From positions 1 to 50,830 of the forward strand of contig JAQSXC010000031.1 in NCBI GenBank assembly GCA_029266335.1: a stretch of 50,830 nucleotides of DNA. The letters are read 5' to 3'. The DNA is from Eubacterium sp. Lineage in GTDB: Bacteria > Bacillota > Clostridia > Acetivibrionales > DSM-1351. How positions within the stretch are numbered: position 1 is the stretch's first letter; the number at the start of each line of letters is the position of its first letter. The translations under genes and the position numbers were made by a program. Of this stretch, positions 1-50,830 are shown piece by piece. Below the pieces are notes generated by a model that was given only the letters and a program-made list of their open reading frames with translations, was not told the origin of the DNA and searched no databases.

Positions 1-2
1 TA

Positions 3-527
3 ACCTGTGCCGTCGCAGGCATTGTACTGAATATCACTTATATTGTTGTCGTATGTGCAGTAGGCATTCCCCTTTTTGGGTTCTTCCATGCCTCTGCTGC
101 TGTAATGCTGAAATTGATTCTGGACGGTACGCTGATGCTGGTATCCTACGCTGCCGTTTTCAATTTTCTGTCCATGATGATACAGAACAAAACCACTACA
201 GCAATCATCAGCCTGATTGGAGTTATGGTCATCATGTTTGTTTCAATTGTGCTGATAGCAAGAATCGCAGAGCCGGAATTCATAGATGCACTCGAAATTG
301 TAAACGGAGAACAGGTCTGGAAAACCATTAGGAACACCCGCTATCTGAGCGAGACCGCAAGAGCAGTCTGCCAGTTTATCATCGATGTATTGCCCACCGG
401 ACAGAGTCTGCAGATTTCAGGTATGACGGCACCTCACCTGTGGCTGATGGCACTCTATTCTACCATTACCACGCTTGCGGCAAATATTGCAGGTGTATTT
501 ATCTTCCGGCGGAAGGATCTGAAATAA
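3..527 (+). CDS. ABC-2 type transporter permease, C-terminal part (5' end outside window)
   Basis: The frame is open from the left edge of the window, so the gene begins upstream and only about 174 C-terminal residues are visible. They are strongly hydrophobic, with about four predicted membrane segments, and end in the charged tail FRRKDLK, which is common in ABC-2 permeases such as lantibiotic or bacitracin-type exporters. The histidine kinase gene starts 10 bp after the stop codon, so the two are very likely cotranscribed. Permease plus sensor kinase suggests an antimicrobial-peptide sensing and export module whose ATPase and response regulator lie to the left; that is inference. The substrate cannot be read from this fragment. 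Confidence 0.65.
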   Translation, partial: TCAVAGIVLNITYIVVVCAVGIPLFGFFHASAAVMLKLILDGTLMLVSYAAVFNFLSMMIQNKTTTAIISLIGVMVIMFVSIVLIARIAEPEFIDALEIVNGEQVWKTIRNTRYLSETARAVCQFIIDVLPTGQSLQISGMTAPHLWLMALYSTITTLAANIAGVFIFRRKDLK

Positions 528-537
528 AGGAGTTTAT

Positions 538-1425
538 ATGATATATTTGCTTTGTGCGCTGTGTGCCAGCCTGTTTGTAATCATTTGCATATTGCTTGTA
601 AAAATCATCCTTTTGCGCAAGGCGACAGATGAAATACGTACTGAATTTGCTGCAAAGCTGGCAACCGACACCAATACCGGGATTGATGTAACTACCTCGG
701 ACCGTAAAATGCGGCAGCTGGCAGCAGATATCGACCTCCAGCTACAGCTGCTGCGCAAGGAGCACATCCGCTATTACCAGGGTGACCGTGAACTCAAAGA
801 TGCCATCACCAATATCTCCCACGATCTGAGGACACCGCTTACGGCAATTTGCGGCTACATGGAGTTGTTGCAGCGTGAGGATAGCTCTGACACGGTTCGG
901 AAATATCTTGATATTATAGCAAACCGCATAGAAGCATTAAAACAACTTACAGAGGAACTGTTCAGGTATTCTGTCATGGTATCGGTTAACCATTATGACA
1001 GCCGGGAAGCTGTAAGCCTTAATAAGGCTCTGGAGGAAAGTATAGCAGCTTATTATGGTGCATTGAAGGAAAAAGGGATCATCCCTGACATTTCAATGCC
1101 GGAAGAGCGGATAGCACGGCAGCTCAACAAAGCCGCTCTGTCCCGCATTCTCAGTAATGTTATCAGCAATGCTGTGAAATACAGTGACGGTGACCTGAAG
1201 ATCTGCTTGTCGGAACAGGGCGTAATTACATTCAGCAACCATGCCAAACAATTGAATGAGGTTTTGGTAGGAAGGCTTTTTGACCGATTCTATACTGTAG
1301 AAAATGGCCAAAATTCTACCGGTCTCGGACTTTCCATTGCCAGAGTACTGACAGAGCAAATGGGCGGAAAGATTTCTGCAAGTTATAAATCAGGACAATT
1401 ATATATTGTAATCAGCATGGAATAA
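538..1425 (+). CDS. Sensor histidine kinase with a single N-terminal membrane segment
   Basis: This 295-residue kinase has one N-terminal membrane helix (about residues 1-25), a short coiled linker, a HisKA dimerisation domain with the phospho-accepting His95 in SHDLRTPL, and a HATPase domain with an N-box (SNVISNAVKYS) and a G-box (STGLGLSIA). There is no large extracytoplasmic sensor domain, which is typical of intramembrane-sensing kinases that take their signal from a partner ABC transporter. The ATG follows AAAGGAG with good spacing, directly after an ABC-2 permease gene. No response regulator gene lies downstream, so its partner is presumably upstream of the window. Confidence 0.9.
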   Translation: MIYLLCALCASLFVIICILLVKIILLRKATDEIRTEFAAKLATDTNTGIDVTTSDRKMRQLAADIDLQLQLLRKEHIRYYQGDRELKDAITNISHDLRTPLTAICGYMELLQREDSSDTVRKYLDIIANRIEALKQLTEELFRYSVMVSVNHYDSREAVSLNKALEESIAAYYGALKEKGIIPDISMPEERIARQLNKAALSRILSNVISNAVKYSDGDLKICLSEQGVITFSNHAKQLNEVLVGRLFDRFYTVENGQNSTGLGLSIARVLTEQMGGKISASYKSGQLYIVISME

Positions 1426-1462
1426 TCCTTGTAATCACATGGGTAGTAACGCATGCCTAAAT

Positions 1463-1511
1463 AAAAGCACAGAAGCAGGTATTTTAACAACTCCCCTGTT
1501 CCTGTGCTTTT
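1463..1511 (+). terminator. Rho-independent terminator after the histidine kinase
   Basis: A ten-base-pair perfect stem (AAAAGCACAG at 1463-1472 pairing with CTGTGCTTTT at 1502-1511), extended inward with a few mismatches. The descending arm contains the T-run. It lies 38 bp after the kinase stop codon and faces the end of the minus-strand operon, so it may work in both directions. Confidence 0.7.
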
Positions 1512-1657
1512 TGGTAAAAATACAAATGGATATGTTATACCTTCCTGTTTTATACTTAGTCTAAAGCTTTAATGATAATTTTAGTAATCCTGCTGTCTAC
1601 TTTCTCAACATCATAATGATAATATAAGGAATCAGTATTAATAATTGAAACAGAAAA

Positions 1658-3253
1658 TCACAATGCCTTGAACAGGGCTGTACCTCTTCCCTTTAAATAG
1701 CTGTAAGCTCCCACGTCTGCAGCAGCAGCTGCTGCAAACCAAAGAACCAGAAAAAGATTAGAGTTTGACGGTTTTACCAAAGCAAATATACCCATTGGAA
1801 GCAGTATTGACAGAAAGCCTGCGGCCAGTGCAATCATAACACTGGCACTTTGCTTCACCACTGTTACCTGTGTACTCCATTCCAGCTTTGGAAAATGAAG
1901 ATTAATTATAAGTCCCATAACCGCTATTAATATGCAGTAGCTGCTGCCTACAGCAATTGCCAGCAGATATTCCTTAATGGTTAATCTGAAAACTGCTGCA
2001 AGAACAGTAGAAGAAATAATCAGTATCGGACCTGTTATAACCAGATTCAGCAATATTTTGCCCTTGAAAATATCTATTGCCTTCAAGGGTAACGATTTAA
2101 GTATCCACAGGTTTTTACCCTCTACTGATATAGACGGAGCTGTGGTACAGGTAAGCGATACACATAAAGTCATTGCCAAAGTCACCAGCAAAGCCATGGA
2201 CACGTTTACAGGAAGCATAGTTATTATTCCTGTAAGCTTTGGTCTGTTATAAATAAGTAATACAGTTGCAAGCAGCATCATAATTGCTCCAAAGCCTGTA
2301 TTTATTACATATATATAGGATGAAAAATAGAACCCTAGCTCTTTTTTGAATAATGCCATAGACGATGTCTGCACCTGAAGCTCGGTCAACTTATAGTCGG
2401 AGGCTTTATATTTCTCCTGCATTTTAGAGTTTATTCCCTTGAAACTCCGCGCAAACAGTCCGATAAATGCTGCAAAAACCATAATTGAAATAACGGCGAA
2501 TATCACCATCGAAAGAATATCCATATGCTTCAGAGCCGCAGTTATAAGCCCAAAAGGATAGTAAATAGCTTTTACTGAGCCGACAAAGTTTACTAAATTC
2601 TCAATATTGGCAGCTGTCAATGAATTAAGCGAAAGCATCCCACCCATAAATAAAACAAGTAAAACAAACGATCCGATAATTAATAGCAGATTTGTACGCC
2701 TTGCCTTGGCGGATAGCCTCCCAAGCAACAGTGACAGAAGTGCGCCTACAGTAACGGGAATCAGGCTGGTAAATATCAACATAAAAAATGCTGCAAGATA
2801 ATATGCAATTCCTGAAGAAGTCTTTATACCATATACCATCAAATACGGAAAACCTAGAAGCACTGACAATCCGGTATTTGTTACAACTATCATAAACAGC
2901 TTGCTGACTAATACAGCCCCCTTTGATACAGGCAGTGACATAAGCATGTCAAAATCCTTAAATGCAAACAGATAACCCGGAGCTTTGTATATGGACATGA
3001 AGAGACATATCAGTATTGAAATAGCAGTACCTGCTATAATCAGTACATCCAGAGCATCCTTCTCAGCAAGAAATCCTGATGAAACCCATGCATACATGCT
3101 CATCTGTACGAATATTATGAATATTACAAAAAGCACCATCCCGCCAAAAAGGCCTGCCTTCACCTTTTCACCCTTTGTAGAGCTTTTCAGCAATTTATTT
3201 ATTCCTGATGAATTTATTAATTGAGCTTTTATAAGAAGTATTGTATTATTCAT
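1658..3253 (-). CDS. ABC transporter permease, yxlG-like member of a sigma-Y type operon
   Basis: A 531-residue integral membrane protein with about twelve hydrophobic segments, the last gene of a five-gene operon. Its ATG lies inside the end of the ATPase gene (8-bp overlap), so translation is coupled and the two proteins form one exporter. Gene order (ECF sigma factor, small membrane anti-sigma-like protein, very small membrane protein, ATPase, permease) matches the Bacillus subtilis sigY-yxlC-yxlD/E-yxlF-yxlG operon, where the membrane products restrain SigY. Substrate unknown. It is longer than simple ABC-2 permeases and resembles the large two-halves type (repeated six-helix units), so it may act as a homodimer or as a monomeric permease. 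Confidence 0.75.
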   Translation of the reverse strand: MNNTILLIKAQLINSSGINKLLKSSTKGEKVKAGLFGGMVLFVIFIIFVQMSMYAWVSSGFLAEKDALDVLIIAGTAISILICLFMSIYKAPGYLFAFKDFDMLMSLPVSKGAVLVSKLFMIVVTNTGLSVLLGFPYLMVYGIKTSSGIAYYLAAFFMLIFTSLIPVTVGALLSLLLGRLSAKARRTNLLLIIGSFVLLVLFMGGMLSLNSLTAANIENLVNFVGSVKAIYYPFGLITAALKHMDILSMVIFAVISIMVFAAFIGLFARSFKGINSKMQEKYKASDYKLTELQVQTSSMALFKKELGFYFSSYIYVINTGFGAIMMLLATVLLIYNRPKLTGIITMLPVNVSMALLVTLAMTLCVSLTCTTAPSISVEGKNLWILKSLPLKAIDIFKGKILLNLVITGPILIISSTVLAAVFRLTIKEYLLAIAVGSSYCILIAVMGLIINLHFPKLEWSTQVTVVKQSASVMIALAAGFLSILLPMGIFALVKPSNSNLFLVLWFAAAAAADVGAYSYLKGRGTALFKAL

Positions 3254-3959
3254 TGTCTATCAACTCCATAAACAGTTCTTCAAGGGAATTGTCCCCTTTG
3301 ACTTCATCTGTCTTTCCGCAGGCAATAAGTCTTCCGGCCTTTATAATTGCTATTTTACTGCAGAGCTTTTCAGCCACTTCAAGGACATGTGTAGAAAAGA
3401 ATACTGCTCCACCATTGTCACACAGTTCTTTCAAGAACCCCTTCAGAGTATGGGCTGCCTTTGGATCCAGTCCGACAAAGGGTTCATCCAGAACAAGCAG
3501 TCTGGGACTGTGAATAAAGGCGGATATCAATGCCAGCTTCTGCTTCATACCGTGGGAATATGCCGATATGATATCCCCAAGGCTTGATGTAAGTTCAAAG
3601 GCATCTGAATATTTTCTTATTGAGGCTTCCCTATCTCTTTTTGAAATACCGAAAATATCTGAAATGAAGTTCAAATACTGAATTCCCGTCATATTTTCGT
3701 ACAAATCAGGATTGTCGGGGATATATGCCATTGTTCTTTTGCATTCAATATCCTGGGTTTTAATCGATCTGCCGTCTATTGATATTTCTCCCTCATCAAA
3801 ATCCAAAAGTCCTGTAACACATTTTATTGTTGTTGTCTTGCCTGCACCGTTATGACCTATAAAACCAAATATATCTCCCGGCTTCACTTCAAGATTCAGA
3901 TTATCTACAGCTTTTTTGCCATTTTTATAAATCTTCGACAGTTTTTCTATCTTAAGCAT
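3246..3959 (-). CDS. ABC transporter ATP-binding protein, yxlF-like
   Basis: A 237-residue ATPase with all diagnostic motifs: Walker A GHNGAGKTT (residues 35-43), signature YSHGMKQKLAL (about 134-144, SHGMK in place of the usual SGGQ), Walker B LLVLDEP (154-160) and an H-loop in FFSTHVLE. The ATG follows AAAGGGAG. It overlaps the preceding small membrane protein gene and the following permease gene by 8 bp each, showing tight translational coupling. It powers the adjacent permease; the SHGMK form of the signature is common in ABC-2 exporters. The link to control of the sigma factor rests on synteny with Bacillus yxlF. Confidence 0.88.
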   Translation of the reverse strand: MLKIEKLSKIYKNGKKAVDNLNLEVKPGDIFGFIGHNGAGKTTTIKCVTGLLDFDEGEISIDGRSIKTQDIECKRTMAYIPDNPDLYENMTGIQYLNFISDIFGISKRDREASIRKYSDAFELTSSLGDIISAYSHGMKQKLALISAFIHSPRLLVLDEPFVGLDPKAAHTLKGFLKELCDNGGAVFFSTHVLEVAEKLCSKIAIIKAGRLIACGKTDEVKGDNSLEELFMELIDNE

Positions 3960-4173
3960 TTTTTACTCCCTTTCTATCTCTTCTGATCACTGCAAAATAA
4001 TAAACTATAAGCGGCGTAGGAAAGTTGGATATACCCCAAATCCCCCACAGCCACGGAAACCGTCCTCTTTTCTGTGCATCTCTGAATATCCAGATTCCCT
4101 GGCAAAAAACAAATAATACTATTAGTATTATCATCCATAAAGGCGGGTTATCTAAAAAATCATAAAAGCTCAT
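3952..4173 (-). CDS. Small membrane protein of the sigma-Y type operon (yxlD/yxlE-like position)
   Basis: A 73-residue protein with two hydrophobic segments: ILIVLFVFCQGIWIF, then a basic stretch (RDAQKRGRFPWLWG), then a second segment ending in a basic tail. The layout resembles PLDc_N-type mini membrane proteins. It has a strong GGAGGAG ribosome binding site and overlaps its neighbours on both sides. In the Bacillus sigY operon one or two proteins of this size sit in the same place and act as negative regulators of SigY; the same role is inferred from position only. Confidence 0.7.
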   Translation of the reverse strand: MSFYDFLDNPPLWMIILIVLFVFCQGIWIFRDAQKRGRFPWLWGIWGISNFPTPLIVYYFAVIRRDRKGVKNA

Positions 4174-4465
4174 TTCGTCTCCTCCTCATCAAAAGAAACA
4201 GTACTGTCGGCACTATTAGGAACAGTCCCTGAATTATGACAAATACCAGGGCTGACAGCTGATAAATCACCATCAGTGCTGCTATTATTGCCAGTGCGGT
4301 ACAGCTGAAGATAGCAAGCTGCCTGTTGTTTTTCGCTGCCGTTCTGATCTGTTCATCCGAAACAAAGTTTACAACCGACATTAAATCAGGTGTATTTACG
4401 TCCATGTTATCTATTTTATTTATTATTATCTTTAAATCATCTGCAATTCTTTCATCCTTGCCCAT
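4160..4465 (-). CDS. Membrane-bound putative anti-sigma factor, yxlC-like
   Basis: A 101-residue protein with an N-terminal cytoplasmic half carrying acidic and amphipathic segments (about residues 1-55), then two membrane helices (about 58-92) and a basic RRRRNE tail. The ATG at 4465 is preferred over an upstream in-frame TTG because AAAGGAG lies ten bases before it; the TTG would be only one base from that site. It overlaps the end of the sigma gene by 14 bp. A short cytoplasmic region plus membrane anchor, directly after an ECF sigma gene, is the classic anti-sigma layout and matches YxlC in Bacillus. No zinc-binding H-x3-C-x2-C motif is present. Confidence 0.68.
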   Translation of the reverse strand: MGKDERIADDLKIIINKIDNMDVNTPDLMSVVNFVSDEQIRTAAKNNRQLAIFSCTALAIIAALMVIYQLSALVFVIIQGLFLIVPTVLFLLMRRRRNELL

Positions 4466-4988
4466 AGCGTTCAAGCTCCTTTTCTATACTTTTCACTGCA
4501 TTTGAAATCCTTGATTTTACTGTTCCTACAGGTATCCCCAGGGTCTTTGCTATAGCTTCATAAGAATAGTCAAAGTTGTATTTCAGTACTACCGGAGCCT
4601 TCAGTTTTGGAGAAAGCCTGTTGACAGCCTGTATTAAATCATCATTTTTTAACAGGTCGTCAATTGGATTGTCATAGTCTTCAGGCACAGCAAGTCTACT
4701 GCAATAGCTTTCAAACCGTTTTTTTCTTTTTATTGCTGTCAGCCAGGTGTTTTTTGCAATGGTTATCAGCCACGTGCAGAAAGAAGCTTTATTCTCATCA
4801 TAAAGCTTTATCTTTTCTACAGCCCTGGCCATTGTTTCCTGAGTTATGTCAGCAGCATCCTCTCTGTTCAGGGTGAGCTTCAGGCAGTATTTGTATACAG
4901 GCACATAGCTCTCCTGCAGCAGCTGAGCCAATGCATGCCTGTTACCCTGTCTGGCACTTCTGACAAGATATTCAGCTGTGTTACACAA
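4452..4988 (-). CDS. sigY: ECF-type RNA polymerase sigma factor, SigY-like
   Basis: A 178-residue ECF sigma factor. Region 2 (about residues 25-95) contains DAADITQETMARAVEKI and the promoter-melting segment ASFCTWLITIAKNTW. Region 4 (about 115-170) ends in a clear helix-turn-helix (YEAIAKTLGIPVGTVKSRISNAVKSIEKEL). The only possible start is TTG at 4988: the codon two before it is an in-frame TGA, and a GGGGTG site lies eight bases upstream. It heads a five-gene operon whose other products are two small membrane proteins and an ABC exporter, the arrangement of Bacillus sigY. ECF factors of this kind usually drive their own promoter; a candidate is described separately. Confidence 0.88.
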   Translation of the reverse strand: MCNTAEYLVRSARQGNRHALAQLLQESYVPVYKYCLKLTLNREDAADITQETMARAVEKIKLYDENKASFCTWLITIAKNTWLTAIKRKKRFESYCSRLAVPEDYDNPIDDLLKNDDLIQAVNRLSPKLKAPVVLKYNFDYSYEAIAKTLGIPVGTVKSRISNAVKSIEKELERYGQG

Positions 4989-5020
4989 GCTTCATCACCC
5001 CATCTTTGAACGTTCTATTT

Positions 5021-5050
5021 GTTATACCTTTATCATATGGGTTTTGTTCA
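5021..5050 (-). promoter_or_regulatory. Candidate ECF-type promoter of the sigma operon
   Basis: On the minus strand TGAACA (5050-5045) is followed after 16 bases by GGTATAAC (5028-5021). A TGAAC-type -35 element is usual for ECF sigma factors, and the inferred start point would leave a leader of about 25 nt before the TTG start codon. Autoregulation by the encoded sigma factor is inferred. Confidence 0.35.
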
Positions 5051-5133
5051 CTTTTTAAAAGAAATATTTTTTTCTTTATTTACATTCGTCTAATAACCGA
5101 AGAAATATAACCTTCTTAAAAAAACACCGGTTT

Positions 5134-5176
5134 TTAACATCGGTTTAACAATTTTTTTAATTAAGTGAGATAGAAT
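5134..5176 (+). promoter_or_regulatory. Pho-box-like direct repeats with a -10 element
   Basis: TTAACA occurs at 5134-5139 and again at 5145-5150, an 11-bp period, with a weak third copy (TTTAAT) at 5156-5161. TAGAAT at 5171-5176 can serve as the -10. This is the layout of promoters activated by OmpR/PhoP-type regulators, in which direct repeats replace the -35. It would drive the gene starting at 5256. Confidence 0.4.
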
Positions 5177-5255
5177 AGCATTACCATGTTACAATTAATT
5201 CCTGAATAGATTATATTTGCAAATTAAAAGGTTTTATAACTAATGGATGGTTTCT

Positions 5256-6074
5256 ATGGATAAACTTATAAATTTGGAAAATTACAAAAATAAGATAATT
5301 TGTTATTTTAAGATGCGAACCACACGAATAAAAGATATTAATATTGAACAATTATACAAAAGGTTTGCCAGGGATACTTACAATGTACCGAATTTTCCAC
5401 CCGGAAATATAGACTTATGGATCAAATATCAGGCCCATATTTTTTTAATGGAAGAATTTAAAAATAAGCCTGACCTTTTTTACAAATTGTTTATAGAACT
5501 TATATACAGTTACAGTGCTTTTTATAAAAGGGCGGAATTTAATCATTACAAAGATTATTATCCTGAGCAGCTTTTTTTTAATGTAGAGATTTCAATGGCA
5601 CCTTTAAGAACGTTAGTGACTGAATCAGGTTATCCAAACAGAATTCTTTGCTATTGCTTCAAGTGCCTGCTTGCCGGATGGACTCCACAAAGAATTGCCA
5701 GGGAACTTCACTGTATGAAGCTGGACAGCATGCTGAATCTATTTACCTTACATTATGCAAAGGAATCCGGTATACACAAGCTCTGTGTCGATTATATGTT
5801 TCTGCCTTTAAGAAAGAGCTTAAATGAAACGCTGAATTATTACATTGAATTATATGGAAATGACGACGAAAAATTTTTAAATATTACCAAAAACATTTTA
5901 TTTACTCGTACAGGCTCAACAAACCTAGATGATTATATGGGTGAAAGTGAACTTCCTCGAAAGGCTCACATGATTTCTGTATGGTGTAACAGGATAAAAA
6001 GTTCATTAATAAAAAAAATAATTCGGTTCCTTAAAAAGCAAGAATATTACTGTGATTCAGAAAGGATGGAGTAA
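5256..6074 (+). CDS. Protein of unknown function, possibly a divergent sigma-like regulator
   Basis: A 272-residue protein I cannot assign to a family. It is rich in Tyr, Phe, Lys and Asn, has no signal peptide or membrane segment, and looks all-helical and cytoplasmic. A segment near residue 150 (GWTPQRIARELHCMKLDSM) has the spacing of a helix-turn-helix like sigma region 4, but the match is weak. An ATG three codons upstream (5247) is in frame; the ATG at 5256 is preferred because GGATGG precedes it by five bases. The next gene starts one base after this stop codon and encodes a zinc-finger anti-sigma-like protein, so a sigma/anti-sigma pair is a reasonable hypothesis but only that. Confidence 0.6.
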   Translation: MDKLINLENYKNKIICYFKMRTTRIKDINIEQLYKRFARDTYNVPNFPPGNIDLWIKYQAHIFLMEEFKNKPDLFYKLFIELIYSYSAFYKRAEFNHYKDYYPEQLFFNVEISMAPLRTLVTESGYPNRILCYCFKCLLAGWTPQRIARELHCMKLDSMLNLFTLHYAKESGIHKLCVDYMFLPLRKSLNETLNYYIELYGNDDEKFLNITKNILFTRTGSTNLDDYMGESELPRKAHMISVWCNRIKSSLIKKIIRFLKKQEYYCDSERME

Positions 6075-6075
6075 A

Positions 6076-6594
6076 ATGAGTGATTCGGCCGGAAATTGCC
6101 CTACACCCGACATGATACTTAAATATTTTTACATGGAACTTGATGAGGAAGAGACAAATATAATTGAAACCCATTTTGCAATATGCAGCAGGTGTCATTC
6201 TGAATATGATTACTATGGAGCTTTTATTGAACAAATTACACCTTCAGCAAAAGTACAGAAGGAGCTGTGGCTTAATTCAAACAGTGATACCTTCTCAGTT
6301 GCTGCTGCAGCAAGTTACGGCACTGCCGGAACCTCGGAGCTAATATCAAATGATGGAAAGTATCATCTGAAAAAGATAGCCTATATGGATGATTCATGTA
6401 CATCCCTGCTTGTGGTAAAATTGATATATCCCGGCATATCAGGCAGAATAAGTGTATATATGCTGGAAGATTATACTTCGATTTTTATTGGCTCGGAATT
6501 AACCGATGAAGATAACAAGGTCTGTTTTGAAGTAAGCTCAGATATTAAACTGACAAATCTATTAGTAACCTTCATCTTATCAGAAATTGAATAA
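6076..6594 (+). CDS. Zinc-finger (ZAS-type) anti-sigma-like protein
   Basis: A 172-residue protein whose N-terminal part carries H33-x3-C37-x2-C40 (THFAICSRCHSEY), the metal-binding signature of zinc-associated anti-sigma domains, inside a helical segment (residues about 12-50) typical of that fold. The remainder is a predicted beta-rich domain with no membrane helix, so unlike most such proteins it appears soluble. The ATG at 6076 is preferred over an upstream GTG (6052) because GGATGGAG precedes it and it follows the previous stop codon by one base, indicating translational coupling. It probably binds the protein encoded just upstream. The C-terminal domain is unrecognised and could be a ligand or protein sensor. 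Confidence 0.68.
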   Translation: MSDSAGNCPTPDMILKYFYMELDEEETNIIETHFAICSRCHSEYDYYGAFIEQITPSAKVQKELWLNSNSDTFSVAAAASYGTAGTSELISNDGKYHLKKIAYMDDSCTSLLVVKLIYPGISGRISVYMLEDYTSIFIGSELTDEDNKVCFEVSSDIKLTNLLVTFILSEIE

Positions 6595-6612
6595 ATGAAA
6601 GCTTCAATTCAC

Positions 6613-6650
6613 ACCCATCAATACTATAATAAGTTTAATTTGTGATGGGT
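6613..6650. terminator. Possible terminator between convergent genes
   Basis: Stem ACCCATCA (6613-6620) with TGATGGGT (6643-6650), a 22-nt loop, then TTATTTTG. It lies between convergent genes. The loop is long, so the call is tentative. Confidence 0.4.
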
Positions 6651-6714
6651 TATTTTGTGCAGCATTTTTAACACGTTGGCTCTAAAATATTATACCGGTG
6701 CTTATCTATGTGAC

Positions 6715-7920
6715 CTAATCACTGCTGTATACCTCAAATTCCCGTAAAGAATAGCCATAGCTGCTGGAGCTCTGGTATGCGTACATTTTAACATATCTGG
6801 CACGCACAGTGTCAAAATTGATTACATCAATTCCCCCTTTGCCATGACTCTCGGAGGAAACCACTTCCCAGGAAGAACCGTCGGTTGATACCTGTATCTC
6901 AAATTTTCTGGCATATGATACTTCCCACTTTAATACTACATGTGAAATGTTTTTTACTGATTCCAGATCTATATAAATCCACTGCTGCTCGGAATAATCT
7001 GAGGACCATCCGGTATTCTCCTTCCCATCTAACGCATTTCCGGATGAATTTGCGGAGTTTAGGTCCGAACTTGCAAAAGCAAGCTTATTTTGTGCGAGAT
7101 TAACGGAATGGGATGTGGATGATAGTTCAAATACCATGAGAAATAGTATTACAACAATAATAATTCTTGTAAGGGTCATTACAAATTTAATATAATTTAT
7201 GTTTTTTACAGTAAATTTTTTAGATTTCCGGCTTTCTCCTATATTAGGTATTTCATATGATAACACGTGTTTATTTGCAGAAAAATTGTTCTTGGGATGT
7301 TCAAATAATATGCTATGTTCCTCTTGTATAAAAATATTGGGCAGTATGCCCATATCAAAAAATAATTGTCTTATGCTTGCTACGTGTTTTAACTGTATAC
7401 CACTGTTATTTACCGTAATATAGAACTCCTCATCCCGTGACAGTAATATTTGAAGCTCCTCTTTATTCTGACTGGGATAAAACATTAATTTAATATTCTT
7501 ACATATAGCGCCTAAAATTTTCTCCTTGAGGTTTCTTATTTTTTTTACATTTCCTATAATATCTACTTCACCGGTAGCAGCAATTTCTTCCGGAAGCTCC
7601 AGAGAAGTCCCTATAATTTTTTCTTTTTTTAATATTGAAGCAAATGCGACTGAATATGCAAGACCTGCACTACTCCCGTCAACCTGTTGAGTAAAATCTT
7701 TTACCGTAATAGAAATGGGTGTCTTTTGAATATACGCCTTAATATCTTTAGAGAATAAAATTTCATAAGCACATTCTATTCCTCTTCTTGCAGATTCTTT
7801 TACCTTTGGAGAGCGAAAGCTTTGAAAGTATATCGCTAAAGTTTCATTCATCTCAACATTTAATAATTTTATATTTACTAATTCAGCAGTTCCATTATCA
7901 AATAATGCATATGTATGCAT
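6715..7920 (-). CDS. Membrane-anchored Lon-type (S16) peptidase domain fused to an extracellular discoidin domain
   Basis: A 401-residue protein with an unusual layout. The N-terminal half has no signal peptide and carries a Lon proteolytic domain (about residues 50-190) with the Ser-Lys dyad in place: Ser84 in DGSSAG and Lys132 in NLKEK, within TGEVDIIGNVKKIRNLKEK, the usual Lon motif. A basic stretch (RKSKK) precedes one membrane helix (about 243-266), indicating N-in, C-out. The exterior part (273-399) is an F5/8 type C/discoidin (CBM32-like) domain. No AAA+ ATPase domain is present, so it cannot unfold substrates as Lon does. The ATG at 7920 is chosen over 7932 because GGAGG lies five bases before it. 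Topology resembles RsgI-type carbohydrate-sensing anti-sigma proteins, and a ZAS anti-sigma-like gene lies next door, convergent. Role inferred: sensing of an outside glycan and regulated proteolysis inside. Confidence 0.82.
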   Translation of the reverse strand: MHTYALFDNGTAELVNIKLLNVEMNETLAIYFQSFRSPKVKESARRGIECAYEILFSKDIKAYIQKTPISITVKDFTQQVDGSSAGLAYSVAFASILKKEKIIGTSLELPEEIAATGEVDIIGNVKKIRNLKEKILGAICKNIKLMFYPSQNKEELQILLSRDEEFYITVNNSGIQLKHVASIRQLFFDMGILPNIFIQEEHSILFEHPKNNFSANKHVLSYEIPNIGESRKSKKFTVKNINYIKFVMTLTRIIIVVILFLMVFELSSTSHSVNLAQNKLAFASSDLNSANSSGNALDGKENTGWSSDYSEQQWIYIDLESVKNISHVVLKWEVSYARKFEIQVSTDGSSWEVVSSESHGKGGIDVINFDTVRARYVKMYAYQSSSSYGYSLREFEVYSSD

Positions 7921-8236
7921 TTTTCCCTCCATTCAATAACCGTGAGTACATATTAAATTTGACATATATAATTTGTTGTTTTCATAATTATACAAATTTC
8001 TATTTTTTATGGTACATATATAATATGTACTTAATTTTACATTATTTGGGTTACATATTATATAATAATTTCAAACAATTTTTTTGCAAGAATTATTTGT
8101 TTTTTTGTAAAATGCGCTTAAAGAAAGGATTTGTACCTTTTATACAGATGAAAAGGTACAAATCCTTCTACAATTGGGGTGCTGAAATAATTGAACACTA
8201 ACAATTTCACATATACAAAAATATATTTCAACCTGC
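7921..8236. other. AT-rich intergenic region with one long hairpin
   Basis: This stretch is very AT-rich and holds the upstream region of the Lon/discoidin gene and the end of the biosynthetic operon. Its one clear element is a 17-bp perfect hairpin at 8125-8167. A plus-strand open frame across 7788-8201 overlaps the start of a real gene, has low-complexity composition and no ribosome binding site, and is not called. Confidence 0.6.
8125..8167. terminator. Long perfect hairpin, probable terminator of the biosynthetic operon
   Basis: Arms of 17 bp (8125-8141 and 8151-8167) are perfectly complementary with a nine-base loop. Read on the minus strand it follows the last gene of the operon by about 70 bp and is followed by TCTTTAA, a weak T-tract. 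It may act as a terminator or as a 3' stabilising structure. Confidence 0.6.
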
Positions 8237-9397
8237 CTAAACACTCAATGCTCTGACTCTATGCTTTGTTATGTTTCCCAGGTTTACTATATGATCATCA
8301 AATTCCGGGCTTTTTAAAATTTCCAGGAACCTGGAGTATTCTTCATGGTCGGGATTGCAAACTGCATTTTCATTAAACTCTTGCCTTTCCCATGTTTGCC
8401 AGTCATCCAGGCCGCTGAATGTAATTTGATCAGAATTATATTTTTTAGCAATGGAAATAATATCAACCATCTCTTTATAATTTTTCCTTTGAACTATAAA
8501 GGCAAGAATAAGATTATTCAATGTATTTTCTTTTCTTTTTCTGCCCAGAAATTCTATGTTCTTCAATAGAGTATTCAGATTTCCGTTTACCCTTATTCTT
8601 TCATAGGTTTCAGGTGCTGCTGCATCAATCGATATAAAAATATTGCTTATATTTGAATGAATTTTAATCATTTTTTCCCACACTTCAGGCGTCAGCAGCA
8701 TGCCATTAGTCATAATGAAGAACTTTAACTGCGGGTACCTGGTTCCGTCAAAATTATAAAGAAATTCTCTGTAGATTGAGGAAGCAAACGGATCGCCTGC
8801 ACCTGTTACAAAAAAGCACCTGACATTTTCGTACCCGCTTTTCTCAAGGGTATCAAACAACTTCTTATGTACCGCACGCCGCCTTTCATACTCAGGACCT
8901 TTTGTATGAACAATATTATTTTGACGGCAGCTTGGACACCTGAGGTTACAGGTTTCGTCATAGGCAAGATTGAAGCTTGCAGGTAAAATTTTCAGAAAGG
9001 TTCTGCCATCAAGAATATTTTTTATCCACGGTGCATGGTCTTTTAACTCCAGTAAAGAATCTTCGAGCTCTTCCCCTCTGCTGTCAGCTGCGGCTGCCTG
9101 CTGCAGTTCATTCCTTGTATAAAGCCTGAATTCCTCACTATTGAGATATGGGCACTTTTCCTTGCTGCAATAACTGTATGTACCGTCTAAAACACTTTGC
9201 CGCAGGCTTTGCATCCGGTCAGAATTCCATAATTCCTCCAGAGTCAGTTTCTCTATATCACCAGTACCGAAGAAATCAGGCAGCCAGGATTCGCAACAGC
9301 AGGCTGTTCTATCATCCAAAGTAATGTCTATATGGGTAAATGGTCTTAAGCAATACAAGCCTTTAAAATCTTTTATGTTCTTCATGTATATATTCAT
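8237..9397 (-). CDS. Radical SAM protein with N-terminal SPASM-like cysteines
   Basis: A 386-residue radical SAM enzyme. The CxxxCxxC cluster motif is at C150, C154, C157 (ETCNLRCPSC), followed by an alpha/beta barrel pattern (FFVTGAGDPF, FIMTNGMLL, IFISIDAA). An N-terminal segment (residues 16-85) carries C16, C33-C35, C77 and C82, which looks like a SPASM-type auxiliary Fe-S region placed before the barrel. AAAGGA abuts the ATG at 9397, so the in-frame ATG at 9385 may be the true start. It is the last gene of the minus-strand biosynthetic operon. The substrate is unknown; such proteins often modify peptides or sugars. Confidence 0.82.
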   Translation of the reverse strand: MNIYMKNIKDFKGLYCLRPFTHIDITLDDRTACCCESWLPDFFGTGDIEKLTLEELWNSDRMQSLRQSVLDGTYSYCSKEKCPYLNSEEFRLYTRNELQQAAAADSRGEELEDSLLELKDHAPWIKNILDGRTFLKILPASFNLAYDETCNLRCPSCRQNNIVHTKGPEYERRRAVHKKLFDTLEKSGYENVRCFFVTGAGDPFASSIYREFLYNFDGTRYPQLKFFIMTNGMLLTPEVWEKMIKIHSNISNIFISIDAAAPETYERIRVNGNLNTLLKNIEFLGRKRKENTLNNLILAFIVQRKNYKEMVDIISIAKKYNSDQITFSGLDDWQTWERQEFNENAVCNPDHEEYSRFLEILKSPEFDDHIVNLGNITKHRVRALSV

Positions 9398-9483
9398 TCC
9401 TTTGCTACTATATATTTGGATCTAAAGCATGACATTCTGCCGTGCTTTACCCATCTCCTGCTTAATCTAATTAAAGATAAAGA

Positions 9484-10839
9484 CTAAATATCCATAATTG
9501 ATACCTCTTCAAGTTTGGACCTTAAACTGTTTACTGCACTGACATAATTCTTGTTGGAACGGTAATGATTTTCAAAGGCATCCTGTAAGGCATCAGGCTC
9601 ATTTACATTTGCCTGGTATAGGAATGTAAGCTGAGTTTTCAAATCTTTCAGCTGTTCCATGGAAAAATTCTTTGCCGACTTGATATTCATCATATTTTCA
9701 AAGGGTACGAATAAATCAGGAGTTATTTCCACGTCAGGATAATTCCTTTTAAACTCCCCATCAGTAAGGCTGGGCATGTATATGGAAAAGTCCGAGCAGA
9801 TGCTGCCTAATTTCAGAGCAAGTTTATATGTATTCTGCAGTGTATCCCAGCTGTCATCCGGAAAACCAACAATATAAAAGGCCAATGTCAGAACATTTTT
9901 TTTATTTAAATAGTCGATAAGACTTTTTGTTTTTTCAACTCCGTAAACCGGCCTTTTATAACTCTGGAGTATATCATCCTCAGCTGATTCCACACCAAAG
10001 AATATAAACTTTAAACCTGCTTCCACCATAAGGTCTATTAGCTCTGTATCCAGAGATTCCAGCCTGGTCTCGCAATACCAGTCAAATCTCAGACCCTGAT
10101 CTATTATACTGTGGCACAATTCCAATACCATTTTTCTATTTGCGGTAAAAAACTGATCTCTGAACTGAATTGTCTTAAAACCAAGTGACAGCAAATGTTT
10201 TATGTCGCAAATAACCTTATCCACCGATCTGAATTCAAATTTTTTTCCATAGAAGGAGGCATATGGGCAATAGGAGCAGCCTACTGCACAACCCCTGCTC
10301 ATATAAAGGCACCCCCTCAGCTCTCCTGAAATCAATTTATACTTATCATATGGAAAAAGTGAATAATCCGGTGTAGGAAATTCATCGATCTGATTTGATG
10401 ACAAGTTTCCCAGCATATCATTGACATAATGCTCAACAGGAACCTCAGGAATATCATCGATTTCGGGAGCATGCTTCAGTATCCAATCTTTGAGAAGCTT
10501 TGCTGTGTGCCCCGCCAGAACTATTCTGGATGTGTAATTATTCTTTTTAAGGTATCTCGCAAAATCAATGTCATATTTTATGGTGGGCGAGGCCCCTTTC
10601 AGAATGATAACATCATACTTTCCCGTCATTTTTTTTATAGCATCCTTGGGTAATAGCATCTCGGCATTTGCATCTATAATATCCAATTGAACAGACTTGT
10701 TATTTTTGGCAATAGTAGCGGCAAAAATCAGAGGAAGATCCGGAAAAGCCTGAGGCAGGTGTTCTGCTGTTCCCAGATCCCCCATCATATCACTGGATAT
10801 GGTTATCCCGTAATAGGGTCTTAAAAGTAACAGTTTCAT
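9484..10839 (-). CDS. B12-binding-domain radical SAM protein
   Basis: A 451-residue protein with the two-part layout of cobalamin-dependent radical SAM enzymes. The N-terminal Rossmann-like region (about 1-145) starts MKLLLLRPYYG and includes LDIIDANAE and DVIILKGASPT, as in B12-binding domains. The radical SAM domain follows with C184, C188, C191 (SRGCAVGCSYCPY) and an ELP3-type pattern (FFGVESAEDDILQSYKRP). The canonical DxHxxG cobalamin motif is not evident, so cobalamin may be bound without a lower-ligand histidine, or not at all. Members catalyse methylations or other C-C bond chemistry. It sits among three glycosyltransferases, an aminotransferase and a dehydrogenase, which points to modification of a glycan-like product. 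Confidence 0.83.
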   Translation of the reverse strand: MKLLLLRPYYGITISSDMMGDLGTAEHLPQAFPDLPLIFAATIAKNNKSVQLDIIDANAEMLLPKDAIKKMTGKYDVIILKGASPTIKYDIDFARYLKKNNYTSRIVLAGHTAKLLKDWILKHAPEIDDIPEVPVEHYVNDMLGNLSSNQIDEFPTPDYSLFPYDKYKLISGELRGCLYMSRGCAVGCSYCPYASFYGKKFEFRSVDKVICDIKHLLSLGFKTIQFRDQFFTANRKMVLELCHSIIDQGLRFDWYCETRLESLDTELIDLMVEAGLKFIFFGVESAEDDILQSYKRPVYGVEKTKSLIDYLNKKNVLTLAFYIVGFPDDSWDTLQNTYKLALKLGSICSDFSIYMPSLTDGEFKRNYPDVEITPDLFVPFENMMNIKSAKNFSMEQLKDLKTQLTFLYQANVNEPDALQDAFENHYRSNKNYVSAVNSLRSKLEEVSIMDI

Positions 10840-10943
10840 ACTAAAGGACTCCTTTTCATATGTTTTTGGATGTTTCAGAATATCTTTTTTATATATTTTT
10901 AAATTTATTCTATTTTTGATTTTAATATGAGAATAGTTTTGAT

Positions 10944-12035
10944 CTAGGCATATGTGTATAGAGAAACCTGAGAATTATTAATATGGTTTTGAATCCAGAT
11001 AATCAGATCCAGATTATCTCTGGAACACATGACGGTATACCTGGTGTCGGAATTTGCGGCCACCAGCTTAGAAAGAATATGAATGGAAGGTTCCTTAACC
11101 ATGAGGGTTCTAGAAAATTCTCTTTCAGAGATATCATAGACCATACGAAGTATTTTCTCATAATTTATATGGATTTTTTGTGTTTCCTTACGATAGTCCT
11201 CCTGTGGCATAGACAACATATCATGAAATTTAAGATCGGATTCAGGAAGCATCCTGAGAACACTGACAGGAAAATCATTTTCGTATTTTCCGATGAAATA
11301 CTTAAGATTCCTGTCCCATTCCAATGCCTTATCTCTGGTGAATTGTTCGTCATGATACTGGTGAAAAGCCTCAATATTGGGATTATACATGATCTTTACA
11401 CCATTTCTGTTCTGCCGGTATCCGAATTCACTGTCTTCAAGGCCCCAACCCTTGAAATTTTCATCAAAACCTCCAAAAAGTTCAACTGCTTTTTTAGGAA
11501 TGGATATATTGTTGGTATAAGTGTATAACCAGTTACTTCGCAGTGAGCCAAGGTTTTCAGAAATCAGCTGAAAGAGATGGTGGCGGTCTTCATGGCAGTA
11601 ATCTTCTGCTAAGATAAGCTTGTTTAGCCGGTTTGGCAGATCCTCACAGGTTTTGTCAAATAAAAGATTGCGCAGCCCGATTTGCAATACCATCTGATCC
11701 GGGAAAACTTTCTGATGAAATTTCACATGTTGTGAAACGTAATCAGGCTTCACCAGCATATCACTGTCCAAAAATATCAGGAGTTCACCTTGTGCATGTA
11801 GTATCCCGAGATTCCTGGCATTCCCTCGCCCGGTGTTTTTCATGGTATTGTAATACCTGACGGAAATCCTGAGGTTCATTTCATCAATCATGTTCTGATT
11901 AAAATCATGGGACCCGTCTTCCGCCAGAATTACTTCAAAGCCGTTTGCATCAAAATCCTGCCGGTTTAGTGTCATTAATGTATTGGCAAGATGTTCCCTT
12001 CGATTATAATATGGAATGATAATGCTGCACTTCAT
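10944..12035 (-). CDS. Family 2 glycosyltransferase with galactosyltransferase-type C-terminus
   Basis: A 363-residue GT-A fold enzyme. It starts MKCSIIIPYYNRREHL and has the nucleotide-binding Asp in ILAEDGSHD, the metal-binding DxD in IFLDSDMLV, and a C-terminal acceptor motif GWGLEDSEFGYR typical of the glyco_transf_7C type. There is no membrane segment, so it is cytoplasmic or peripheral. The start ATG follows GGGGAG and lies 32 bp inside the end of the preceding glycosyltransferase gene, so the two are translationally coupled and probably act in sequence on one acceptor. Sugar donor and acceptor cannot be read from sequence. Confidence 0.86.
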   Translation of the reverse strand: MKCSIIIPYYNRREHLANTLMTLNRQDFDANGFEVILAEDGSHDFNQNMIDEMNLRISVRYYNTMKNTGRGNARNLGILHAQGELLIFLDSDMLVKPDYVSQHVKFHQKVFPDQMVLQIGLRNLLFDKTCEDLPNRLNKLILAEDYCHEDRHHLFQLISENLGSLRSNWLYTYTNNISIPKKAVELFGGFDENFKGWGLEDSEFGYRQNRNGVKIMYNPNIEAFHQYHDEQFTRDKALEWDRNLKYFIGKYENDFPVSVLRMLPESDLKFHDMLSMPQEDYRKETQKIHINYEKILRMVYDISEREFSRTLMVKEPSIHILSKLVAANSDTRYTVMCSRDNLDLIIWIQNHINNSQVSLYTYA

Positions 12036-12957
12036 AAGCGTCTCCCCTGTTAAGACATATATTGCTGCTTTCCATTTTCAATAATTTTTCATTCAAGTCC
12101 TCGCAGGCTGTAGTTAACCATAGTTTTGTAGCTGTTGTATGATACTTTGCATCCATTCTGCGCTTTTTTTTCATGAACACATCATCAAAGGACTCATAGA
12201 ATCCGGGGTTTTTGCCATGAGGATAATGGATGCTTTCAACCGATCTGCTCATCACAAACCTGACATTATTCTTTTCCAGTGCCAGAGCCAGATCAGTGTC
12301 TTCTCCTCCCCAGCTGGTATAGGCTTCATCAAACAGATTTGCCTGAATCAAAGCGGCTTTGGGCACCGATACATGGCAGGTCCAGAAGATTACCCAGGGT
12401 GCCGGCCATTTGGAAAGGTCATCTCCATATTTTTGATAAAGAGGCTCTCTGCTGTCGCAGATCCCCAGTTTTTTCAGCTCTGAAATTGACTTGTCGGGAT
12501 TTTTTACATCCACTAGCTCCAATAATTTAGATGAATCCCTGTTATAGTCGTCAAATCCATAAACATAACCTATGACAGCACAGGGACCGGTGCAGCTCCC
12601 ATGTATTTTCAAATGCTCTTCAACAGCATGTTTTCCAAGGATTACAGATGCGTCTGCAAAAATACATAAGGGTGCATCTGCATTCAGAATGCCAGTATTT
12701 CTTGCCTTGGAGACCCTGTAGCCTTTGTCTTCCTGATAGAAATACTTGAAGTTTACTTTGCTGAAATATGGTTTAACCACCTCTTTAGTATCATCTGACG
12801 ACCCATCATCTACGACAATAATCTGTAAAAAACGTGAATCAATTGATTGCTCTAGAATGGAATCGATGGTATATTTCAGCAGGCGGCTCCGATTGTAGGT
12901 TGGAATTATAATACTTGCCAATGGTGGTGCATTTTTCTGTATATTTAAATTCTTCAT
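12004..12957 (-). CDS. Family 2 glycosyltransferase
   Basis: A 317-residue GT-A enzyme: ASIIIPTYNRSRLLKYTIDS at the N-terminus, IIVVDDGSSDDT (nucleotide-binding Asp), CIFADASVIL where the usual DxD reads AD-A, and WGGEDTDLALALEKN near the C-terminus. The altered DxD may affect metal use. ATG at 12957 is chosen because GGAGGT lies four bases before it; a TTG six codons upstream is in frame but poorly placed. Its end overlaps the next glycosyltransferase by 32 bp. Together with its two relatives in the operon it implies at least three sugar transfers. Confidence 0.85.
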   Translation of the reverse strand: MKNLNIQKNAPPLASIIIPTYNRSRLLKYTIDSILEQSIDSRFLQIIVVDDGSSDDTKEVVKPYFSKVNFKYFYQEDKGYRVSKARNTGILNADAPLCIFADASVILGKHAVEEHLKIHGSCTGPCAVIGYVYGFDDYNRDSSKLLELVDVKNPDKSISELKKLGICDSREPLYQKYGDDLSKWPAPWVIFWTCHVSVPKAALIQANLFDEAYTSWGGEDTDLALALEKNNVRFVMSRSVESIHYPHGKNPGFYESFDDVFMKKKRRMDAKYHTTATKLWLTTACEDLNEKLLKMESSNICLNRGDAYEVQHYHSIL

Positions 12958-13001
12958 ATTGACCTCCGTGTACAATAATTTTTACAATAAACCTGAGCTG
13001 T

Positions 13002-13577
13002 TCATTCGTCCTGGTGTAAATTTCTGTCAATGGGTTCAGCAATGGAAAAGTTCCTAAATACAGCTTTAAATCCACTTCTTTCAGGTGAGCAACACATGAT
13101 TCCCGCCATGCAGCTTTTTGTCCTCGGCATGTACCCGAGCCGTAACATCTGCCATTTGCCATCCTTATCCACGAACTGAATCCGAATTGCTTCTTCATGG
13201 CGTGTAAGGCGTATTGTGAGTTCACCATTATAATCCGGATATTTAACCACTGACCAGTCTGAAAATTCATTTGTAAAAACTGAACTCAGGTGGATTTTGC
13301 CGTCTGTAAACTCTATTCCGGTCTTTACCCAATGACTTTCATCCAGGCGAAGCATAAGTCCAAGCTGGTCATAAAGAGTTTCAAAATCACCGGCTATGGT
13401 TACCTGCATAGTAAAATCACCTTTGGTTTCCTTATAGAAAAAGTGACCATTATCACGAACGAAACCATAATAGGTATTTCTCCAAAAATCGCTTTGATTT
13501 GCTGTTTCAACTATTAATCCGCTTTCCGTAATATCCAGGTTTGGCGGTCTGCAATGCCAGTGAAAATTTTCAAACAT
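13002..13577 (-). CDS. DUF1349 family protein (concanavalin-like fold)
   Basis: A 191-residue protein of the full DUF1349 length. The family pattern is present: a Trp-rich start (FENFHWHCRPPNL), SDFWRNTYYGF, the GLMLRLDESHWVKTGIEF core and a C-terminal CCSPERSGFKAVFRNFSI. The family has a jelly-roll, concanavalin-like fold and often accompanies carbohydrate genes, but its biochemical role is not established. There is no signal peptide, so it is cytoplasmic. A good AAGGAG site precedes the ATG. It sits between glycosyltransferase genes, with gaps of 35 and 44 bp, so it is part of the operon; binding of a glycan intermediate is one possibility. Confidence 0.82.
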   Translation of the reverse strand: MFENFHWHCRPPNLDITESGLIVETANQSDFWRNTYYGFVRDNGHFFYKETKGDFTMQVTIAGDFETLYDQLGLMLRLDESHWVKTGIEFTDGKIHLSSVFTNEFSDWSVVKYPDYNGELTIRLTRHEEAIRIQFVDKDGKWQMLRLGYMPRTKSCMAGIMCCSPERSGFKAVFRNFSIAEPIDRNLHQDE

Positions 13578-13612
13578 ATTTATACTCCTTATAGTCGAGC
13601 TATTTTTTTAAC

Positions 13613-14761
13613 TTATCGTACTCCGTATTTATGAACTTTCTTAGATACACGTTGACACTCCTTCAATATAAGGCTTCTGTATTTATCACTGAAACCTTCT
13701 GTTTCGGGGAGAATAAAGCATTCTTCGGCACTCTGATCTTCAAAGGGCAGGGATATACCTGCCAGTGGTATGGAAATTACTGCTTTTTTGGTATCAAACA
13801 CCGGTGTACTGCTGTCATTAACATAGCAGCCGTTTCTGTCCTGAATTACTCCGACAACAAGTGTGGGTACTCCCTTTACATTTCCTTTTAATACGGAGAG
13901 ATAATTGTTTTTATTATTTGCAATTTTCGCTATTTCGCCTTTATACTCAACATAATTGATGTTCCCTTGAAAATCTCCAAATGCACTTACAATTTCCACA
14001 TCGTAACCCGGATATTTGCTCAAAAAGTAACGGTAATTTGTCTTTTCAGTAAGCTGGTTACTATATACATTGCGGGTATGTGGAAGATGTATACCCCATA
14101 CATCTTCTTTCAGCAGCAGGGGAGTACCTGTAAGGCTGATCCGGTAGGCCCACTCGAGATCTTCCACACCATAACCCCTGAAGTGAACGTCAAAGTATAG
14201 CCGGTTTTCTTCAAGGATTGTTCTTGGCAGTGCAATAAGTGCCGTCCAGGCAAATGCCCATGGAATACTATGCGCCACATGCCATCTGATATCTTTTTGA
14301 AAGGGCTGTTCCTTTTCAAGCTCAGAGAGGAGTTTTTCATAGTAGGAAAAAGGCAGAACTTCCACCGACTCTATATTTTCGGTATTATTGCTGTAATCAA
14401 TCATCTGCCCGATAACACATTGTTTCTGATGAAAGGAAAAATGTTTGTCATAAAGGTTGGTCAAAAAGTTTCCGGGAAGCACCATGTCCACATCAAGAAT
14501 TACAAGAACTTCACCCGTTGCCTGCTTTAACGCAACGGACCGTGCAAAGGCTACGTTCCACTCTTCATTAACCATAACTGAACGGATATTGATTTTATCT
14601 GCAAATTCTTTGCAAACGGCTACATATCTCTCACAATATTCCATGACTCCTACAACAACTTCAAATTCTGATTTGTCCATAGTCTGGGCGGCCAGAGCTT
14701 CGAAGGACAGACGTATATTTTCAAGTCTCTTTTTATAAGGCATAATGATACTAATTTTCAT
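13613..14761 (-). CDS. Family 2 glycosyltransferase
   Basis: A 382-residue GT-A enzyme with ISIIMPYKKRLENIRLSF at the N-terminus, LVILDVDMVLP (DxD type metal site) and a C-terminal GYGVEDLEWAYRISL acceptor motif. A distinct C-terminal region of about 100 residues follows, which could bind the acceptor. The frame extends seven codons upstream to a TTG at 14782, but other members begin with the MKISIIMPY-like strand, so ATG 14761 is used; no strong Shine-Dalgarno precedes it (GGAGG is 14 bases away). It lies 110 bp after the HAD phosphatase gene and 35 bp before the DUF1349 gene. Confidence 0.84.
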   Translation of the reverse strand: MKISIIMPYKKRLENIRLSFEALAAQTMDKSEFEVVVGVMEYCERYVAVCKEFADKINIRSVMVNEEWNVAFARSVALKQATGEVLVILDVDMVLPGNFLTNLYDKHFSFHQKQCVIGQMIDYSNNTENIESVEVLPFSYYEKLLSELEKEQPFQKDIRWHVAHSIPWAFAWTALIALPRTILEENRLYFDVHFRGYGVEDLEWAYRISLTGTPLLLKEDVWGIHLPHTRNVYSNQLTEKTNYRYFLSKYPGYDVEIVSAFGDFQGNINYVEYKGEIAKIANNKNNYLSVLKGNVKGVPTLVVGVIQDRNGCYVNDSSTPVFDTKKAVISIPLAGISLPFEDQSAEECFILPETEGFSDKYRSLILKECQRVSKKVHKYGVR

Positions 14762-14870
14762 AATTTCTTTAAAAGCCTCCAAATTCTATTACATTTTGTT
14801 TGTATCTGGATTCAACAGAATGTTAATGTATTTTGTACTTCTACATGTTTATGTTATGTTTTAAACTCTT

Positions 14871-15515
14871 TCAGTTATTTAAAATTTCTCTTATAAAAGG
14901 AATCTCTCCCAAGTTTTTTATTACTTTTATAGCGTCTATGTAGCATTGGGTATTTGACAGTCCATGGGGCCAGGCATAGATATTTTCAATTCCCGCCCCC
15001 CTGGCAGAAGTTATGCCTGTATCCGAATCTTCCAGCACTACTACCTCATCTGCCGTAAGTCCCAGGCATTTCAACATTGTTATATAGGGCAAGGCATGAG
15101 GTTTGGTATGTGCTACACAATCACAGGATACAAGTGGGACTTCCTTTAAAAGTGGAAGGTTTATCAAAGCTATATTTCCCCTGCAGATTTTCATTTCCGC
15201 AGAAGAAACACAACCAAAGGGAATATTTTGTGCAACAAGTTTTTGCCATAATTCCTGGATTCCCGGCCTAAGCATTGACTTATTCAATTGTTTAAGATAA
15301 TAGTCGGCCATTAATTTTTTCAGTTCAAAAATACTTTCCTTATTGACACAAATCCTGTCAAGGGTTTCATCCAGGCTCAGACCTATTAGGCTTTCAGGCT
15401 GAAAATCTATCGGCTTTTCTGCAAGGCTTTTTAGGGTTTCTACAATTGAAGCAGCATGAAGCGGTTCGCTGTCAACTAATATGCCATCAATATCAAATAT
15501 TATCCCCTTAATCAT
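14871..15515 (-). CDS. HAD-superfamily sugar phosphatase or phosphomutase-like protein
   Basis: A 214-residue HAD protein with all four motifs: FDIDGILVD (nucleophile Asp8 and acid/base Asp10), VSSAEMK (motif II Ser), HTKPHALPY (motif III Lys) and VLEDSDTGITSA (motif IV acidic pair). The cap is the helical type of the beta-phosphoglucomutase/phosphoglycolate phosphatase group. Its start codon overlaps the end of the dehydrogenase gene by 8 bp. In this operon it most likely removes phosphate from a sugar or cyclitol phosphate made by the neighbouring dehydrogenase and aminotransferase; a phosphomutase role is also possible. Confidence 0.82.
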   Translation of the reverse strand: MIKGIIFDIDGILVDSEPLHAASIVETLKSLAEKPIDFQPESLIGLSLDETLDRICVNKESIFELKKLMADYYLKQLNKSMLRPGIQELWQKLVAQNIPFGCVSSAEMKICRGNIALINLPLLKEVPLVSCDCVAHTKPHALPYITMLKCLGLTADEVVVLEDSDTGITSARGAGIENIYAWPHGLSNTQCYIDAIKVIKNLGEIPFIREILNN

Positions 15516-16572
15516 GGTAGTCTCCTATTTGAATTAATACCTTACAGTTTGGCTCTGTGGTTCCTGTCATTTGATTCTGGTTCAGATTACAGCCAATTGC
15601 AGCAAACGCCTTTGTGAACTCATTAATCGGATATGTATGACTCACCAGTTTTTCTACAGGGATCACTCCCTTTGTTATGAGGTGAAAGGCTTCAATAAAG
15701 GAGCCGTGCATGGAGTCAATTGACCCCATAATTGTGAGGCTTTTATCAGCCAGCTCCATTGTGTTGATTGACGCTTTTTTATTTTTCAATCCGATGGACA
15801 CATAGGTACTGCCGCAGGCCATTTGGGGATACAGTACTTCAAGCAGCCCTGATGTGGTATCAACAACAAGATCCACAGGTGCATTTGGATCCTTGAAAAA
15901 GTCTGACTTTGCTGCTTCGAGACTTGCATATGCCTTTACACCATTTGGGAGACAGTTTTTTGCATATTCCAGTCTTAAGGGCGAATTTTCAATCAGTACA
16001 GGTACTATGCCTTTCAGAGAAAGAGCCCAAACATAGAGAAGTCCCATTGGGCCTGCCCCAAAAACGTAGGAATATGCAGTCATGGTGGCCGGCTGAATTT
16101 TACGCAATCCTGTCAGAATGCAACTTAAGGGTTCTGTTAATGTCCCGGCCTTCAAGGAAACATTATCGGGCAAAACATGAACAAAATCCTGAGTGGTTTT
16201 ATAGAGGCCGGCAAAAGTCCCATCATAGCTTACCCCACTCTCTGTACCGGACTTGTTCTGACAGTGATTGATTCTAAGGGTCTGGCACATTCTGCATTTT
16301 CCGCAGTAAGGTGTAGGGTTGATTACAACCCGTTCCCCCACTTTTACCTTTTCCACCTTTTCACCGATTTCTGCCACAATTCCAGTGGCTTCATGGCCCA
16401 GAGTAACTCCTTTTACTGCTACGGGATATTCCCCTGATACAATACCAACATCTGTGCCGCAAATTCCGCAATAGGCTACGGCAACAATCACATCGTAAGG
16501 GGTTGTTACATGAAGATTGTTTACTTCTTCAAGTGATAAATCCCACTGATTCCTATACTTCAATGCTTGCAT
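15508..16572 (-). CDS. Zinc-dependent medium-chain dehydrogenase (sorbitol/threonine dehydrogenase type)
   Basis: A 354-residue MDR enzyme. Catalytic zinc ligands are Cys35 (CGICGTD) and His60-Glu61 (GHEATG); the structural zinc site is intact at Cys90, 93, 96 and 104 (CGKCRMC...C). A Rossmann domain with VFGAGPMGLLY follows. The substrate is expected to be a polyol, sugar or amino alcohol. The ATG at 16572 is preferred to one at 16587 because GAGGAGGA sits five bases before it. It overlaps the aminotransferase gene by 20 bp. Oxidation of an alcohol to a ketone or aldehyde followed by transamination is the likely joint reaction of this pair. Confidence 0.88.
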   Translation of the reverse strand: MQALKYRNQWDLSLEEVNNLHVTTPYDVIVAVAYCGICGTDVGIVSGEYPVAVKGVTLGHEATGIVAEIGEKVEKVKVGERVVINPTPYCGKCRMCQTLRINHCQNKSGTESGVSYDGTFAGLYKTTQDFVHVLPDNVSLKAGTLTEPLSCILTGLRKIQPATMTAYSYVFGAGPMGLLYVWALSLKGIVPVLIENSPLRLEYAKNCLPNGVKAYASLEAAKSDFFKDPNAPVDLVVDTTSGLLEVLYPQMACGSTYVSIGLKNKKASINTMELADKSLTIMGSIDSMHGSFIEAFHLITKGVIPVEKLVSHTYPINEFTKAFAAIGCNLNQNQMTGTTEPNCKVLIQIGDYHD

Positions 16573-17836
16573 GCTTCTCCTCCTCATACTGTATTAATGC
16601 TGCTTTCAATTGTTGAAGAACTTTTTCCACCTCTTCTTCAGTAATAATAAGTGGTGGTCTGACTTTTACCGTATTACCGAAACCGTAACGACTGCCACGC
16701 ATAATTAGTCCGTTTTCTTTGGCAATTTTTATAAAATCTGCTGTTGCAGTGCTACCAGGCATGTCAAAAGCAAGCATTAAGCCCTCACCCTTTACATTGC
16801 TCATAAAAGGGAATTCTTTTGCCAGTTCAATAAGACCATTTTTTAAGATTACAGACTGCTTCTTTACATTTTGCAGAACTTTATGTTTCTTTATATATTT
16901 TATGGTTTCTTCAAGAGCAACCAGTGCCAAAGGATTTGCGCCGGAAGTTGTAGAGTGCTCCCAGGAATTCAAGATATCAAGTTCTTTTCGCATCAATACT
17001 CCTGCAACAGGAATTCCTATCCCGCCTGCACCCTTTGCAAAAGTTATTATGTCAGGCTTCAGTGTTTTAGCGATACCTGTACTGGCAAAAAAGGTCCCAG
17101 TCCTGCCAAAACCTGTTTGTACCTCATCTGCAATGATTAAAATATTGTGCCTGTCGCAGATTTTTCTGATGAGTCTGAAATATTCCGGATGTGGAACAAT
17201 GTTTCCGCCATTTCCAAGGATGGGCTCAATAATAAAAGCGGCTACCTGGCCACCGGATGCATATTCAATAAACTCTTCAAGTCTTCTGGCGCATAATATA
17301 TTGCAATTGTCCTTTTTTTGTCCGTAAAAACAGTTTTCACAGTTAGAGCCGGGTATTTTAAGTGCTCCGGAAAAAGTGGCATTAAAATTACTCTGACGAA
17401 ACGCATTTCCGGAGATTCCCGTACTTGTGATGCTTTGACCATGGTGGGACAAAAATACCGAGATGACCTCTCTCTTTCCGGTTGCCTTTTGCGCAATTCT
17501 AATTGCACATTCATTGGCTGTTGATCCGATAATATCCCTAAACCAGAATGCTTCTATGTGTTCAGGAAGATATTCCTTCAAGGCCCGGAAAATGACTCTT
17601 GATTTTTCCTTGGTATAATCTGACGAAAGATGACAGCACAGGTCCAACTGGCGATGCAGTGCCTGTGTTATTTCTCCTGCTGAATAACCTAATGCTAGGT
17701 TAAATGTACCGGATGCACAGTCGATATATTCCTTTTTATCTATGTACAGGTAAATGCCTTTTCCTACATATCTTTTTAATGACATATCGACCACATCAAC
17801 TAATTCTTTTTGCAGATTGGTACTTTCTTTTACCAT
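16553..17836 (-). CDS. Class III PLP-dependent aminotransferase
   Basis: A 427-residue fold-type I aminotransferase of the omega/GabT class. The PLP lysine is Lys268 in ITFAKGAGG, the cofactor Asp is in IIADEVQTGFGRTG (Asp237), and the phosphate-binding segment is FRDIIGSTANECAIRIA. A Cys-containing insertion at 166-182 (C-x2-C...C...C) is as found in several GabT/dialkylglycine-type enzymes. Its ATG has GGAGGG ten bases upstream and it is the first gene of the nine-gene operon. Class III aminotransferases paired with zinc dehydrogenases install amino groups on sugars, cyclitols or polyols; 4-aminobutyrate or ornithine-type catabolism is the alternative but does not fit the glycosyltransferase neighbours. 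Confidence 0.88.
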   Translation of the reverse strand: MVKESTNLQKELVDVVDMSLKRYVGKGIYLYIDKKEYIDCASGTFNLALGYSAGEITQALHRQLDLCCHLSSDYTKEKSRVIFRALKEYLPEHIEAFWFRDIIGSTANECAIRIAQKATGKREVISVFLSHHGQSITSTGISGNAFRQSNFNATFSGALKIPGSNCENCFYGQKKDNCNILCARRLEEFIEYASGGQVAAFIIEPILGNGGNIVPHPEYFRLIRKICDRHNILIIADEVQTGFGRTGTFFASTGIAKTLKPDIITFAKGAGGIGIPVAGVLMRKELDILNSWEHSTTSGANPLALVALEETIKYIKKHKVLQNVKKQSVILKNGLIELAKEFPFMSNVKGEGLMLAFDMPGSTATADFIKIAKENGLIMRGSRYGFGNTVKVRPPLIITEEEVEKVLQQLKAALIQYEEEKHASIEV

Positions 17837-17900
17837 AAAATGAACCCTCCTAACATACGCTTGGAGAAGCCGGCGTAATTATTTTATATGCAAACTTCGT

Positions 17901-17971
17901 ATATAACACTATGCAGCCTTACACCGGAATGGGATCGCGCGCTATCCTGAACCTGTGTAAAGGTGTTATAT
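17901..17971. promoter_or_regulatory. Extended imperfect inverted repeat upstream of the biosynthetic operon
   Basis: Outer arms ATATAACAC (17901-17909) and GTGTTATAT (17963-17971) are perfectly complementary. Inside them CCTTACAC (17917-17924) pairs with GTGTAAAG (17955-17962) with one mismatch, and the centre (around 17933-17948) is a near-palindrome about GCGCGC. It could be an operator or a structured leader RNA of the operon starting at 17836. Confidence 0.4.
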
Positions 17972-18087
17972 ATTCAATATACATTTAAATTTGGTTTTAT
18001 CTCACTATTCCATTTTTTTACTGATACAGTGAGACAAAATTAACAACTATGGTAAAATAAGTGTTTGCTGTTTGTCTGCAATAAAAA

Positions 18088-18134
18088 TAAGAAGTATAAT
18101 TCTGTCATATTATTGTGACATAATTATACTTCTT
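18088..18134 (-). terminator. Strong terminator after the MerR-type regulator
   Basis: A perfect 13-bp stem, TAAGAAGTATAAT (18088-18100) with ATTATACTTCTTA (18122-18134), extended inward by TGTCA/TGACA. On the minus strand it is followed by TTTTTATT. The same AAGAAGTATA arm occurs in the terminator at 22252-22293. Confidence 0.8.
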
Positions 18135-18234
18135 AAAAATTTACACCGGGCAGAGGAAGGCCAGCGTTTTTATTCAGGCATTTTAATTTTAAACTGTTTT
18201 TATCCCAAGCCAGTTTTTTATATAACTGGTTTTC

Positions 18235-18954
18235 TCATTCTATCCCTGATTTACGAAATATTTCGTTAGGCATTTTTATGAATTGCAAATGCAGAATTGG
18301 CAGTAAACCATTTATGCTTTCTATACATTTCTGAACTTCTCTTCTTTGTTCATCCTGTGACAAATTGTGTTCAAGCATCGGGCTTCTTATATAGTTTATA
18401 AATGCATTTTTTTCTATATCAGCAAGTTCTTTAAGCTTTAAAAGTATTTCATTTGCTACAGTGAGTGGTATTCCAAAATCCATAAAGTATTTTATGAACC
18501 TGCATACCGTAATACTATATGAAGGGAACAATTTATTGTTTTTATCAATGGAATTTATTATTCTCATTTCAATAAAATTCTTTATGGTTTCATCACTAAA
18601 ACCGATTTCCTTTATTTGATCCATAGTTACCGGCTTTTCATCAATTCCGTAAGGCAGCAGCCTGTTTACCGACTCAAGTATCTGTAATCCGAAATCATTT
18701 ACAGTATTTGTATCGAAATTCACAAGCCGCTTTATTTGATTCAATGTAAAATCAGCATTTCTCATTTTTTCAATAAACTTCAGTTTTTCAATGAATTCCT
18801 CGTCGTAGTAGGCCATATTTTTAGCTGATTTTTGAGGTAAGGGTAAAAGCCCTTCTTTAATATAAAAATTGATGGTGGCTCGTGTCATGTTTGTTAGCTT
18901 TTCGAGTTCTCTCATTGGAATTTTTTTTTGAGTCCCCGCATTATTTTCCTTCAA
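18235..18954 (-). CDS. MerR-family transcriptional regulator
   Basis: A 239-residue regulator with an N-terminal winged helix (MRELEKLTNMTRATINFYIKEG, then YYDEEFIEKLKFIEKMRNADF) of MerR type and a long helical C-terminal region (about 80-239) likely to bind an effector or form a coiled dimer. The start is taken as TTG at 18954: GAGGTG lies six bases upstream, and the gene's promoter has its -10 at 18982-18977, so the longer frame beginning at 18975 would start before the transcription start point. It is divergent from the acyltransferase gene, which it probably controls together with itself through the paired operators between them. Confidence 0.82.
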   Translation of the reverse strand: MKENNAGTQKKIPMRELEKLTNMTRATINFYIKEGLLPLPQKSAKNMAYYDEEFIEKLKFIEKMRNADFTLNQIKRLVNFDTNTVNDFGLQILESVNRLLPYGIDEKPVTMDQIKEIGFSDETIKNFIEMRIINSIDKNNKLFPSYSITVCRFIKYFMDFGIPLTVANEILLKLKELADIEKNAFINYIRSPMLEHNLSQDEQRREVQKCIESINGLLPILHLQFIKMPNEIFRKSGIE

Positions 18955-18973
18955 GTATATCACCTCGTCAAGC

Positions 18974-19003
18974 AAAGTATAAATTAATACTTTTTACTTG
19001 TCA
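18974..19003 (-). promoter_or_regulatory. Promoter of the MerR gene with embedded operator
   Basis: On the minus strand TTGACA (19003-18998), a 17-bp spacer and TATACT (18982-18977) form a near-consensus sigma-A promoter. The palindrome AAAGTAT-AAATTA-ATACTTT (18974-18993) spans the -10 and spacer, and ACTTTTTAC (18989-18997) is the same half-site as in the operator at 19060. Self-control of the regulator is inferred. Confidence 0.7.
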
Positions 19004-19030
19004 AACACAAAAGAATTTGTTTTAAACTTA

Positions 19031-19080
19031 TTGACATATATTATATAAAATAATACTATGTAAAAAGTAACACTTTTTAC
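19031..19080 (+). promoter_or_regulatory. Promoter and operator of the acyltransferase gene
   Basis: TTGACA (19031-19036), 17 bp, TACTAT (19054-19059), immediately followed by the perfect dyad GTAAAAAGT-AAC-ACTTTTTAC (19060-19080), which would cover the transcription start. The shared half-site with the regulator's own promoter points to binding by the divergent MerR-type protein. Confidence 0.68.
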
Positions 19081-19134
19081 TTTTTAACATATCATATCCA
19101 TATATTTTTAATTTTAAGAAAAGAGTTGATTTAA

Positions 19135-20394
19135 TTGAAATATAAAGCAGAAATTTTTGACTATCTTCAGTTCCTATACAATACTACCGGGTTTAATGAC
19201 CATCAGCTGCACTGTGTTATTAAGTTTGAAAACAAGGTAAACATACGGATAATGGAAAAGGCGGTGACTGTATTAACCAGAACAGTTCCTGTTTTGACCA
19301 GAGTATACAGGCACAATAATGGCCGCTCCTACTGGGAGGATACAAATGAGTTTGAATTGTCAGAGCTCTTTAAGGTTGTAGATGATATTGAAGAATTTGA
19401 AGCCTTTACATATTCCAAAACCTATGAGGAGGCAGGTCCCCAGATTAAGGTTTGCCTGCTGCAGGCTGAAAGCGACTCTCTTTCCATAGTAATGAACCAC
19501 ATGGTCACAGATGGTATCGGAATAAAACAATGTACCTATCTTTTGTCGGATATATACTCAAATCTAATTAAAAATCCCGAATTTAAGCCTGAAAACATCA
19601 TTGATGGCCAACGGGACTTTAGGAAGGTGCTCTCGCATATTCCTCTGTGGGATAAATTTAAAATACTTTTTCTGAACAATAAAGACAATAATCAAAGTAT
19701 TGATTATACCTTTCCAATGAATGCTGAAGAAAAAACTGCTCCTTTCATACTGACCCATGAATTAATTCCTGATAGGTACAGTTCAATTCTAAACTATTGT
19801 AAAAAACACACTGTAACAGTTAATGATGTCATGCTGACAGCATATTTTCGTGTGCTTTCAAAAATGCTGGGTATAAACGGCAAACCCCTTAATATACCCA
19901 TTATGATAGATATGAGAAGATATTTAAGGGACAAAGATTTTAGTACCCTGACCAACCTTGCATCAACAGTAATAATCAGTACAACTGTTGATGCTCAGGA
20001 GAATTTTTCTGAAACTTTAGCCAAGGTCTGTGCCGAAATGAAGATCAAAAAGAACAATTATCTCGGAATTAATCCGTACATAAAGCTTGATACCTTATTC
20101 AGGATTTGTAAAGGAAATCTTGCCTTTAAAATTCTGAAACGGTCATTGAAAAATCCCAACATATGCATGACCAATATTGGAGTACTGGATTCTGCAAAAT
20201 TGCATTTTGAAGGCTCCCCTGTTTCAAACGCATTTGTATGCGGATCAATTAAATACCGCCCGCACTTTCAAATGGCAATAAGCAGTTTTAACGGCAGGAT
20301 GACATTAAGTGTTAATCTGTACGGCAGCCTTCAGGATCGCAATAATATATCAGAGTTTTTTAAATCGATAGACAAAGAGCTAATGTGCATCTAA
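19135..20394 (+). CDS. Condensation-domain-like acyltransferase (HxxxDG family)
   Basis: A 419-residue protein of the CoA-dependent acyltransferase superfamily (condensation, PapA, alcohol acetyltransferase, WS/DGAT). The catalytic motif is His122-M-V-T-Asp126-Gly127 ([10 protein letters not shown]), and the second-half pattern [10 protein letters not shown] followed by [10 protein letters not shown] resembles the structural DFGWG-type region of these enzymes. It is a stand-alone enzyme with no carrier-protein domain, so it probably transfers an acyl or acetyl group to an alcohol or amine. The start is TTG at 19135 with a weak AAGAG site. It is divergent from the MerR gene and its last 15 bp overlap the convergent hcp gene. 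Confidence 0.78.
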
Positions 20395-22014
20395 AAACAG
20401 CTTTATATCTTCCTCAACCGTTCCGATACCTGCAATTCCGAATTTATCAATAAGTACCTTTGCAACATCAGGAGAGAGAAATGCCGGAAGTGTTGGCCCA
20501 AGGTGTATGTTTTTAACCCCCAGGTACAGAAGTGCAAGCAGAACCAATACTGCCTTCTGCTCATACCAGGATATATTGTATACAATTGGAAGTTCATTTA
20601 TATCCTTCAGTCCAAATACTTCCTTTAATTTCAATGCAATCATTACCAGTGAGTAGGAATCATTACACTGACCGGCATCAAGCACTCTTGGAATACCGCC
20701 TATGTCCCCCAGGTCCAGTTTATTATAACGATATTTTGCGCAGCCGGCGGTCAGAATTACTGTGTCTTTGGGAAGCTTCCTTGCAAATTGGGTGTAATAT
20801 TCCCTGCTCTCCATCCTACCGTCACAGCCGGCCATAACAAAAAACTTCTTTATTGCTCCGGACTTAACTGCGTCAACCACAGTGTCAGCCAATGCAAAAA
20901 CCTGAGCATGAGCAAAGCCTCCGATTATCCTCCCTGTCTCAATTTCTGCAGGTGCTTTCAGAGTTTTAGCCAGCCCTATTATTTTCGAAAAATCTTTTCT
21001 GCCATCAGAGTTTGCTTTTATATGAAAGCAGCCCGGATACCCTGATGCGCCGGTTGTAAAGATTCTCGCTCTCACTGCTTCTTTAACCGGCGGAACAATG
21101 CAATTTGTGGTGAAAAGAACCGGGCCGTTGAAGGCTTCAAACTCTTCGTCCTGTTTCCACCATGCGTTTCCATAGTTTCCTGCAAAATTATCATATTTTT
21201 TAAATGCCGGATAGTAATGGGCCGGCAGCATTTCACTGTGAGTATAGACATCAACCCCTGTACCCTGCGTCTGCTCAAGAAGTTGCTCAAGGTCAGTCAG
21301 ATCATGCCCCGATATTAGTATTGCCGGATTATTCCGTACCCCTATGTTTACCTCTGTGATCTCAGGATTACCATATTTTGAAGTGTTGCCTTCATCAAGC
21401 AACGCCATTGCTTTAACTCCAATTTCTCCTGTTTTCATGGTGAGTGCAACTAATTCTTTCATAGAAATATCCAATTCCAGTGTGGCTGCCAGCGCCTCAT
21501 ATATAAAGACATAAAGCTCTTCCATTTCTTTTCCCAGTTTAAGAGCATGATATGTGTAGGCAGCCAGTCCTTTTAATCCAAAGATTATCAGATGTTTCAA
21601 GGATCTGATATCTTCATTGTCTCTGGGTATCATACCGGCATAAGATGCCTTATATATCAATTCAGTCATGGTATTTATTTCAAAGGTGGCTGCATCATGG
21701 ACAGCTTCAACTGATATCTTACTTCTCAATTGGTTTCGCATTAAAAGCATTTGTTTGATTTTATCAATAATTGCTGCATCATCAAAGTTGGCATTGGTTA
21801 TTGTCATAAACAAGCTTTTTATAACTTCATGATTTACAGCTCCCAGGCAGCTGACTTCAAGCCTTCCTTTTACAACGATTTCTGAAATGCCTTTAAGAGT
21901 ATATATTAACAGATCCTGCAAATCTGCAAGATCTTCGCTTTTGCCGCATACACCACCAAATTCACAGCCCTTGTTTCTCGCAGTCTCCTGACATTGATAG
22001 CAAAACATGCCCAT
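20380..22014 (-). CDS. hcp: Hybrid cluster protein (hydroxylamine reductase)
   Basis: A 544-residue Hcp. N-terminal cysteines C5, C8, C17, C23 (C-x2-C-x8-C-x5-C) match the [4Fe-4S] type of strict anaerobes rather than the [2Fe-2S] enterobacterial form. The hybrid-cluster residues are in [32 protein letters not shown] and GQCNDSYS. Hcp handles nitric oxide or hydroxylamine stress in the cytoplasm. The start is ATG 22014, with AAGGAGG seven bases upstream; the open frame extends 20 codons further but begins before this site. No hcr reductase gene is adjacent. Two dyads upstream are candidate regulator sites. Confidence 0.95.
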
Positions 22015-22058
22015 AACAAGTCCTCCTTGAATATTAATCCTGTCACTATACTCATTAT

Positions 22059-22074
22059 TTGATATCACAATCAA
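22059..22074. promoter_or_regulatory. FNR-like dyad upstream of hcp
   Basis: TTGAT-ATCACA-ATCAA is a 5-6-5 dyad. The half-sites match the FNR/CRP-family TTGAT/ATCAA arms, but the spacer is six rather than the usual four bases. It lies about 45 bp before the hcp start codon. Confidence 0.3.
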
Positions 22075-22126
22075 TAAAAAATATAATTTACATAATTATA
22101 ATAATACAAGGTTATTTTACTTTGTG

Positions 22127-22144
22127 TTGTTGCATTTGCAACAA
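22127..22144. promoter_or_regulatory. Perfect palindromic operator candidate upstream of hcp
   Basis: TTGTTGCA-TT-TGCAACAA is a perfect 8-2-8 inverted repeat 113 bp before the hcp start codon. The size and symmetry fit a dimeric regulator of the CRP/FNR (HcpR) type, although the sequence is not one I can assign. Confidence 0.45.
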
Positions 22145-22251
22145 GGATACAGTTTTTTATATTCTGAATCCAGTTTTATTATTAAATGAATTTTATAGAA
22201 TTTATAATCAATATATGAAAATTACACAGGGGTTACATCTATTAAACAAAA

Positions 22252-22293
22252 AAGAAGTATAAATCTGCCATTCATCACAAATCTATACTTCTT
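22252..22293 (-). terminator. Terminator of the large secreted protein gene
   Basis: Stem AAGAAGTATA (22252-22261) with TATACTTCTT (22284-22293). On the minus strand it is followed by TTTTTTG. It lies about 40 bp after the stop codon of the 1190-residue protein. Confidence 0.7.
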
Positions 22294-22333
22294 AATGCAT
22301 ACTGCAATTATAAATATCAGCTATTAAACTGGT

Positions 22334-25300
22334 TTAGAAAACCTTAAATTCAGAAAAACTTGCCCAGCAGCCTGTATCCAAACCGGTTAAGGTTATCTTT
22401 ACATATCTTACCGAATTTGCACTGAAACTGTCTGCCTGAGTTTGTGCAGCTGTAGTATTTCCGGTCTTATCAACAGCAACTGTCCAATTTGTATCATCTT
22501 GCGAAACTTCAATTTTGTATTTATATGCTTTATTCTTTTCCCAAATTACCTCAGTACCTGTCAAATTATAAGCATTTCCAAGATCTACTTTCCACCAGTG
22601 ATTTTGCTCTCCATCAGCTGCACACCAACGGGTGGACAGTTTTCCATCATTTCCATTCCGGGCGGGATTTCCATTTTCTTCACTATCTGCAGACACTGCC
22701 TTTCCCATTGCTAAATTGTCTGCAGCCAGTTTGGTAGAAACGGTAACCGGCTGGCATTGCGCAGAGGTATTCCCTGCTGCATCAAAGGCTGATACCGAAT
22801 ACGAATATGTTGTATTTGCAGCAAGACCCTTATCAGAGTAATTAGTGGAAGTTACTGTCCCCACAAGATTGCCGTTTCTGTATATTTTATATCCGGCAAC
22901 ACCGGTATTGTCTACTGATGGAGTCCAGTTTAAATTAATCTGGTTTACAGTAATTGCTGTTCCTGTAAGCCAGGTTGGAATTGCCGGTGCCTGACTGTCT
23001 AATTCAGCAGAATATAATTGACTCTTTGGTATTATTTGTTTTGATTGGCTTGGACTCGACCAAAACAGTTTTGCTACAGCGTCAGCGTTTTTTTCGTAAT
23101 ACTCATATTTTATATCATATTTCTGCCCGGCATTCAGTGCTATAGTTCCGCTGTTTTCTGTCAAGCTGTGATCCGCCCAGTTATCAATGATCTTGTTTCC
23201 GTTTACCCAAAGTCTCAAACCATCGTCTGAAACAGTATGGAAAGTATATGTTTCAGAATATAGAGGCTGTATTTGTCCGGTCCATCTGATTGAAAATTCA
23301 TCTGCACCCATGGATGAAAGGGGTGCATTTGGACCCCAGTTAAAGTTGATATTATCATCTGCCCTTTCCTTTATAAGGTTGGTAAAATTCATGTTATCAA
23401 AGTACTCACCCTTTAAGCCGTTACCGTTTCCATATGCAGCACTTGGAGTGGTACCATAAGCATACGAACTGTGATTTGAGCTGTTACCTGCGGCATCATA
23501 TGCCAATACCTGATATGAGTAGGTTGTATTTGCAGCAAGCCCTGTGTCGGTATAAGCTGTACCATATACAGTGCCAATCAGTCTCCCGTCTCTGATCACC
23601 CTATATCCTGCAACACCTGTATTATCTGAAGCAGCTGACCAGCTTAATTTTATCTGATTTGCAGAAACAGCTTTAGCAGTCAAACCTACCGGAGTTGTCG
23701 GTGCCTGAGTATCATTATAACCATCTGAATTTGTGTAATACAACTGACTTTTTTGAACTATCTGCTTTGACTGGCTGTTGCTGGACCACTCAAGTTTGAT
23801 TTTTCCTTCTCCTTGATTATTATAATACTCCAGCACTATGTCGTACTTCTGACCTGAAGTGAGGGAAATCGTACCACTGTTCACTGCTGCACTATGGTCA
23901 TTCCAATTATCGATCAGTTTTGTACCATTGATCCATAACCTAACTCCATCATCAGAGGTTGTGTAGAAGGTATATGATTCGGAGTATAAGGGCTGTATTT
24001 GTCCGGTCCATCTGATAGAAAATGTTTCATTATCTATTCTTGAGTCAGGTGAACTGTTGTACCAGGAAGCATTAATTGCATTATCTATACGTGTAAACTT
24101 TATATCTGTCAAGTCCCTGTTGTTGTAGTATTCTCCCTTTAGGCCATTTCCGCGGCCATTTGATGTTGGAGTTGTCACATAAACAAATGAACTATGATCG
24201 GAGGAATTGCCAGCTGCATCATAGGCCACTACCGAATACACATATGCTGTGCCGGCTGTCAGTCCTTTATCCCTGTAAGAGGTACCGCTTGTTACCGTAT
24301 TTATTTGTGTACCATTTCTGAAAACCTTATATCCGACAGTACCTATGTTGTCACCGGAAGCATTCCAGTTTAACGCAACTTCATTTGATGTGGGTGCGGA
24401 TATGACAAGCCCGGTTGGAGCAGTTGGAGCCTGAGTGTCGGTATTTGTACCTGCTCCAAACACCTTGAATTCGGAGAAACTGGCCCAGCAATCTGCATCC
24501 AGCCCGGTTACCGAGATCCTTACATATCTTCCAGCATCAGCATAAAAGCCATCTGCTTGAACCTGTTGATTTATAGTATTGTTGGACTTATTAATTTTAA
24601 GGCTCCAGTTGTAGTTATCAGCCGATACCTCTATCTTATATTTATATACCTTGCCTGACTTTTCCCAGGTTACTTCTGTACCTCTAATATTATACAAAGC
24701 TCCCAAATCCACTGTCCACCAGTGATTAGTCGAGCCATCAGCTGCACACCAACGGGTGGACAGGTTTCCGTCATTACCCCTGGAAGCTGTATTCTGAGCT
24801 TGTTGGCTATCTGAAAAAGAGTTTTTATTTAAAGCCAGATTACTCCCTGTTTGAGGTATGCTATTTGATAACACATTCACTCTGTCTGCAGGTATGTTAT
24901 AACCCTTGGAATACCTGTTTTTAGTACCTGTCACGCGTACCTTGAGCGTGTGCTGCCCCTGGCTCAAAACTGGACTTGTGTAAACCTGTACATTATCAGT
25001 TCTTGCAGCCGAGTAAAAATCCACATATATTTCCGGCCCATTATCTATCGATACAGCTGCAATACCATGATTGTACGAAGTAGCTCCAAAAAGTTTTATC
25101 TGATTTCCGTTAAATTTCACTTTGTAGTACGCATTACGACTTGAGGACCAATGATTATCCTCCAGGTAAGCACCGGACCGGGAGCCATAGTTCCATTTGC
25201 TGCTGTATTGAAACTGGTTTAGTCCTTTTCCTGTTATATTATCATTGATACTGGTACTCCCATCATCCTCAATGATAACGGCACCGGCTCCTTCATTGAT

Positions 25301-25906
25301 TTCAGCTTTTTTTCCAAGAACTTCAGCTATAAATTTTATAAGTACGATGGTTTTATTTTTTTTACTGGTTGTGAGAACACTGTTTTTTATTTCAAAGCCA
25401 TTAACTGTTACTTTCCTGGAATCAAGATTCATAACCAGTTTTATGTTATCTTTTGTAATAGTTATGATATGGGTTTTCCCATTCCAATTTACAGCAGCCC
25501 CGAGACCTTCCGTTATTGGTTTTGTGGGTAATTGAAAATTCTTATACTTTATAACATTCCCATCATTTATCAGATACTCTTTACCGTTAATAAAAATTGA
25601 TGTAGATTCATCTTTATTCTTATTTTTTAAAGTCAATATCTGATTTATCAAGTCTTCAACATATTCTTCATCGTACTCATAGTAGTCTTCATCTGCATAA
25701 ATTTCTTCATTGTAATTACGAAGTAATTCTTTTAAGACCTCTAAAGACTTTTGATAATCTTCCGTTTTATCATAATACTTTTTGTCTTTTCCGGTTCCAA
25801 AATCCCCATTACCATTAGAACCGTTTCCATTGCCATTTTTGGCAAATACCATTGATGATGACATTACCAGCATTATTGCCAGGAAAATGCTTATAAATTT
25901 TTTCAT
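22334..25906 (-). CDS. Large secreted multimodular carbohydrate-binding protein (stalk, discoidin, FN3 and PA14 modules)
   Basis: A 1190-residue exported protein. The signal peptide covers residues 1-22 (MKKFISIFLAIMLVMSS..., cleavage near FAK). A Gly/Asn-rich then acidic linker follows. Modules in order: copper-amine-oxidase-N-like stalk domain (about 104-214), a beta-sandwich of NPCBM-like look (225-347), F5/8C discoidin (354-484), FN3 (492-580), PA14 (588-724), FN3 (733-821), PA14 (829-965), FN3 (971-1060), F5/8C (1063-1190). No catalytic domain, SLH repeats, LPXTG motif or dockerin was seen, so it is probably a released or loosely wall-bound adhesin for glycans. The FN3-PA14 pair is duplicated, as is the discoidin module. 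ATG 25906 is chosen by GGAGGGG and the signal peptide; the open frame runs 18 codons further upstream. Confidence 0.88.
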   Translation of the reverse strand: MKKFISIFLAIMLVMSSSMVFAKNGNGNGSNGNGDFGTGKDKKYYDKTEDYQKSLEVLKELLRNYNEEIYADEDYYEYDEEYVEDLINQILTLKNKNKDESTSIFINGKEYLINDGNVIKYKNFQLPTKPITEGLGAAVNWNGKTHIITITKDNIKLVMNLDSRKVTVNGFEIKNSVLTTSKKNKTIVLIKFIAEVLGKKAEINEGAGAVIIEDDGSTSINDNITGKGLNQFQYSSKWNYGSRSGAYLEDNHWSSSRNAYYKVKFNGNQIKLFGATSYNHGIAAVSIDNGPEIYVDFYSAARTDNVQVYTSPVLSQGQHTLKVRVTGTKNRYSKGYNIPADRVNVLSNSIPQTGSNLALNKNSFSDSQQAQNTASRGNDGNLSTRWCAADGSTNHWWTVDLGALYNIRGTEVTWEKSGKVYKYKIEVSADNYNWSLKINKSNNTINQQVQADGFYADAGRYVRISVTGLDADCWASFSEFKVFGAGTNTDTQAPTAPTGLVISAPTSNEVALNWNASGDNIGTVGYKVFRNGTQINTVTSGTSYRDKGLTAGTAYVYSVVAYDAAGNSSDHSSFVYVTTPTSNGRGNGLKGEYYNNRDLTDIKFTRIDNAINASWYNSSPDSRIDNETFSIRWTGQIQPLYSESYTFYTTSDDGVRLWINGTKLIDNWNDHSAAVNSGTISLTSGQKYDIVLEYYNNQGEGKIKLEWSSNSQSKQIVQKSQLYYTNSDGYNDTQAPTTPVGLTAKAVSANQIKLSWSAASDNTGVAGYRVIRDGRLIGTVYGTAYTDTGLAANTTYSYQVLAYDAAGNSSNHSSYAYGTTPSAAYGNGNGLKGEYFDNMNFTNLIKERADDNINFNWGPNAPLSSMGADEFSIRWTGQIQPLYSETYTFHTVSDDGLRLWVNGNKIIDNWADHSLTENSGTIALNAGQKYDIKYEYYEKNADAVAKLFWSSPSQSKQIIPKSQLYSAELDSQAPAIPTWLTGTAITVNQINLNWTPSVDNTGVAGYKIYRNGNLVGTVTSTNYSDKGLAANTTYSYSVSAFDAAGNTSAQCQPVTVSTKLAADNLAMGKAVSADSEENGNPARNGNDGKLSTRWCAADGEQNHWWKVDLGNAYNLTGTEVIWEKNKAYKYKIEVSQDDTNWTVAVDKTGNTTAAQTQADSFSANSVRYVKITLTGLDTGCWASFSEFKVF

Positions 25907-26169
25907 ATAAACTAACCCCTCCGAAATCAAAAATAATGATTTGAATTTTATATAATCCATTTCTTTATATTATATTCGATTTAGGTTGGCAAATTTTAGG
26001 GGGGAGTAAAATATAATATTATTGTAAGCTTGTTGTAATAATATGGAATTTGTTCAAGCTTGGATATTACTGCATTCTGCCTCTACCCATATATGTGCGG
26101 GGATTTCATCAATCAACTCATAGCCAATTTACAAATAGTTATAGTGATTTTTAATTGTATTAATACCCG

Positions 26170-26487
26170 TCAATCCAGCCTGAATACTTCTGCCAACCTG
26201 GGTTGTGCGCCGGTTACAGGATCCATTTCCATTATCATTACATCCTTCATATATTCATTCCATCTGTCCACAACCTCACTGTTTGTCTGAACCGCTGCAG
26301 CAAAATCACAGCCCTTCTGGCATTCATAATAGCCGAATAGCTCGTTTCCTACATTCCAAATGGAATAATTGAATATACCTGCTTCTTTTAAAACAGCTAC
26401 AAGCTCCTCCCATATTTCATTATGACGCCTTATATACTCTTTTATCTGTCCATCCTTAACTATTGCCTTCCATGCATAACGTTCCAT
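26170..26487 (-). CDS. L-rhamnose mutarotase family protein
   Basis: A 105-residue protein of full family length, with the RhaM/YiiL pattern: RYAWKAIVKDGQIKEYIRRH (catalytic-region His in RRHNEIWEEL), NYSIWNVGNELFGYYEC and the C-terminal MMEMDP-like IMEMDPVTGAQPRLAEVF. These enzymes interconvert alpha and beta anomers of L-rhamnose or related deoxysugars. The start is ATG 26487, with GGAGGG six bases upstream. No rhamnose isomerase, kinase or aldolase genes are nearby; it stands alone between the secreted glycan-binding protein and the MerR gene. Confidence 0.86.
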   Translation of the reverse strand: MERYAWKAIVKDGQIKEYIRRHNEIWEELVAVLKEAGIFNYSIWNVGNELFGYYECQKGCDFAAAVQTNSEVVDRWNEYMKDVMIMEMDPVTGAQPRLAEVFRLD

Positions 26488-26725
26488 ATATTGCCCTCCA
26501 TGCAATTGACGATTTTTATATTGGCTTATTTACGTATAAAGCTCTATTCTCAAAGGTTGAATGCATTTTTAAAAGTATTATATCTCATTTGGAAATACTT
26601 ATCATTGGGGTATCGTATTTATTTTATAGGGTAATTCAATTATTTATTATACTGTATATTTATGATAACTGAGTTCATCAATTTAGCATGGCGCCATCAT
26701 CTGCTTTTCTTTCATATTTGAATAT

Positions 26726-26767
26726 AAAAGGGACGGATTTATGCCAAAACAAAAATCCATCCCTTTT
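26726..26767. terminator. Hairpin after the second MerR gene
   Basis: Arms of 15 bp (26726-26740 and 26753-26767; AAAAGGGACGGATTT-type) pair with one mismatch and a 12-base loop. It lies 18 bp beyond the MerR stop codon. The T-tract on the minus strand is weak. Confidence 0.55.
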
Positions 26768-26784
26768 ATTTTTTATAAATTATA

Positions 26785-27162
26785 TTATCTTCTCAACTCT
26801 TTTTCTTTTCTAAAAACAGACTGCTCATAACTTTCAATTTTATTATTCAGTCTTTGAAGGGTATTCTTCATCTCGACCACCCTATTACTTAATGCATTTC
26901 GCTGCTCGGTCAGCAGCTGCTTTCTTGCTTCCATGGTTTCATCGCCCTGCTGAAACAGTGTAACATATTCAATCAATGCTTCGATGGGAAGCCCCGCACC
27001 TCTCATACATTTAATAAATTCAACCCACTTGCAGTCTTCTTCTGTATAATCTCTTATCCCGCTTTTATTTCGGTTCACACTTGGAATCAGACCAATACGT
27101 TCATAATAACGGAGTGTATCCTGAGAAATATCGTATTTTTTACTTACTTCTGCTATTGTCAC
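26785..27162 (-). CDS. MerR-family regulator of the redox cluster
   Basis: A 125-residue MerR protein: helix-turn-helix and wing MTIAEVSKKYDISQDTLRYYERIGLIPSVNRNKSGIRDYTEEDCKWVEF-type (residues 1-50), then a long coiled-coil dimerisation helix (about 75-120). It lacks metal-binding cysteines at the C-terminus, like the AdhR/metabolite-sensing group often found with aldo/keto reductases and alcohol dehydrogenases. The start is GTG 27162 with GGAGGT upstream. The 19-bp-spacer MerR-type promoter at 31533-31563, ahead of the cluster, is its probable target. Confidence 0.85.
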   Translation of the reverse strand: MTIAEVSKKYDISQDTLRYYERIGLIPSVNRNKSGIRDYTEEDCKWVEFIKCMRGAGLPIEALIEYVTLFQQGDETMEARKQLLTEQRNALSNRVVEMKNTLQRLNNKIESYEQSVFRKEKELRR

Positions 27163-27248
27163 GCGAAATCACCTCCAGGCTATGAAAATTATAACACTTA
27201 TAGAGTCAAGGTATAAAGTAATATATTTTTCCTGTTATGTTAAGCAAG

Positions 27249-28368
27249 TTATGCCTCAAATACAGCAGCAACATCCTTTAACAATTTTGATATATCAATA
27301 TGCTGGGGACAACTCTTTTCACAGAGCTTACATTCAATACACTCCGATGCCTTTCCATTTGTTCTTGCATAATTATTGTAATATAACTTTTGCAGAGAAT
27401 ATCCGGTGCTCATGGTTTGCTTCTCAGTGTTGTATAATGAAAAATACTTTGGTATGGCAATATTTTTAGGACAACCTTCTACACAGTATTGACATGCCGT
27501 ACATGGAACAGCTATTGATTCATTAATAATGTCTACAACCTTTTTTACTAAAGCATTTTCTTCTTTTTCTAAAGGACGGAAATTCCGCATATAGCCTGTA
27601 TTGTCAAGAAGCTGCTCCAGGTCAGACATTCCGCTTAATACCATCATTACACCTTCAAGACCTGCCACATAACGGATAGCCCATGAAGGTATAGACATTT
27701 CAGTATTATAATCCTTTAATAGTTTTTCGGCTTTTTCAGGTACCTTCGCAAGCATCCCGCCTTTTACAGGCTCCATAACAATTATTGGCTTATTATGGCG
27801 TCTGGCAACCTCATAACATTTTCGGGATTGAATGCTTTCGTTGTCCCAATCCAGATAATTAATCTGAAGCTGTACAAAATCAACTTCGGGATGAGCTGAC
27901 AGAAATTTCTTCCAATAAATCTGCATTATCATGAAAGGAAAATCCAAACTGCTTTATCTTTCCTTCTTTTTTCTTCTGCTGAACAAATGCGAAGCTGTCA
28001 AACTTTTGGGCTATTTCATAATGTGCTACACCCAGATTGTGGATCAGGTAATAATCAAAATACTCTACCCCGCATTTTTCCAACTGCTCATTAAAAATCC
28101 TTTCCTGATCTTCTTCTGATTTTAAAAACATAGTAGGCAATTTTGTTGCCAGCGTAAAACTATCTCTCTTATGCCTTTTTACCAGTGATTCTCTGACAGC
28201 AAGCTCGCTCTTGCCCATATGATACATGTAAGCCGTATCAAAATACGTAAAGCCTTTATCCAGAAATGCATCAACCATTTTGTTAACAGTTTCCAAATCA
28301 ATATTTCCGCTGTCATTATCCTTCAAAGGTAATCTCATAAAGCCGAATCCCAGTTTTTTCAGTTCCAA
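27249..28368 (-). pseudogene. Aldo/keto reductase with C-terminal 4Fe-4S domain, disrupted by a single-base frameshift
   Basis: Two frames together make one full-length Fe-S aldo/keto reductase of about 373 residues. The upstream part (27880-28368, TTG start with AAGGAGG) has KLGFGFMRLPL, the catalytic-region DTAYMYHMGKSE and [11 protein letters not shown]. The downstream part (to 27249) continues with [18 protein letters not shown] and ends in two ferredoxin-type clusters ([12 protein letters not shown] and [12 protein letters not shown]). The join reads GAAGAAATTTCTG where GAAGAAATTCTG would restore one frame, so one extra T (complement of A in 27903-27905) breaks it. Loss looks recent, since both halves are otherwise intact. 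A sequencing error is the main alternative. Confidence 0.85.
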
Positions 28369-28416
28369 TTTGTGCTTTCCTCCTTGATGATTTATTTTAT
28401 AATGTTTACCACTTGT

Positions 28417-28908
28417 TTATAGTTCCTTATTAAGCATTCCTGTTTTATTCAACCACACTGCCAATGTGCCCGGAGCTTTAGAAACGCTGCTGCCCCTGAT
28501 TGCCAGCCCTTCAAGAACTTTGGAGTTTGAGCAGAGCTTTTTTATGTCCCGTTCGCTTCTTCCCATACCGCTTCCTTCATGTGTGCAAAAAGGTATAATT
28601 GTTTTTCCTGAAAAATCATACTCTTCAAAGAAGGTAAACACCCCCATTGGTATTGTGGACCACCAATTGGGATAACCTATGAATATCACATCATAAGTAT
28701 CCATATTTTCAACCCTTGAAATAAGTTTTGGCCTGTAATCGGCGTTCAGTTCCTTTTTGGCCTGATCAACCACCGTATTATAATTAGTGGAATATGGCTC
28801 AACTGTTTCAATTTTATACAGGTCACCGCCTGTATTTTCTTTTATACTTTTTGCAATAATTTCAGTATTGCCCGAATGTGAAAAATATGCTATTAGATTT
28901 TTTTTCAT
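28417..28908 (-). CDS. Flavodoxin
   Basis: A 163-residue protein of the flavodoxin_4 type. The FMN phosphate loop is FSHSGNTEIIA (residues 9-19) and the isoalloxazine-contacting segments are IGYPNWWSTIPMGV and CTHEGSGMGRSERDI. The start is ATG 28908, with GGAGG seven bases upstream; the frame also offers a TTG one codon earlier. It is a cytoplasmic electron carrier or a flavin-dependent reductase. Its place between iron alcohol dehydrogenase and Fe-S aldo/keto reductase genes is common in Clostridia and suggests shared control by the MerR protein of the cluster. Confidence 0.9.
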   Translation of the reverse strand: MKKNLIAYFSHSGNTEIIAKSIKENTGGDLYKIETVEPYSTNYNTVVDQAKKELNADYRPKLISRVENMDTYDVIFIGYPNWWSTIPMGVFTFFEEYDFSGKTIIPFCTHEGSGMGRSERDIKKLCSNSKVLEGLAIRGSSVSKAPGTLAVWLNKTGMLNKEL

Positions 28909-28975
28909 CAATAATCCTCCTCATTTTTAAGTTTATCAGGCTTGTGTTTTGCGGATTAAAAGTTCCACAGGAAAA

Positions 28976-30142
28976 TTACATCGCTTTTTCAAGAATTTTT
29001 TGACTTACATCCAGAGTAATATCCTGAGTTTCTGAAAGTGCTGTTAAACCATGGGCTTTTAGCTGTTCAATAATTACCGGTATTTTTTCGGCACCGACAC
29101 CATATTGGGACAGATGAGTTTTAATGCCCAGACTTTCAAAAAATTCTCTGGTTTTTCTGATTGCCAGATCTACTTTTTCATTATCATTTCCACTTTCTAT
29201 ATGCCAAACCCTCTCTGCATATTGCAGGATTTTATCCCGCTTCTGTTCACGTCTTACCTCAAGTAATGCCGGTAATACTATTGCCAGAGTCTGTCCATGA
29301 TCAATACCAAACAATGCAGTAAGCTCATGCCCTATCATATGAGTAGCCCAGTCCTGTGGAACCCCGGTTCCTATGATGCCGTTCAATGCAAGAGTTGCAC
29401 TCCAGACATGATTGGCCCGGGCATTATAATTTTCTGGCGCAGAAATTGTAGTTTCACCTATTTCAATTAATGTCTGTAAAAGCCCCTCGGCCATTCGATC
29501 CTGAACCCTGCCATCAACCGGATATGTGATATATTGCTCAGTTGTATGAACAAATGCGTCAACAATCCCATTTGCAACCTGAATTTCCGGCAGTGTAAAA
29601 GTTATGACGGGATCTAATATTGAAAATACCGGGAAAGCCAACTCGCTCATGACAGGAAATTTACCATGCTCATAGCTGACTACAGCTCCGCTGTTCATTT
29701 CAGATCCGGTTGCAGGTAATGTCAATACAGTTCCAAATGGAACAACTTTCCCGACTACATCAAAGGGAATGGGCATAAAACCATATTTCAACAAATCTCT
29801 CGCATCTCCATTATAGAAAGAAGCAAGAGTTATAAATTTTGTACCGTCAATAACAGATCCTCCACCTACAGCAAGTATAAAATCAATATTCTCACTGCGT
29901 ACAATCTCAACTGCTTTCATCAGGGTTTCATATCTTGGATTTGGTTCAATACCTCCGAATTCAATAACCTTCCTGCTCCCCAGTATTTCTCTGACCTTGC
30001 CTATAAGTCCGCTTCTTTTGGCACTGCCGCCACCATAGGTTATTAAGACAGTAGCAGCAACAGGTACGTATTTGTCGATTTCTTCAAGTCTGTCCTTTCC
30101 AAACAATATACGTGTAGGATTGTAAAAATCAAAATTAAACAT
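28976..30142 (-). CDS. Iron-containing alcohol dehydrogenase (YqhD/butanol dehydrogenase type)
   Basis: A 388-residue group III alcohol dehydrogenase. The NAD(P)-binding segment is AVGGGSVIDGTKFI; the metal ligands lie in the Asp/His series including GIVDAFVHTTEQYITYPV and GIDHGQTLAIVLPALLEV (with ATHMIGHELTAL before it). The N-terminus FNFDFYNPTRILFGKDRL is typical of the YqhD/BdhA group, NADPH-dependent aldehyde reductases. The ATG follows AAAAGGAG. It lies 55 bp after the aldo/keto reductase gene and 67 bp before flavodoxin, hence the same operon. Detoxification or reduction of short aldehydes is the expected role. Confidence 0.92.
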   Translation of the reverse strand: MFNFDFYNPTRILFGKDRLEEIDKYVPVAATVLITYGGGSAKRSGLIGKVREILGSRKVIEFGGIEPNPRYETLMKAVEIVRSENIDFILAVGGGSVIDGTKFITLASFYNGDARDLLKYGFMPIPFDVVGKVVPFGTVLTLPATGSEMNSGAVVSYEHGKFPVMSELAFPVFSILDPVITFTLPEIQVANGIVDAFVHTTEQYITYPVDGRVQDRMAEGLLQTLIEIGETTISAPENYNARANHVWSATLALNGIIGTGVPQDWATHMIGHELTALFGIDHGQTLAIVLPALLEVRREQKRDKILQYAERVWHIESGNDNEKVDLAIRKTREFFESLGIKTHLSQYGVGAEKIPVIIEQLKAHGLTALSETQDITLDVSQKILEKAM

Positions 30143-30197
30143 AGTTAATAATCTCCTTTTATTTTAATATAATTATTGATTTTGAGTTAACTGCAGG

Positions 30198-31352
30198 TCA
30201 GGTTTCAAATATCATGACTGCCTGTTTCATTTTATTTATAACGTCCACACCAAAGGGACAGTTTTTGATACATTGGCCGCATTCTATGCACTCGCCTGCC
30301 AGATGTGCCAGTAACTGATAATGATTCTTTAGAGTGTCGGGGACTGTTTCCTGGATTAATGCCAAATCCAGATATTTATTTACAGAAGCAATATCTATCT
30401 TTTTCAAGCATGGAGCACAATGCCCGCAATACATGCAATGACCGTTAAAGGATTTTCTTGGGGCATTTGCAAGTATTTCACTGTAATCCTTTTCTTTTTC
30501 AGCTGAAATAGTATAGGCTGTTGCTGCATGTATCTGATCAGTATTTGATACGCCAACCATTACCGAGGCAACAGCCGGTCTGGTTAAGCAATAATGCAAG
30601 CATTGTACCGGAGTAAGTGCTTTTTCAAAAGGTGATTCTATATCACTCAAAAGTAATCCCGCACCATAGCCTTTCATAACAGTTAAAGCAACACCTGCAT
30701 TTTCACATGTTTGATACAACTTTTCACGCTTGGGATCGATACCCTTATAGGTCCTGTTTTTAAAAGTGGTCTGTTCAAAAAGCTTATCAACATCTTCAAT
30801 GGCTGGCAGCATATCATATGCAGGATTGATACTAAATAAAATTACATCTATTATTCCGGTTTCCACCGCTCTTAAAGCTATATCCGTGTTATGGGTTGAT
30901 ATTCCTAAAGACTTTACAATCCCCTTTTCTTTAAGATCGTTGGCATATTTAATTATTTGCCCATTAAAAATGTCATCAAAATCTTTTTGATCATCAACAT
31001 AATGAATCATTCCCACATCAACATAGTCAAGCTGCATTCTGGCTAAAAAGTCTTCATATGCTGTAACAACTTCCTTAAAGTTTCTGGTACGTTGATATTG
31101 TCCTCCGCTCCAGGTTGAACACAGGTGTCCTTGAATAACATAGTCGCTTCTTGAGTATTTTTTTAATGCTTTACCTACATAACTTCTGACCTCCGGATTG
31201 GAGTTATATAAATCAATAAAATTAATACCTTCTTTGATGGCACAGTCAATAATTACTTGGCAAGCTTCATAGCTTTTGTTTTCAAATCCTTCACCGCCAA
31301 TACCTATGGCACTTACTTTAATACCTGTTCTTCCCAGAATTCGATATTCCAT
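30198..31352 (-). CDS. Aldo/keto reductase with C-terminal 4Fe-4S ferredoxin domain
   Basis: A 384-residue intact paralogue of the broken gene downstream in the operon. The N-terminal barrel begins MEYRILGRTGIKVSAIGIGG, with the catalytic Asp and Tyr region NFIDLYNSNPE and YVIQGHLC. The C-terminal part has Fe-S cysteines CMYCGHCAPCLKKIDI and CIECGQCIKNCPFGV, a typical two-cluster ferredoxin tail, so electrons may pass to or from ferredoxin or flavodoxin. It is the first gene after the MerR-type promoter at 31533-31563 and has GAGGG before its ATG. Confidence 0.92.
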   Translation of the reverse strand: MEYRILGRTGIKVSAIGIGGEGFENKSYEACQVIIDCAIKEGINFIDLYNSNPEVRSYVGKALKKYSRSDYVIQGHLCSTWSGGQYQRTRNFKEVVTAYEDFLARMQLDYVDVGMIHYVDDQKDFDDIFNGQIIKYANDLKEKGIVKSLGISTHNTDIALRAVETGIIDVILFSINPAYDMLPAIEDVDKLFEQTTFKNRTYKGIDPKREKLYQTCENAGVALTVMKGYGAGLLLSDIESPFEKALTPVQCLHYCLTRPAVASVMVGVSNTDQIHAATAYTISAEKEKDYSEILANAPRKSFNGHCMYCGHCAPCLKKIDIASVNKYLDLALIQETVPDTLKNHYQLLAHLAGECIECGQCIKNCPFGVDVINKMKQAVMIFET

Positions 31353-31532
31353 CTTTTTTCCCTCACTTTTAAAGACTTCTGCGGTTCCTTATTTTTTTAC
31401 AAATTTGTTTTTACTAAAAACCCTTTAAGCAAAAATAATTGAATTGGTAATCCGGTAAATAATATTGTTTTTCATTCATTTATCTATTTTTACTGTTAAA
31501 TGATCAACTGATTGCCTAATGCTTCTGTAAAA

Positions 31533-31563
31533 AGCATACTACCTGGAGTTAACTCCAAGTCAA
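31533..31563 (-). promoter_or_regulatory. MerR-type promoter (19-bp spacer with central palindrome)
   Basis: On the minus strand TTGACT (31563-31558), a 19-bp spacer, and TATGCT (31538-31533). The spacer contains the perfect palindrome TGGAGTTAACTCCA (31544-31557). An over-long spacer filled by a palindrome is the signature of MerR-activated promoters. It drives the aldo/keto reductase-ADH-flavodoxin operon; the MerR gene at 26785 is the likely regulator. Confidence 0.82.
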
Positions 31564-31632
31564 GTTTTTTTTTAAAGTAACGTGTAAAATGAAAAGGTAA
31601 ATTGTTTTTAAATAAATTAAAGGTTAATACTA

Positions 31633-32685
31633 TTAATAATTCACTGATTGGGCCATTTCTTTTGAAACTCCTGCAAGTTTGATTTTGTTTTCTTTTGCAA
31701 GCCAAGCTATAGAATCCCGGATGGTTTCTTCAAAAGGCCGGACTTTGTAACCCAATTCACGCTTTGCTTTACTGAAATCAAATTCATTATTTCTATCGAG
31801 ATTATAAATTGCAAAGCTTGTTAATAAAGCCGGTTTCTTATTAATTTTGCTGATTACAGACATTATTGCAGCAAGAAATTTTGCAACAGGTATGGGCAAA
31901 ATTGTTTTAACTTCACTGCAGCCGGCATACTTGCTGATTATCTGAAACATTTCACTCATACCGACTATACAGTTTCCCATAATATAACCTTCGCCTTTAT
32001 GGCCATTATGCGCGCAGGCGATTACACCCTCAGCAAGATCACGGACATCTACAGCATTAAAGCTTCCGGCAACTCCTGCCGGCATTTTTCCATTAACACA
32101 ATCTATAATAAAATTAGTAAAATATCCATTTGCGTAATCGTTTGGACCGCATATCCCGGATGGAAAGACAATTGAAGCATCCAAACCTCTTTTATTTACA
32201 GCATCCATAACCGCCTGTGTTGCCTCTGCCTTTGTTTTGCCGTAGTAACCAATAACCGAATCAGGGTTGAACGACGTTACTTCGCTGATTTTCCGTCCTT
32301 TTTCAAGCTCCGGAATGGCACTGGTTGAACTGATATATACCAGCTTCTTTACATTATGCTTAATACACTCATCTATAATATTTTTAGTACCGTTAACATT
32401 GATGTTATATTCTTTTTCATTTGGTTCCGGAGATACGGTAACCATACTTGCACAATGGATAACAATTATTTCGCTTTCTTTTGGAACTGTAAAAAATTCC
32501 TTAAGAGATTTTTTATCCAAAAGATCACCTATGACAATTTCGGCTTCCTCAGGTACATACTTTATGGCAGGATCACCTTTCAGCACAAGAGTACGGACCT
32601 TTTTGTTTTCTCTGATAAGTGCGCGTGATATATTGCTGCCTAAATATCCGGCAGCTCCTGTTAATAAATAAATAGTATTTTTCAT
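31633..32685 (-). CDS. NAD-dependent epimerase/dehydratase family protein (extended SDR)
   Basis: A 350-residue extended short-chain dehydrogenase with the nucleotide motif TGAAGYLGSN (G10-x2-G13-x2-G16) and catalytic Tyr-x3-Lys in GYYGKTKAEATQ, with STSAIPE supplying the Ser/Thr. The family includes dihydroflavonol reductase-like, 3-beta-HSD-like and sugar epimerase enzymes; the pattern here is closer to the aldehyde/ketone reductase side. ATG 32685 is used because GGAG lies nine bases upstream; an ATG at 32694 abuts the site. A 13-base motif upstream is shared with the SDR/TetR intergenic region. Confidence 0.85.
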   Translation of the reverse strand: MKNTIYLLTGAAGYLGSNISRALIRENKKVRTLVLKGDPAIKYVPEEAEIVIGDLLDKKSLKEFFTVPKESEIIVIHCASMVTVSPEPNEKEYNINVNGTKNIIDECIKHNVKKLVYISSTSAIPELEKGRKISEVTSFNPDSVIGYYGKTKAEATQAVMDAVNKRGLDASIVFPSGICGPNDYANGYFTNFIIDCVNGKMPAGVAGSFNAVDVRDLAEGVIACAHNGHKGEGYIMGNCIVGMSEMFQIISKYAGCSEVKTILPIPVAKFLAAIMSVISKINKKPALLTSFAIYNLDRNNEFDFSKAKRELGYKVRPFEETIRDSIAWLAKENKIKLAGVSKEMAQSVNY

Positions 32686-32739
32686 AATCGACATCTCCTT
32701 TTCAATTTCCGTTTTAATTGATTTAACCCTATTATGAAA

Positions 32740-32752
32740 AACAGTTGTTTAT
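32740..32752. promoter_or_regulatory. Copy 1 of a shared 13-base motif upstream of the epimerase gene
   Basis: AACAGTTGTTTAT also occurs at 41882-41894, between the divergent SDR and TetR genes. Both copies lie 55-100 bp before a minus-strand NAD(P)-dependent dehydrogenase gene, so a common regulator, possibly the TetR protein, is inferred. Confidence 0.4.
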
Positions 32753-32786
32753 GAGATGTCAAACTTTTGTTAAAAAAATATTAAAA

Positions 32787-32819
32787 AAGCCTTTCCTTAT
32801 GTTATGACGGGAAAAGCTT
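32787..32819 (-). terminator. Terminator of the DUF-chemoreceptor-RR-HK operon
   Basis: AAGCCTTTCC (32787-32796) pairs with GGAAAAGCTT (32810-32819) with one mismatch. On the minus strand it is followed by TTTTTAATATTTTTTT. It lies 16 bp beyond the kinase stop codon. Confidence 0.75.
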
Positions 32820-32834
32820 AATACAACAATAATT

Positions 32835-33890
32835 TTAAATTTTCAAGCAGACCGTGAAGGTGGTTCCATAGCCCGGCTTACTGTCAACAGTTATTTCACC
32901 TTTAAGTATTTCTATTACCTTCATAACAAGTGTCAACCCCAGACCGTTTCCCTGCTGAGAATGAGAGGTATCTCCCTGGTAAAACTTATCAAATATATGT
33001 TTTCCGGTCTCTTCATCCATACCGCAGCCGCTGTCTGTTACCGAAACTACTGCAAAGCCATCTTTTCTTATCAGTTTTAATGATATGGAACCACCTGTCC
33101 CGGTAAATTTAATTGAATTTGAAATCAGATTATTCCATACCAGTTCAAGCATACCTTCATCATAGCTCACAATCACTTCGTCAAGATCTGCAGTAAAGGT
33201 GATACCTTTGTTTTCCCATAAATCTTCAAAAGCCAGTGCACAGCACCTCAGCTGTTCACTCAGATCATAGGGTGAGGCTTCCGGCAGAATTTCCTGATTT
33301 TCAAGCTTATTCAGCTTTAGAATGTTCGTAACCAGTTCTGAAAGCTTTTGCGATGCAGTAATAATTGTTTTTGTATATTCACTGCGTTCTTCAGGTGTCA
33401 GTTCGTTGTTCCGGAGTGCATTGGCATAACTCTGAATAACCGAAAGCGGAGTCTTTATTTCATGGGATACATTGGCGATAAAATCACTTTTCAAGGTTTC
33501 GATAGTGGTAAGCTCTTCTGCCATTTTATTAAAATCCTCGAACATTACTTCAACATAATCTTTTTTCCCGTCCTTGCGCAAGGGGGCAACCCTAACCGAA
33601 AAATCCCCAAGAGCAATCCTTCTTGCAGCTTCACCCAGCCGCCGCATGGGGCTGCTGAAATAGTTGTGCCGGATGATGCCGCTGAGCACACATACTATCA
33701 GAGTCATAAAACAGAGATAACCCACCATTGCCGGAGCAATATAATTAACCGAGCCATTTCCCTCTTTGACAAATGTCAAATAGATCATTACATAGCAGCC
33801 GTTAATAATCATCAGGGCCAAAAGTATTCCAACAAAGTCTTTTATGGATATAAAGCTTGTATTGATTCGCCTGTCTTTCTTTTTTTTCAT
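32835..33890 (-). CDS. Sensor histidine kinase, cassette copy A
   Basis: A 351-residue membrane kinase: two membrane helices (about 18-40 and 50-72) with an extracellular loop of only about ten residues, a HAMP linker (77-133), His143 in SHEIKTPLS, N-box NNLISNSIKFT, and G-boxes DSGCGMDEE and GNGLGLTLV. The short loop rules out a large external sensor domain. It is a close paralogue of the kinase at 36922 throughout, including GDFSV, VMFEDFNKM and QGDTSHS. Its ATG follows GGAGG. It is the last gene of an operon with a small membrane protein, a chemoreceptor and its response regulator. Confidence 0.92.
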   Translation of the reverse strand: MKKKKDRRINTSFISIKDFVGILLALMIINGCYVMIYLTFVKEGNGSVNYIAPAMVGYLCFMTLIVCVLSGIIRHNYFSSPMRRLGEAARRIALGDFSVRVAPLRKDGKKDYVEVMFEDFNKMAEELTTIETLKSDFIANVSHEIKTPLSVIQSYANALRNNELTPEERSEYTKTIITASQKLSELVTNILKLNKLENQEILPEASPYDLSEQLRCCALAFEDLWENKGITFTADLDEVIVSYDEGMLELVWNNLISNSIKFTGTGGSISLKLIRKDGFAVVSVTDSGCGMDEETGKHIFDKFYQGDTSHSQQGNGLGLTLVMKVIEILKGEITVDSKPGYGTTFTVCLKI

Positions 33891-33968
33891 TTTAAACCTC
33901 CAGGTAACCGATGTGCCAAATGAATTGTCACATTGGACACAGAAAAAGTATATTCAGACTAAAGACTT

Positions 33969-34640
33969 TCAAGCCAGCACCGCCTTATAGCCCAGCCCAT
34001 GAACTGTAAGGATTTCAAAATCCTTGCACTTTGCAAACTTGTCCCTGAGCTTTGTAACATAAACATCCACCGTGCGGGGAGTACTTTCTGACTCCAGACC
34101 CCAGAATTCTTCCATCAGCTGATTACGGGTGAATGTTCTTTTGGGATAGGAAAGAAGTTTGAAAAGAATGTTAAATTCTCTTACTGAGAGTGGAATTTCT
34201 TCCTCATTCAAATAAACTGTCCTTTCATCCGCATTCATTGTCAAGCTCCCGATGGACAGCTTCTTCTCGTTGGCGATATTAGCTCTACGCAGCAATGCTC
34301 CAACCCGTAATACAAGTTCATCCATATCAATGGGCTTGACCATGTAATCGTCAATACCTATCCGAAATCCTTTTTGCTTGGAAGATATATCATCACGGGC
34401 AGTCATAAATAAAATCGGTATGGTTTTGTCCTGATTTCTTACCAAAGTAGCAAGCTCAAACCCATCCATCTGAGGCATCATAATATCTGAAATGATCATA
34501 TCAAACATACTGTTATACATGCTGTCAAATGCTTCCATTCCACTTTTGCATCCGATTGCATGGTAACCATTATCATTCAGGTAAGTGCATACAATTTGAT
34601 TCAACTTTATATCATCTTCAACTACTAGAATGTTAATCAT
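33969..34640 (-). CDS. OmpR/PhoB-family response regulator, cassette copy A
   Basis: A 223-residue regulator: receiver domain with phospho-acceptor Asp52 (IISDIMMPQMDG), Thr in LFMTARDD and Lys in YMVKPID; winged-helix DNA-binding domain (about 125-220) with REFNILFKLLSYP and VDVYVTKLRDKF. It is a strong paralogue of the regulator at 37989. A GGAGG site precedes the ATG. The cognate kinase follows by 78 bp. Such regulators bind direct repeats with an 11-bp period; TTAACA repeats of that kind occur before the paralogous regulator gene and before the gene at 5256. Confidence 0.93.
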   Translation of the reverse strand: MINILVVEDDIKLNQIVCTYLNDNGYHAIGCKSGMEAFDSMYNSMFDMIISDIMMPQMDGFELATLVRNQDKTIPILFMTARDDISSKQKGFRIGIDDYMVKPIDMDELVLRVGALLRRANIANEKKLSIGSLTMNADERTVYLNEEEIPLSVREFNILFKLLSYPKRTFTRNQLMEEFWGLESESTPRTVDVYVTKLRDKFAKCKDFEILTVHGLGYKAVLA

Positions 34641-34701
34641 GGTTTTCCTCCTTGTTCAAAATACCGCTCGACCAGGTGTGTATCTCTAAATGAGGCTATT
34701 A

Positions 34702-36174
34702 TCAAGAATTACTATAACCGAACTCATTTCTCTTTTCAATTAATTCCTGCAGCTTTATACTTGAATTATTAATATTTTTAATTGATTCATAAATAATTTC
34801 TATACTGGAATTCTGTTCTTCGGTAGTAGCCAGCATTTCTTCGGTAGCTTCGGAATGCTTTTTTGATATGCAGGATATATTTTCGGCCTGTTCACGTATT
34901 TGTGAAAAAATTCTGCCTACATAGCCGGTTTTCTCCAGTTCCGTTGCTATACATTCATCAATTGTATTGAATGCGGATTTAATATTTTCAAAGCTGTCAA
35001 GAACCTGTTTACTTATATATTCTCCTTCCTTTACTGCAATATTACCGTTATATGCCTTTTCAAAAACAAGCTGTGTTTTAGTATGTATATCATTAATGAT
35101 TTTATCAATATGCTTAACCGTATTCGAACTCTGTTGGGCAAGTTTTTTTATTTCGTTTGCAACCACCGAAAATCCTGCTCCGGCTTCGCCGGCCCTTGCA
35201 GCCTCAATGCTGGCATTTAGTGCAAGTAAATTTGTCTGCTCCGATATCTGGTTGATTGCTGATAAAAAGTTATTAACATCTTCCATACTTTTATTCAGTT
35301 CTTCTACTGTAGCTAAAGATTCAGTTACTGCCGAGTTAATAATATGCATCTGTATTCCCATTTTATTTATGCTGTCAGAATTGTCATGAACAATATTACC
35401 TGCATTTTCAGAGGTATATGCAAGACTTTTGGAAAGCAGATTTATTTCGGACATTTCTTTATCAGCATTGTTCATCATTTCACTGATATGAATGATACTT
35501 TCGGACTGGTTTACAACACCTTCGGTAACATCCTTGATGGTATCCGCCATAATGTTGCTGATATTCCTTAAGGTTCCGATATCCTTATCACAGCTGTTAA
35601 TATCTGTATTCAGTGATAAAGTATTTTCCTGAATGACAGCTACCATCTTATCTAATGAATATAAAAGTTCTTTGGTTTCAGCTTCTTTTTGCTTCGATAA
35701 AAGAATAAGGTCAGCACTGCGTTTAGTTACAAAATATAAAACAACAACTGTCAGTACAAAAAAAACCATAGTTGAATAAAAATCATTATCAAATTTGTGC
35801 TTATCGGTAAAATAGATAAGACTGTATGAAATGCTGTATAAGCCGCCAAAGCTGAATAAAATTCCTTTATTCAGGTGAAGGGATACCACGCAGAGCACTG
35901 TCACTACAACCATTCCTGTATATGGTCCCCCTATATATGGAACGGTAATTGTCAAGATTGACATAAACAATATTGCCATTGTCAGAACAGGTTGCTTCCT
36001 TCTTAAAATGAGAAAGCCGACAAAACCCAGCTCTACTAAAAGAGAGCCAATCACTGCACCCGGCATGCGGTTATTAAAATATAGGATAGCCGTTCCAAAA
36101 AATAGGAGTGTCAGAATAGCAGCTATTATTTTATTGACTTTTGCCGTATTTGCCTGCAAAAAAGTATCTTTCAT
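34702..36174 (-). CDS. Methyl-accepting chemotaxis-type receptor with multi-helix membrane sensor
   Basis: A 490-residue protein with about six membrane helices in residues 15-150 and no periplasmic ligand domain or HAMP domain. A cytoplasmic coiled-coil signalling domain follows, with the conserved hairpin tip [35 protein letters not shown]-type (around 295-340), as in MCPs. The sensor probably reads a membrane-linked cue such as redox, membrane state or a hydrophobic ligand. It sits between the small two-helix protein and the response regulator, in the slot occupied by a radical SAM gene in the sister cassette. No che genes are in the window. RBS GGGAGG. Confidence 0.88.
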
Positions 36175-36232
36175 TAATCAATCCTCCCGATTGTATTGTA
36201 AATATATCTAAATAATTTGCTGTATCAATTTT

Positions 36233-36766
36233 TTATTTTGCCAGCAGGTTATTTGCCTTTTCGCATATCTCATAAATTTCGTCATACTTCTTGTCAATCA
36301 AAGGCTCTACCTGGTCGGTTTTCTTCCTGCACATACTGCAGTAGCAGAAATAGGGGATAATCCAACCGACAAATGCAGGAATGGCAAGAAGTATACAAAG
36401 AGGTACCATATTTGCTGTTACAGCAAACACTGAGCCTGCCATAAAAGCCGTTCCAAATAATCCAATAATATAGGCAACCGCTGAAGCCCTGAGAACTTTG
36501 GAAAACTCAAGCCTTTGAATTTCGGTAATACAGGAATCAAAATGCCGCTGCAATCTGGTCAGCTCAGCTTTATTGCGAAGCTTGCGGTCACGCTTGAACT
36601 TAAGAGTTACAGAACCGACACTTTGTATTGGCGCAGAAGTGCCTTCCAGTGTCCAGCCAAAATTGGTATAACCATCAACATACACCGATTCCATATTCCG
36701 TTTTACCGTTATATCCTTGTATTCATAGCCTATAAATTTGTTGTCGTTTTTCGTGATCTCACCCAT
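36233..36766 (-). CDS. Small two-helix membrane protein of unknown family, cassette copy A
   Basis: A 177-residue protein I cannot name. A cytoplasmic N-terminal region of about 95 residues (start MGEITKNDNKFIGYEYKDI) contains a conserved GWTLEGTS and a basic, helical KFKRDRKL...RLQRHFDSC stretch, followed by two membrane helices (about 97-145) and a charged C-terminal helix (YDEIYEICEKANNLL). It is roughly three-quarters identical by eye to the protein at 40219, and the two share promoter elements with identical spacing. It is the first gene of the operon with chemoreceptor, regulator and kinase. RBS AAGGAG. It may be an accessory or target membrane protein of the two-component system. Confidence 0.72.
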   Translation of the reverse strand: MGEITKNDNKFIGYEYKDITVKRNMESVYVDGYTNFGWTLEGTSAPIQSVGSVTLKFKRDRKLRNKAELTRLQRHFDSCITEIQRLEFSKVLRASAVAYIIGLFGTAFMAGSVFAVTANMVPLCILLAIPAFVGWIIPYFCYCSMCRKKTDQVEPLIDKKYDEIYEICEKANNLLAK

Positions 36767-36814
36767 GATTTTCTCTCCTTTTTATAAATTCATTTTGGAG
36801 GATCTTTAAGATCC

Positions 36815-36870
36815 ATTTGATGTGATCATTTTACTGTCAGTATGTTTTTGAATTGCTAATAAAATGTTTG
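36815..36870 (-). promoter_or_regulatory. Conserved promoter block of the cassette, copy A
   Basis: Two elements, ATTTGATGTGA..ATTTTAC (36815-36834) and TTGCTAATAAAATGTTTG (36853-36870), recur upstream of the paralogous gene at 40801-40856 with exactly the same 38-bp offset, while the bases between differ. This fits a binding site and promoter recognised by the paired response regulators. Confidence 0.55.
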
Positions 36871-36921
36871 AAAATTATTAATATTAAACCCTGACTTAGT
36901 AATTATAAAAAAATAATTTGT

Positions 36922-37989
36922 TTACGGTTCAATTTTCAACCTTACTGTGAAGTCAGCTCCTTTACCAGGCTTACTCTTCACTAGTATGGACCCTCCTACC
37001 AGTTCGATTACCCTCAGAGTAAGAGCAAGCCCCAGGCCATTGCCTTCACTGGAGTGGGAAGTATCTCCCTGATAGAATTTGTCAAAGATATGTTTTTTAG
37101 TTTCATCATCCATGCCGCAGCCGGTGTCAGATACTGTTACTATAACGTACTCCTCTTCCAAGGTCTGAAGCAAAGTAACTTTTCCGCCGGGTTCTGTGAA
37201 CTTCAGAGCATTTGACAGAAGATTGTGCCATACAAGCTCAAGCATGTTTGGATCTGCATAAATCATGGTACAATCTTCCATGTTTGCTGTAAATTCGATG
37301 TTCTTTTTCTCCCAGGAGTCTTCAAAGGAAAGAGCACATTCACACAGTTGACGGCACAGATCATATGACTGGGCTTCTGAACGGATCTCCTGATTTTCCA
37401 GCTTATTGAGCTTCAGTATGTTTGTCACAAGTGCCGCCAGTCTCTGTGATGCGGTAAGAATTGTATCGGAGTATTCTTTCCGCTGCTCCGGAGAGATATC
37501 TTCTCTTTTTAGAGCCACTGTATAGTTTTGAATTATGGACAGAGGTGTTTTTATTTCGTGAGATACATTGGCTATAAAATCATTTTTCAGTGTTTCGATG
37601 CTGCCCAATTCTTCTACCATTTTATTAAAATCTTCAAACATGACATCCAGATAGTCCTGCTTGTCAAGTCTGTGGACAGGTTCCAGATATACCGAGAAAT
37701 CTCCCAGCGAAACCTGCTTTGCAGCATCACTTAGCTTTCGCATTGGTTTGTCAAATGCACGAAAAATCTGATAATTGGTAATGAGGCAGAAAATCAGGGA
37801 AACTATTCCCCAATAGCCCAGCATGGAGAGTATATAATTTAACGGCAGGTTTTTTAAGCCTGCATACTCATTGTAAATCAGAGACTGTCCACCGGTAAGA
37901 GTAATAAGCACAAAAAATGTTATCAGATATTCCTTTAAATAAACGTGTTTTAATTTTACCCGCAGGTCTTGTTTTTTTTGCTTCTTCAT
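36922..37989 (-). CDS. Sensor histidine kinase, cassette copy B
   Basis: A 355-residue paralogue of the kinase at 32835 with the same plan: two membrane helices (about 20-40 and 52-72) and a short outer loop, HAMP linker, His144 in SHEIKTPLS, N-box HNLLSNALKFT, and G-boxes DTGCGMDDE and GNGLGLALT. The ATG at 37989 overlaps the stop of the response regulator gene by one base (TGATG), so translation is coupled; a TTG one codon earlier is also in frame. Differences from copy A cluster in the membrane and loop region, which suggests a different signal. Confidence 0.92.
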   Translation of the reverse strand: MKKQKKQDLRVKLKHVYLKEYLITFFVLITLTGGQSLIYNEYAGLKNLPLNYILSMLGYWGIVSLIFCLITNYQIFRAFDKPMRKLSDAAKQVSLGDFSVYLEPVHRLDKQDYLDVMFEDFNKMVEELGSIETLKNDFIANVSHEIKTPLSIIQNYTVALKREDISPEQRKEYSDTILTASQRLAALVTNILKLNKLENQEIRSEAQSYDLCRQLCECALSFEDSWEKKNIEFTANMEDCTMIYADPNMLELVWHNLLSNALKFTEPGGKVTLLQTLEEEYVIVTVSDTGCGMDDETKKHIFDKFYQGDTSHSSEGNGLGLALTLRVIELVGGSILVKSKPGKGADFTVRLKIEP

Positions 37990-38660
37990 CAAGAAAGCAC
38001 CGCCTTATATCCAAGCCCATGTACTGTAACAATTTTGAAAGCATCACAACCGGAAAGCTTGTCCCTAAGTTTTGTAATATATACATCTACTGCCCTCAAT
38101 CCGGTTTCGTTTTCAATACCCCAGAACTCATCCATCAGCTGAGCACGGGAAAAGGTGTGTCTGGGATATGAGAGCATTTTATAAAGTATATTAAACTCGC
38201 GAACCGTTAAAGGAATTTCTTCTCCACTCAAAGTGGTGGACATTTCAACGGCATCCATCACCAGACTACCTACTGACAGACGTTTTTCAGTGGAGATATT
38301 TGCCCGGCGGAGCAGCGCACCTACACGGAGCACCAGTTCATTCATATTGACCGGCTTTACCATGTAATCATCAATTCCTGCCTGAAATCCCTTTTGCTTT
38401 GAGGAAATATCGTCATTTGCAGTCATAAACAAAATAGGGATGGTCTTGTTAACGTTCCGGACTGTTTCTGCAAATTCGAAGCCGTTAATTCCGGGCATCA
38501 TTATATCGGAAATAATCAAATCATACAGATTGTTATACATCAGATCATATGCCTCTCGAGGGTTCAAACAACCTTTAGCGGCATAGCCGCTATCATTCAG
38601 ATAGGTGCAAACTATGTGATTAAGCTTTATATCATCTTCCACAACAAGTATGTTTACCAT
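37989..38660 (-). CDS. OmpR/PhoB-family response regulator, cassette copy B
   Basis: A 223-residue paralogue of the regulator at 33969, with Asp52 (IISDIMMPGING), LFMTANDD and YMVKPVN in the receiver and the winged helix at about 125-220 (REFNILYKMLSYP, VDVYITKLRDKL). The ATG at 38660 is chosen because AAAGGAG lies five bases upstream; the open frame extends seven codons further. Its promoter has a TATAAT -10 and TTAACA repeats in place of a -35, suggesting self-activation. The DNA-recognition helix is nearly the same as in copy A, so the two regulators may bind overlapping sites. Confidence 0.93.
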   Translation of the reverse strand: MVNILVVEDDIKLNHIVCTYLNDSGYAAKGCLNPREAYDLMYNNLYDLIISDIMMPGINGFEFAETVRNVNKTIPILFMTANDDISSKQKGFQAGIDDYMVKPVNMNELVLRVGALLRRANISTEKRLSVGSLVMDAVEMSTTLSGEEIPLTVREFNILYKMLSYPRHTFSRAQLMDEFWGIENETGLRAVDVYITKLRDKLSGCDAFKIVTVHGLGYKAVLS

Positions 38661-38689
38661 AAAAACTCCTTTCCCTGGCAAGTAAAACT

Positions 38690-38721
38690 ATTATAAAAAC
38701 AAGATGTTAAAAAATTGTTAA
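38690..38721 (-). promoter_or_regulatory. Pho-box-like repeats and -10 ahead of regulator copy B
   Basis: On the minus strand TTAACA (38721-38716) and TTAACA (38710-38705) have an 11-bp period, and TATAAT (38695-38690) follows nine bases later. There is no -35 match; the direct repeats take its place, as in promoters activated by PhoP/OmpR-type regulators. Confidence 0.5.
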
Positions 38722-38741
38722 AATAAAAAACATTATGAAAA

Positions 38742-38779
38742 AATCTCAAGAAGACTTCACCAGCAGTCTTCTTGAGATT
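38742..38779 (-). terminator. Terminator after the radical SAM gene
   Basis: A perfect 15-bp stem (38742-38756 with 38765-38779; arm AATCTCAAGAAGACT) and an eight-base loop, followed on the minus strand by TTTTTCAT. It separates the membrane protein-radical SAM unit from the regulator-kinase unit. Confidence 0.85.
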
Positions 38780-38821
38780 ATCAGCTTTTGTCGAACCGTC
38801 TTTTTATAGTCAGGACTATTT

Positions 38822-40192
38822 TTACTTTGCTGAGCAACTACTACACATATTAAACTTATCAGTACACTTCCAAAGTTTGTCTGCTTCCGCTGCCCAATTG
38901 TCAGCCTGCATTTTGCATTTTGCTGCAAGGTTATGTACATTTTCAGGACTTTCCAAATCAGTTGAGTGTGCGCCTGACGTTTCCACCATTTCTTCCAGTG
39001 CTTCAGGATTATCCAGCAAAGGACATGGACGCAGATGATTTTCATTGAAGGGCTGCCTTCTCCGGTAGCTCATAAATAATGGAGATTGAAGTGCCTCCAG
39101 CAGTGCTTTTTGGCGAATGTTTGAATCAGAATAGTGAATAAAAGCACAAGGTTCAATATCACCGTTTGCATTTATATGCAGATATCTTCTGCCTCCTGCT
39201 ATACAACCCCCCGGATATTCAGCATCATTCCAGAAATCCAGAGTAAAAATAGGTTTGGTTTCGCGGAACTTCCTCACCTGTTCATACATAAAGCTTCTTT
39301 GTTCTGCACTGACCATCAATTCAGGAACCGCAGAGTTTCCTACCGGCATATAGGTAAAGAACCAGCAGAATTTTGCACCCCAGTCAATCATCTGATCAAA
39401 GTATTCCTCTGAGCCAATTATCTCACAATTCTTGCTGGTATAACAGCAGGATATGCCAAAGGGTACCCGTTTGGATTTCAGGAGTGACATGGCTGTTTCT
39501 ACCTTCTTAAAGGTCCCGTTTCCACGGCGGAAATCTGTATCACTTTCAAACCCTTCTACACTTATGGCAGGAATTAAATTCTTCACCAGAAAAAGTTCAT
39601 CAACAAAGTCCTCGTCTATAAGCGTGCCATTTGTAAAGGCAGTGAACTGACAGTCTGGATGGGCCTTACAAAGACGAAGAATATCTGTCTTTCTGACCAG
39701 CGGTTCACCTCCTGAAAAAAGGAAAAAATAAGTTCCGAGCCTATTGGCCTGACGGATGATACTGTCAAGTTCCTCATAGGTCATGTTTAGTTTGTTACCG
39801 TATTCAGCTGCCCAGCACCCAGTACATTGCAGGTTGCAGGCAGAGGTAGGATCCATCAGAACGGCCCACGGAATGTTACAATTGTGCTTTTCCTGAAGCT
39901 CGTCACTTAAATCGCCCCATTTCAGACTTGAATTAATAACTAAATTCTCAAAAATACTTCTACGAATGCCTTCGTCAATATCTCCCCACAGGCTCAAAAT
40001 GTACTTGTGCCAGTTGCCATCAGGCTGGGATATGACATTCCTGATAGTACTCAATTGCGAATCAAGAATGCCTGTCGGTATAATTTTGTCCCAAAATTCC
40101 ATAAGCTTGGGTAGGTTGTTTTTTATGTCACGGTCAATGTAATCATATGCCTTACGAAGGGCAATTGCCTGTATATTTGTTTTTATGCTCAT
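38822..40192 (-). CDS. Radical SAM/SPASM-type protein
   Basis: A 456-residue radical SAM protein: an N-terminal helical region of about 110 residues, the cluster motif C119, C123, C126 (SACNLQCTGCW), the GGEP motif (FFLFSGGEPLV), and a C-terminal region with auxiliary-cluster cysteines (GGCIAGGRRYLHINANGDIEPC, CPLLDNP, CKMQADN, MCSSCSAK). This layout is seen in enzymes that modify peptides or proteins and in some cofactor or heme-type maturases. No short precursor peptide gene was found in the 26-bp gap before it or after it. It occupies the slot taken by a chemoreceptor in cassette copy A. A weak GAGG site precedes the ATG. Confidence 0.86.
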   Translation of the reverse strand: MSIKTNIQAIALRKAYDYIDRDIKNNLPKLMEFWDKIIPTGILDSQLSTIRNVISQPDGNWHKYILSLWGDIDEGIRRSIFENLVINSSLKWGDLSDELQEKHNCNIPWAVLMDPTSACNLQCTGCWAAEYGNKLNMTYEELDSIIRQANRLGTYFFLFSGGEPLVRKTDILRLCKAHPDCQFTAFTNGTLIDEDFVDELFLVKNLIPAISVEGFESDTDFRRGNGTFKKVETAMSLLKSKRVPFGISCCYTSKNCEIIGSEEYFDQMIDWGAKFCWFFTYMPVGNSAVPELMVSAEQRSFMYEQVRKFRETKPIFTLDFWNDAEYPGGCIAGGRRYLHINANGDIEPCAFIHYSDSNIRQKALLEALQSPLFMSYRRRQPFNENHLRPCPLLDNPEALEEMVETSGAHSTDLESPENVHNLAAKCKMQADNWAAEADKLWKCTDKFNMCSSCSAK

Positions 40193-40218
40193 CTAATTAT
40201 ATCCTCACTTTACTTATA

Positions 40219-40749
40219 TTAATTGTTTTTCAGCAGCCGGTTTGCCTTTTCACAGATCTCGTATATTTCATCATATCTGCTATCTATCAGCGGTACTACC
40301 TCTTCAGTTTTCCTTGCCCGAATAAAGCTGTAACATAAATACGGTAACCCCCAGCCAGCAAAACCGGGAATTGCAAGGATAACAGAAAGCGGCAGCATAC
40401 CTGCAAGATATGAAAACACAGAACCGGCCATAAACGCAGTTCCAATCACACCGATAACATAAGCAGCTGCAGATGCACGGAGGCTCTTGGAAAACTCCAG
40501 TCTTTGAATTTCGGCAACACAGGAATCAAACTGCCGCTGCAGCCTGCTCAGTTCTGCTTTATTGTGAAGCCTGCGGTCGCGCTTGAACTTCATCGTTACC
40601 GAACCAACACTTTGAATTGGAGTGGAGGTTCCCTCCAGGGTCCAGCCAAAGTTGATATAGCCATCGGCATGCACTGCCTCCATGTTGCGCTTTACTGTAA
40701 TATCCTTGTATTCATAGCCTACAAAATCTTCATTTTTGCTCTCGCTCAT
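40219..40749 (-). CDS. Small two-helix membrane protein of unknown family, cassette copy B
   Basis: A 176-residue paralogue of the protein at 36233 with the same plan: a cytoplasmic N-terminal region (start MSESKNEDFVGYEYKDI, conserved GWTLEGTS and RLQRQFDSC), two membrane helices (about 95-143), and a C-terminal YDEIYEICEKANRLL helix. Copy A's CYCSMC cysteines are replaced (YSFIRA), so they are not essential. RBS AAAAGGAG. The radical SAM gene follows by 26 bp. Function unknown; conservation of both gene and promoter suggests it is a core part of the cassette rather than a passenger. Confidence 0.72.
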   Translation of the reverse strand: MSESKNEDFVGYEYKDITVKRNMEAVHADGYINFGWTLEGTSTPIQSVGSVTMKFKRDRRLHNKAELSRLQRQFDSCVAEIQRLEFSKSLRASAAAYVIGVIGTAFMAGSVFSYLAGMLPLSVILAIPGFAGWGLPYLCYSFIRARKTEEVVPLIDSRYDEIYEICEKANRLLKNN

Positions 40750-40800
40750 GATAATTACTCCTTTTCATAGAAAATTTATTTGTCTTATCAATTTTGAATG

Positions 40801-40856
40801 ATTTGATGTGACTATTTTACTTTTGAATTGTTTAAGATTTGCTAATGAAATGTTTA
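40801..40856 (-). promoter_or_regulatory. Conserved promoter block of the cassette, copy B
   Basis: ATTTGATGTGA..ATTTTAC (40801-40820) and TTGCTAATGAAATGTTTA (40839-40856) match the block at 36815-36870 with identical spacing. It lies 52 bp before the membrane protein start codon. Confidence 0.55.
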
Positions 40857-40892
40857 AATAATATTAATTATTTTAAATAAAGCTCAAAAATA

Positions 40893-40922
40893 ACGCCAAC
40901 CATCAAACCTGATAGTTGGCGT
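40893..40922 (-). terminator. Terminator of the SDR gene
   Basis: ACGCCAAC (40893-40900) pairs with GTTGGCGT (40915-40922), and the stem is extended inward by ATCA/TGAT. On the minus strand it is followed by TATTTTTG. It lies 49 bp after the SDR stop codon. Confidence 0.78.
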
Positions 40923-40971
40923 CACTTAATTAATTATTTTCAAGGGTTTCACTACTTTAAGGTGTTTTTAC

Positions 40972-41793
40972 TTATCTTTTTTGCGTCCTGCGCTCTGAAG
41001 CGACACAACCTCCATCGCACAGTATATCCGTGCCTGTCAGATAACCGACTTTGTCACCGGCACAGAATGCCAGCAAACTGGCTATTTCTTCAACATGACC
41101 AAGACGTTTTATTGCACAGTATTTGATTAAATTTTCAACTCCCTCTTTTTCAAGTTCTCCCATGGGAGTCTCGAAAGATCCTGGTGACACCGATATTACA
41201 CGAACGCCTTTCTCTCCAAACTTTGCCGCATCAGTTTTCGCATACCAGATGACAAAGTTCTTCGAAATGCCATATGCAACTCCCGATCTGGATTTTTTAG
41301 GGAAAAGATTGACCCTTGCCATCATTTTCTTCATAAAAAGCTCTTTGTCTATTCTGCTGTATTTATATTTGCCTGCGGGTAAAATAAACCCGGGAATCAT
41401 GTATGCTGACATGGAGGATACATCAATAATACATGAACCTTCTTCCATAACATTGTAAAAAGCCTCATTCATATTTATAGTGCCCAGGGCATTGGCTTCC
41501 ATGATGGTTTTTGCATCACCCATATGGGGGGACATTCCTGCAGCATGTATAACAGATGCTATTGTACCCATTTTCCTTGCATGTATAGCAAGTTTGTCAA
41601 CCGATGCCCGATTGGCTATATCACATGCAAAGGATTCAGCTTCAATTCCCTCCGCCTTTAATTCTTCCAGTGCAGCTTGGAGTTTTTTCAATGTTCTGCC
41701 AACAATTATTATATGGTTTTCCTTACCTAAAATTCTGGCAGTAGCCAACCCCATTCCGCTGCCTCCGCCGGTTATTACGCATACTTTTTTCAT
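40972..41793 (-). CDS. Short-chain dehydrogenase/reductase
   Basis: A 273-residue classical SDR: cofactor motif TGGGSGMGLAT (residues 8-18), VSSMSAY with the catalytic Ser, and Tyr-x3-Lys in VAYGISKNF. A region of about 20 extra residues between Ser and Tyr (GKYKYSRIDKELFMKKMMAR) is longer than usual and may shape the substrate site. Substrate unknown. It is divergent from a TetR gene 186 bp away, its likely regulator. RBS AAGGAGG. Confidence 0.88.
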   Translation of the reverse strand: MKKVCVITGGGSGMGLATARILGKENHIIIVGRTLKKLQAALEELKAEGIEAESFACDIANRASVDKLAIHARKMGTIASVIHAAGMSPHMGDAKTIMEANALGTINMNEAFYNVMEEGSCIIDVSSMSAYMIPGFILPAGKYKYSRIDKELFMKKMMARVNLFPKKSRSGVAYGISKNFVIWYAKTDAAKFGEKGVRVISVSPGSFETPMGELEKEGVENLIKYCAIKRLGHVEEIASLLAFCAGDKVGYLTGTDILCDGGCVASERRTQKR

Positions 41794-41881
41794 AATGTAT
41801 CCTCCTTGATTTTAGATCATACTCTTTATTGTTTAGCTCCAAATTTTACAGTCGGGAAAAAGTTTGATAATTTATTAACAC

Positions 41882-41894
41882 AACAGTTGTTTAT
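41882..41894. promoter_or_regulatory. Copy 2 of the shared 13-base motif, between SDR and TetR genes
   Basis: AACAGTTGTTTAT recurs from 32740-32752. Here it includes the dyad ACAAC-A-GTTGT (41880-41890), suitable for a dimeric repressor such as the divergent TetR protein. Confidence 0.45.
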
Positions 41895-41979
41895 ATATTC
41901 AAATTCAATTATAATAATCAGGAAAAGAAAAACAATCAGCAATTTGTTGATTGTTGTTGAATTAATGGAGATTTTAAAT

Positions 41980-42537
41980 ATGAATATTAAAAATAATCAG
42001 CGTTCTCAACATACACAGAATAAAATTAAACAGATATTAATTGAATTCCTGAAATCTAAAAATATACATCAAATCTCTGTACAGGATATCTGTAGAAAAG
42101 CTGATATAAACAGAACCACCTTTTATGCACATTATGACGACATCTATGATCTGATGTTTAAAATTGAGCAGGAAAAAGAGAAAGGTATTATCAGCCTCTT
42201 TCTGGAACCTGAAAGCGGAATGTATAACATTATTAATGAAAAAAGTCTTGAAAAGCTGATAAACTTTATATATGAAAATTCAGATTTTTACAGGGTTTAT
42301 TTAAATGACTTTGAGAGCAGCAAGGCTATAGACAAAAGCATTGCCGCCTCCTGGAAAAAATACATAGAACCTGCACTCAGGAAAGTGAATGACAAGTCGG
42401 AGATAGAGCTGAGATACCAATTTGAATATTTCAAATCCGGTCTTAACGGCGTTATTAAGAATTGGCTGAATACCAACTGCCAGGAGTCTCCTTCCAAACT
42501 AGCCCGGCTTATAAAAAGCTGTATTTATTTGAAATGA
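41980..42537 (+). CDS. TetR-family transcriptional regulator
   Basis: A 185-residue regulator. The N-terminal helix-turn-helix (about residues 14-62) reads IHQISVQDICRKADINRTTFYAHYDDIYDLMF, the typical TetR pattern; the C-terminal helical ligand domain matches the TetR_C_8-like group (DFYRVYL, then FEYFKSGLNGVIKNWL). The long frame begins at 41806, but ATG 41980 with GGAG nine bases upstream starts just before the DNA-binding domain and is preferred. It is divergent from the SDR, which it presumably represses. Confidence 0.86.
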   Translation: MNIKNNQRSQHTQNKIKQILIEFLKSKNIHQISVQDICRKADINRTTFYAHYDDIYDLMFKIEQEKEKGIISLFLEPESGMYNIINEKSLEKLINFIYENSDFYRVYLNDFESSKAIDKSIAASWKKYIEPALRKVNDKSEIELRYQFEYFKSGLNGVIKNWLNTNCQESPSKLARLIKSCIYLK

Positions 42538-42561
42538 TATTACCATGACAGTGGTCTGGCA

Positions 42562-43578
42562 TTATTCCTCCTTCTGATCAAATGAGCACAGAATATCTTT
42601 TTGCACAGGTGTATAGAAGAGCCTGCTGACCTCAGATGCTTTCCGTGTCTGCACGAGAATCCACATAAGCTTGGTAACAACTGCCTCAAGGGTCATATTA
42701 TAGGCCTCTATCAACTCAAATTTTTTCTTTACCTTTCGTCCCACCTCATATATGCTCATATTGCTGCCTTCATGCTGTACCTGGGTAGTCATTACAATAA
42801 TCCGCCCTGACTGGATCCAGTCTTCAAAGGCATTCATAAAGTCCACATCATCATAGAATGGAATCCCGCTTACACCGAAGCTCTCTATAACGACTGCATG
42901 ATACTCATCTTTGAGATATTTGAATATATCCGGCTTCATTCCGGGGATCAATTTAAATACAAATACATTTGGGTCCACCTGATCATAAAACCTTGGTGTC
43001 ATACCTTCATACTTTTCTTCCAGAAAAAATATCAGCTGCCCGTCTATTATTACAGCGGCTTCGGGAAAATCAATGCTTGAGAACGCATTGTAGCTTTTAG
43101 TTCTTAATTTCCGAGCTCTTGTACCAAGGATAACTTTTCCGTCAAAAACCAGATGCACACCGCAAGCCCTATCATCCGCAGCATAATAAAATGCATCCCT
43201 CAAGTTGATCCGTGCATCTGTTTCCTTATTGCATATGGACTTTTGCGAGCCGGTTATGACAATGGGTTTTGGGCTTTCCTGTATCAGATACGATAAGGCT
43301 GCTGCTGTATAAGCCATGGTATCGGTACCGTGGGTTATAACAAAACCGTCATATTTGTCATAATTATCCCTGATACAGCCTGCTATTCCACACCAGTGGT
43401 TATGACGAATGTTGGTACTGTCAAGATTAAACAACTGTACCGAATTCACTTTGCATCTTTTAGAAACTTCGGGTACACACGTTAATATTTCATCAGAGGT
43501 TAACTGCGGGCAGAGACCATCTTCAGTCATTTTTGTTGCAATAGTTCCACCTGTGGCAATTAATAAAATCGTTTTCAT
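42562..43578 (-). CDS. L-asparaginase (bacterial type I/II family)
   Basis: A 338-residue asparaginase hydrolysing asparagine to aspartate and ammonia. The first catalytic threonine is Thr12 (IATGGTIAT) and the second motif is THGTDTMAYTA (Thr85, Asp86). There is no signal peptide, and the length equals that of cytoplasmic type I enzymes. The ATG is preceded by GAGGAT at long spacing. It converges with the TetR gene (24-bp gap), stands alone, and no aspartase or transporter gene is adjacent. Confidence 0.92.
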   Translation of the reverse strand: MKTILLIATGGTIATKMTEDGLCPQLTSDEILTCVPEVSKRCKVNSVQLFNLDSTNIRHNHWCGIAGCIRDNYDKYDGFVITHGTDTMAYTAAALSYLIQESPKPIVITGSQKSICNKETDARINLRDAFYYAADDRACGVHLVFDGKVILGTRARKLRTKSYNAFSSIDFPEAAVIIDGQLIFFLEEKYEGMTPRFYDQVDPNVFVFKLIPGMKPDIFKYLKDEYHAVVIESFGVSGIPFYDDVDFMNAFEDWIQSGRIIVMTTQVQHEGSNMSIYEVGRKVKKKFELIEAYNMTLEAVVTKLMWILVQTRKASEVSRLFYTPVQKDILCSFDQKEE

Positions 43579-43721
43579 ACTAAATCATCCTCATACAGTT
43601 TTGTCTTATTAAATCAAATTCTATTTTGGAAGTAAAAGTTTGGCACACAAACATTTATTTGCAAATAATATAATCCCTCTTTTATTTTATCAAAAAAATA
43701 GAAAATTTACTTCACAGTATA

Positions 43722-43757
43722 AAAAAGCTTTGCGGCAACGCAGCCACAAAGCTTTTT
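43722..43757 (-). terminator. Terminator of the kor-encapsulin operon
   Basis: An 11-bp stem AAAAAGCTTTG/CAAAGCTTTTT (43722-43732, 43747-43757) extended by GGC/GCC around a six-base loop. On the minus strand it is followed by TTTATAC with T-rich arms. It lies just after the rubrerythrin remnant. Confidence 0.8.
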
Positions 43758-43772
43758 CTCTTCTAAAATTGT

Positions 43773-43889
43773 TTAAAAATTTCCTATGTCTTTTTCTTCT
43801 TTTACTGCGTCCTGAACAGCCTTGAAAAGCTGTGCATGTATTTTCTCGGCTTCCAGAGCAAAGTGGAAGGAGCGCAGTACCTGGCTCCA
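43773..43889 (-). pseudogene. C-terminal remnant of a rubrerythrin gene
   Basis: Translating this stretch on the minus strand in the frame ending at TAA 43773-43775 gives about 38 codons whose core reads LRSFHFALEAEKIHAQLF, followed by KAVQDAVKEEKDIGNF. This is the last helix of the rubrerythrin diiron domain, including its Glu-x2-His iron-ligand motif (EKIH). No start codon or upstream half exists: the encapsulin stop codon lies 14 bp upstream and the frame is closed shortly before. The rubredoxin tail is also missing. It appears to be what is left after a deletion, next to a ferritin-type nanocompartment locus. Confidence 0.7.
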
Positions 43890-43902
43890 TATTAAAAATT
43901 CA

Positions 43903-44718
43903 TCACTCCAAAACAACTATTGCCTGTTTTCTCTTTATACGGAGCAATACTGTTTCCAGCACTCTAAAACTGTGGTTAAGATCTTTTTGTTCCAGATAAG
44001 CCGTAATCAGGTCCTGTCCTATAACCAGATCCATATTTCTTGAATCGGAGCAAACCAATACTGCTTTTCCTTTTCCTAAAACAGGACTCTTAAATAAATG
44101 CCCGTCCAGCAATTTGCTCACCCTGTCAATTTCAAGCAAGCCTGTTCCCTCCTGAAGTCTTTGCATTTGCATATAGAGATCAGGACTGACTGTAAGTGAA
44201 TAGGTTCCGTAAATTGCTTTGGAAACCAGCAGTTCTATAGCAGCCGCCACATCAGTAAATGCATTTTCTCCGGCAGTCCAGTCTTTTCTTTTTAATTTGT
44301 TTGTTCCGGATGCAGTCAACAGGCCTTCATAGCCTTTTGCTTCACTGCCAAAAAAGATGAGTTTTTCCTCTTTGAGAGCGCAGGCCTGTGCCGAATCCAT
44401 CGCCTTTGAAAGATCTATCCTGTAATCTGAGTTTTGGCTGATTTCAAGATCTTTACCCAAAATAGTAAAATCATCATATATGGTGGGTATTTCTACATAT
44501 TTTCTTCCTTTCATTGTTATAATGCCGTCTTCGGTTACTTCATCCACTTCATCGGCATTATCAATGTTAATGCTTCCGGTGCCTGGTCCCAGAGGACCGA
44601 ATACATGTAAGAAACGTCGTCCGGTAAGAACATTCCGGGCAGCTTTTACCACTGCAGAATCTATTTGCTCCCAAAGTTCATTTGATATTGGGGAACCTTC
44701 TCTTGATAAGTAATTCAT
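43903..44718 (-). CDS. Encapsulin shell protein (family 1)
   Basis: A 271-residue HK97-fold shell protein. It begins MNYLSREGSPISNELWEQID and has the GRRFLHVFGPLGPG segment, a long E-loop region (about 50-95), the DDFTILGKDLE core and the GYEGLLTASG turn, as in Thermotoga and Brevibacterium encapsulins. Such proteins assemble into hollow compartments that carry cargo bearing a short C-terminal peptide. The cargo gene lies 87 bp upstream in the same operon. RBS AAAGGAGG. The protein ends normally (LRIKRKQAIVVLE). Confidence 0.93.
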   Translation of the reverse strand: MNYLSREGSPISNELWEQIDSAVVKAARNVLTGRRFLHVFGPLGPGTGSINIDNADEVDEVTEDGIITMKGRKYVEIPTIYDDFTILGKDLEISQNSDYRIDLSKAMDSAQACALKEEKLIFFGSEAKGYEGLLTASGTNKLKRKDWTAGENAFTDVAAAIELLVSKAIYGTYSLTVSPDLYMQMQRLQEGTGLLEIDRVSKLLDGHLFKSPVLGKGKAVLVCSDSRNMDLVIGQDLITAYLEQKDLNHSFRVLETVLLRIKRKQAIVVLE

Positions 44719-44805
44719 ATCCTTAACCTCCTTTTTGTTGACAATTTAACAAGTGTAATACACACTATATTTATTCTAATCAATAACAGCATAAATTACG
44801 TCAAT

Positions 44806-45177
44806 TTATTCGTTTAATAAGCTGCCTAAAGTCGTCTGAGGCTTAACAGCTTTTGATTGTGCTGTTTCATTTTCAGCAATTCCCAGTTCTGCAAGCAACT
44901 CTTTTACTTCTTCTTCTCCGGAGGCAAATAATTCTGCTTCCTTTGGATCCAAAATTCTGAGGAGAGTCATCAATTCTCCCACATGCGCTTTTTCTTCATC
45001 ACGGATATCACTTATAATTTTTTTTGCAATCTCGTCATCGGTTGCCTGAACATGTGCATCATATACATATATTGCTTCAATTTCACCTGCAATATCAAGG
45101 CGTATGGCCTGTATTAATTCTTCCTTTGTTAGTTTTCTGTTTACGTTTCCCTGAAAAGGATTTGCAAAGTTTGGCAT
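44806..45177 (-). CDS. Encapsulated ferritin-like cargo protein (EncFtn type)
   Basis: A 123-residue protein with a two-helix ferritin-like core. Iron ligands Glu32, Glu62 and His65 (LDIAGEIEA and DEEKAHVGEL) fall at the positions known for encapsulated ferritin. The C-terminal TTLGSLLNE (residues 115-123) matches the encapsulin cargo-loading peptide pattern (LTVGSL-like), after a flexible linker. It oxidises and routes iron into the shell made by the next gene. RBS AGGAGG. It follows korB by 21 bp, so the nanocompartment is cotranscribed with a ferredoxin oxidoreductase. Confidence 0.92.
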   Translation of the reverse strand: MPNFANPFQGNVNRKLTKEELIQAIRLDIAGEIEAIYVYDAHVQATDDEIAKKIISDIRDEEKAHVGELMTLLRILDPKEAELFASGEEEVKELLAELGIAENETAQSKAVKPQTTLGSLLNE

Positions 45178-45198
45178 ATGTTACCCTCCTGTAAAAAT

Positions 45199-46050
45199 TT
45201 ATATGAAATCCTTCAAATAACCTTTTATCTTATCCATATCTGTTTCCTTGTCAATAAGAGACTGAGCTCCATTCAGAAACTCAAACTTCTCATTAAAGGT
45301 CTGCTTTTCTTTTTGGTATAATATTCCCAGAGGAATCCTGTCTCCCCATTCCATTGCCTTTTCCATGGCTTTTAACCGGTCTGTGGCATCATAGCTTTCA
45401 TCCAGTTTATAAACACGTTTGCTGTACCACTGGAAGGTATTTATCTTGTTAAAACTTACACAGGGCTGAAGAATGTCAACAAGCGCATAGCCTTTGTATT
45501 TAATGGCTTCATACATTATTGATGCCAGTTGCTCCTTATCCCCGCTGAAAGCCCTTGCAACAAAACCGGCTCCCAAAGCTAAAGCCAATAACAAAGGGTT
45601 TAAAGGCTCATTCATTGAGCCGGCGGTCTGAACCCCGGTTACATGGCCCATATCGGTTGTGGGAGACGCCTGTCCCTTAGTAAGTCCGTATATTTGATTG
45701 TCATGAACGAAATGTGTTATATCTACATTCCTTCTTATATTATGAAGGAAGTGATTGCCGCCCTCCCCATAAGAATCTCCATCACCGGTATTAATTATTA
45801 CTGTCAGATCCTTATTGACTATTTTTGCAGCAACTGCCGGCGGCAGTGATCTGCCATGAAGTCCGCAGAAACCGTTGGTATTTATATATTGAGCTGTTTT
45901 GGCAGCCTGACCGATGCCGCCTACAACCAATACTTCATGTGGCTTTTTGCCTGTTCTCTCCAGAGCAGTTTTTAATGACTCAATTATGTTAAAATCTCCG
46001 CAGCCTGGACACCAGGCTGTTTCTGAAATAGTATACTTTGCATCGCACAT
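45199..46050 (-). CDS. korB: 2-oxoacid:ferredoxin oxidoreductase beta subunit (KorB type)
   Basis: A 283-residue TPP-binding subunit: CPGCGDFNI with Cys14 and Cys17 as Fe-S ligands, the TPP/Mg motif GDGDSYGEGGNHF, and NNxIYGLTKGQ-type HDNQIYGLTKGQASPT. With KorA it decarboxylates 2-oxoglutarate or a related 2-oxoacid to acyl-CoA and reduces ferredoxin; the reverse direction is also possible in anaerobes. It starts two bases after the korA stop codon, with GGGGGAA upstream, and is followed by the encapsulin cargo gene. Confidence 0.93.
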   Translation of the reverse strand: MCDAKYTISETAWCPGCGDFNIIESLKTALERTGKKPHEVLVVGGIGQAAKTAQYINTNGFCGLHGRSLPPAVAAKIVNKDLTVIINTGDGDSYGEGGNHFLHNIRRNVDITHFVHDNQIYGLTKGQASPTTDMGHVTGVQTAGSMNEPLNPLLLALALGAGFVARAFSGDKEQLASIMYEAIKYKGYALVDILQPCVSFNKINTFQWYSKRVYKLDESYDATDRLKAMEKAMEWGDRIPLGILYQKEKQTFNEKFEFLNGAQSLIDKETDMDKIKGYLKDFI

Positions 46051-46052
46051 AT

Positions 46053-47729
46053 TTATTCATTCCCCCTGACTTTGTTATAAATAAATTGGGAACTCATTGG
46101 TCGCCCATCGTATTTAAGTATGCTTTCATTACAGAAAATTCCTGTAACTTCAGACACTATAGAAGCCAGCTGGCCTGTAGCGTTCTGTTCTACATTTATA
46201 ACTTTTTTGGCTATTTGGGCTTTTTCCTTCAGTAATTTTACCGGAAGTGGCCATACATCGCCAAAAACAAGTGCTCCATATTTTTTATCAGAATTACTGT
46301 TAAGCATTTTTATTGCTTCTGTGACCGGCCCCCAGGTTGACCCCCATGCCAGCAGCAATACTTCGCAATTATCTTCTCCAATAAATTCCGGCTCTTCAAG
46401 CTCCGTTTTCAGCAGCTCAAATTTGCGCATTCTCTTATCAACCATGTCATTTCTTACAGAAGCAGATTCGGTTATGTGACCGAATTCGTCATGTTCATCG
46501 CTGTCCACCAGCACAGTAACTCCCGGATTTTTACCGGGTACAAGCCTTGGAGATATTCCTGTTGGTGTTACCTCATAACGCTTATATGGCATGTTTTCAT
46601 CATATTTATGATCTGCTATGTAATAATTTTTCGTAACCTTGTCAAAGTCAAAAGGCTTGATGGTTACAGTTGAATCCGAAAGGAATTGATCGCTGAGCAG
46701 AATTACAGGTATCTGATACTTATCTGCCAGATTAAAGGCTCTTACTGTTTGATAAAAAGCATCTTCAGAATTTTTTAAAGCTATAACCATACGTGGAAAC
46801 TCTCCCTGGGATGCAGATATCACGAATTTCAGATCGCTTTGCTCTGTTCTGGTCGGTAATCCGGTAGTTGGTCCCGGACGCTGAACTTCAGCTATTACCA
46901 AGGGCACTTCAAGCATACCTGAAAGCCCCAGTGCTTCTACCATCAGTGCAAAGCCTCCTCCGGAGGTTCCTGTCATTGCTCTCGCTCCGGCATATGAGGC
47001 ACCGATTGCCATCATTATAGCTGCAATCTCATCTTCAGCCTGTTCCACAACAATTTCCGAATCCAGCATTTTTGATGCCAGATAATCCATAATGCTTGTA
47101 GAAGGTGTCATAGGATATGCCGAATAGAACTTACATCCTGAAGCAAGTACACCAAGAGCAACTGCCTCGTTACCATTTATTAAAATATTATTATCCGGCT
47201 TTCCTGAAATTAAATTATTTTTTCTTGTTACCTGTTTTCCTCCGGCTTCACATGCAGCATAATTCTGTTCAGCTATCTCCTTGCTGAATAATTCGGCAAA
47301 AACCGTTTCGGTATCAGCATTTTCAATACCCAGGATTTCCAAAACCGCACCTATGGCTACACTTCCTACTGTCCTGGCATTACCTGCAGCAGCAGCAATT
47401 TTTTTCAGAGGCAGCTTTATTATTCTTGAATCCTCATCGGAAATATCTTCGTCAGAAATCACAAAACCTTCTGCTTTAAGGTAATGCATGTGATTTTTTA
47501 CTGTCTCACCATTCATGGCAATAATACCGTCCAGCACTTCGCTGTGTGAAAGAATCCTTTCATTTCCAAAACGGATCTGAATAAAATTATGACCTCCTCT
47601 TACTCTTGACATGTAATCCCTGATTGTAAATACTTCAAAACCCTGTCTTTTAAGTGTTTTTTCCAGTACAGCAGCCATGGATTCTATTCCCTGTCCTGCT
47701 GAACCCCCAATTAAAATATTAGAAATCAC
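46053..47729 (-). CDS. korA: 2-oxoacid:acceptor oxidoreductase, fused gamma-alpha subunit (KorA type)
   Basis: A 558-residue fusion of the gamma domain (about 1-185; GGSAGQGIESMAAVL, RVRGGHNFIQIRFG) and the alpha, pyrimidine-binding domain (about 190-558; YPMTPSTSIMDYLA, EDEIAAIMMAIGASYAGARAMTGTSGGG, RPGPTTGLPTRTEQSDL). The fusion is the usual layout in the 2-oxoglutarate/2-oxoacid ferredoxin enzymes that have separate beta subunits. No delta ferredoxin subunit gene is present, as in two-subunit enzymes. The start is GTG 47729, with GAGGTGGG upstream; it is the first gene of the operon leading to the encapsulin genes. Confidence 0.93.
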   Translation of the reverse strand: MISNILIGGSAGQGIESMAAVLEKTLKRQGFEVFTIRDYMSRVRGGHNFIQIRFGNERILSHSEVLDGIIAMNGETVKNHMHYLKAEGFVISDEDISDEDSRIIKLPLKKIAAAAGNARTVGSVAIGAVLEILGIENADTETVFAELFSKEIAEQNYAACEAGGKQVTRKNNLISGKPDNNILINGNEAVALGVLASGCKFYSAYPMTPSTSIMDYLASKMLDSEIVVEQAEDEIAAIMMAIGASYAGARAMTGTSGGGFALMVEALGLSGMLEVPLVIAEVQRPGPTTGLPTRTEQSDLKFVISASQGEFPRMVIALKNSEDAFYQTVRAFNLADKYQIPVILLSDQFLSDSTVTIKPFDFDKVTKNYYIADHKYDENMPYKRYEVTPTGISPRLVPGKNPGVTVLVDSDEHDEFGHITESASVRNDMVDKRMRKFELLKTELEEPEFIGEDNCEVLLLAWGSTWGPVTEAIKMLNSNSDKKYGALVFGDVWPLPVKLLKEKAQIAKKVINVEQNATGQLASIVSEVTGIFCNESILKYDGRPMSSQFIYNKVRGNE

Positions 47730-47854
47730 TATCCCACCTCTTTATTTTATATAGTAAATTATGTCTCAAGATGTTTTATAATTACCACATTATTTGCCAT
47801 ATAAACATTAAAATTTGATTACCTTAAAAAAATGCATTATTTAATTTTACTATA

Positions 47855-47894
47855 TTGCATTGCAAGGTAGCGTGTGATAACATATACATATAAT
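47855..47894 (+). promoter_or_regulatory. Candidate promoter and operator of the PadR operon
   Basis: TATAAT at 47889-47894 lies 33 bp before the ATG; no good -35 is seen. The palindrome TTGCA-T-TGCAA (47855-47865) covers the -35 region and is a candidate PadR binding site. Confidence 0.4.
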
Positions 47895-47926
47895 ATAAAT
47901 TCCCATTTTTTACAAGGAAGTGATAT

Positions 47927-48244
47927 ATGAATATTCAACTAAAAAAAGGCGTTTTAGAGCTTTGTGTGCTTTCCATGGTAAATCAGAAGGATTGCTACGG
48001 TTATGAATTGGTTAATGAGATATCCAAGAATATTGTTATCTCAGAAGGTACTATATATCCCCTGCTTAAGCGATTAAAAGATGAGGGGTTCGTAACTACT
48101 TATCTGGCAGAATCACAGGAGGGTCCTCCCAGAAAATACTACCGGATAACACCATTAGGAATCAGCACCTATGAACAGTTGGCATCAGAATGGTTTTCAT
48201 TTGTCGAAGGCGTTAACAGCATTATAAAGGAGGAAATAAAATGA
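47927..48244 (+). CDS. PadR-family transcriptional regulator
   Basis: A 105-residue PadR protein: winged helix (residues about 8-80) with [38 protein letters not shown] and the wing [13 protein letters not shown], and a short C-terminal dimerisation helix. Its stop codon overlaps the ATG of the next gene (ATGA), the standard arrangement of PadR with DUF1700 membrane proteins in Firmicutes. It is expected to repress its own operon and to respond to envelope or phenolic stress; the signal is unknown. RBS AAGGAAG. Confidence 0.92.
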
Positions 48245-49719
48245 CCCGGAATAATTTCTTAAATATTCTTGCTCAATCAATTACACATTTATCACAGGAG
48301 GAACAAAACGATATATTATTTGACTATACCGAGCATTTCCGAATCGGCATGGAACAGGGCAAAACCGAAGAAGAAATAGCCAGCTCGCTGGGAGATCCTG
48401 AACTTATAGCAAGTCAGTATAGTCCCCGCTCTGCTCCTTCATCACCCGAAAGAGGTAAAAAACCACTGATATACCTGAGCATACTTACAGGTATTATTGT
48501 TGTATTTATTGCGGTATTATTGTTTATACGTTATTTTAATATTGATGAGGTACCCGTTTATGCTTCATCCAGTACTTCCGAGATTTCATCTGCAGATACC
48601 TCTCTTCCGTCCGCTGCTTCAAATACAACTCCTTCCTCGCAGGCGGAACCCTCCGGAAATGCTGGTAAGGACAGTGTTATGAAAGATTCAGGCGATGAAG
48701 AATTTGGCGGAAGCTTTAAAGATGGTTTTAAAGATGGATTTAAAGCCTTTAACGATACCTTTGAAAATAATATGGAGAGCTTCGTAGATTCAGTGGAAAA
48801 TAATATAGGAGTTACCCCTAATGATATCGATATACAAAAAAGCTCCTCACTTAAAGGTATACAATCTCTTGATATTTCGGATACCTTTGCTTCAATACAA
48901 TTTATTAAATCCGAAGGTGAGGAAATCAAGGTTCATCTGCATGGAGCTGTAAGGAGCACAGGTGCTTTCGCACCTGGTCTGGAGATGAGTAAGAATGGAA
49001 GCAGGCTATCCTTTAAGATGAACAAGTCTCCGGGCAGTTTATCCATAAATGCAAGTAATTTGGTTATGGATGTTTACCTCCCTGAGAGTTTTACAGGTGA
49101 AGTTCAGTTAACCACAACCTCAGGAGATATTGATGTAAATGGATATAATTTTAAAGATATTAATTGCCATACAACATCGGGAGATATTAAACTCCAAAAA
49201 GGCAAAAATATAAAAAGTGTAAATTGTGAAACTGTTTCAGGAGATATAGCTTTATCTGAGTTAGCTTCAAATAAAGTTTCTGTAGAAACTTCTTCCGGTA
49301 ACATACAGCTCGCAACAATCTCTGCAGAGTTGAACCTGAATACTGTTTCGGGAGATGTAACCATATCAGAAGTAATTTCAGATAAACTTTCTGTAGAGAC
49401 TTCATCCGGCAATATACACCTCAATACAATTTCCGCAGAAATGAATTTGAATTCCGTATCGGGTGATATCAGTGTAGCCTGTAAGGAACTAAAAAATGAT
49501 CTTACAGCTAATAGTATATCCGGCAGCGTCAAATTGAAATTGCCTGATAAAGCAGATTTCAAACTTAAAGCTCAAAGCGGAAGCGGTACTATTTCAAATT
49601 CTTTTTCCATGATGCAGACTAAATCCGGAAACAGAAATACTCTCGAGGGAGTTGTCAATTCAGGCAATTACCAGATTGATCTGGCTACTGTTTCAGGTGA
49701 TATAAACATATTAAATTAA
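48241..49719 (+). CDS. DUF1700/DUF4097 membrane protein with repetitive beta-helix-like domain
   Basis: A 492-residue protein. Residues 1-60 match the DUF1700 type ([14 protein letters not shown]...[15 protein letters not shown]). One membrane helix (about 76-97) is followed by a Ser/Thr/Pro/Ala-rich linker (108-150), then a Gly/Phe repeat region ([14 protein letters not shown]) and a DUF4097-type domain (about 200-492) with repeated T(T/V)SGDI turns. A 38-residue unit is duplicated in tandem (around 340-377 and 378-415). The C-terminal domain is outside the cell and may bind wall or surface components. Cotranscribed with the PadR gene. Confidence 0.85.
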
Positions 49720-49734
49720 TATTTAAATGCTCCT

Positions 49735-49773
49735 CCCCGAACATGAATTTACCAAAATCTTCTCTGTTCGGGG
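49735..49773 (+). terminator. Terminator of the PadR operon
   Basis: CCCCGAACA (49735-49743) pairs with TGTTCGGGG (49765-49773), followed by ATTTTTTC. It lies 15 bp after the stop codon. The 21-nt loop is long. Confidence 0.85.
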
Positions 49774-49803
49774 ATTTTTTCTTCAGTCCTGGTAGTCTTG
49801 ACC

Positions 49804-50145
49804 TTACATATCATAACTGTCTTTTTCAAAGGCATCAAAATCAAATTGACCCTTTCCATTAACCTTACCAGGAATATTTTCTCCAAATTCCTTATACTGA
49901 TCCTTACAGGTTTTATCATCATCCAGATAGCCAATTTCCTTAAGCAGCAGCAATATTAAAAGTCCATCCAAAATTGTTAAATGCTCAAAATCATTTTTCT
50001 TGCATTTATGCTTTTTCCTTGTCTCATAATCTGACTCAAAATTATTCTCATCTATCTTCTCATCTTTGATTTTTCCTGATTCAGGTTTATTAAATGTAGT
50101 TTTCTTACTATGAGAATGCTTATCTTTTTTTCTTTTTCTTCCCAT
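49804..50145 (-). CDS. Small charged protein of unknown function
   Basis: A 113-residue protein: a Lys/His/Ser-rich N-terminus (MGRKRKKDKHSHSKK), a mixed acidic/basic middle, one hydrophobic stretch (LTILDGLLILLLLKEIGYL, about 62-80) and an acidic C-terminus. The pattern is like small clostridial spore or envelope proteins but I do not recognise a family. The hydrophobic stretch is only just long enough for a membrane helix and may instead be an amphipathic interface. ATG 50145 is chosen because GGGAG lies six bases upstream; the frame extends six codons further. No operon partner. Confidence 0.6.
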   Translation of the reverse strand: MGRKRKKDKHSHSKKTTFNKPESGKIKDEKIDENNFESDYETRKKHKCKKNDFEHLTILDGLLILLLLKEIGYLDDDKTCKDQYKEFGENIPGKVNGKGQFDFDAFEKDSYDM

Positions 50146-50221
50146 ATTATCACTCCCATACAAAAGCTTTCATTATAACATATGTTTAGTTTACATAATT
50201 TGAGACTGATGAAATTAAAAA

Positions 50222-50264
50222 CCCCCGGAACAGCAAATTTCCAATTGATTTGCTGTTCCGGGGG
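50222..50264 (-). terminator. Very strong terminator of the alpha/beta hydrolase gene
   Basis: A 17-bp perfect stem (50222-50238 with 50248-50264; GC-rich base CCCCCGGAACAG) and a nine-base loop, followed on the minus strand by TTTTTAATTT. About 108 bp of untranslated sequence separates it from the stop codon. Confidence 0.85.
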
Positions 50265-50371
50265 GGTTAACTGCGTTTGATATAAGGTTACATGTACCAC
50301 TTCAATACATAAGCACTGACGGTACCGGTGCTCTGTCCAAACCAAATACCGCTCTGAATACCCACCTGTTG

Positions 50372-50830
50372 CTACTTTTCTGCCACCTGGTTTATATAAC
50401 TTCCAATATCATCTATTAGATATTGTGGTAGGTTTGCCTTAATATAATAGTCATTAATTGTACCGGTAATATTAATATTGGTATAGACGTGATTCAGTTC
50501 GGGATAAAGCTTGAATTGAGCAGATTTATTGCTTTCAAAAGCTTTTTTCCAGCCCTCAAAATCGGATTTTACAGATACCTGCCAATCCTTTTCGCCCTGC
50601 AATACAAGCATGGGTTTCTTCAAGGTTTTTGCCATTCCAAGCACATCATAATTAGTCATATCATCATAATAGTATGGAGTTCCCAACTGGTACTCCTTCG
50701 GTGGTTGAGCAGGGTAAAAACCGGGATCTTTTAAAATATTGACCTGACCCTTTATAAAGTCAATTTGAGCTTGAGAAGCCAAACCCTTGCTCATATAATA
50801 TTCATTCTGTTCTATCATCAATTCATAAAT
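50372..50830 (-). CDS. Alpha/beta hydrolase, C-terminal part (5' end outside window)
   Basis: The frame is open to the right edge, so only the last 152 or so residues are visible. They contain the cap-to-core return (KKPMLVLQGEKDWQVSV, where the Asp is the expected acid residue of the triad) and a final His in ELNHVY, the usual His of alpha/beta hydrolases. The nucleophile region is outside the window. The pattern resembles clostridial dienelactone/BAAT-type or prolyl-oligopeptidase-like hydrolases. Export cannot be judged without the N-terminus. Confidence 0.75.
   Translation of the reverse strand: MYELMIEQNEYYMSKGLASQAQIDFIKGQVNILKDPGFYPAQPPKEYQLGTPYYYDDMTNYDVLGMAKTLKKPMLVLQGEKDWQVSVKSDFEGWKKAFESNKSAQFKLYPELNHVYTNINITGTINDYYIKANLPQYLIDDIGSYINQVAEK

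Follow-up and report, generated by a model that had tools for sequence, protein, structure and literature searches.

Lon-type proteases have been tied to sigma control in the CalpL/CalpT/CalpS system, in which, according to excerpts of two reports, the Lon domain, fitted with a C-terminal sensor, forms oligomers and cleaves an anti-sigma factor, which releases a sigma factor (PMC11417357, PMC12751052); a subsequent ClpXP step for the cut CalpT is assumed in the excerpts of the former (PMC11417357). In cellulolytic clostridia, excerpts on RsgI provide a precedent for control through an outer domain (PMC6056542, PMC3413522). RsgI fragments ending in VAA, IAA, SAA or SVA are degraded by ClpXP, whereas an RsgI2 fragment ending in FAA is not, as given in excerpts of PMC12203970.

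Here we describe a locus on a 50,830-nucleotide stretch of Eubacterium sp. DNA (contig JAQSXC010000031.1, positions 1–50,830), the whole of which is referred to as the window. It encodes a Lon-type (S16) peptidase domain joined through a membrane helix to an F5/8C domain, beside genes for a zinc-finger protein and a sigma-like protein. With moderate confidence, we read these as a three-gene transmembrane signalling cassette, in which a receptor protease would release a divergent sigma factor by clipping its soluble anti-sigma factor. The cassette may be carried by some cellulose-degrading clostridia and their relatives as a means of converting outside signals into gene expression. Searches of one open-licence library found no description of such a Lon-type receptor protease cassette protein; the term 'lon protease' is absent from the main text of PMC3413522 and PMC6507058, and Cthe_1773 is listed as 'peptidase S16, lon-like protein' in an excerpt of PMC3478167.

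Architecture and presumed catalytic residues of the S16 protein

The S16 receptor-protease gene lies on the reverse strand at positions 6715–7920, with a first ATG at 7932 also possible: the open reading frame counted from that ATG (6715–7932) encodes 405 aa, and the ATG at 7920 gives 401 aa. The shorter form, which the sequence-only reading had chosen, is preferred because GGAGGG stands just upstream of this second ATG. Residues are numbered here on the 405-aa form, and were numbered on the 401-aa form in the sequence-only reading. Pfam recognised Lon_C at residues 45–161 (E = 9.5e-11) and F5_F8_type_C at residues 287–398 (E = 3.3e-24), with no match to an AAA+ module in the 401–405-aa protein. 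Based on Lon_C and AlphaFold/Foldseek, the S16 peptidase domain was assigned to residues 5–199 (7336–7920), followed by a single membrane helix predicted from hydropathy at residues 250–268 (7129–7185) and the outer F5/8C (discoidin) domain at residues 287–398 (6739–7074), all on the reverse strand. The one hydrophobic segment is preceded by six lysines and arginines in 15 residues and followed by one in 15. The best PDB sequence matches of the F5/8C domain were chains of 136–138 residues named Glucanase or Glucanase/chitosanase (4zz5 and others; phmmer, 1.8e-25).

An AlphaFold model built on a six-row alignment had a mean pLDDT of 74–94 in 19 of the 20 ten-residue blocks covering residues 1–200, and of 60 in block 61–70. 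Over the whole protein, mean pLDDT was 56.8 and pTM 0.51, with low confidence in the helix and F5/8C parts, such that assignment of the F5/8C domain relies on Pfam and phmmer. When the model was compared with the PDB using Foldseek, all 50 among the matches listed were Lon proteases (best E 2.5e-11, probability 1.00).

Alignment to E. coli Lon (1rr9) placed Ser88 (codon 7669–7671, reverse strand), the presumed nucleophile, at the nucleophile position and Lys138 (codon 7519–7521, reverse strand), the presumed general base, at the catalytic lysine. The corresponding residues of E. coli Lon are S679 and K722. All 13 proteins (12 alignment rows, plus that of locus L065) keep Ser88 and Lys138 unchanged, as well as the pair Thr120-Gly121, while mean column identity is 27% across the full-length alignment (12 rows). 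The motif around the serine deviates from DGxSAG in L041–L047. The sequence-only reading had described an intact Ser-Lys dyad in a domain lacking an AAA+ module, one helix with its positive side inward and an outward F5/8C domain, and all of this agrees with the Pfam matches, the hydropathy and charge distribution, the Foldseek matches for residues 1–200 and the conservation of both residues in register with 1rr9. Its serine, Ser84, is our Ser88. Its lysine has to be reassigned: Lys132, the leading K in LKEK, is variable in the relatives, and the catalytic position lies two residues on, at Lys134 (our Lys138). The protein thus carries an S16 peptidase domain with a conserved Ser-Lys dyad and has no AAA+ match.

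Relatives and their outer domains

We searched residues 1–266 against 60 related genomes, which gave 12 matches with E no higher than 7.3e-11, one of them the window protein itself; weaker rows (E 3.1e-8 and above) were classed as Lon-type by frame length, two of these frames containing stops. Scanning the genome contigs with the single protein returned no relative, and scanning them with a profile of six S16 domains returned five loci: four were already known and could be placed in Ruminiclostridium sufflavum, Pseudobacteroides cellulosolvens and two MAGs, and one, L065, was new. In total, 13 distinct S16 proteins of this architecture were found in the genomes searched. Lon_C was matched at E ≤ 0.01 in ten of the 13, the others being L044, L046 and L047. 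A single hydrophobic segment follows the S16 region in every protein, and three show a second peak within that region. Lysine and arginine residues are more numerous before the helix than after it in 11 of 13, equal in L046 and reversed in L042. In many of the proteins a Pro/Thr/Ser-rich stretch follows the helix.

The outer parts vary. Pfam recognised five kinds of outer domain in six of the 13 proteins and none in the other seven: F5/8C in the window protein and L037, DUF5050 in L043, Big_5 in L044, a beta/gamma-crystallin domain just at the cut-off in L045 and a rhamnogalacturonase/pectate-lyase-like beta-helix in L065 (7.9e-17). L038–L040 have a cohesin-like stretch at residues about 210–304, above the cut-off in one of the three; because it precedes the helix at 368–390, this domain would lie on the presumed cytoplasmic side, which is odd for the fold. 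Glycan binding, proposed in the sequence-only reading as the outside signal, is not supported as a rule for the family, since the outer domains differ and only the F5/8C and pectate-lyase-like beta-helix domains suggest carbohydrate. A glycan is therefore weakly supported as the general ligand, and glycan sensing is possible for the F5/8C and beta-helix members.

Linkage and co-variation of the three genes

Comparing neighbouring genes all against all, we found two partner families next to the S16 gene at 11 of 12 loci, and both are also present at L065. The trio was thus found in all 12 loci where the contig allows a check, so that the neighbourhood check proposed in the sequence-only reading was passed; L040, the thirteenth, was excluded because its 5.5-kb contig ends before the position that the partners occupy in its close relative L039. 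One partner is the zinc-finger protein, the anti-sigma-like neighbour that the sequence-only reading had named as the nearest candidate substrate, which is conserved beside the S16 gene at every checkable locus and falls into matching groups. The other, a sigma-like gene at 5247–6074 in the window, was not part of that reading and is a third constant member. Gene order is sigma-like, zinc-finger, S16 on one strand in nine of the 12 trio loci, the S16 gene is convergent to its partners in the window and L037, and a gene for an S-layer-anchored (SLH-domain) protein stands between members of the trio in L039.

The sigma-like profile had 12 matches in seven of 58 genomes of the order, and all seven encode an S16 protein. 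Eleven of these matches are within trio loci, and genome G053, which holds the L040 contig, has an S16 protein and no sigma-like match. An even draw of 391 genomes from the class, in which up to six candidates per genome were scored, yielded the sigma-like family only in three genomes already known. The twelfth match is a truncated sigma-like gene overlapping an RCC1-repeat fragment (L060:9386-10127, contig C111 of G043), and L060 is likely a relic of a cassette.

Pairwise distances of the three families were correlated (r 0.90–0.92; for each pairing, 0 of 5000 permutations gave a correlation as high), a correlation to which shared species history also contributes. The sequences form three groups, taken from identities rather than from a tree, and in every family all 12 sequences have their nearest neighbour within their own group. 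On a single contig, Pseudobacteroides cellulosolvens encodes three cassettes, one from each group (L041, L042 and L044), and G043 and G054 have two cassettes each, in different groups. Since paralogues of one genome fall in different groups, the cassettes appear to travel as units. Linkage strongly supports the zinc-finger neighbour as a putative partner of the S16 protein.

The zinc-finger protein

The zinc-finger anti-sigma-like gene is on the forward strand at 6076–6594, within an open reading frame that begins at 6052, the ATG at 6076 being the likely start as read from the sequence. A C...HX3CX2C motif is present in all 12 zinc-finger proteins of the cassette loci. Pfam zf-HC2 is below the cut-off in the window protein (E 0.0093), weak zf-HC2 matches at E ≤ 1 occur in seven of 11 zinc-finger proteins, and the L065 protein had no zf-HC2 match at E ≤ 0.1. 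Among solved structures, RsiW was a weak match (0.034), ranking below an unrelated zinc-finger protein (0.011). None of the 11 proteins scanned for a membrane segment exceeds a hydropathy of 1.6 (highest 1.55), so the zinc-finger proteins are predicted to be soluble and an outside signal would therefore need a membrane partner.

Four putative zinc ligands, Tyr25, Ala86 and Gly131 are invariant across the 12 sequences. Ala86, numbered from 6052 (codon 6307–6309, forward strand), lies in the linker and is preceded by alanine in eight of 12, valine in two and cysteine in two, giving XAA-like contexts. By analogy with RsgI, we infer that Ala86 may mark the cut site, in what would be a cleavage and degron region.

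The sigma-like protein and a parallel module

The sigma-like partner (5247–6074, forward strand) belongs to a family of 245–299 aa with no credible family match. It may combine a degenerate sigma-2-like N-terminus with a C-terminal domain that is also found in a Sigma70_r2 protein. A search against the PDB gave no match, Pfam gave no sigma match in the family (scattered matches in one member each, best E 0.014), and a fold search with a low-confidence model returned nothing below E 0.2. The sigma-like profile had no significant match to ECF or SigI sets, with SigI-ECF comparisons as positive control at 3.7e-6 and 2e-4; the first comparison used 18 ECF and 15 SigI rows, several of them trimmed or wrongly chosen, and the second retained 14 of the 18 ECF rows after a check of their lengths, with the SigI rows as before. 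A helix-turn-helix seen by eye was discarded, as its score of 9.3 barely differed from the mean over 200 shuffles (9.2). The N-termini did align with sigma region 2 in the expected register (18.8 versus a best of 18.4 in 300 column shuffles, a narrow margin; E 0.013).

Within 398 genomes of the phylum, a 332-aa protein at locus L128 (genome G598) matched the sigma-like profile at 1.9e-10, sharing the C-terminal half, and carries Pfam Sigma70_r2 (3.3e-8); its N-terminus had no significant match to that of the sigma-like family (E 0.12). The neighbouring gene encodes a C...HX3CX2C motif and matched the zinc-finger profile among the 18 open reading frames of the locus (1.7e-6, 18 bits); against the whole G598 genome, the profile gave no match at E ≤ 0.001, and the protein had no Pfam match. 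The gene that follows encodes a 1260-aa TPR-CHAT protein (CHAT 9.5e-68). Together, these three genes (L128:4502-10106) look like a counterpart of the cassette built around a different type of protease. When the C-terminal domain alone served as query, no second case of the L128 type was found, the matches being to one of 20 genomes of the class of G598 and to known or marginal proteins in the 391 and 398 other genomes. Marginal matches were in G404 (8.3e-4) and G501 (2.9e-4). The whole sigma-like profile also matched a 432-aa protein in G759 (7.9e-4); this was treated as chance, the protein being of M16-peptidase type by eye and its locus giving neither a zinc-finger nor an S16 match. The C-terminal half held in common with the Sigma70_r2 protein of L128 and the region-2 register link the family to sigma factors, and on these sequence comparisons a sigma identity is likely.

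Three of the 12 sigma-like genes (L042, L043 and L044) have no ATG, GTG or TTG at the conserved N-terminus. Instead, a ribosome-binding-like sequence is followed by ATA or ATC at about the point where L065 and L045 have ATG, which suggests initiation at a non-AUG codon, an infC-like start. In L046 and L047, in-frame TTG or GTG codons are present only within or just before the ribosome-binding-like stretch, and ATA or ATT starts are possible.

Genomic surroundings

A gene for an SLH-domain protein, a feature absent from the sequence-only reading, is adjacent to the cassette in eight of 13 loci (L038–L044 and L047). None was found among the neighbours scanned in the window (14), L037 (6) or L045 (5); L046 contains the trio alone, and the neighbours of L065 were outside the SLH scan. 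SLH repeats are common, with at least 150 matches in G036 (150 of 201 candidates scored, counted as repeats rather than proteins), so adjacency at one locus means little and recurrence across loci means more. The outer part of the S16 protein is clearly homologous to a large neighbour in one of eight loci tested, L044, where it matches the SLH neighbour at 31% over 179 aa (5e-22); in L039, a weak match to a large neighbour falls in a Pro/Thr-rich stretch. RCC1-SLH proteins adjoin the intact S16 genes of L039 and L040. At L045, a gene for a 1906-aa protein with CBM_3 domains is divergent from the trio.

A gene cluster containing two radical-SAM genes and glycosyltransferases borders the cassette both in the window and in R. 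sufflavum. The window cluster (8237–17836) comprises two radical-SAM and three family-2 glycosyltransferase genes along with DUF1349, HAD, alcohol dehydrogenase and aminotransferase genes, of which the radical-SAM, glycosyltransferase and DUF1349 members recur in R. sufflavum. A separate ECF sigma gene in the window (4160–4988; Sigma70_r2 2.5e-16) overlaps a DUF5345 gene and adjoins ABC-transporter-like genes. A search for a promoter motif shared across cassettes gave nothing convincing.

Discussion

The signalling cassette that we favour builds on observed domains, conservation, linkage and matched groups, and adds inhibition, cleavage, release, a ligand and sigma activity as proposed elements. 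The zinc-finger protein would hold the sigma factor inactive until the S16 domains are brought together or reoriented, either by binding or loss of a ligand or because the outer domain becomes crowded in the wall or S-layer. The activated S16 domain would then cut within the zinc-finger linker, close to the invariant alanine and its XAA-like sequence, leaving an N-terminal zinc-finger fragment that would end in a ClpXP-type degron and be destroyed. The freed sigma factor would switch on surface genes, potentially those for the adjacent SLH proteins where present and the radical-SAM/glycosyltransferase cluster in Ruminiclostridium. Several results weigh against this model: the weak outcome of the direct sigma tests, the narrow margin of the region-2 alignment, the missing zinc-finger match across the whole G598 genome, the lack of a convincing promoter motif, the position of the cohesin-like domain in L038–L040, the charge distribution in L042 and L046, and clear homology between outer part and large neighbour at just one of eight loci. 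The sequence-only reading holds up for the dyad, for its inside-helix-outside arrangement and for the linkage with the anti-sigma-like neighbour (12 of 12 loci); glycan binding as a general signal is not supported, and Lys132 is replaced. A more general form of the proposal, to which we give close to an even chance, is a single-pass receptor with a protease effector: an outer ligand would switch a Lon domain lacking AAA+, which in turn would cut a soluble anti-sigma factor, outer domains would be swapped between cassettes as in receptor kinases, and S16 and CHAT would be interchangeable on one sigma/anti-sigma core.

Three other explanations were weighed against the cassette. The direct sigma tests of the sigma-like family were negative, which favours a reading in which the S16 domain instead cuts the sigma-like protein, or in which the pair is not sigma and anti-sigma at all, being for example another helical DNA- or protein-binding regulator with its inhibitor. 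We regard this as unlikely, given the C-terminal domain in common with a Sigma70_r2 protein that is itself encoded beside a zinc-finger-like gene, and the region-2 register of the N-termini. Cutting itself can also be questioned, since the S16 protein has no unfoldase module and the motif around the serine departs from DGxSAG in L041–L047; the domain could be a regulated binding module, through which an outer ligand alters the grip on the zinc-finger/sigma pair. However, Ser88, Lys138 and the TG pair at 120–121 are invariant in 13 of 13 proteins despite low overall identity, and a non-cutting role seems quite improbable.

The same conserved dyad argues against the membrane protein being an RsgI-type anti-sigma or co-anti-sigma factor that senses glycans outside and is processed by other proteases, with S16 in place of the RsgI N-terminal domain. 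Such a protein would account for the inside-helix-outside plan, as in excerpts on RsgI, and for the Pro/Thr/Ser-rich stretch after the helix in many members. It leaves unexplained a separate soluble zinc-finger protein in all 12 checkable loci, and of the seven matches to SigI models in the genome, none is on the window contig; we consider it very improbable.

If the favoured cassette is correct, it would provide one-step transmembrane sigma control without the usual site-1/site-2 protease cascade, a modular receptor with swappable outer domains and, for cellulolytic clostridia, a further family of sensors in addition to RsgI. It would also mean that Calp logic, in which a sensor-driven Lon protease cuts an anti-sigma factor, has moved from CRISPR immunity to surface sensing.

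Among known systems, the S16 protein shares its fold and Ser-Lys dyad with Lon protease (MEROPS S16) but differs in having no AAA+ and in being joined to a membrane helix and outer domain. In SepM-type membrane proteases, the S16 domain is also membrane-linked; unlike these, the cassette protein scores 16.6 against a cut-off of 200 with the NCBIfam SepM model, has no PDZ match and has its S16 domain predicted to be cytoplasmic. TPR-CHAT/Craspase-type modules are paralleled by L128, where the gene for a Sigma70_r2 protein bearing the cassette C-terminal domain is grouped with zinc-finger-like and TPR-CHAT genes, CHAT standing in place of S16; this is one example in the genomes searched, and the likeness to Craspase is by description, taken from excerpts, alone.

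The closest likenesses are to the two systems with which we began. As far as excerpts on SigI/RsgI describe them, both they and the cassette have an inside-helix-outside sensor, variable outer domains and sigma control, in the same group of organisms; in those excerpts, RsgI is itself the anti-sigma factor and is cut by other proteases, whereas the cassette membrane protein itself carries a protease domain and the zinc finger belongs to a separate, soluble protein. Pfam scans of the S16 proteins gave no RsgI model for an N-terminal anti-sigma domain, Lon_C being found there, and the sigma-like profile had no SigI match, in keeping with the lack of a SigI-model match on the window contig. In CalpL/CalpT/CalpS, associated with type III CRISPR in Sulfurihydrogenibium, excerpts likewise describe an N-terminal Lon domain, a C-terminal sensor and anti-sigma and sigma partners, and a Lon domain is encoded with zinc-finger and sigma-like genes in 12 of 12 checkable loci here, the sigma identity being indirectly supported and the partners likened to CalpT and CalpS by role rather than by sequence. 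CalpL, in the same excerpts, senses cA4 in a SAVED domain, for which neither the window S16 protein, with F5/8C instead, nor the other members had a Pfam match; the cassette proteins combine a membrane helix with outer parts drawn from several unrelated folds. By analogy with both, the cassette would join the CalpL/T/S plan and the RsgI plan in one system.
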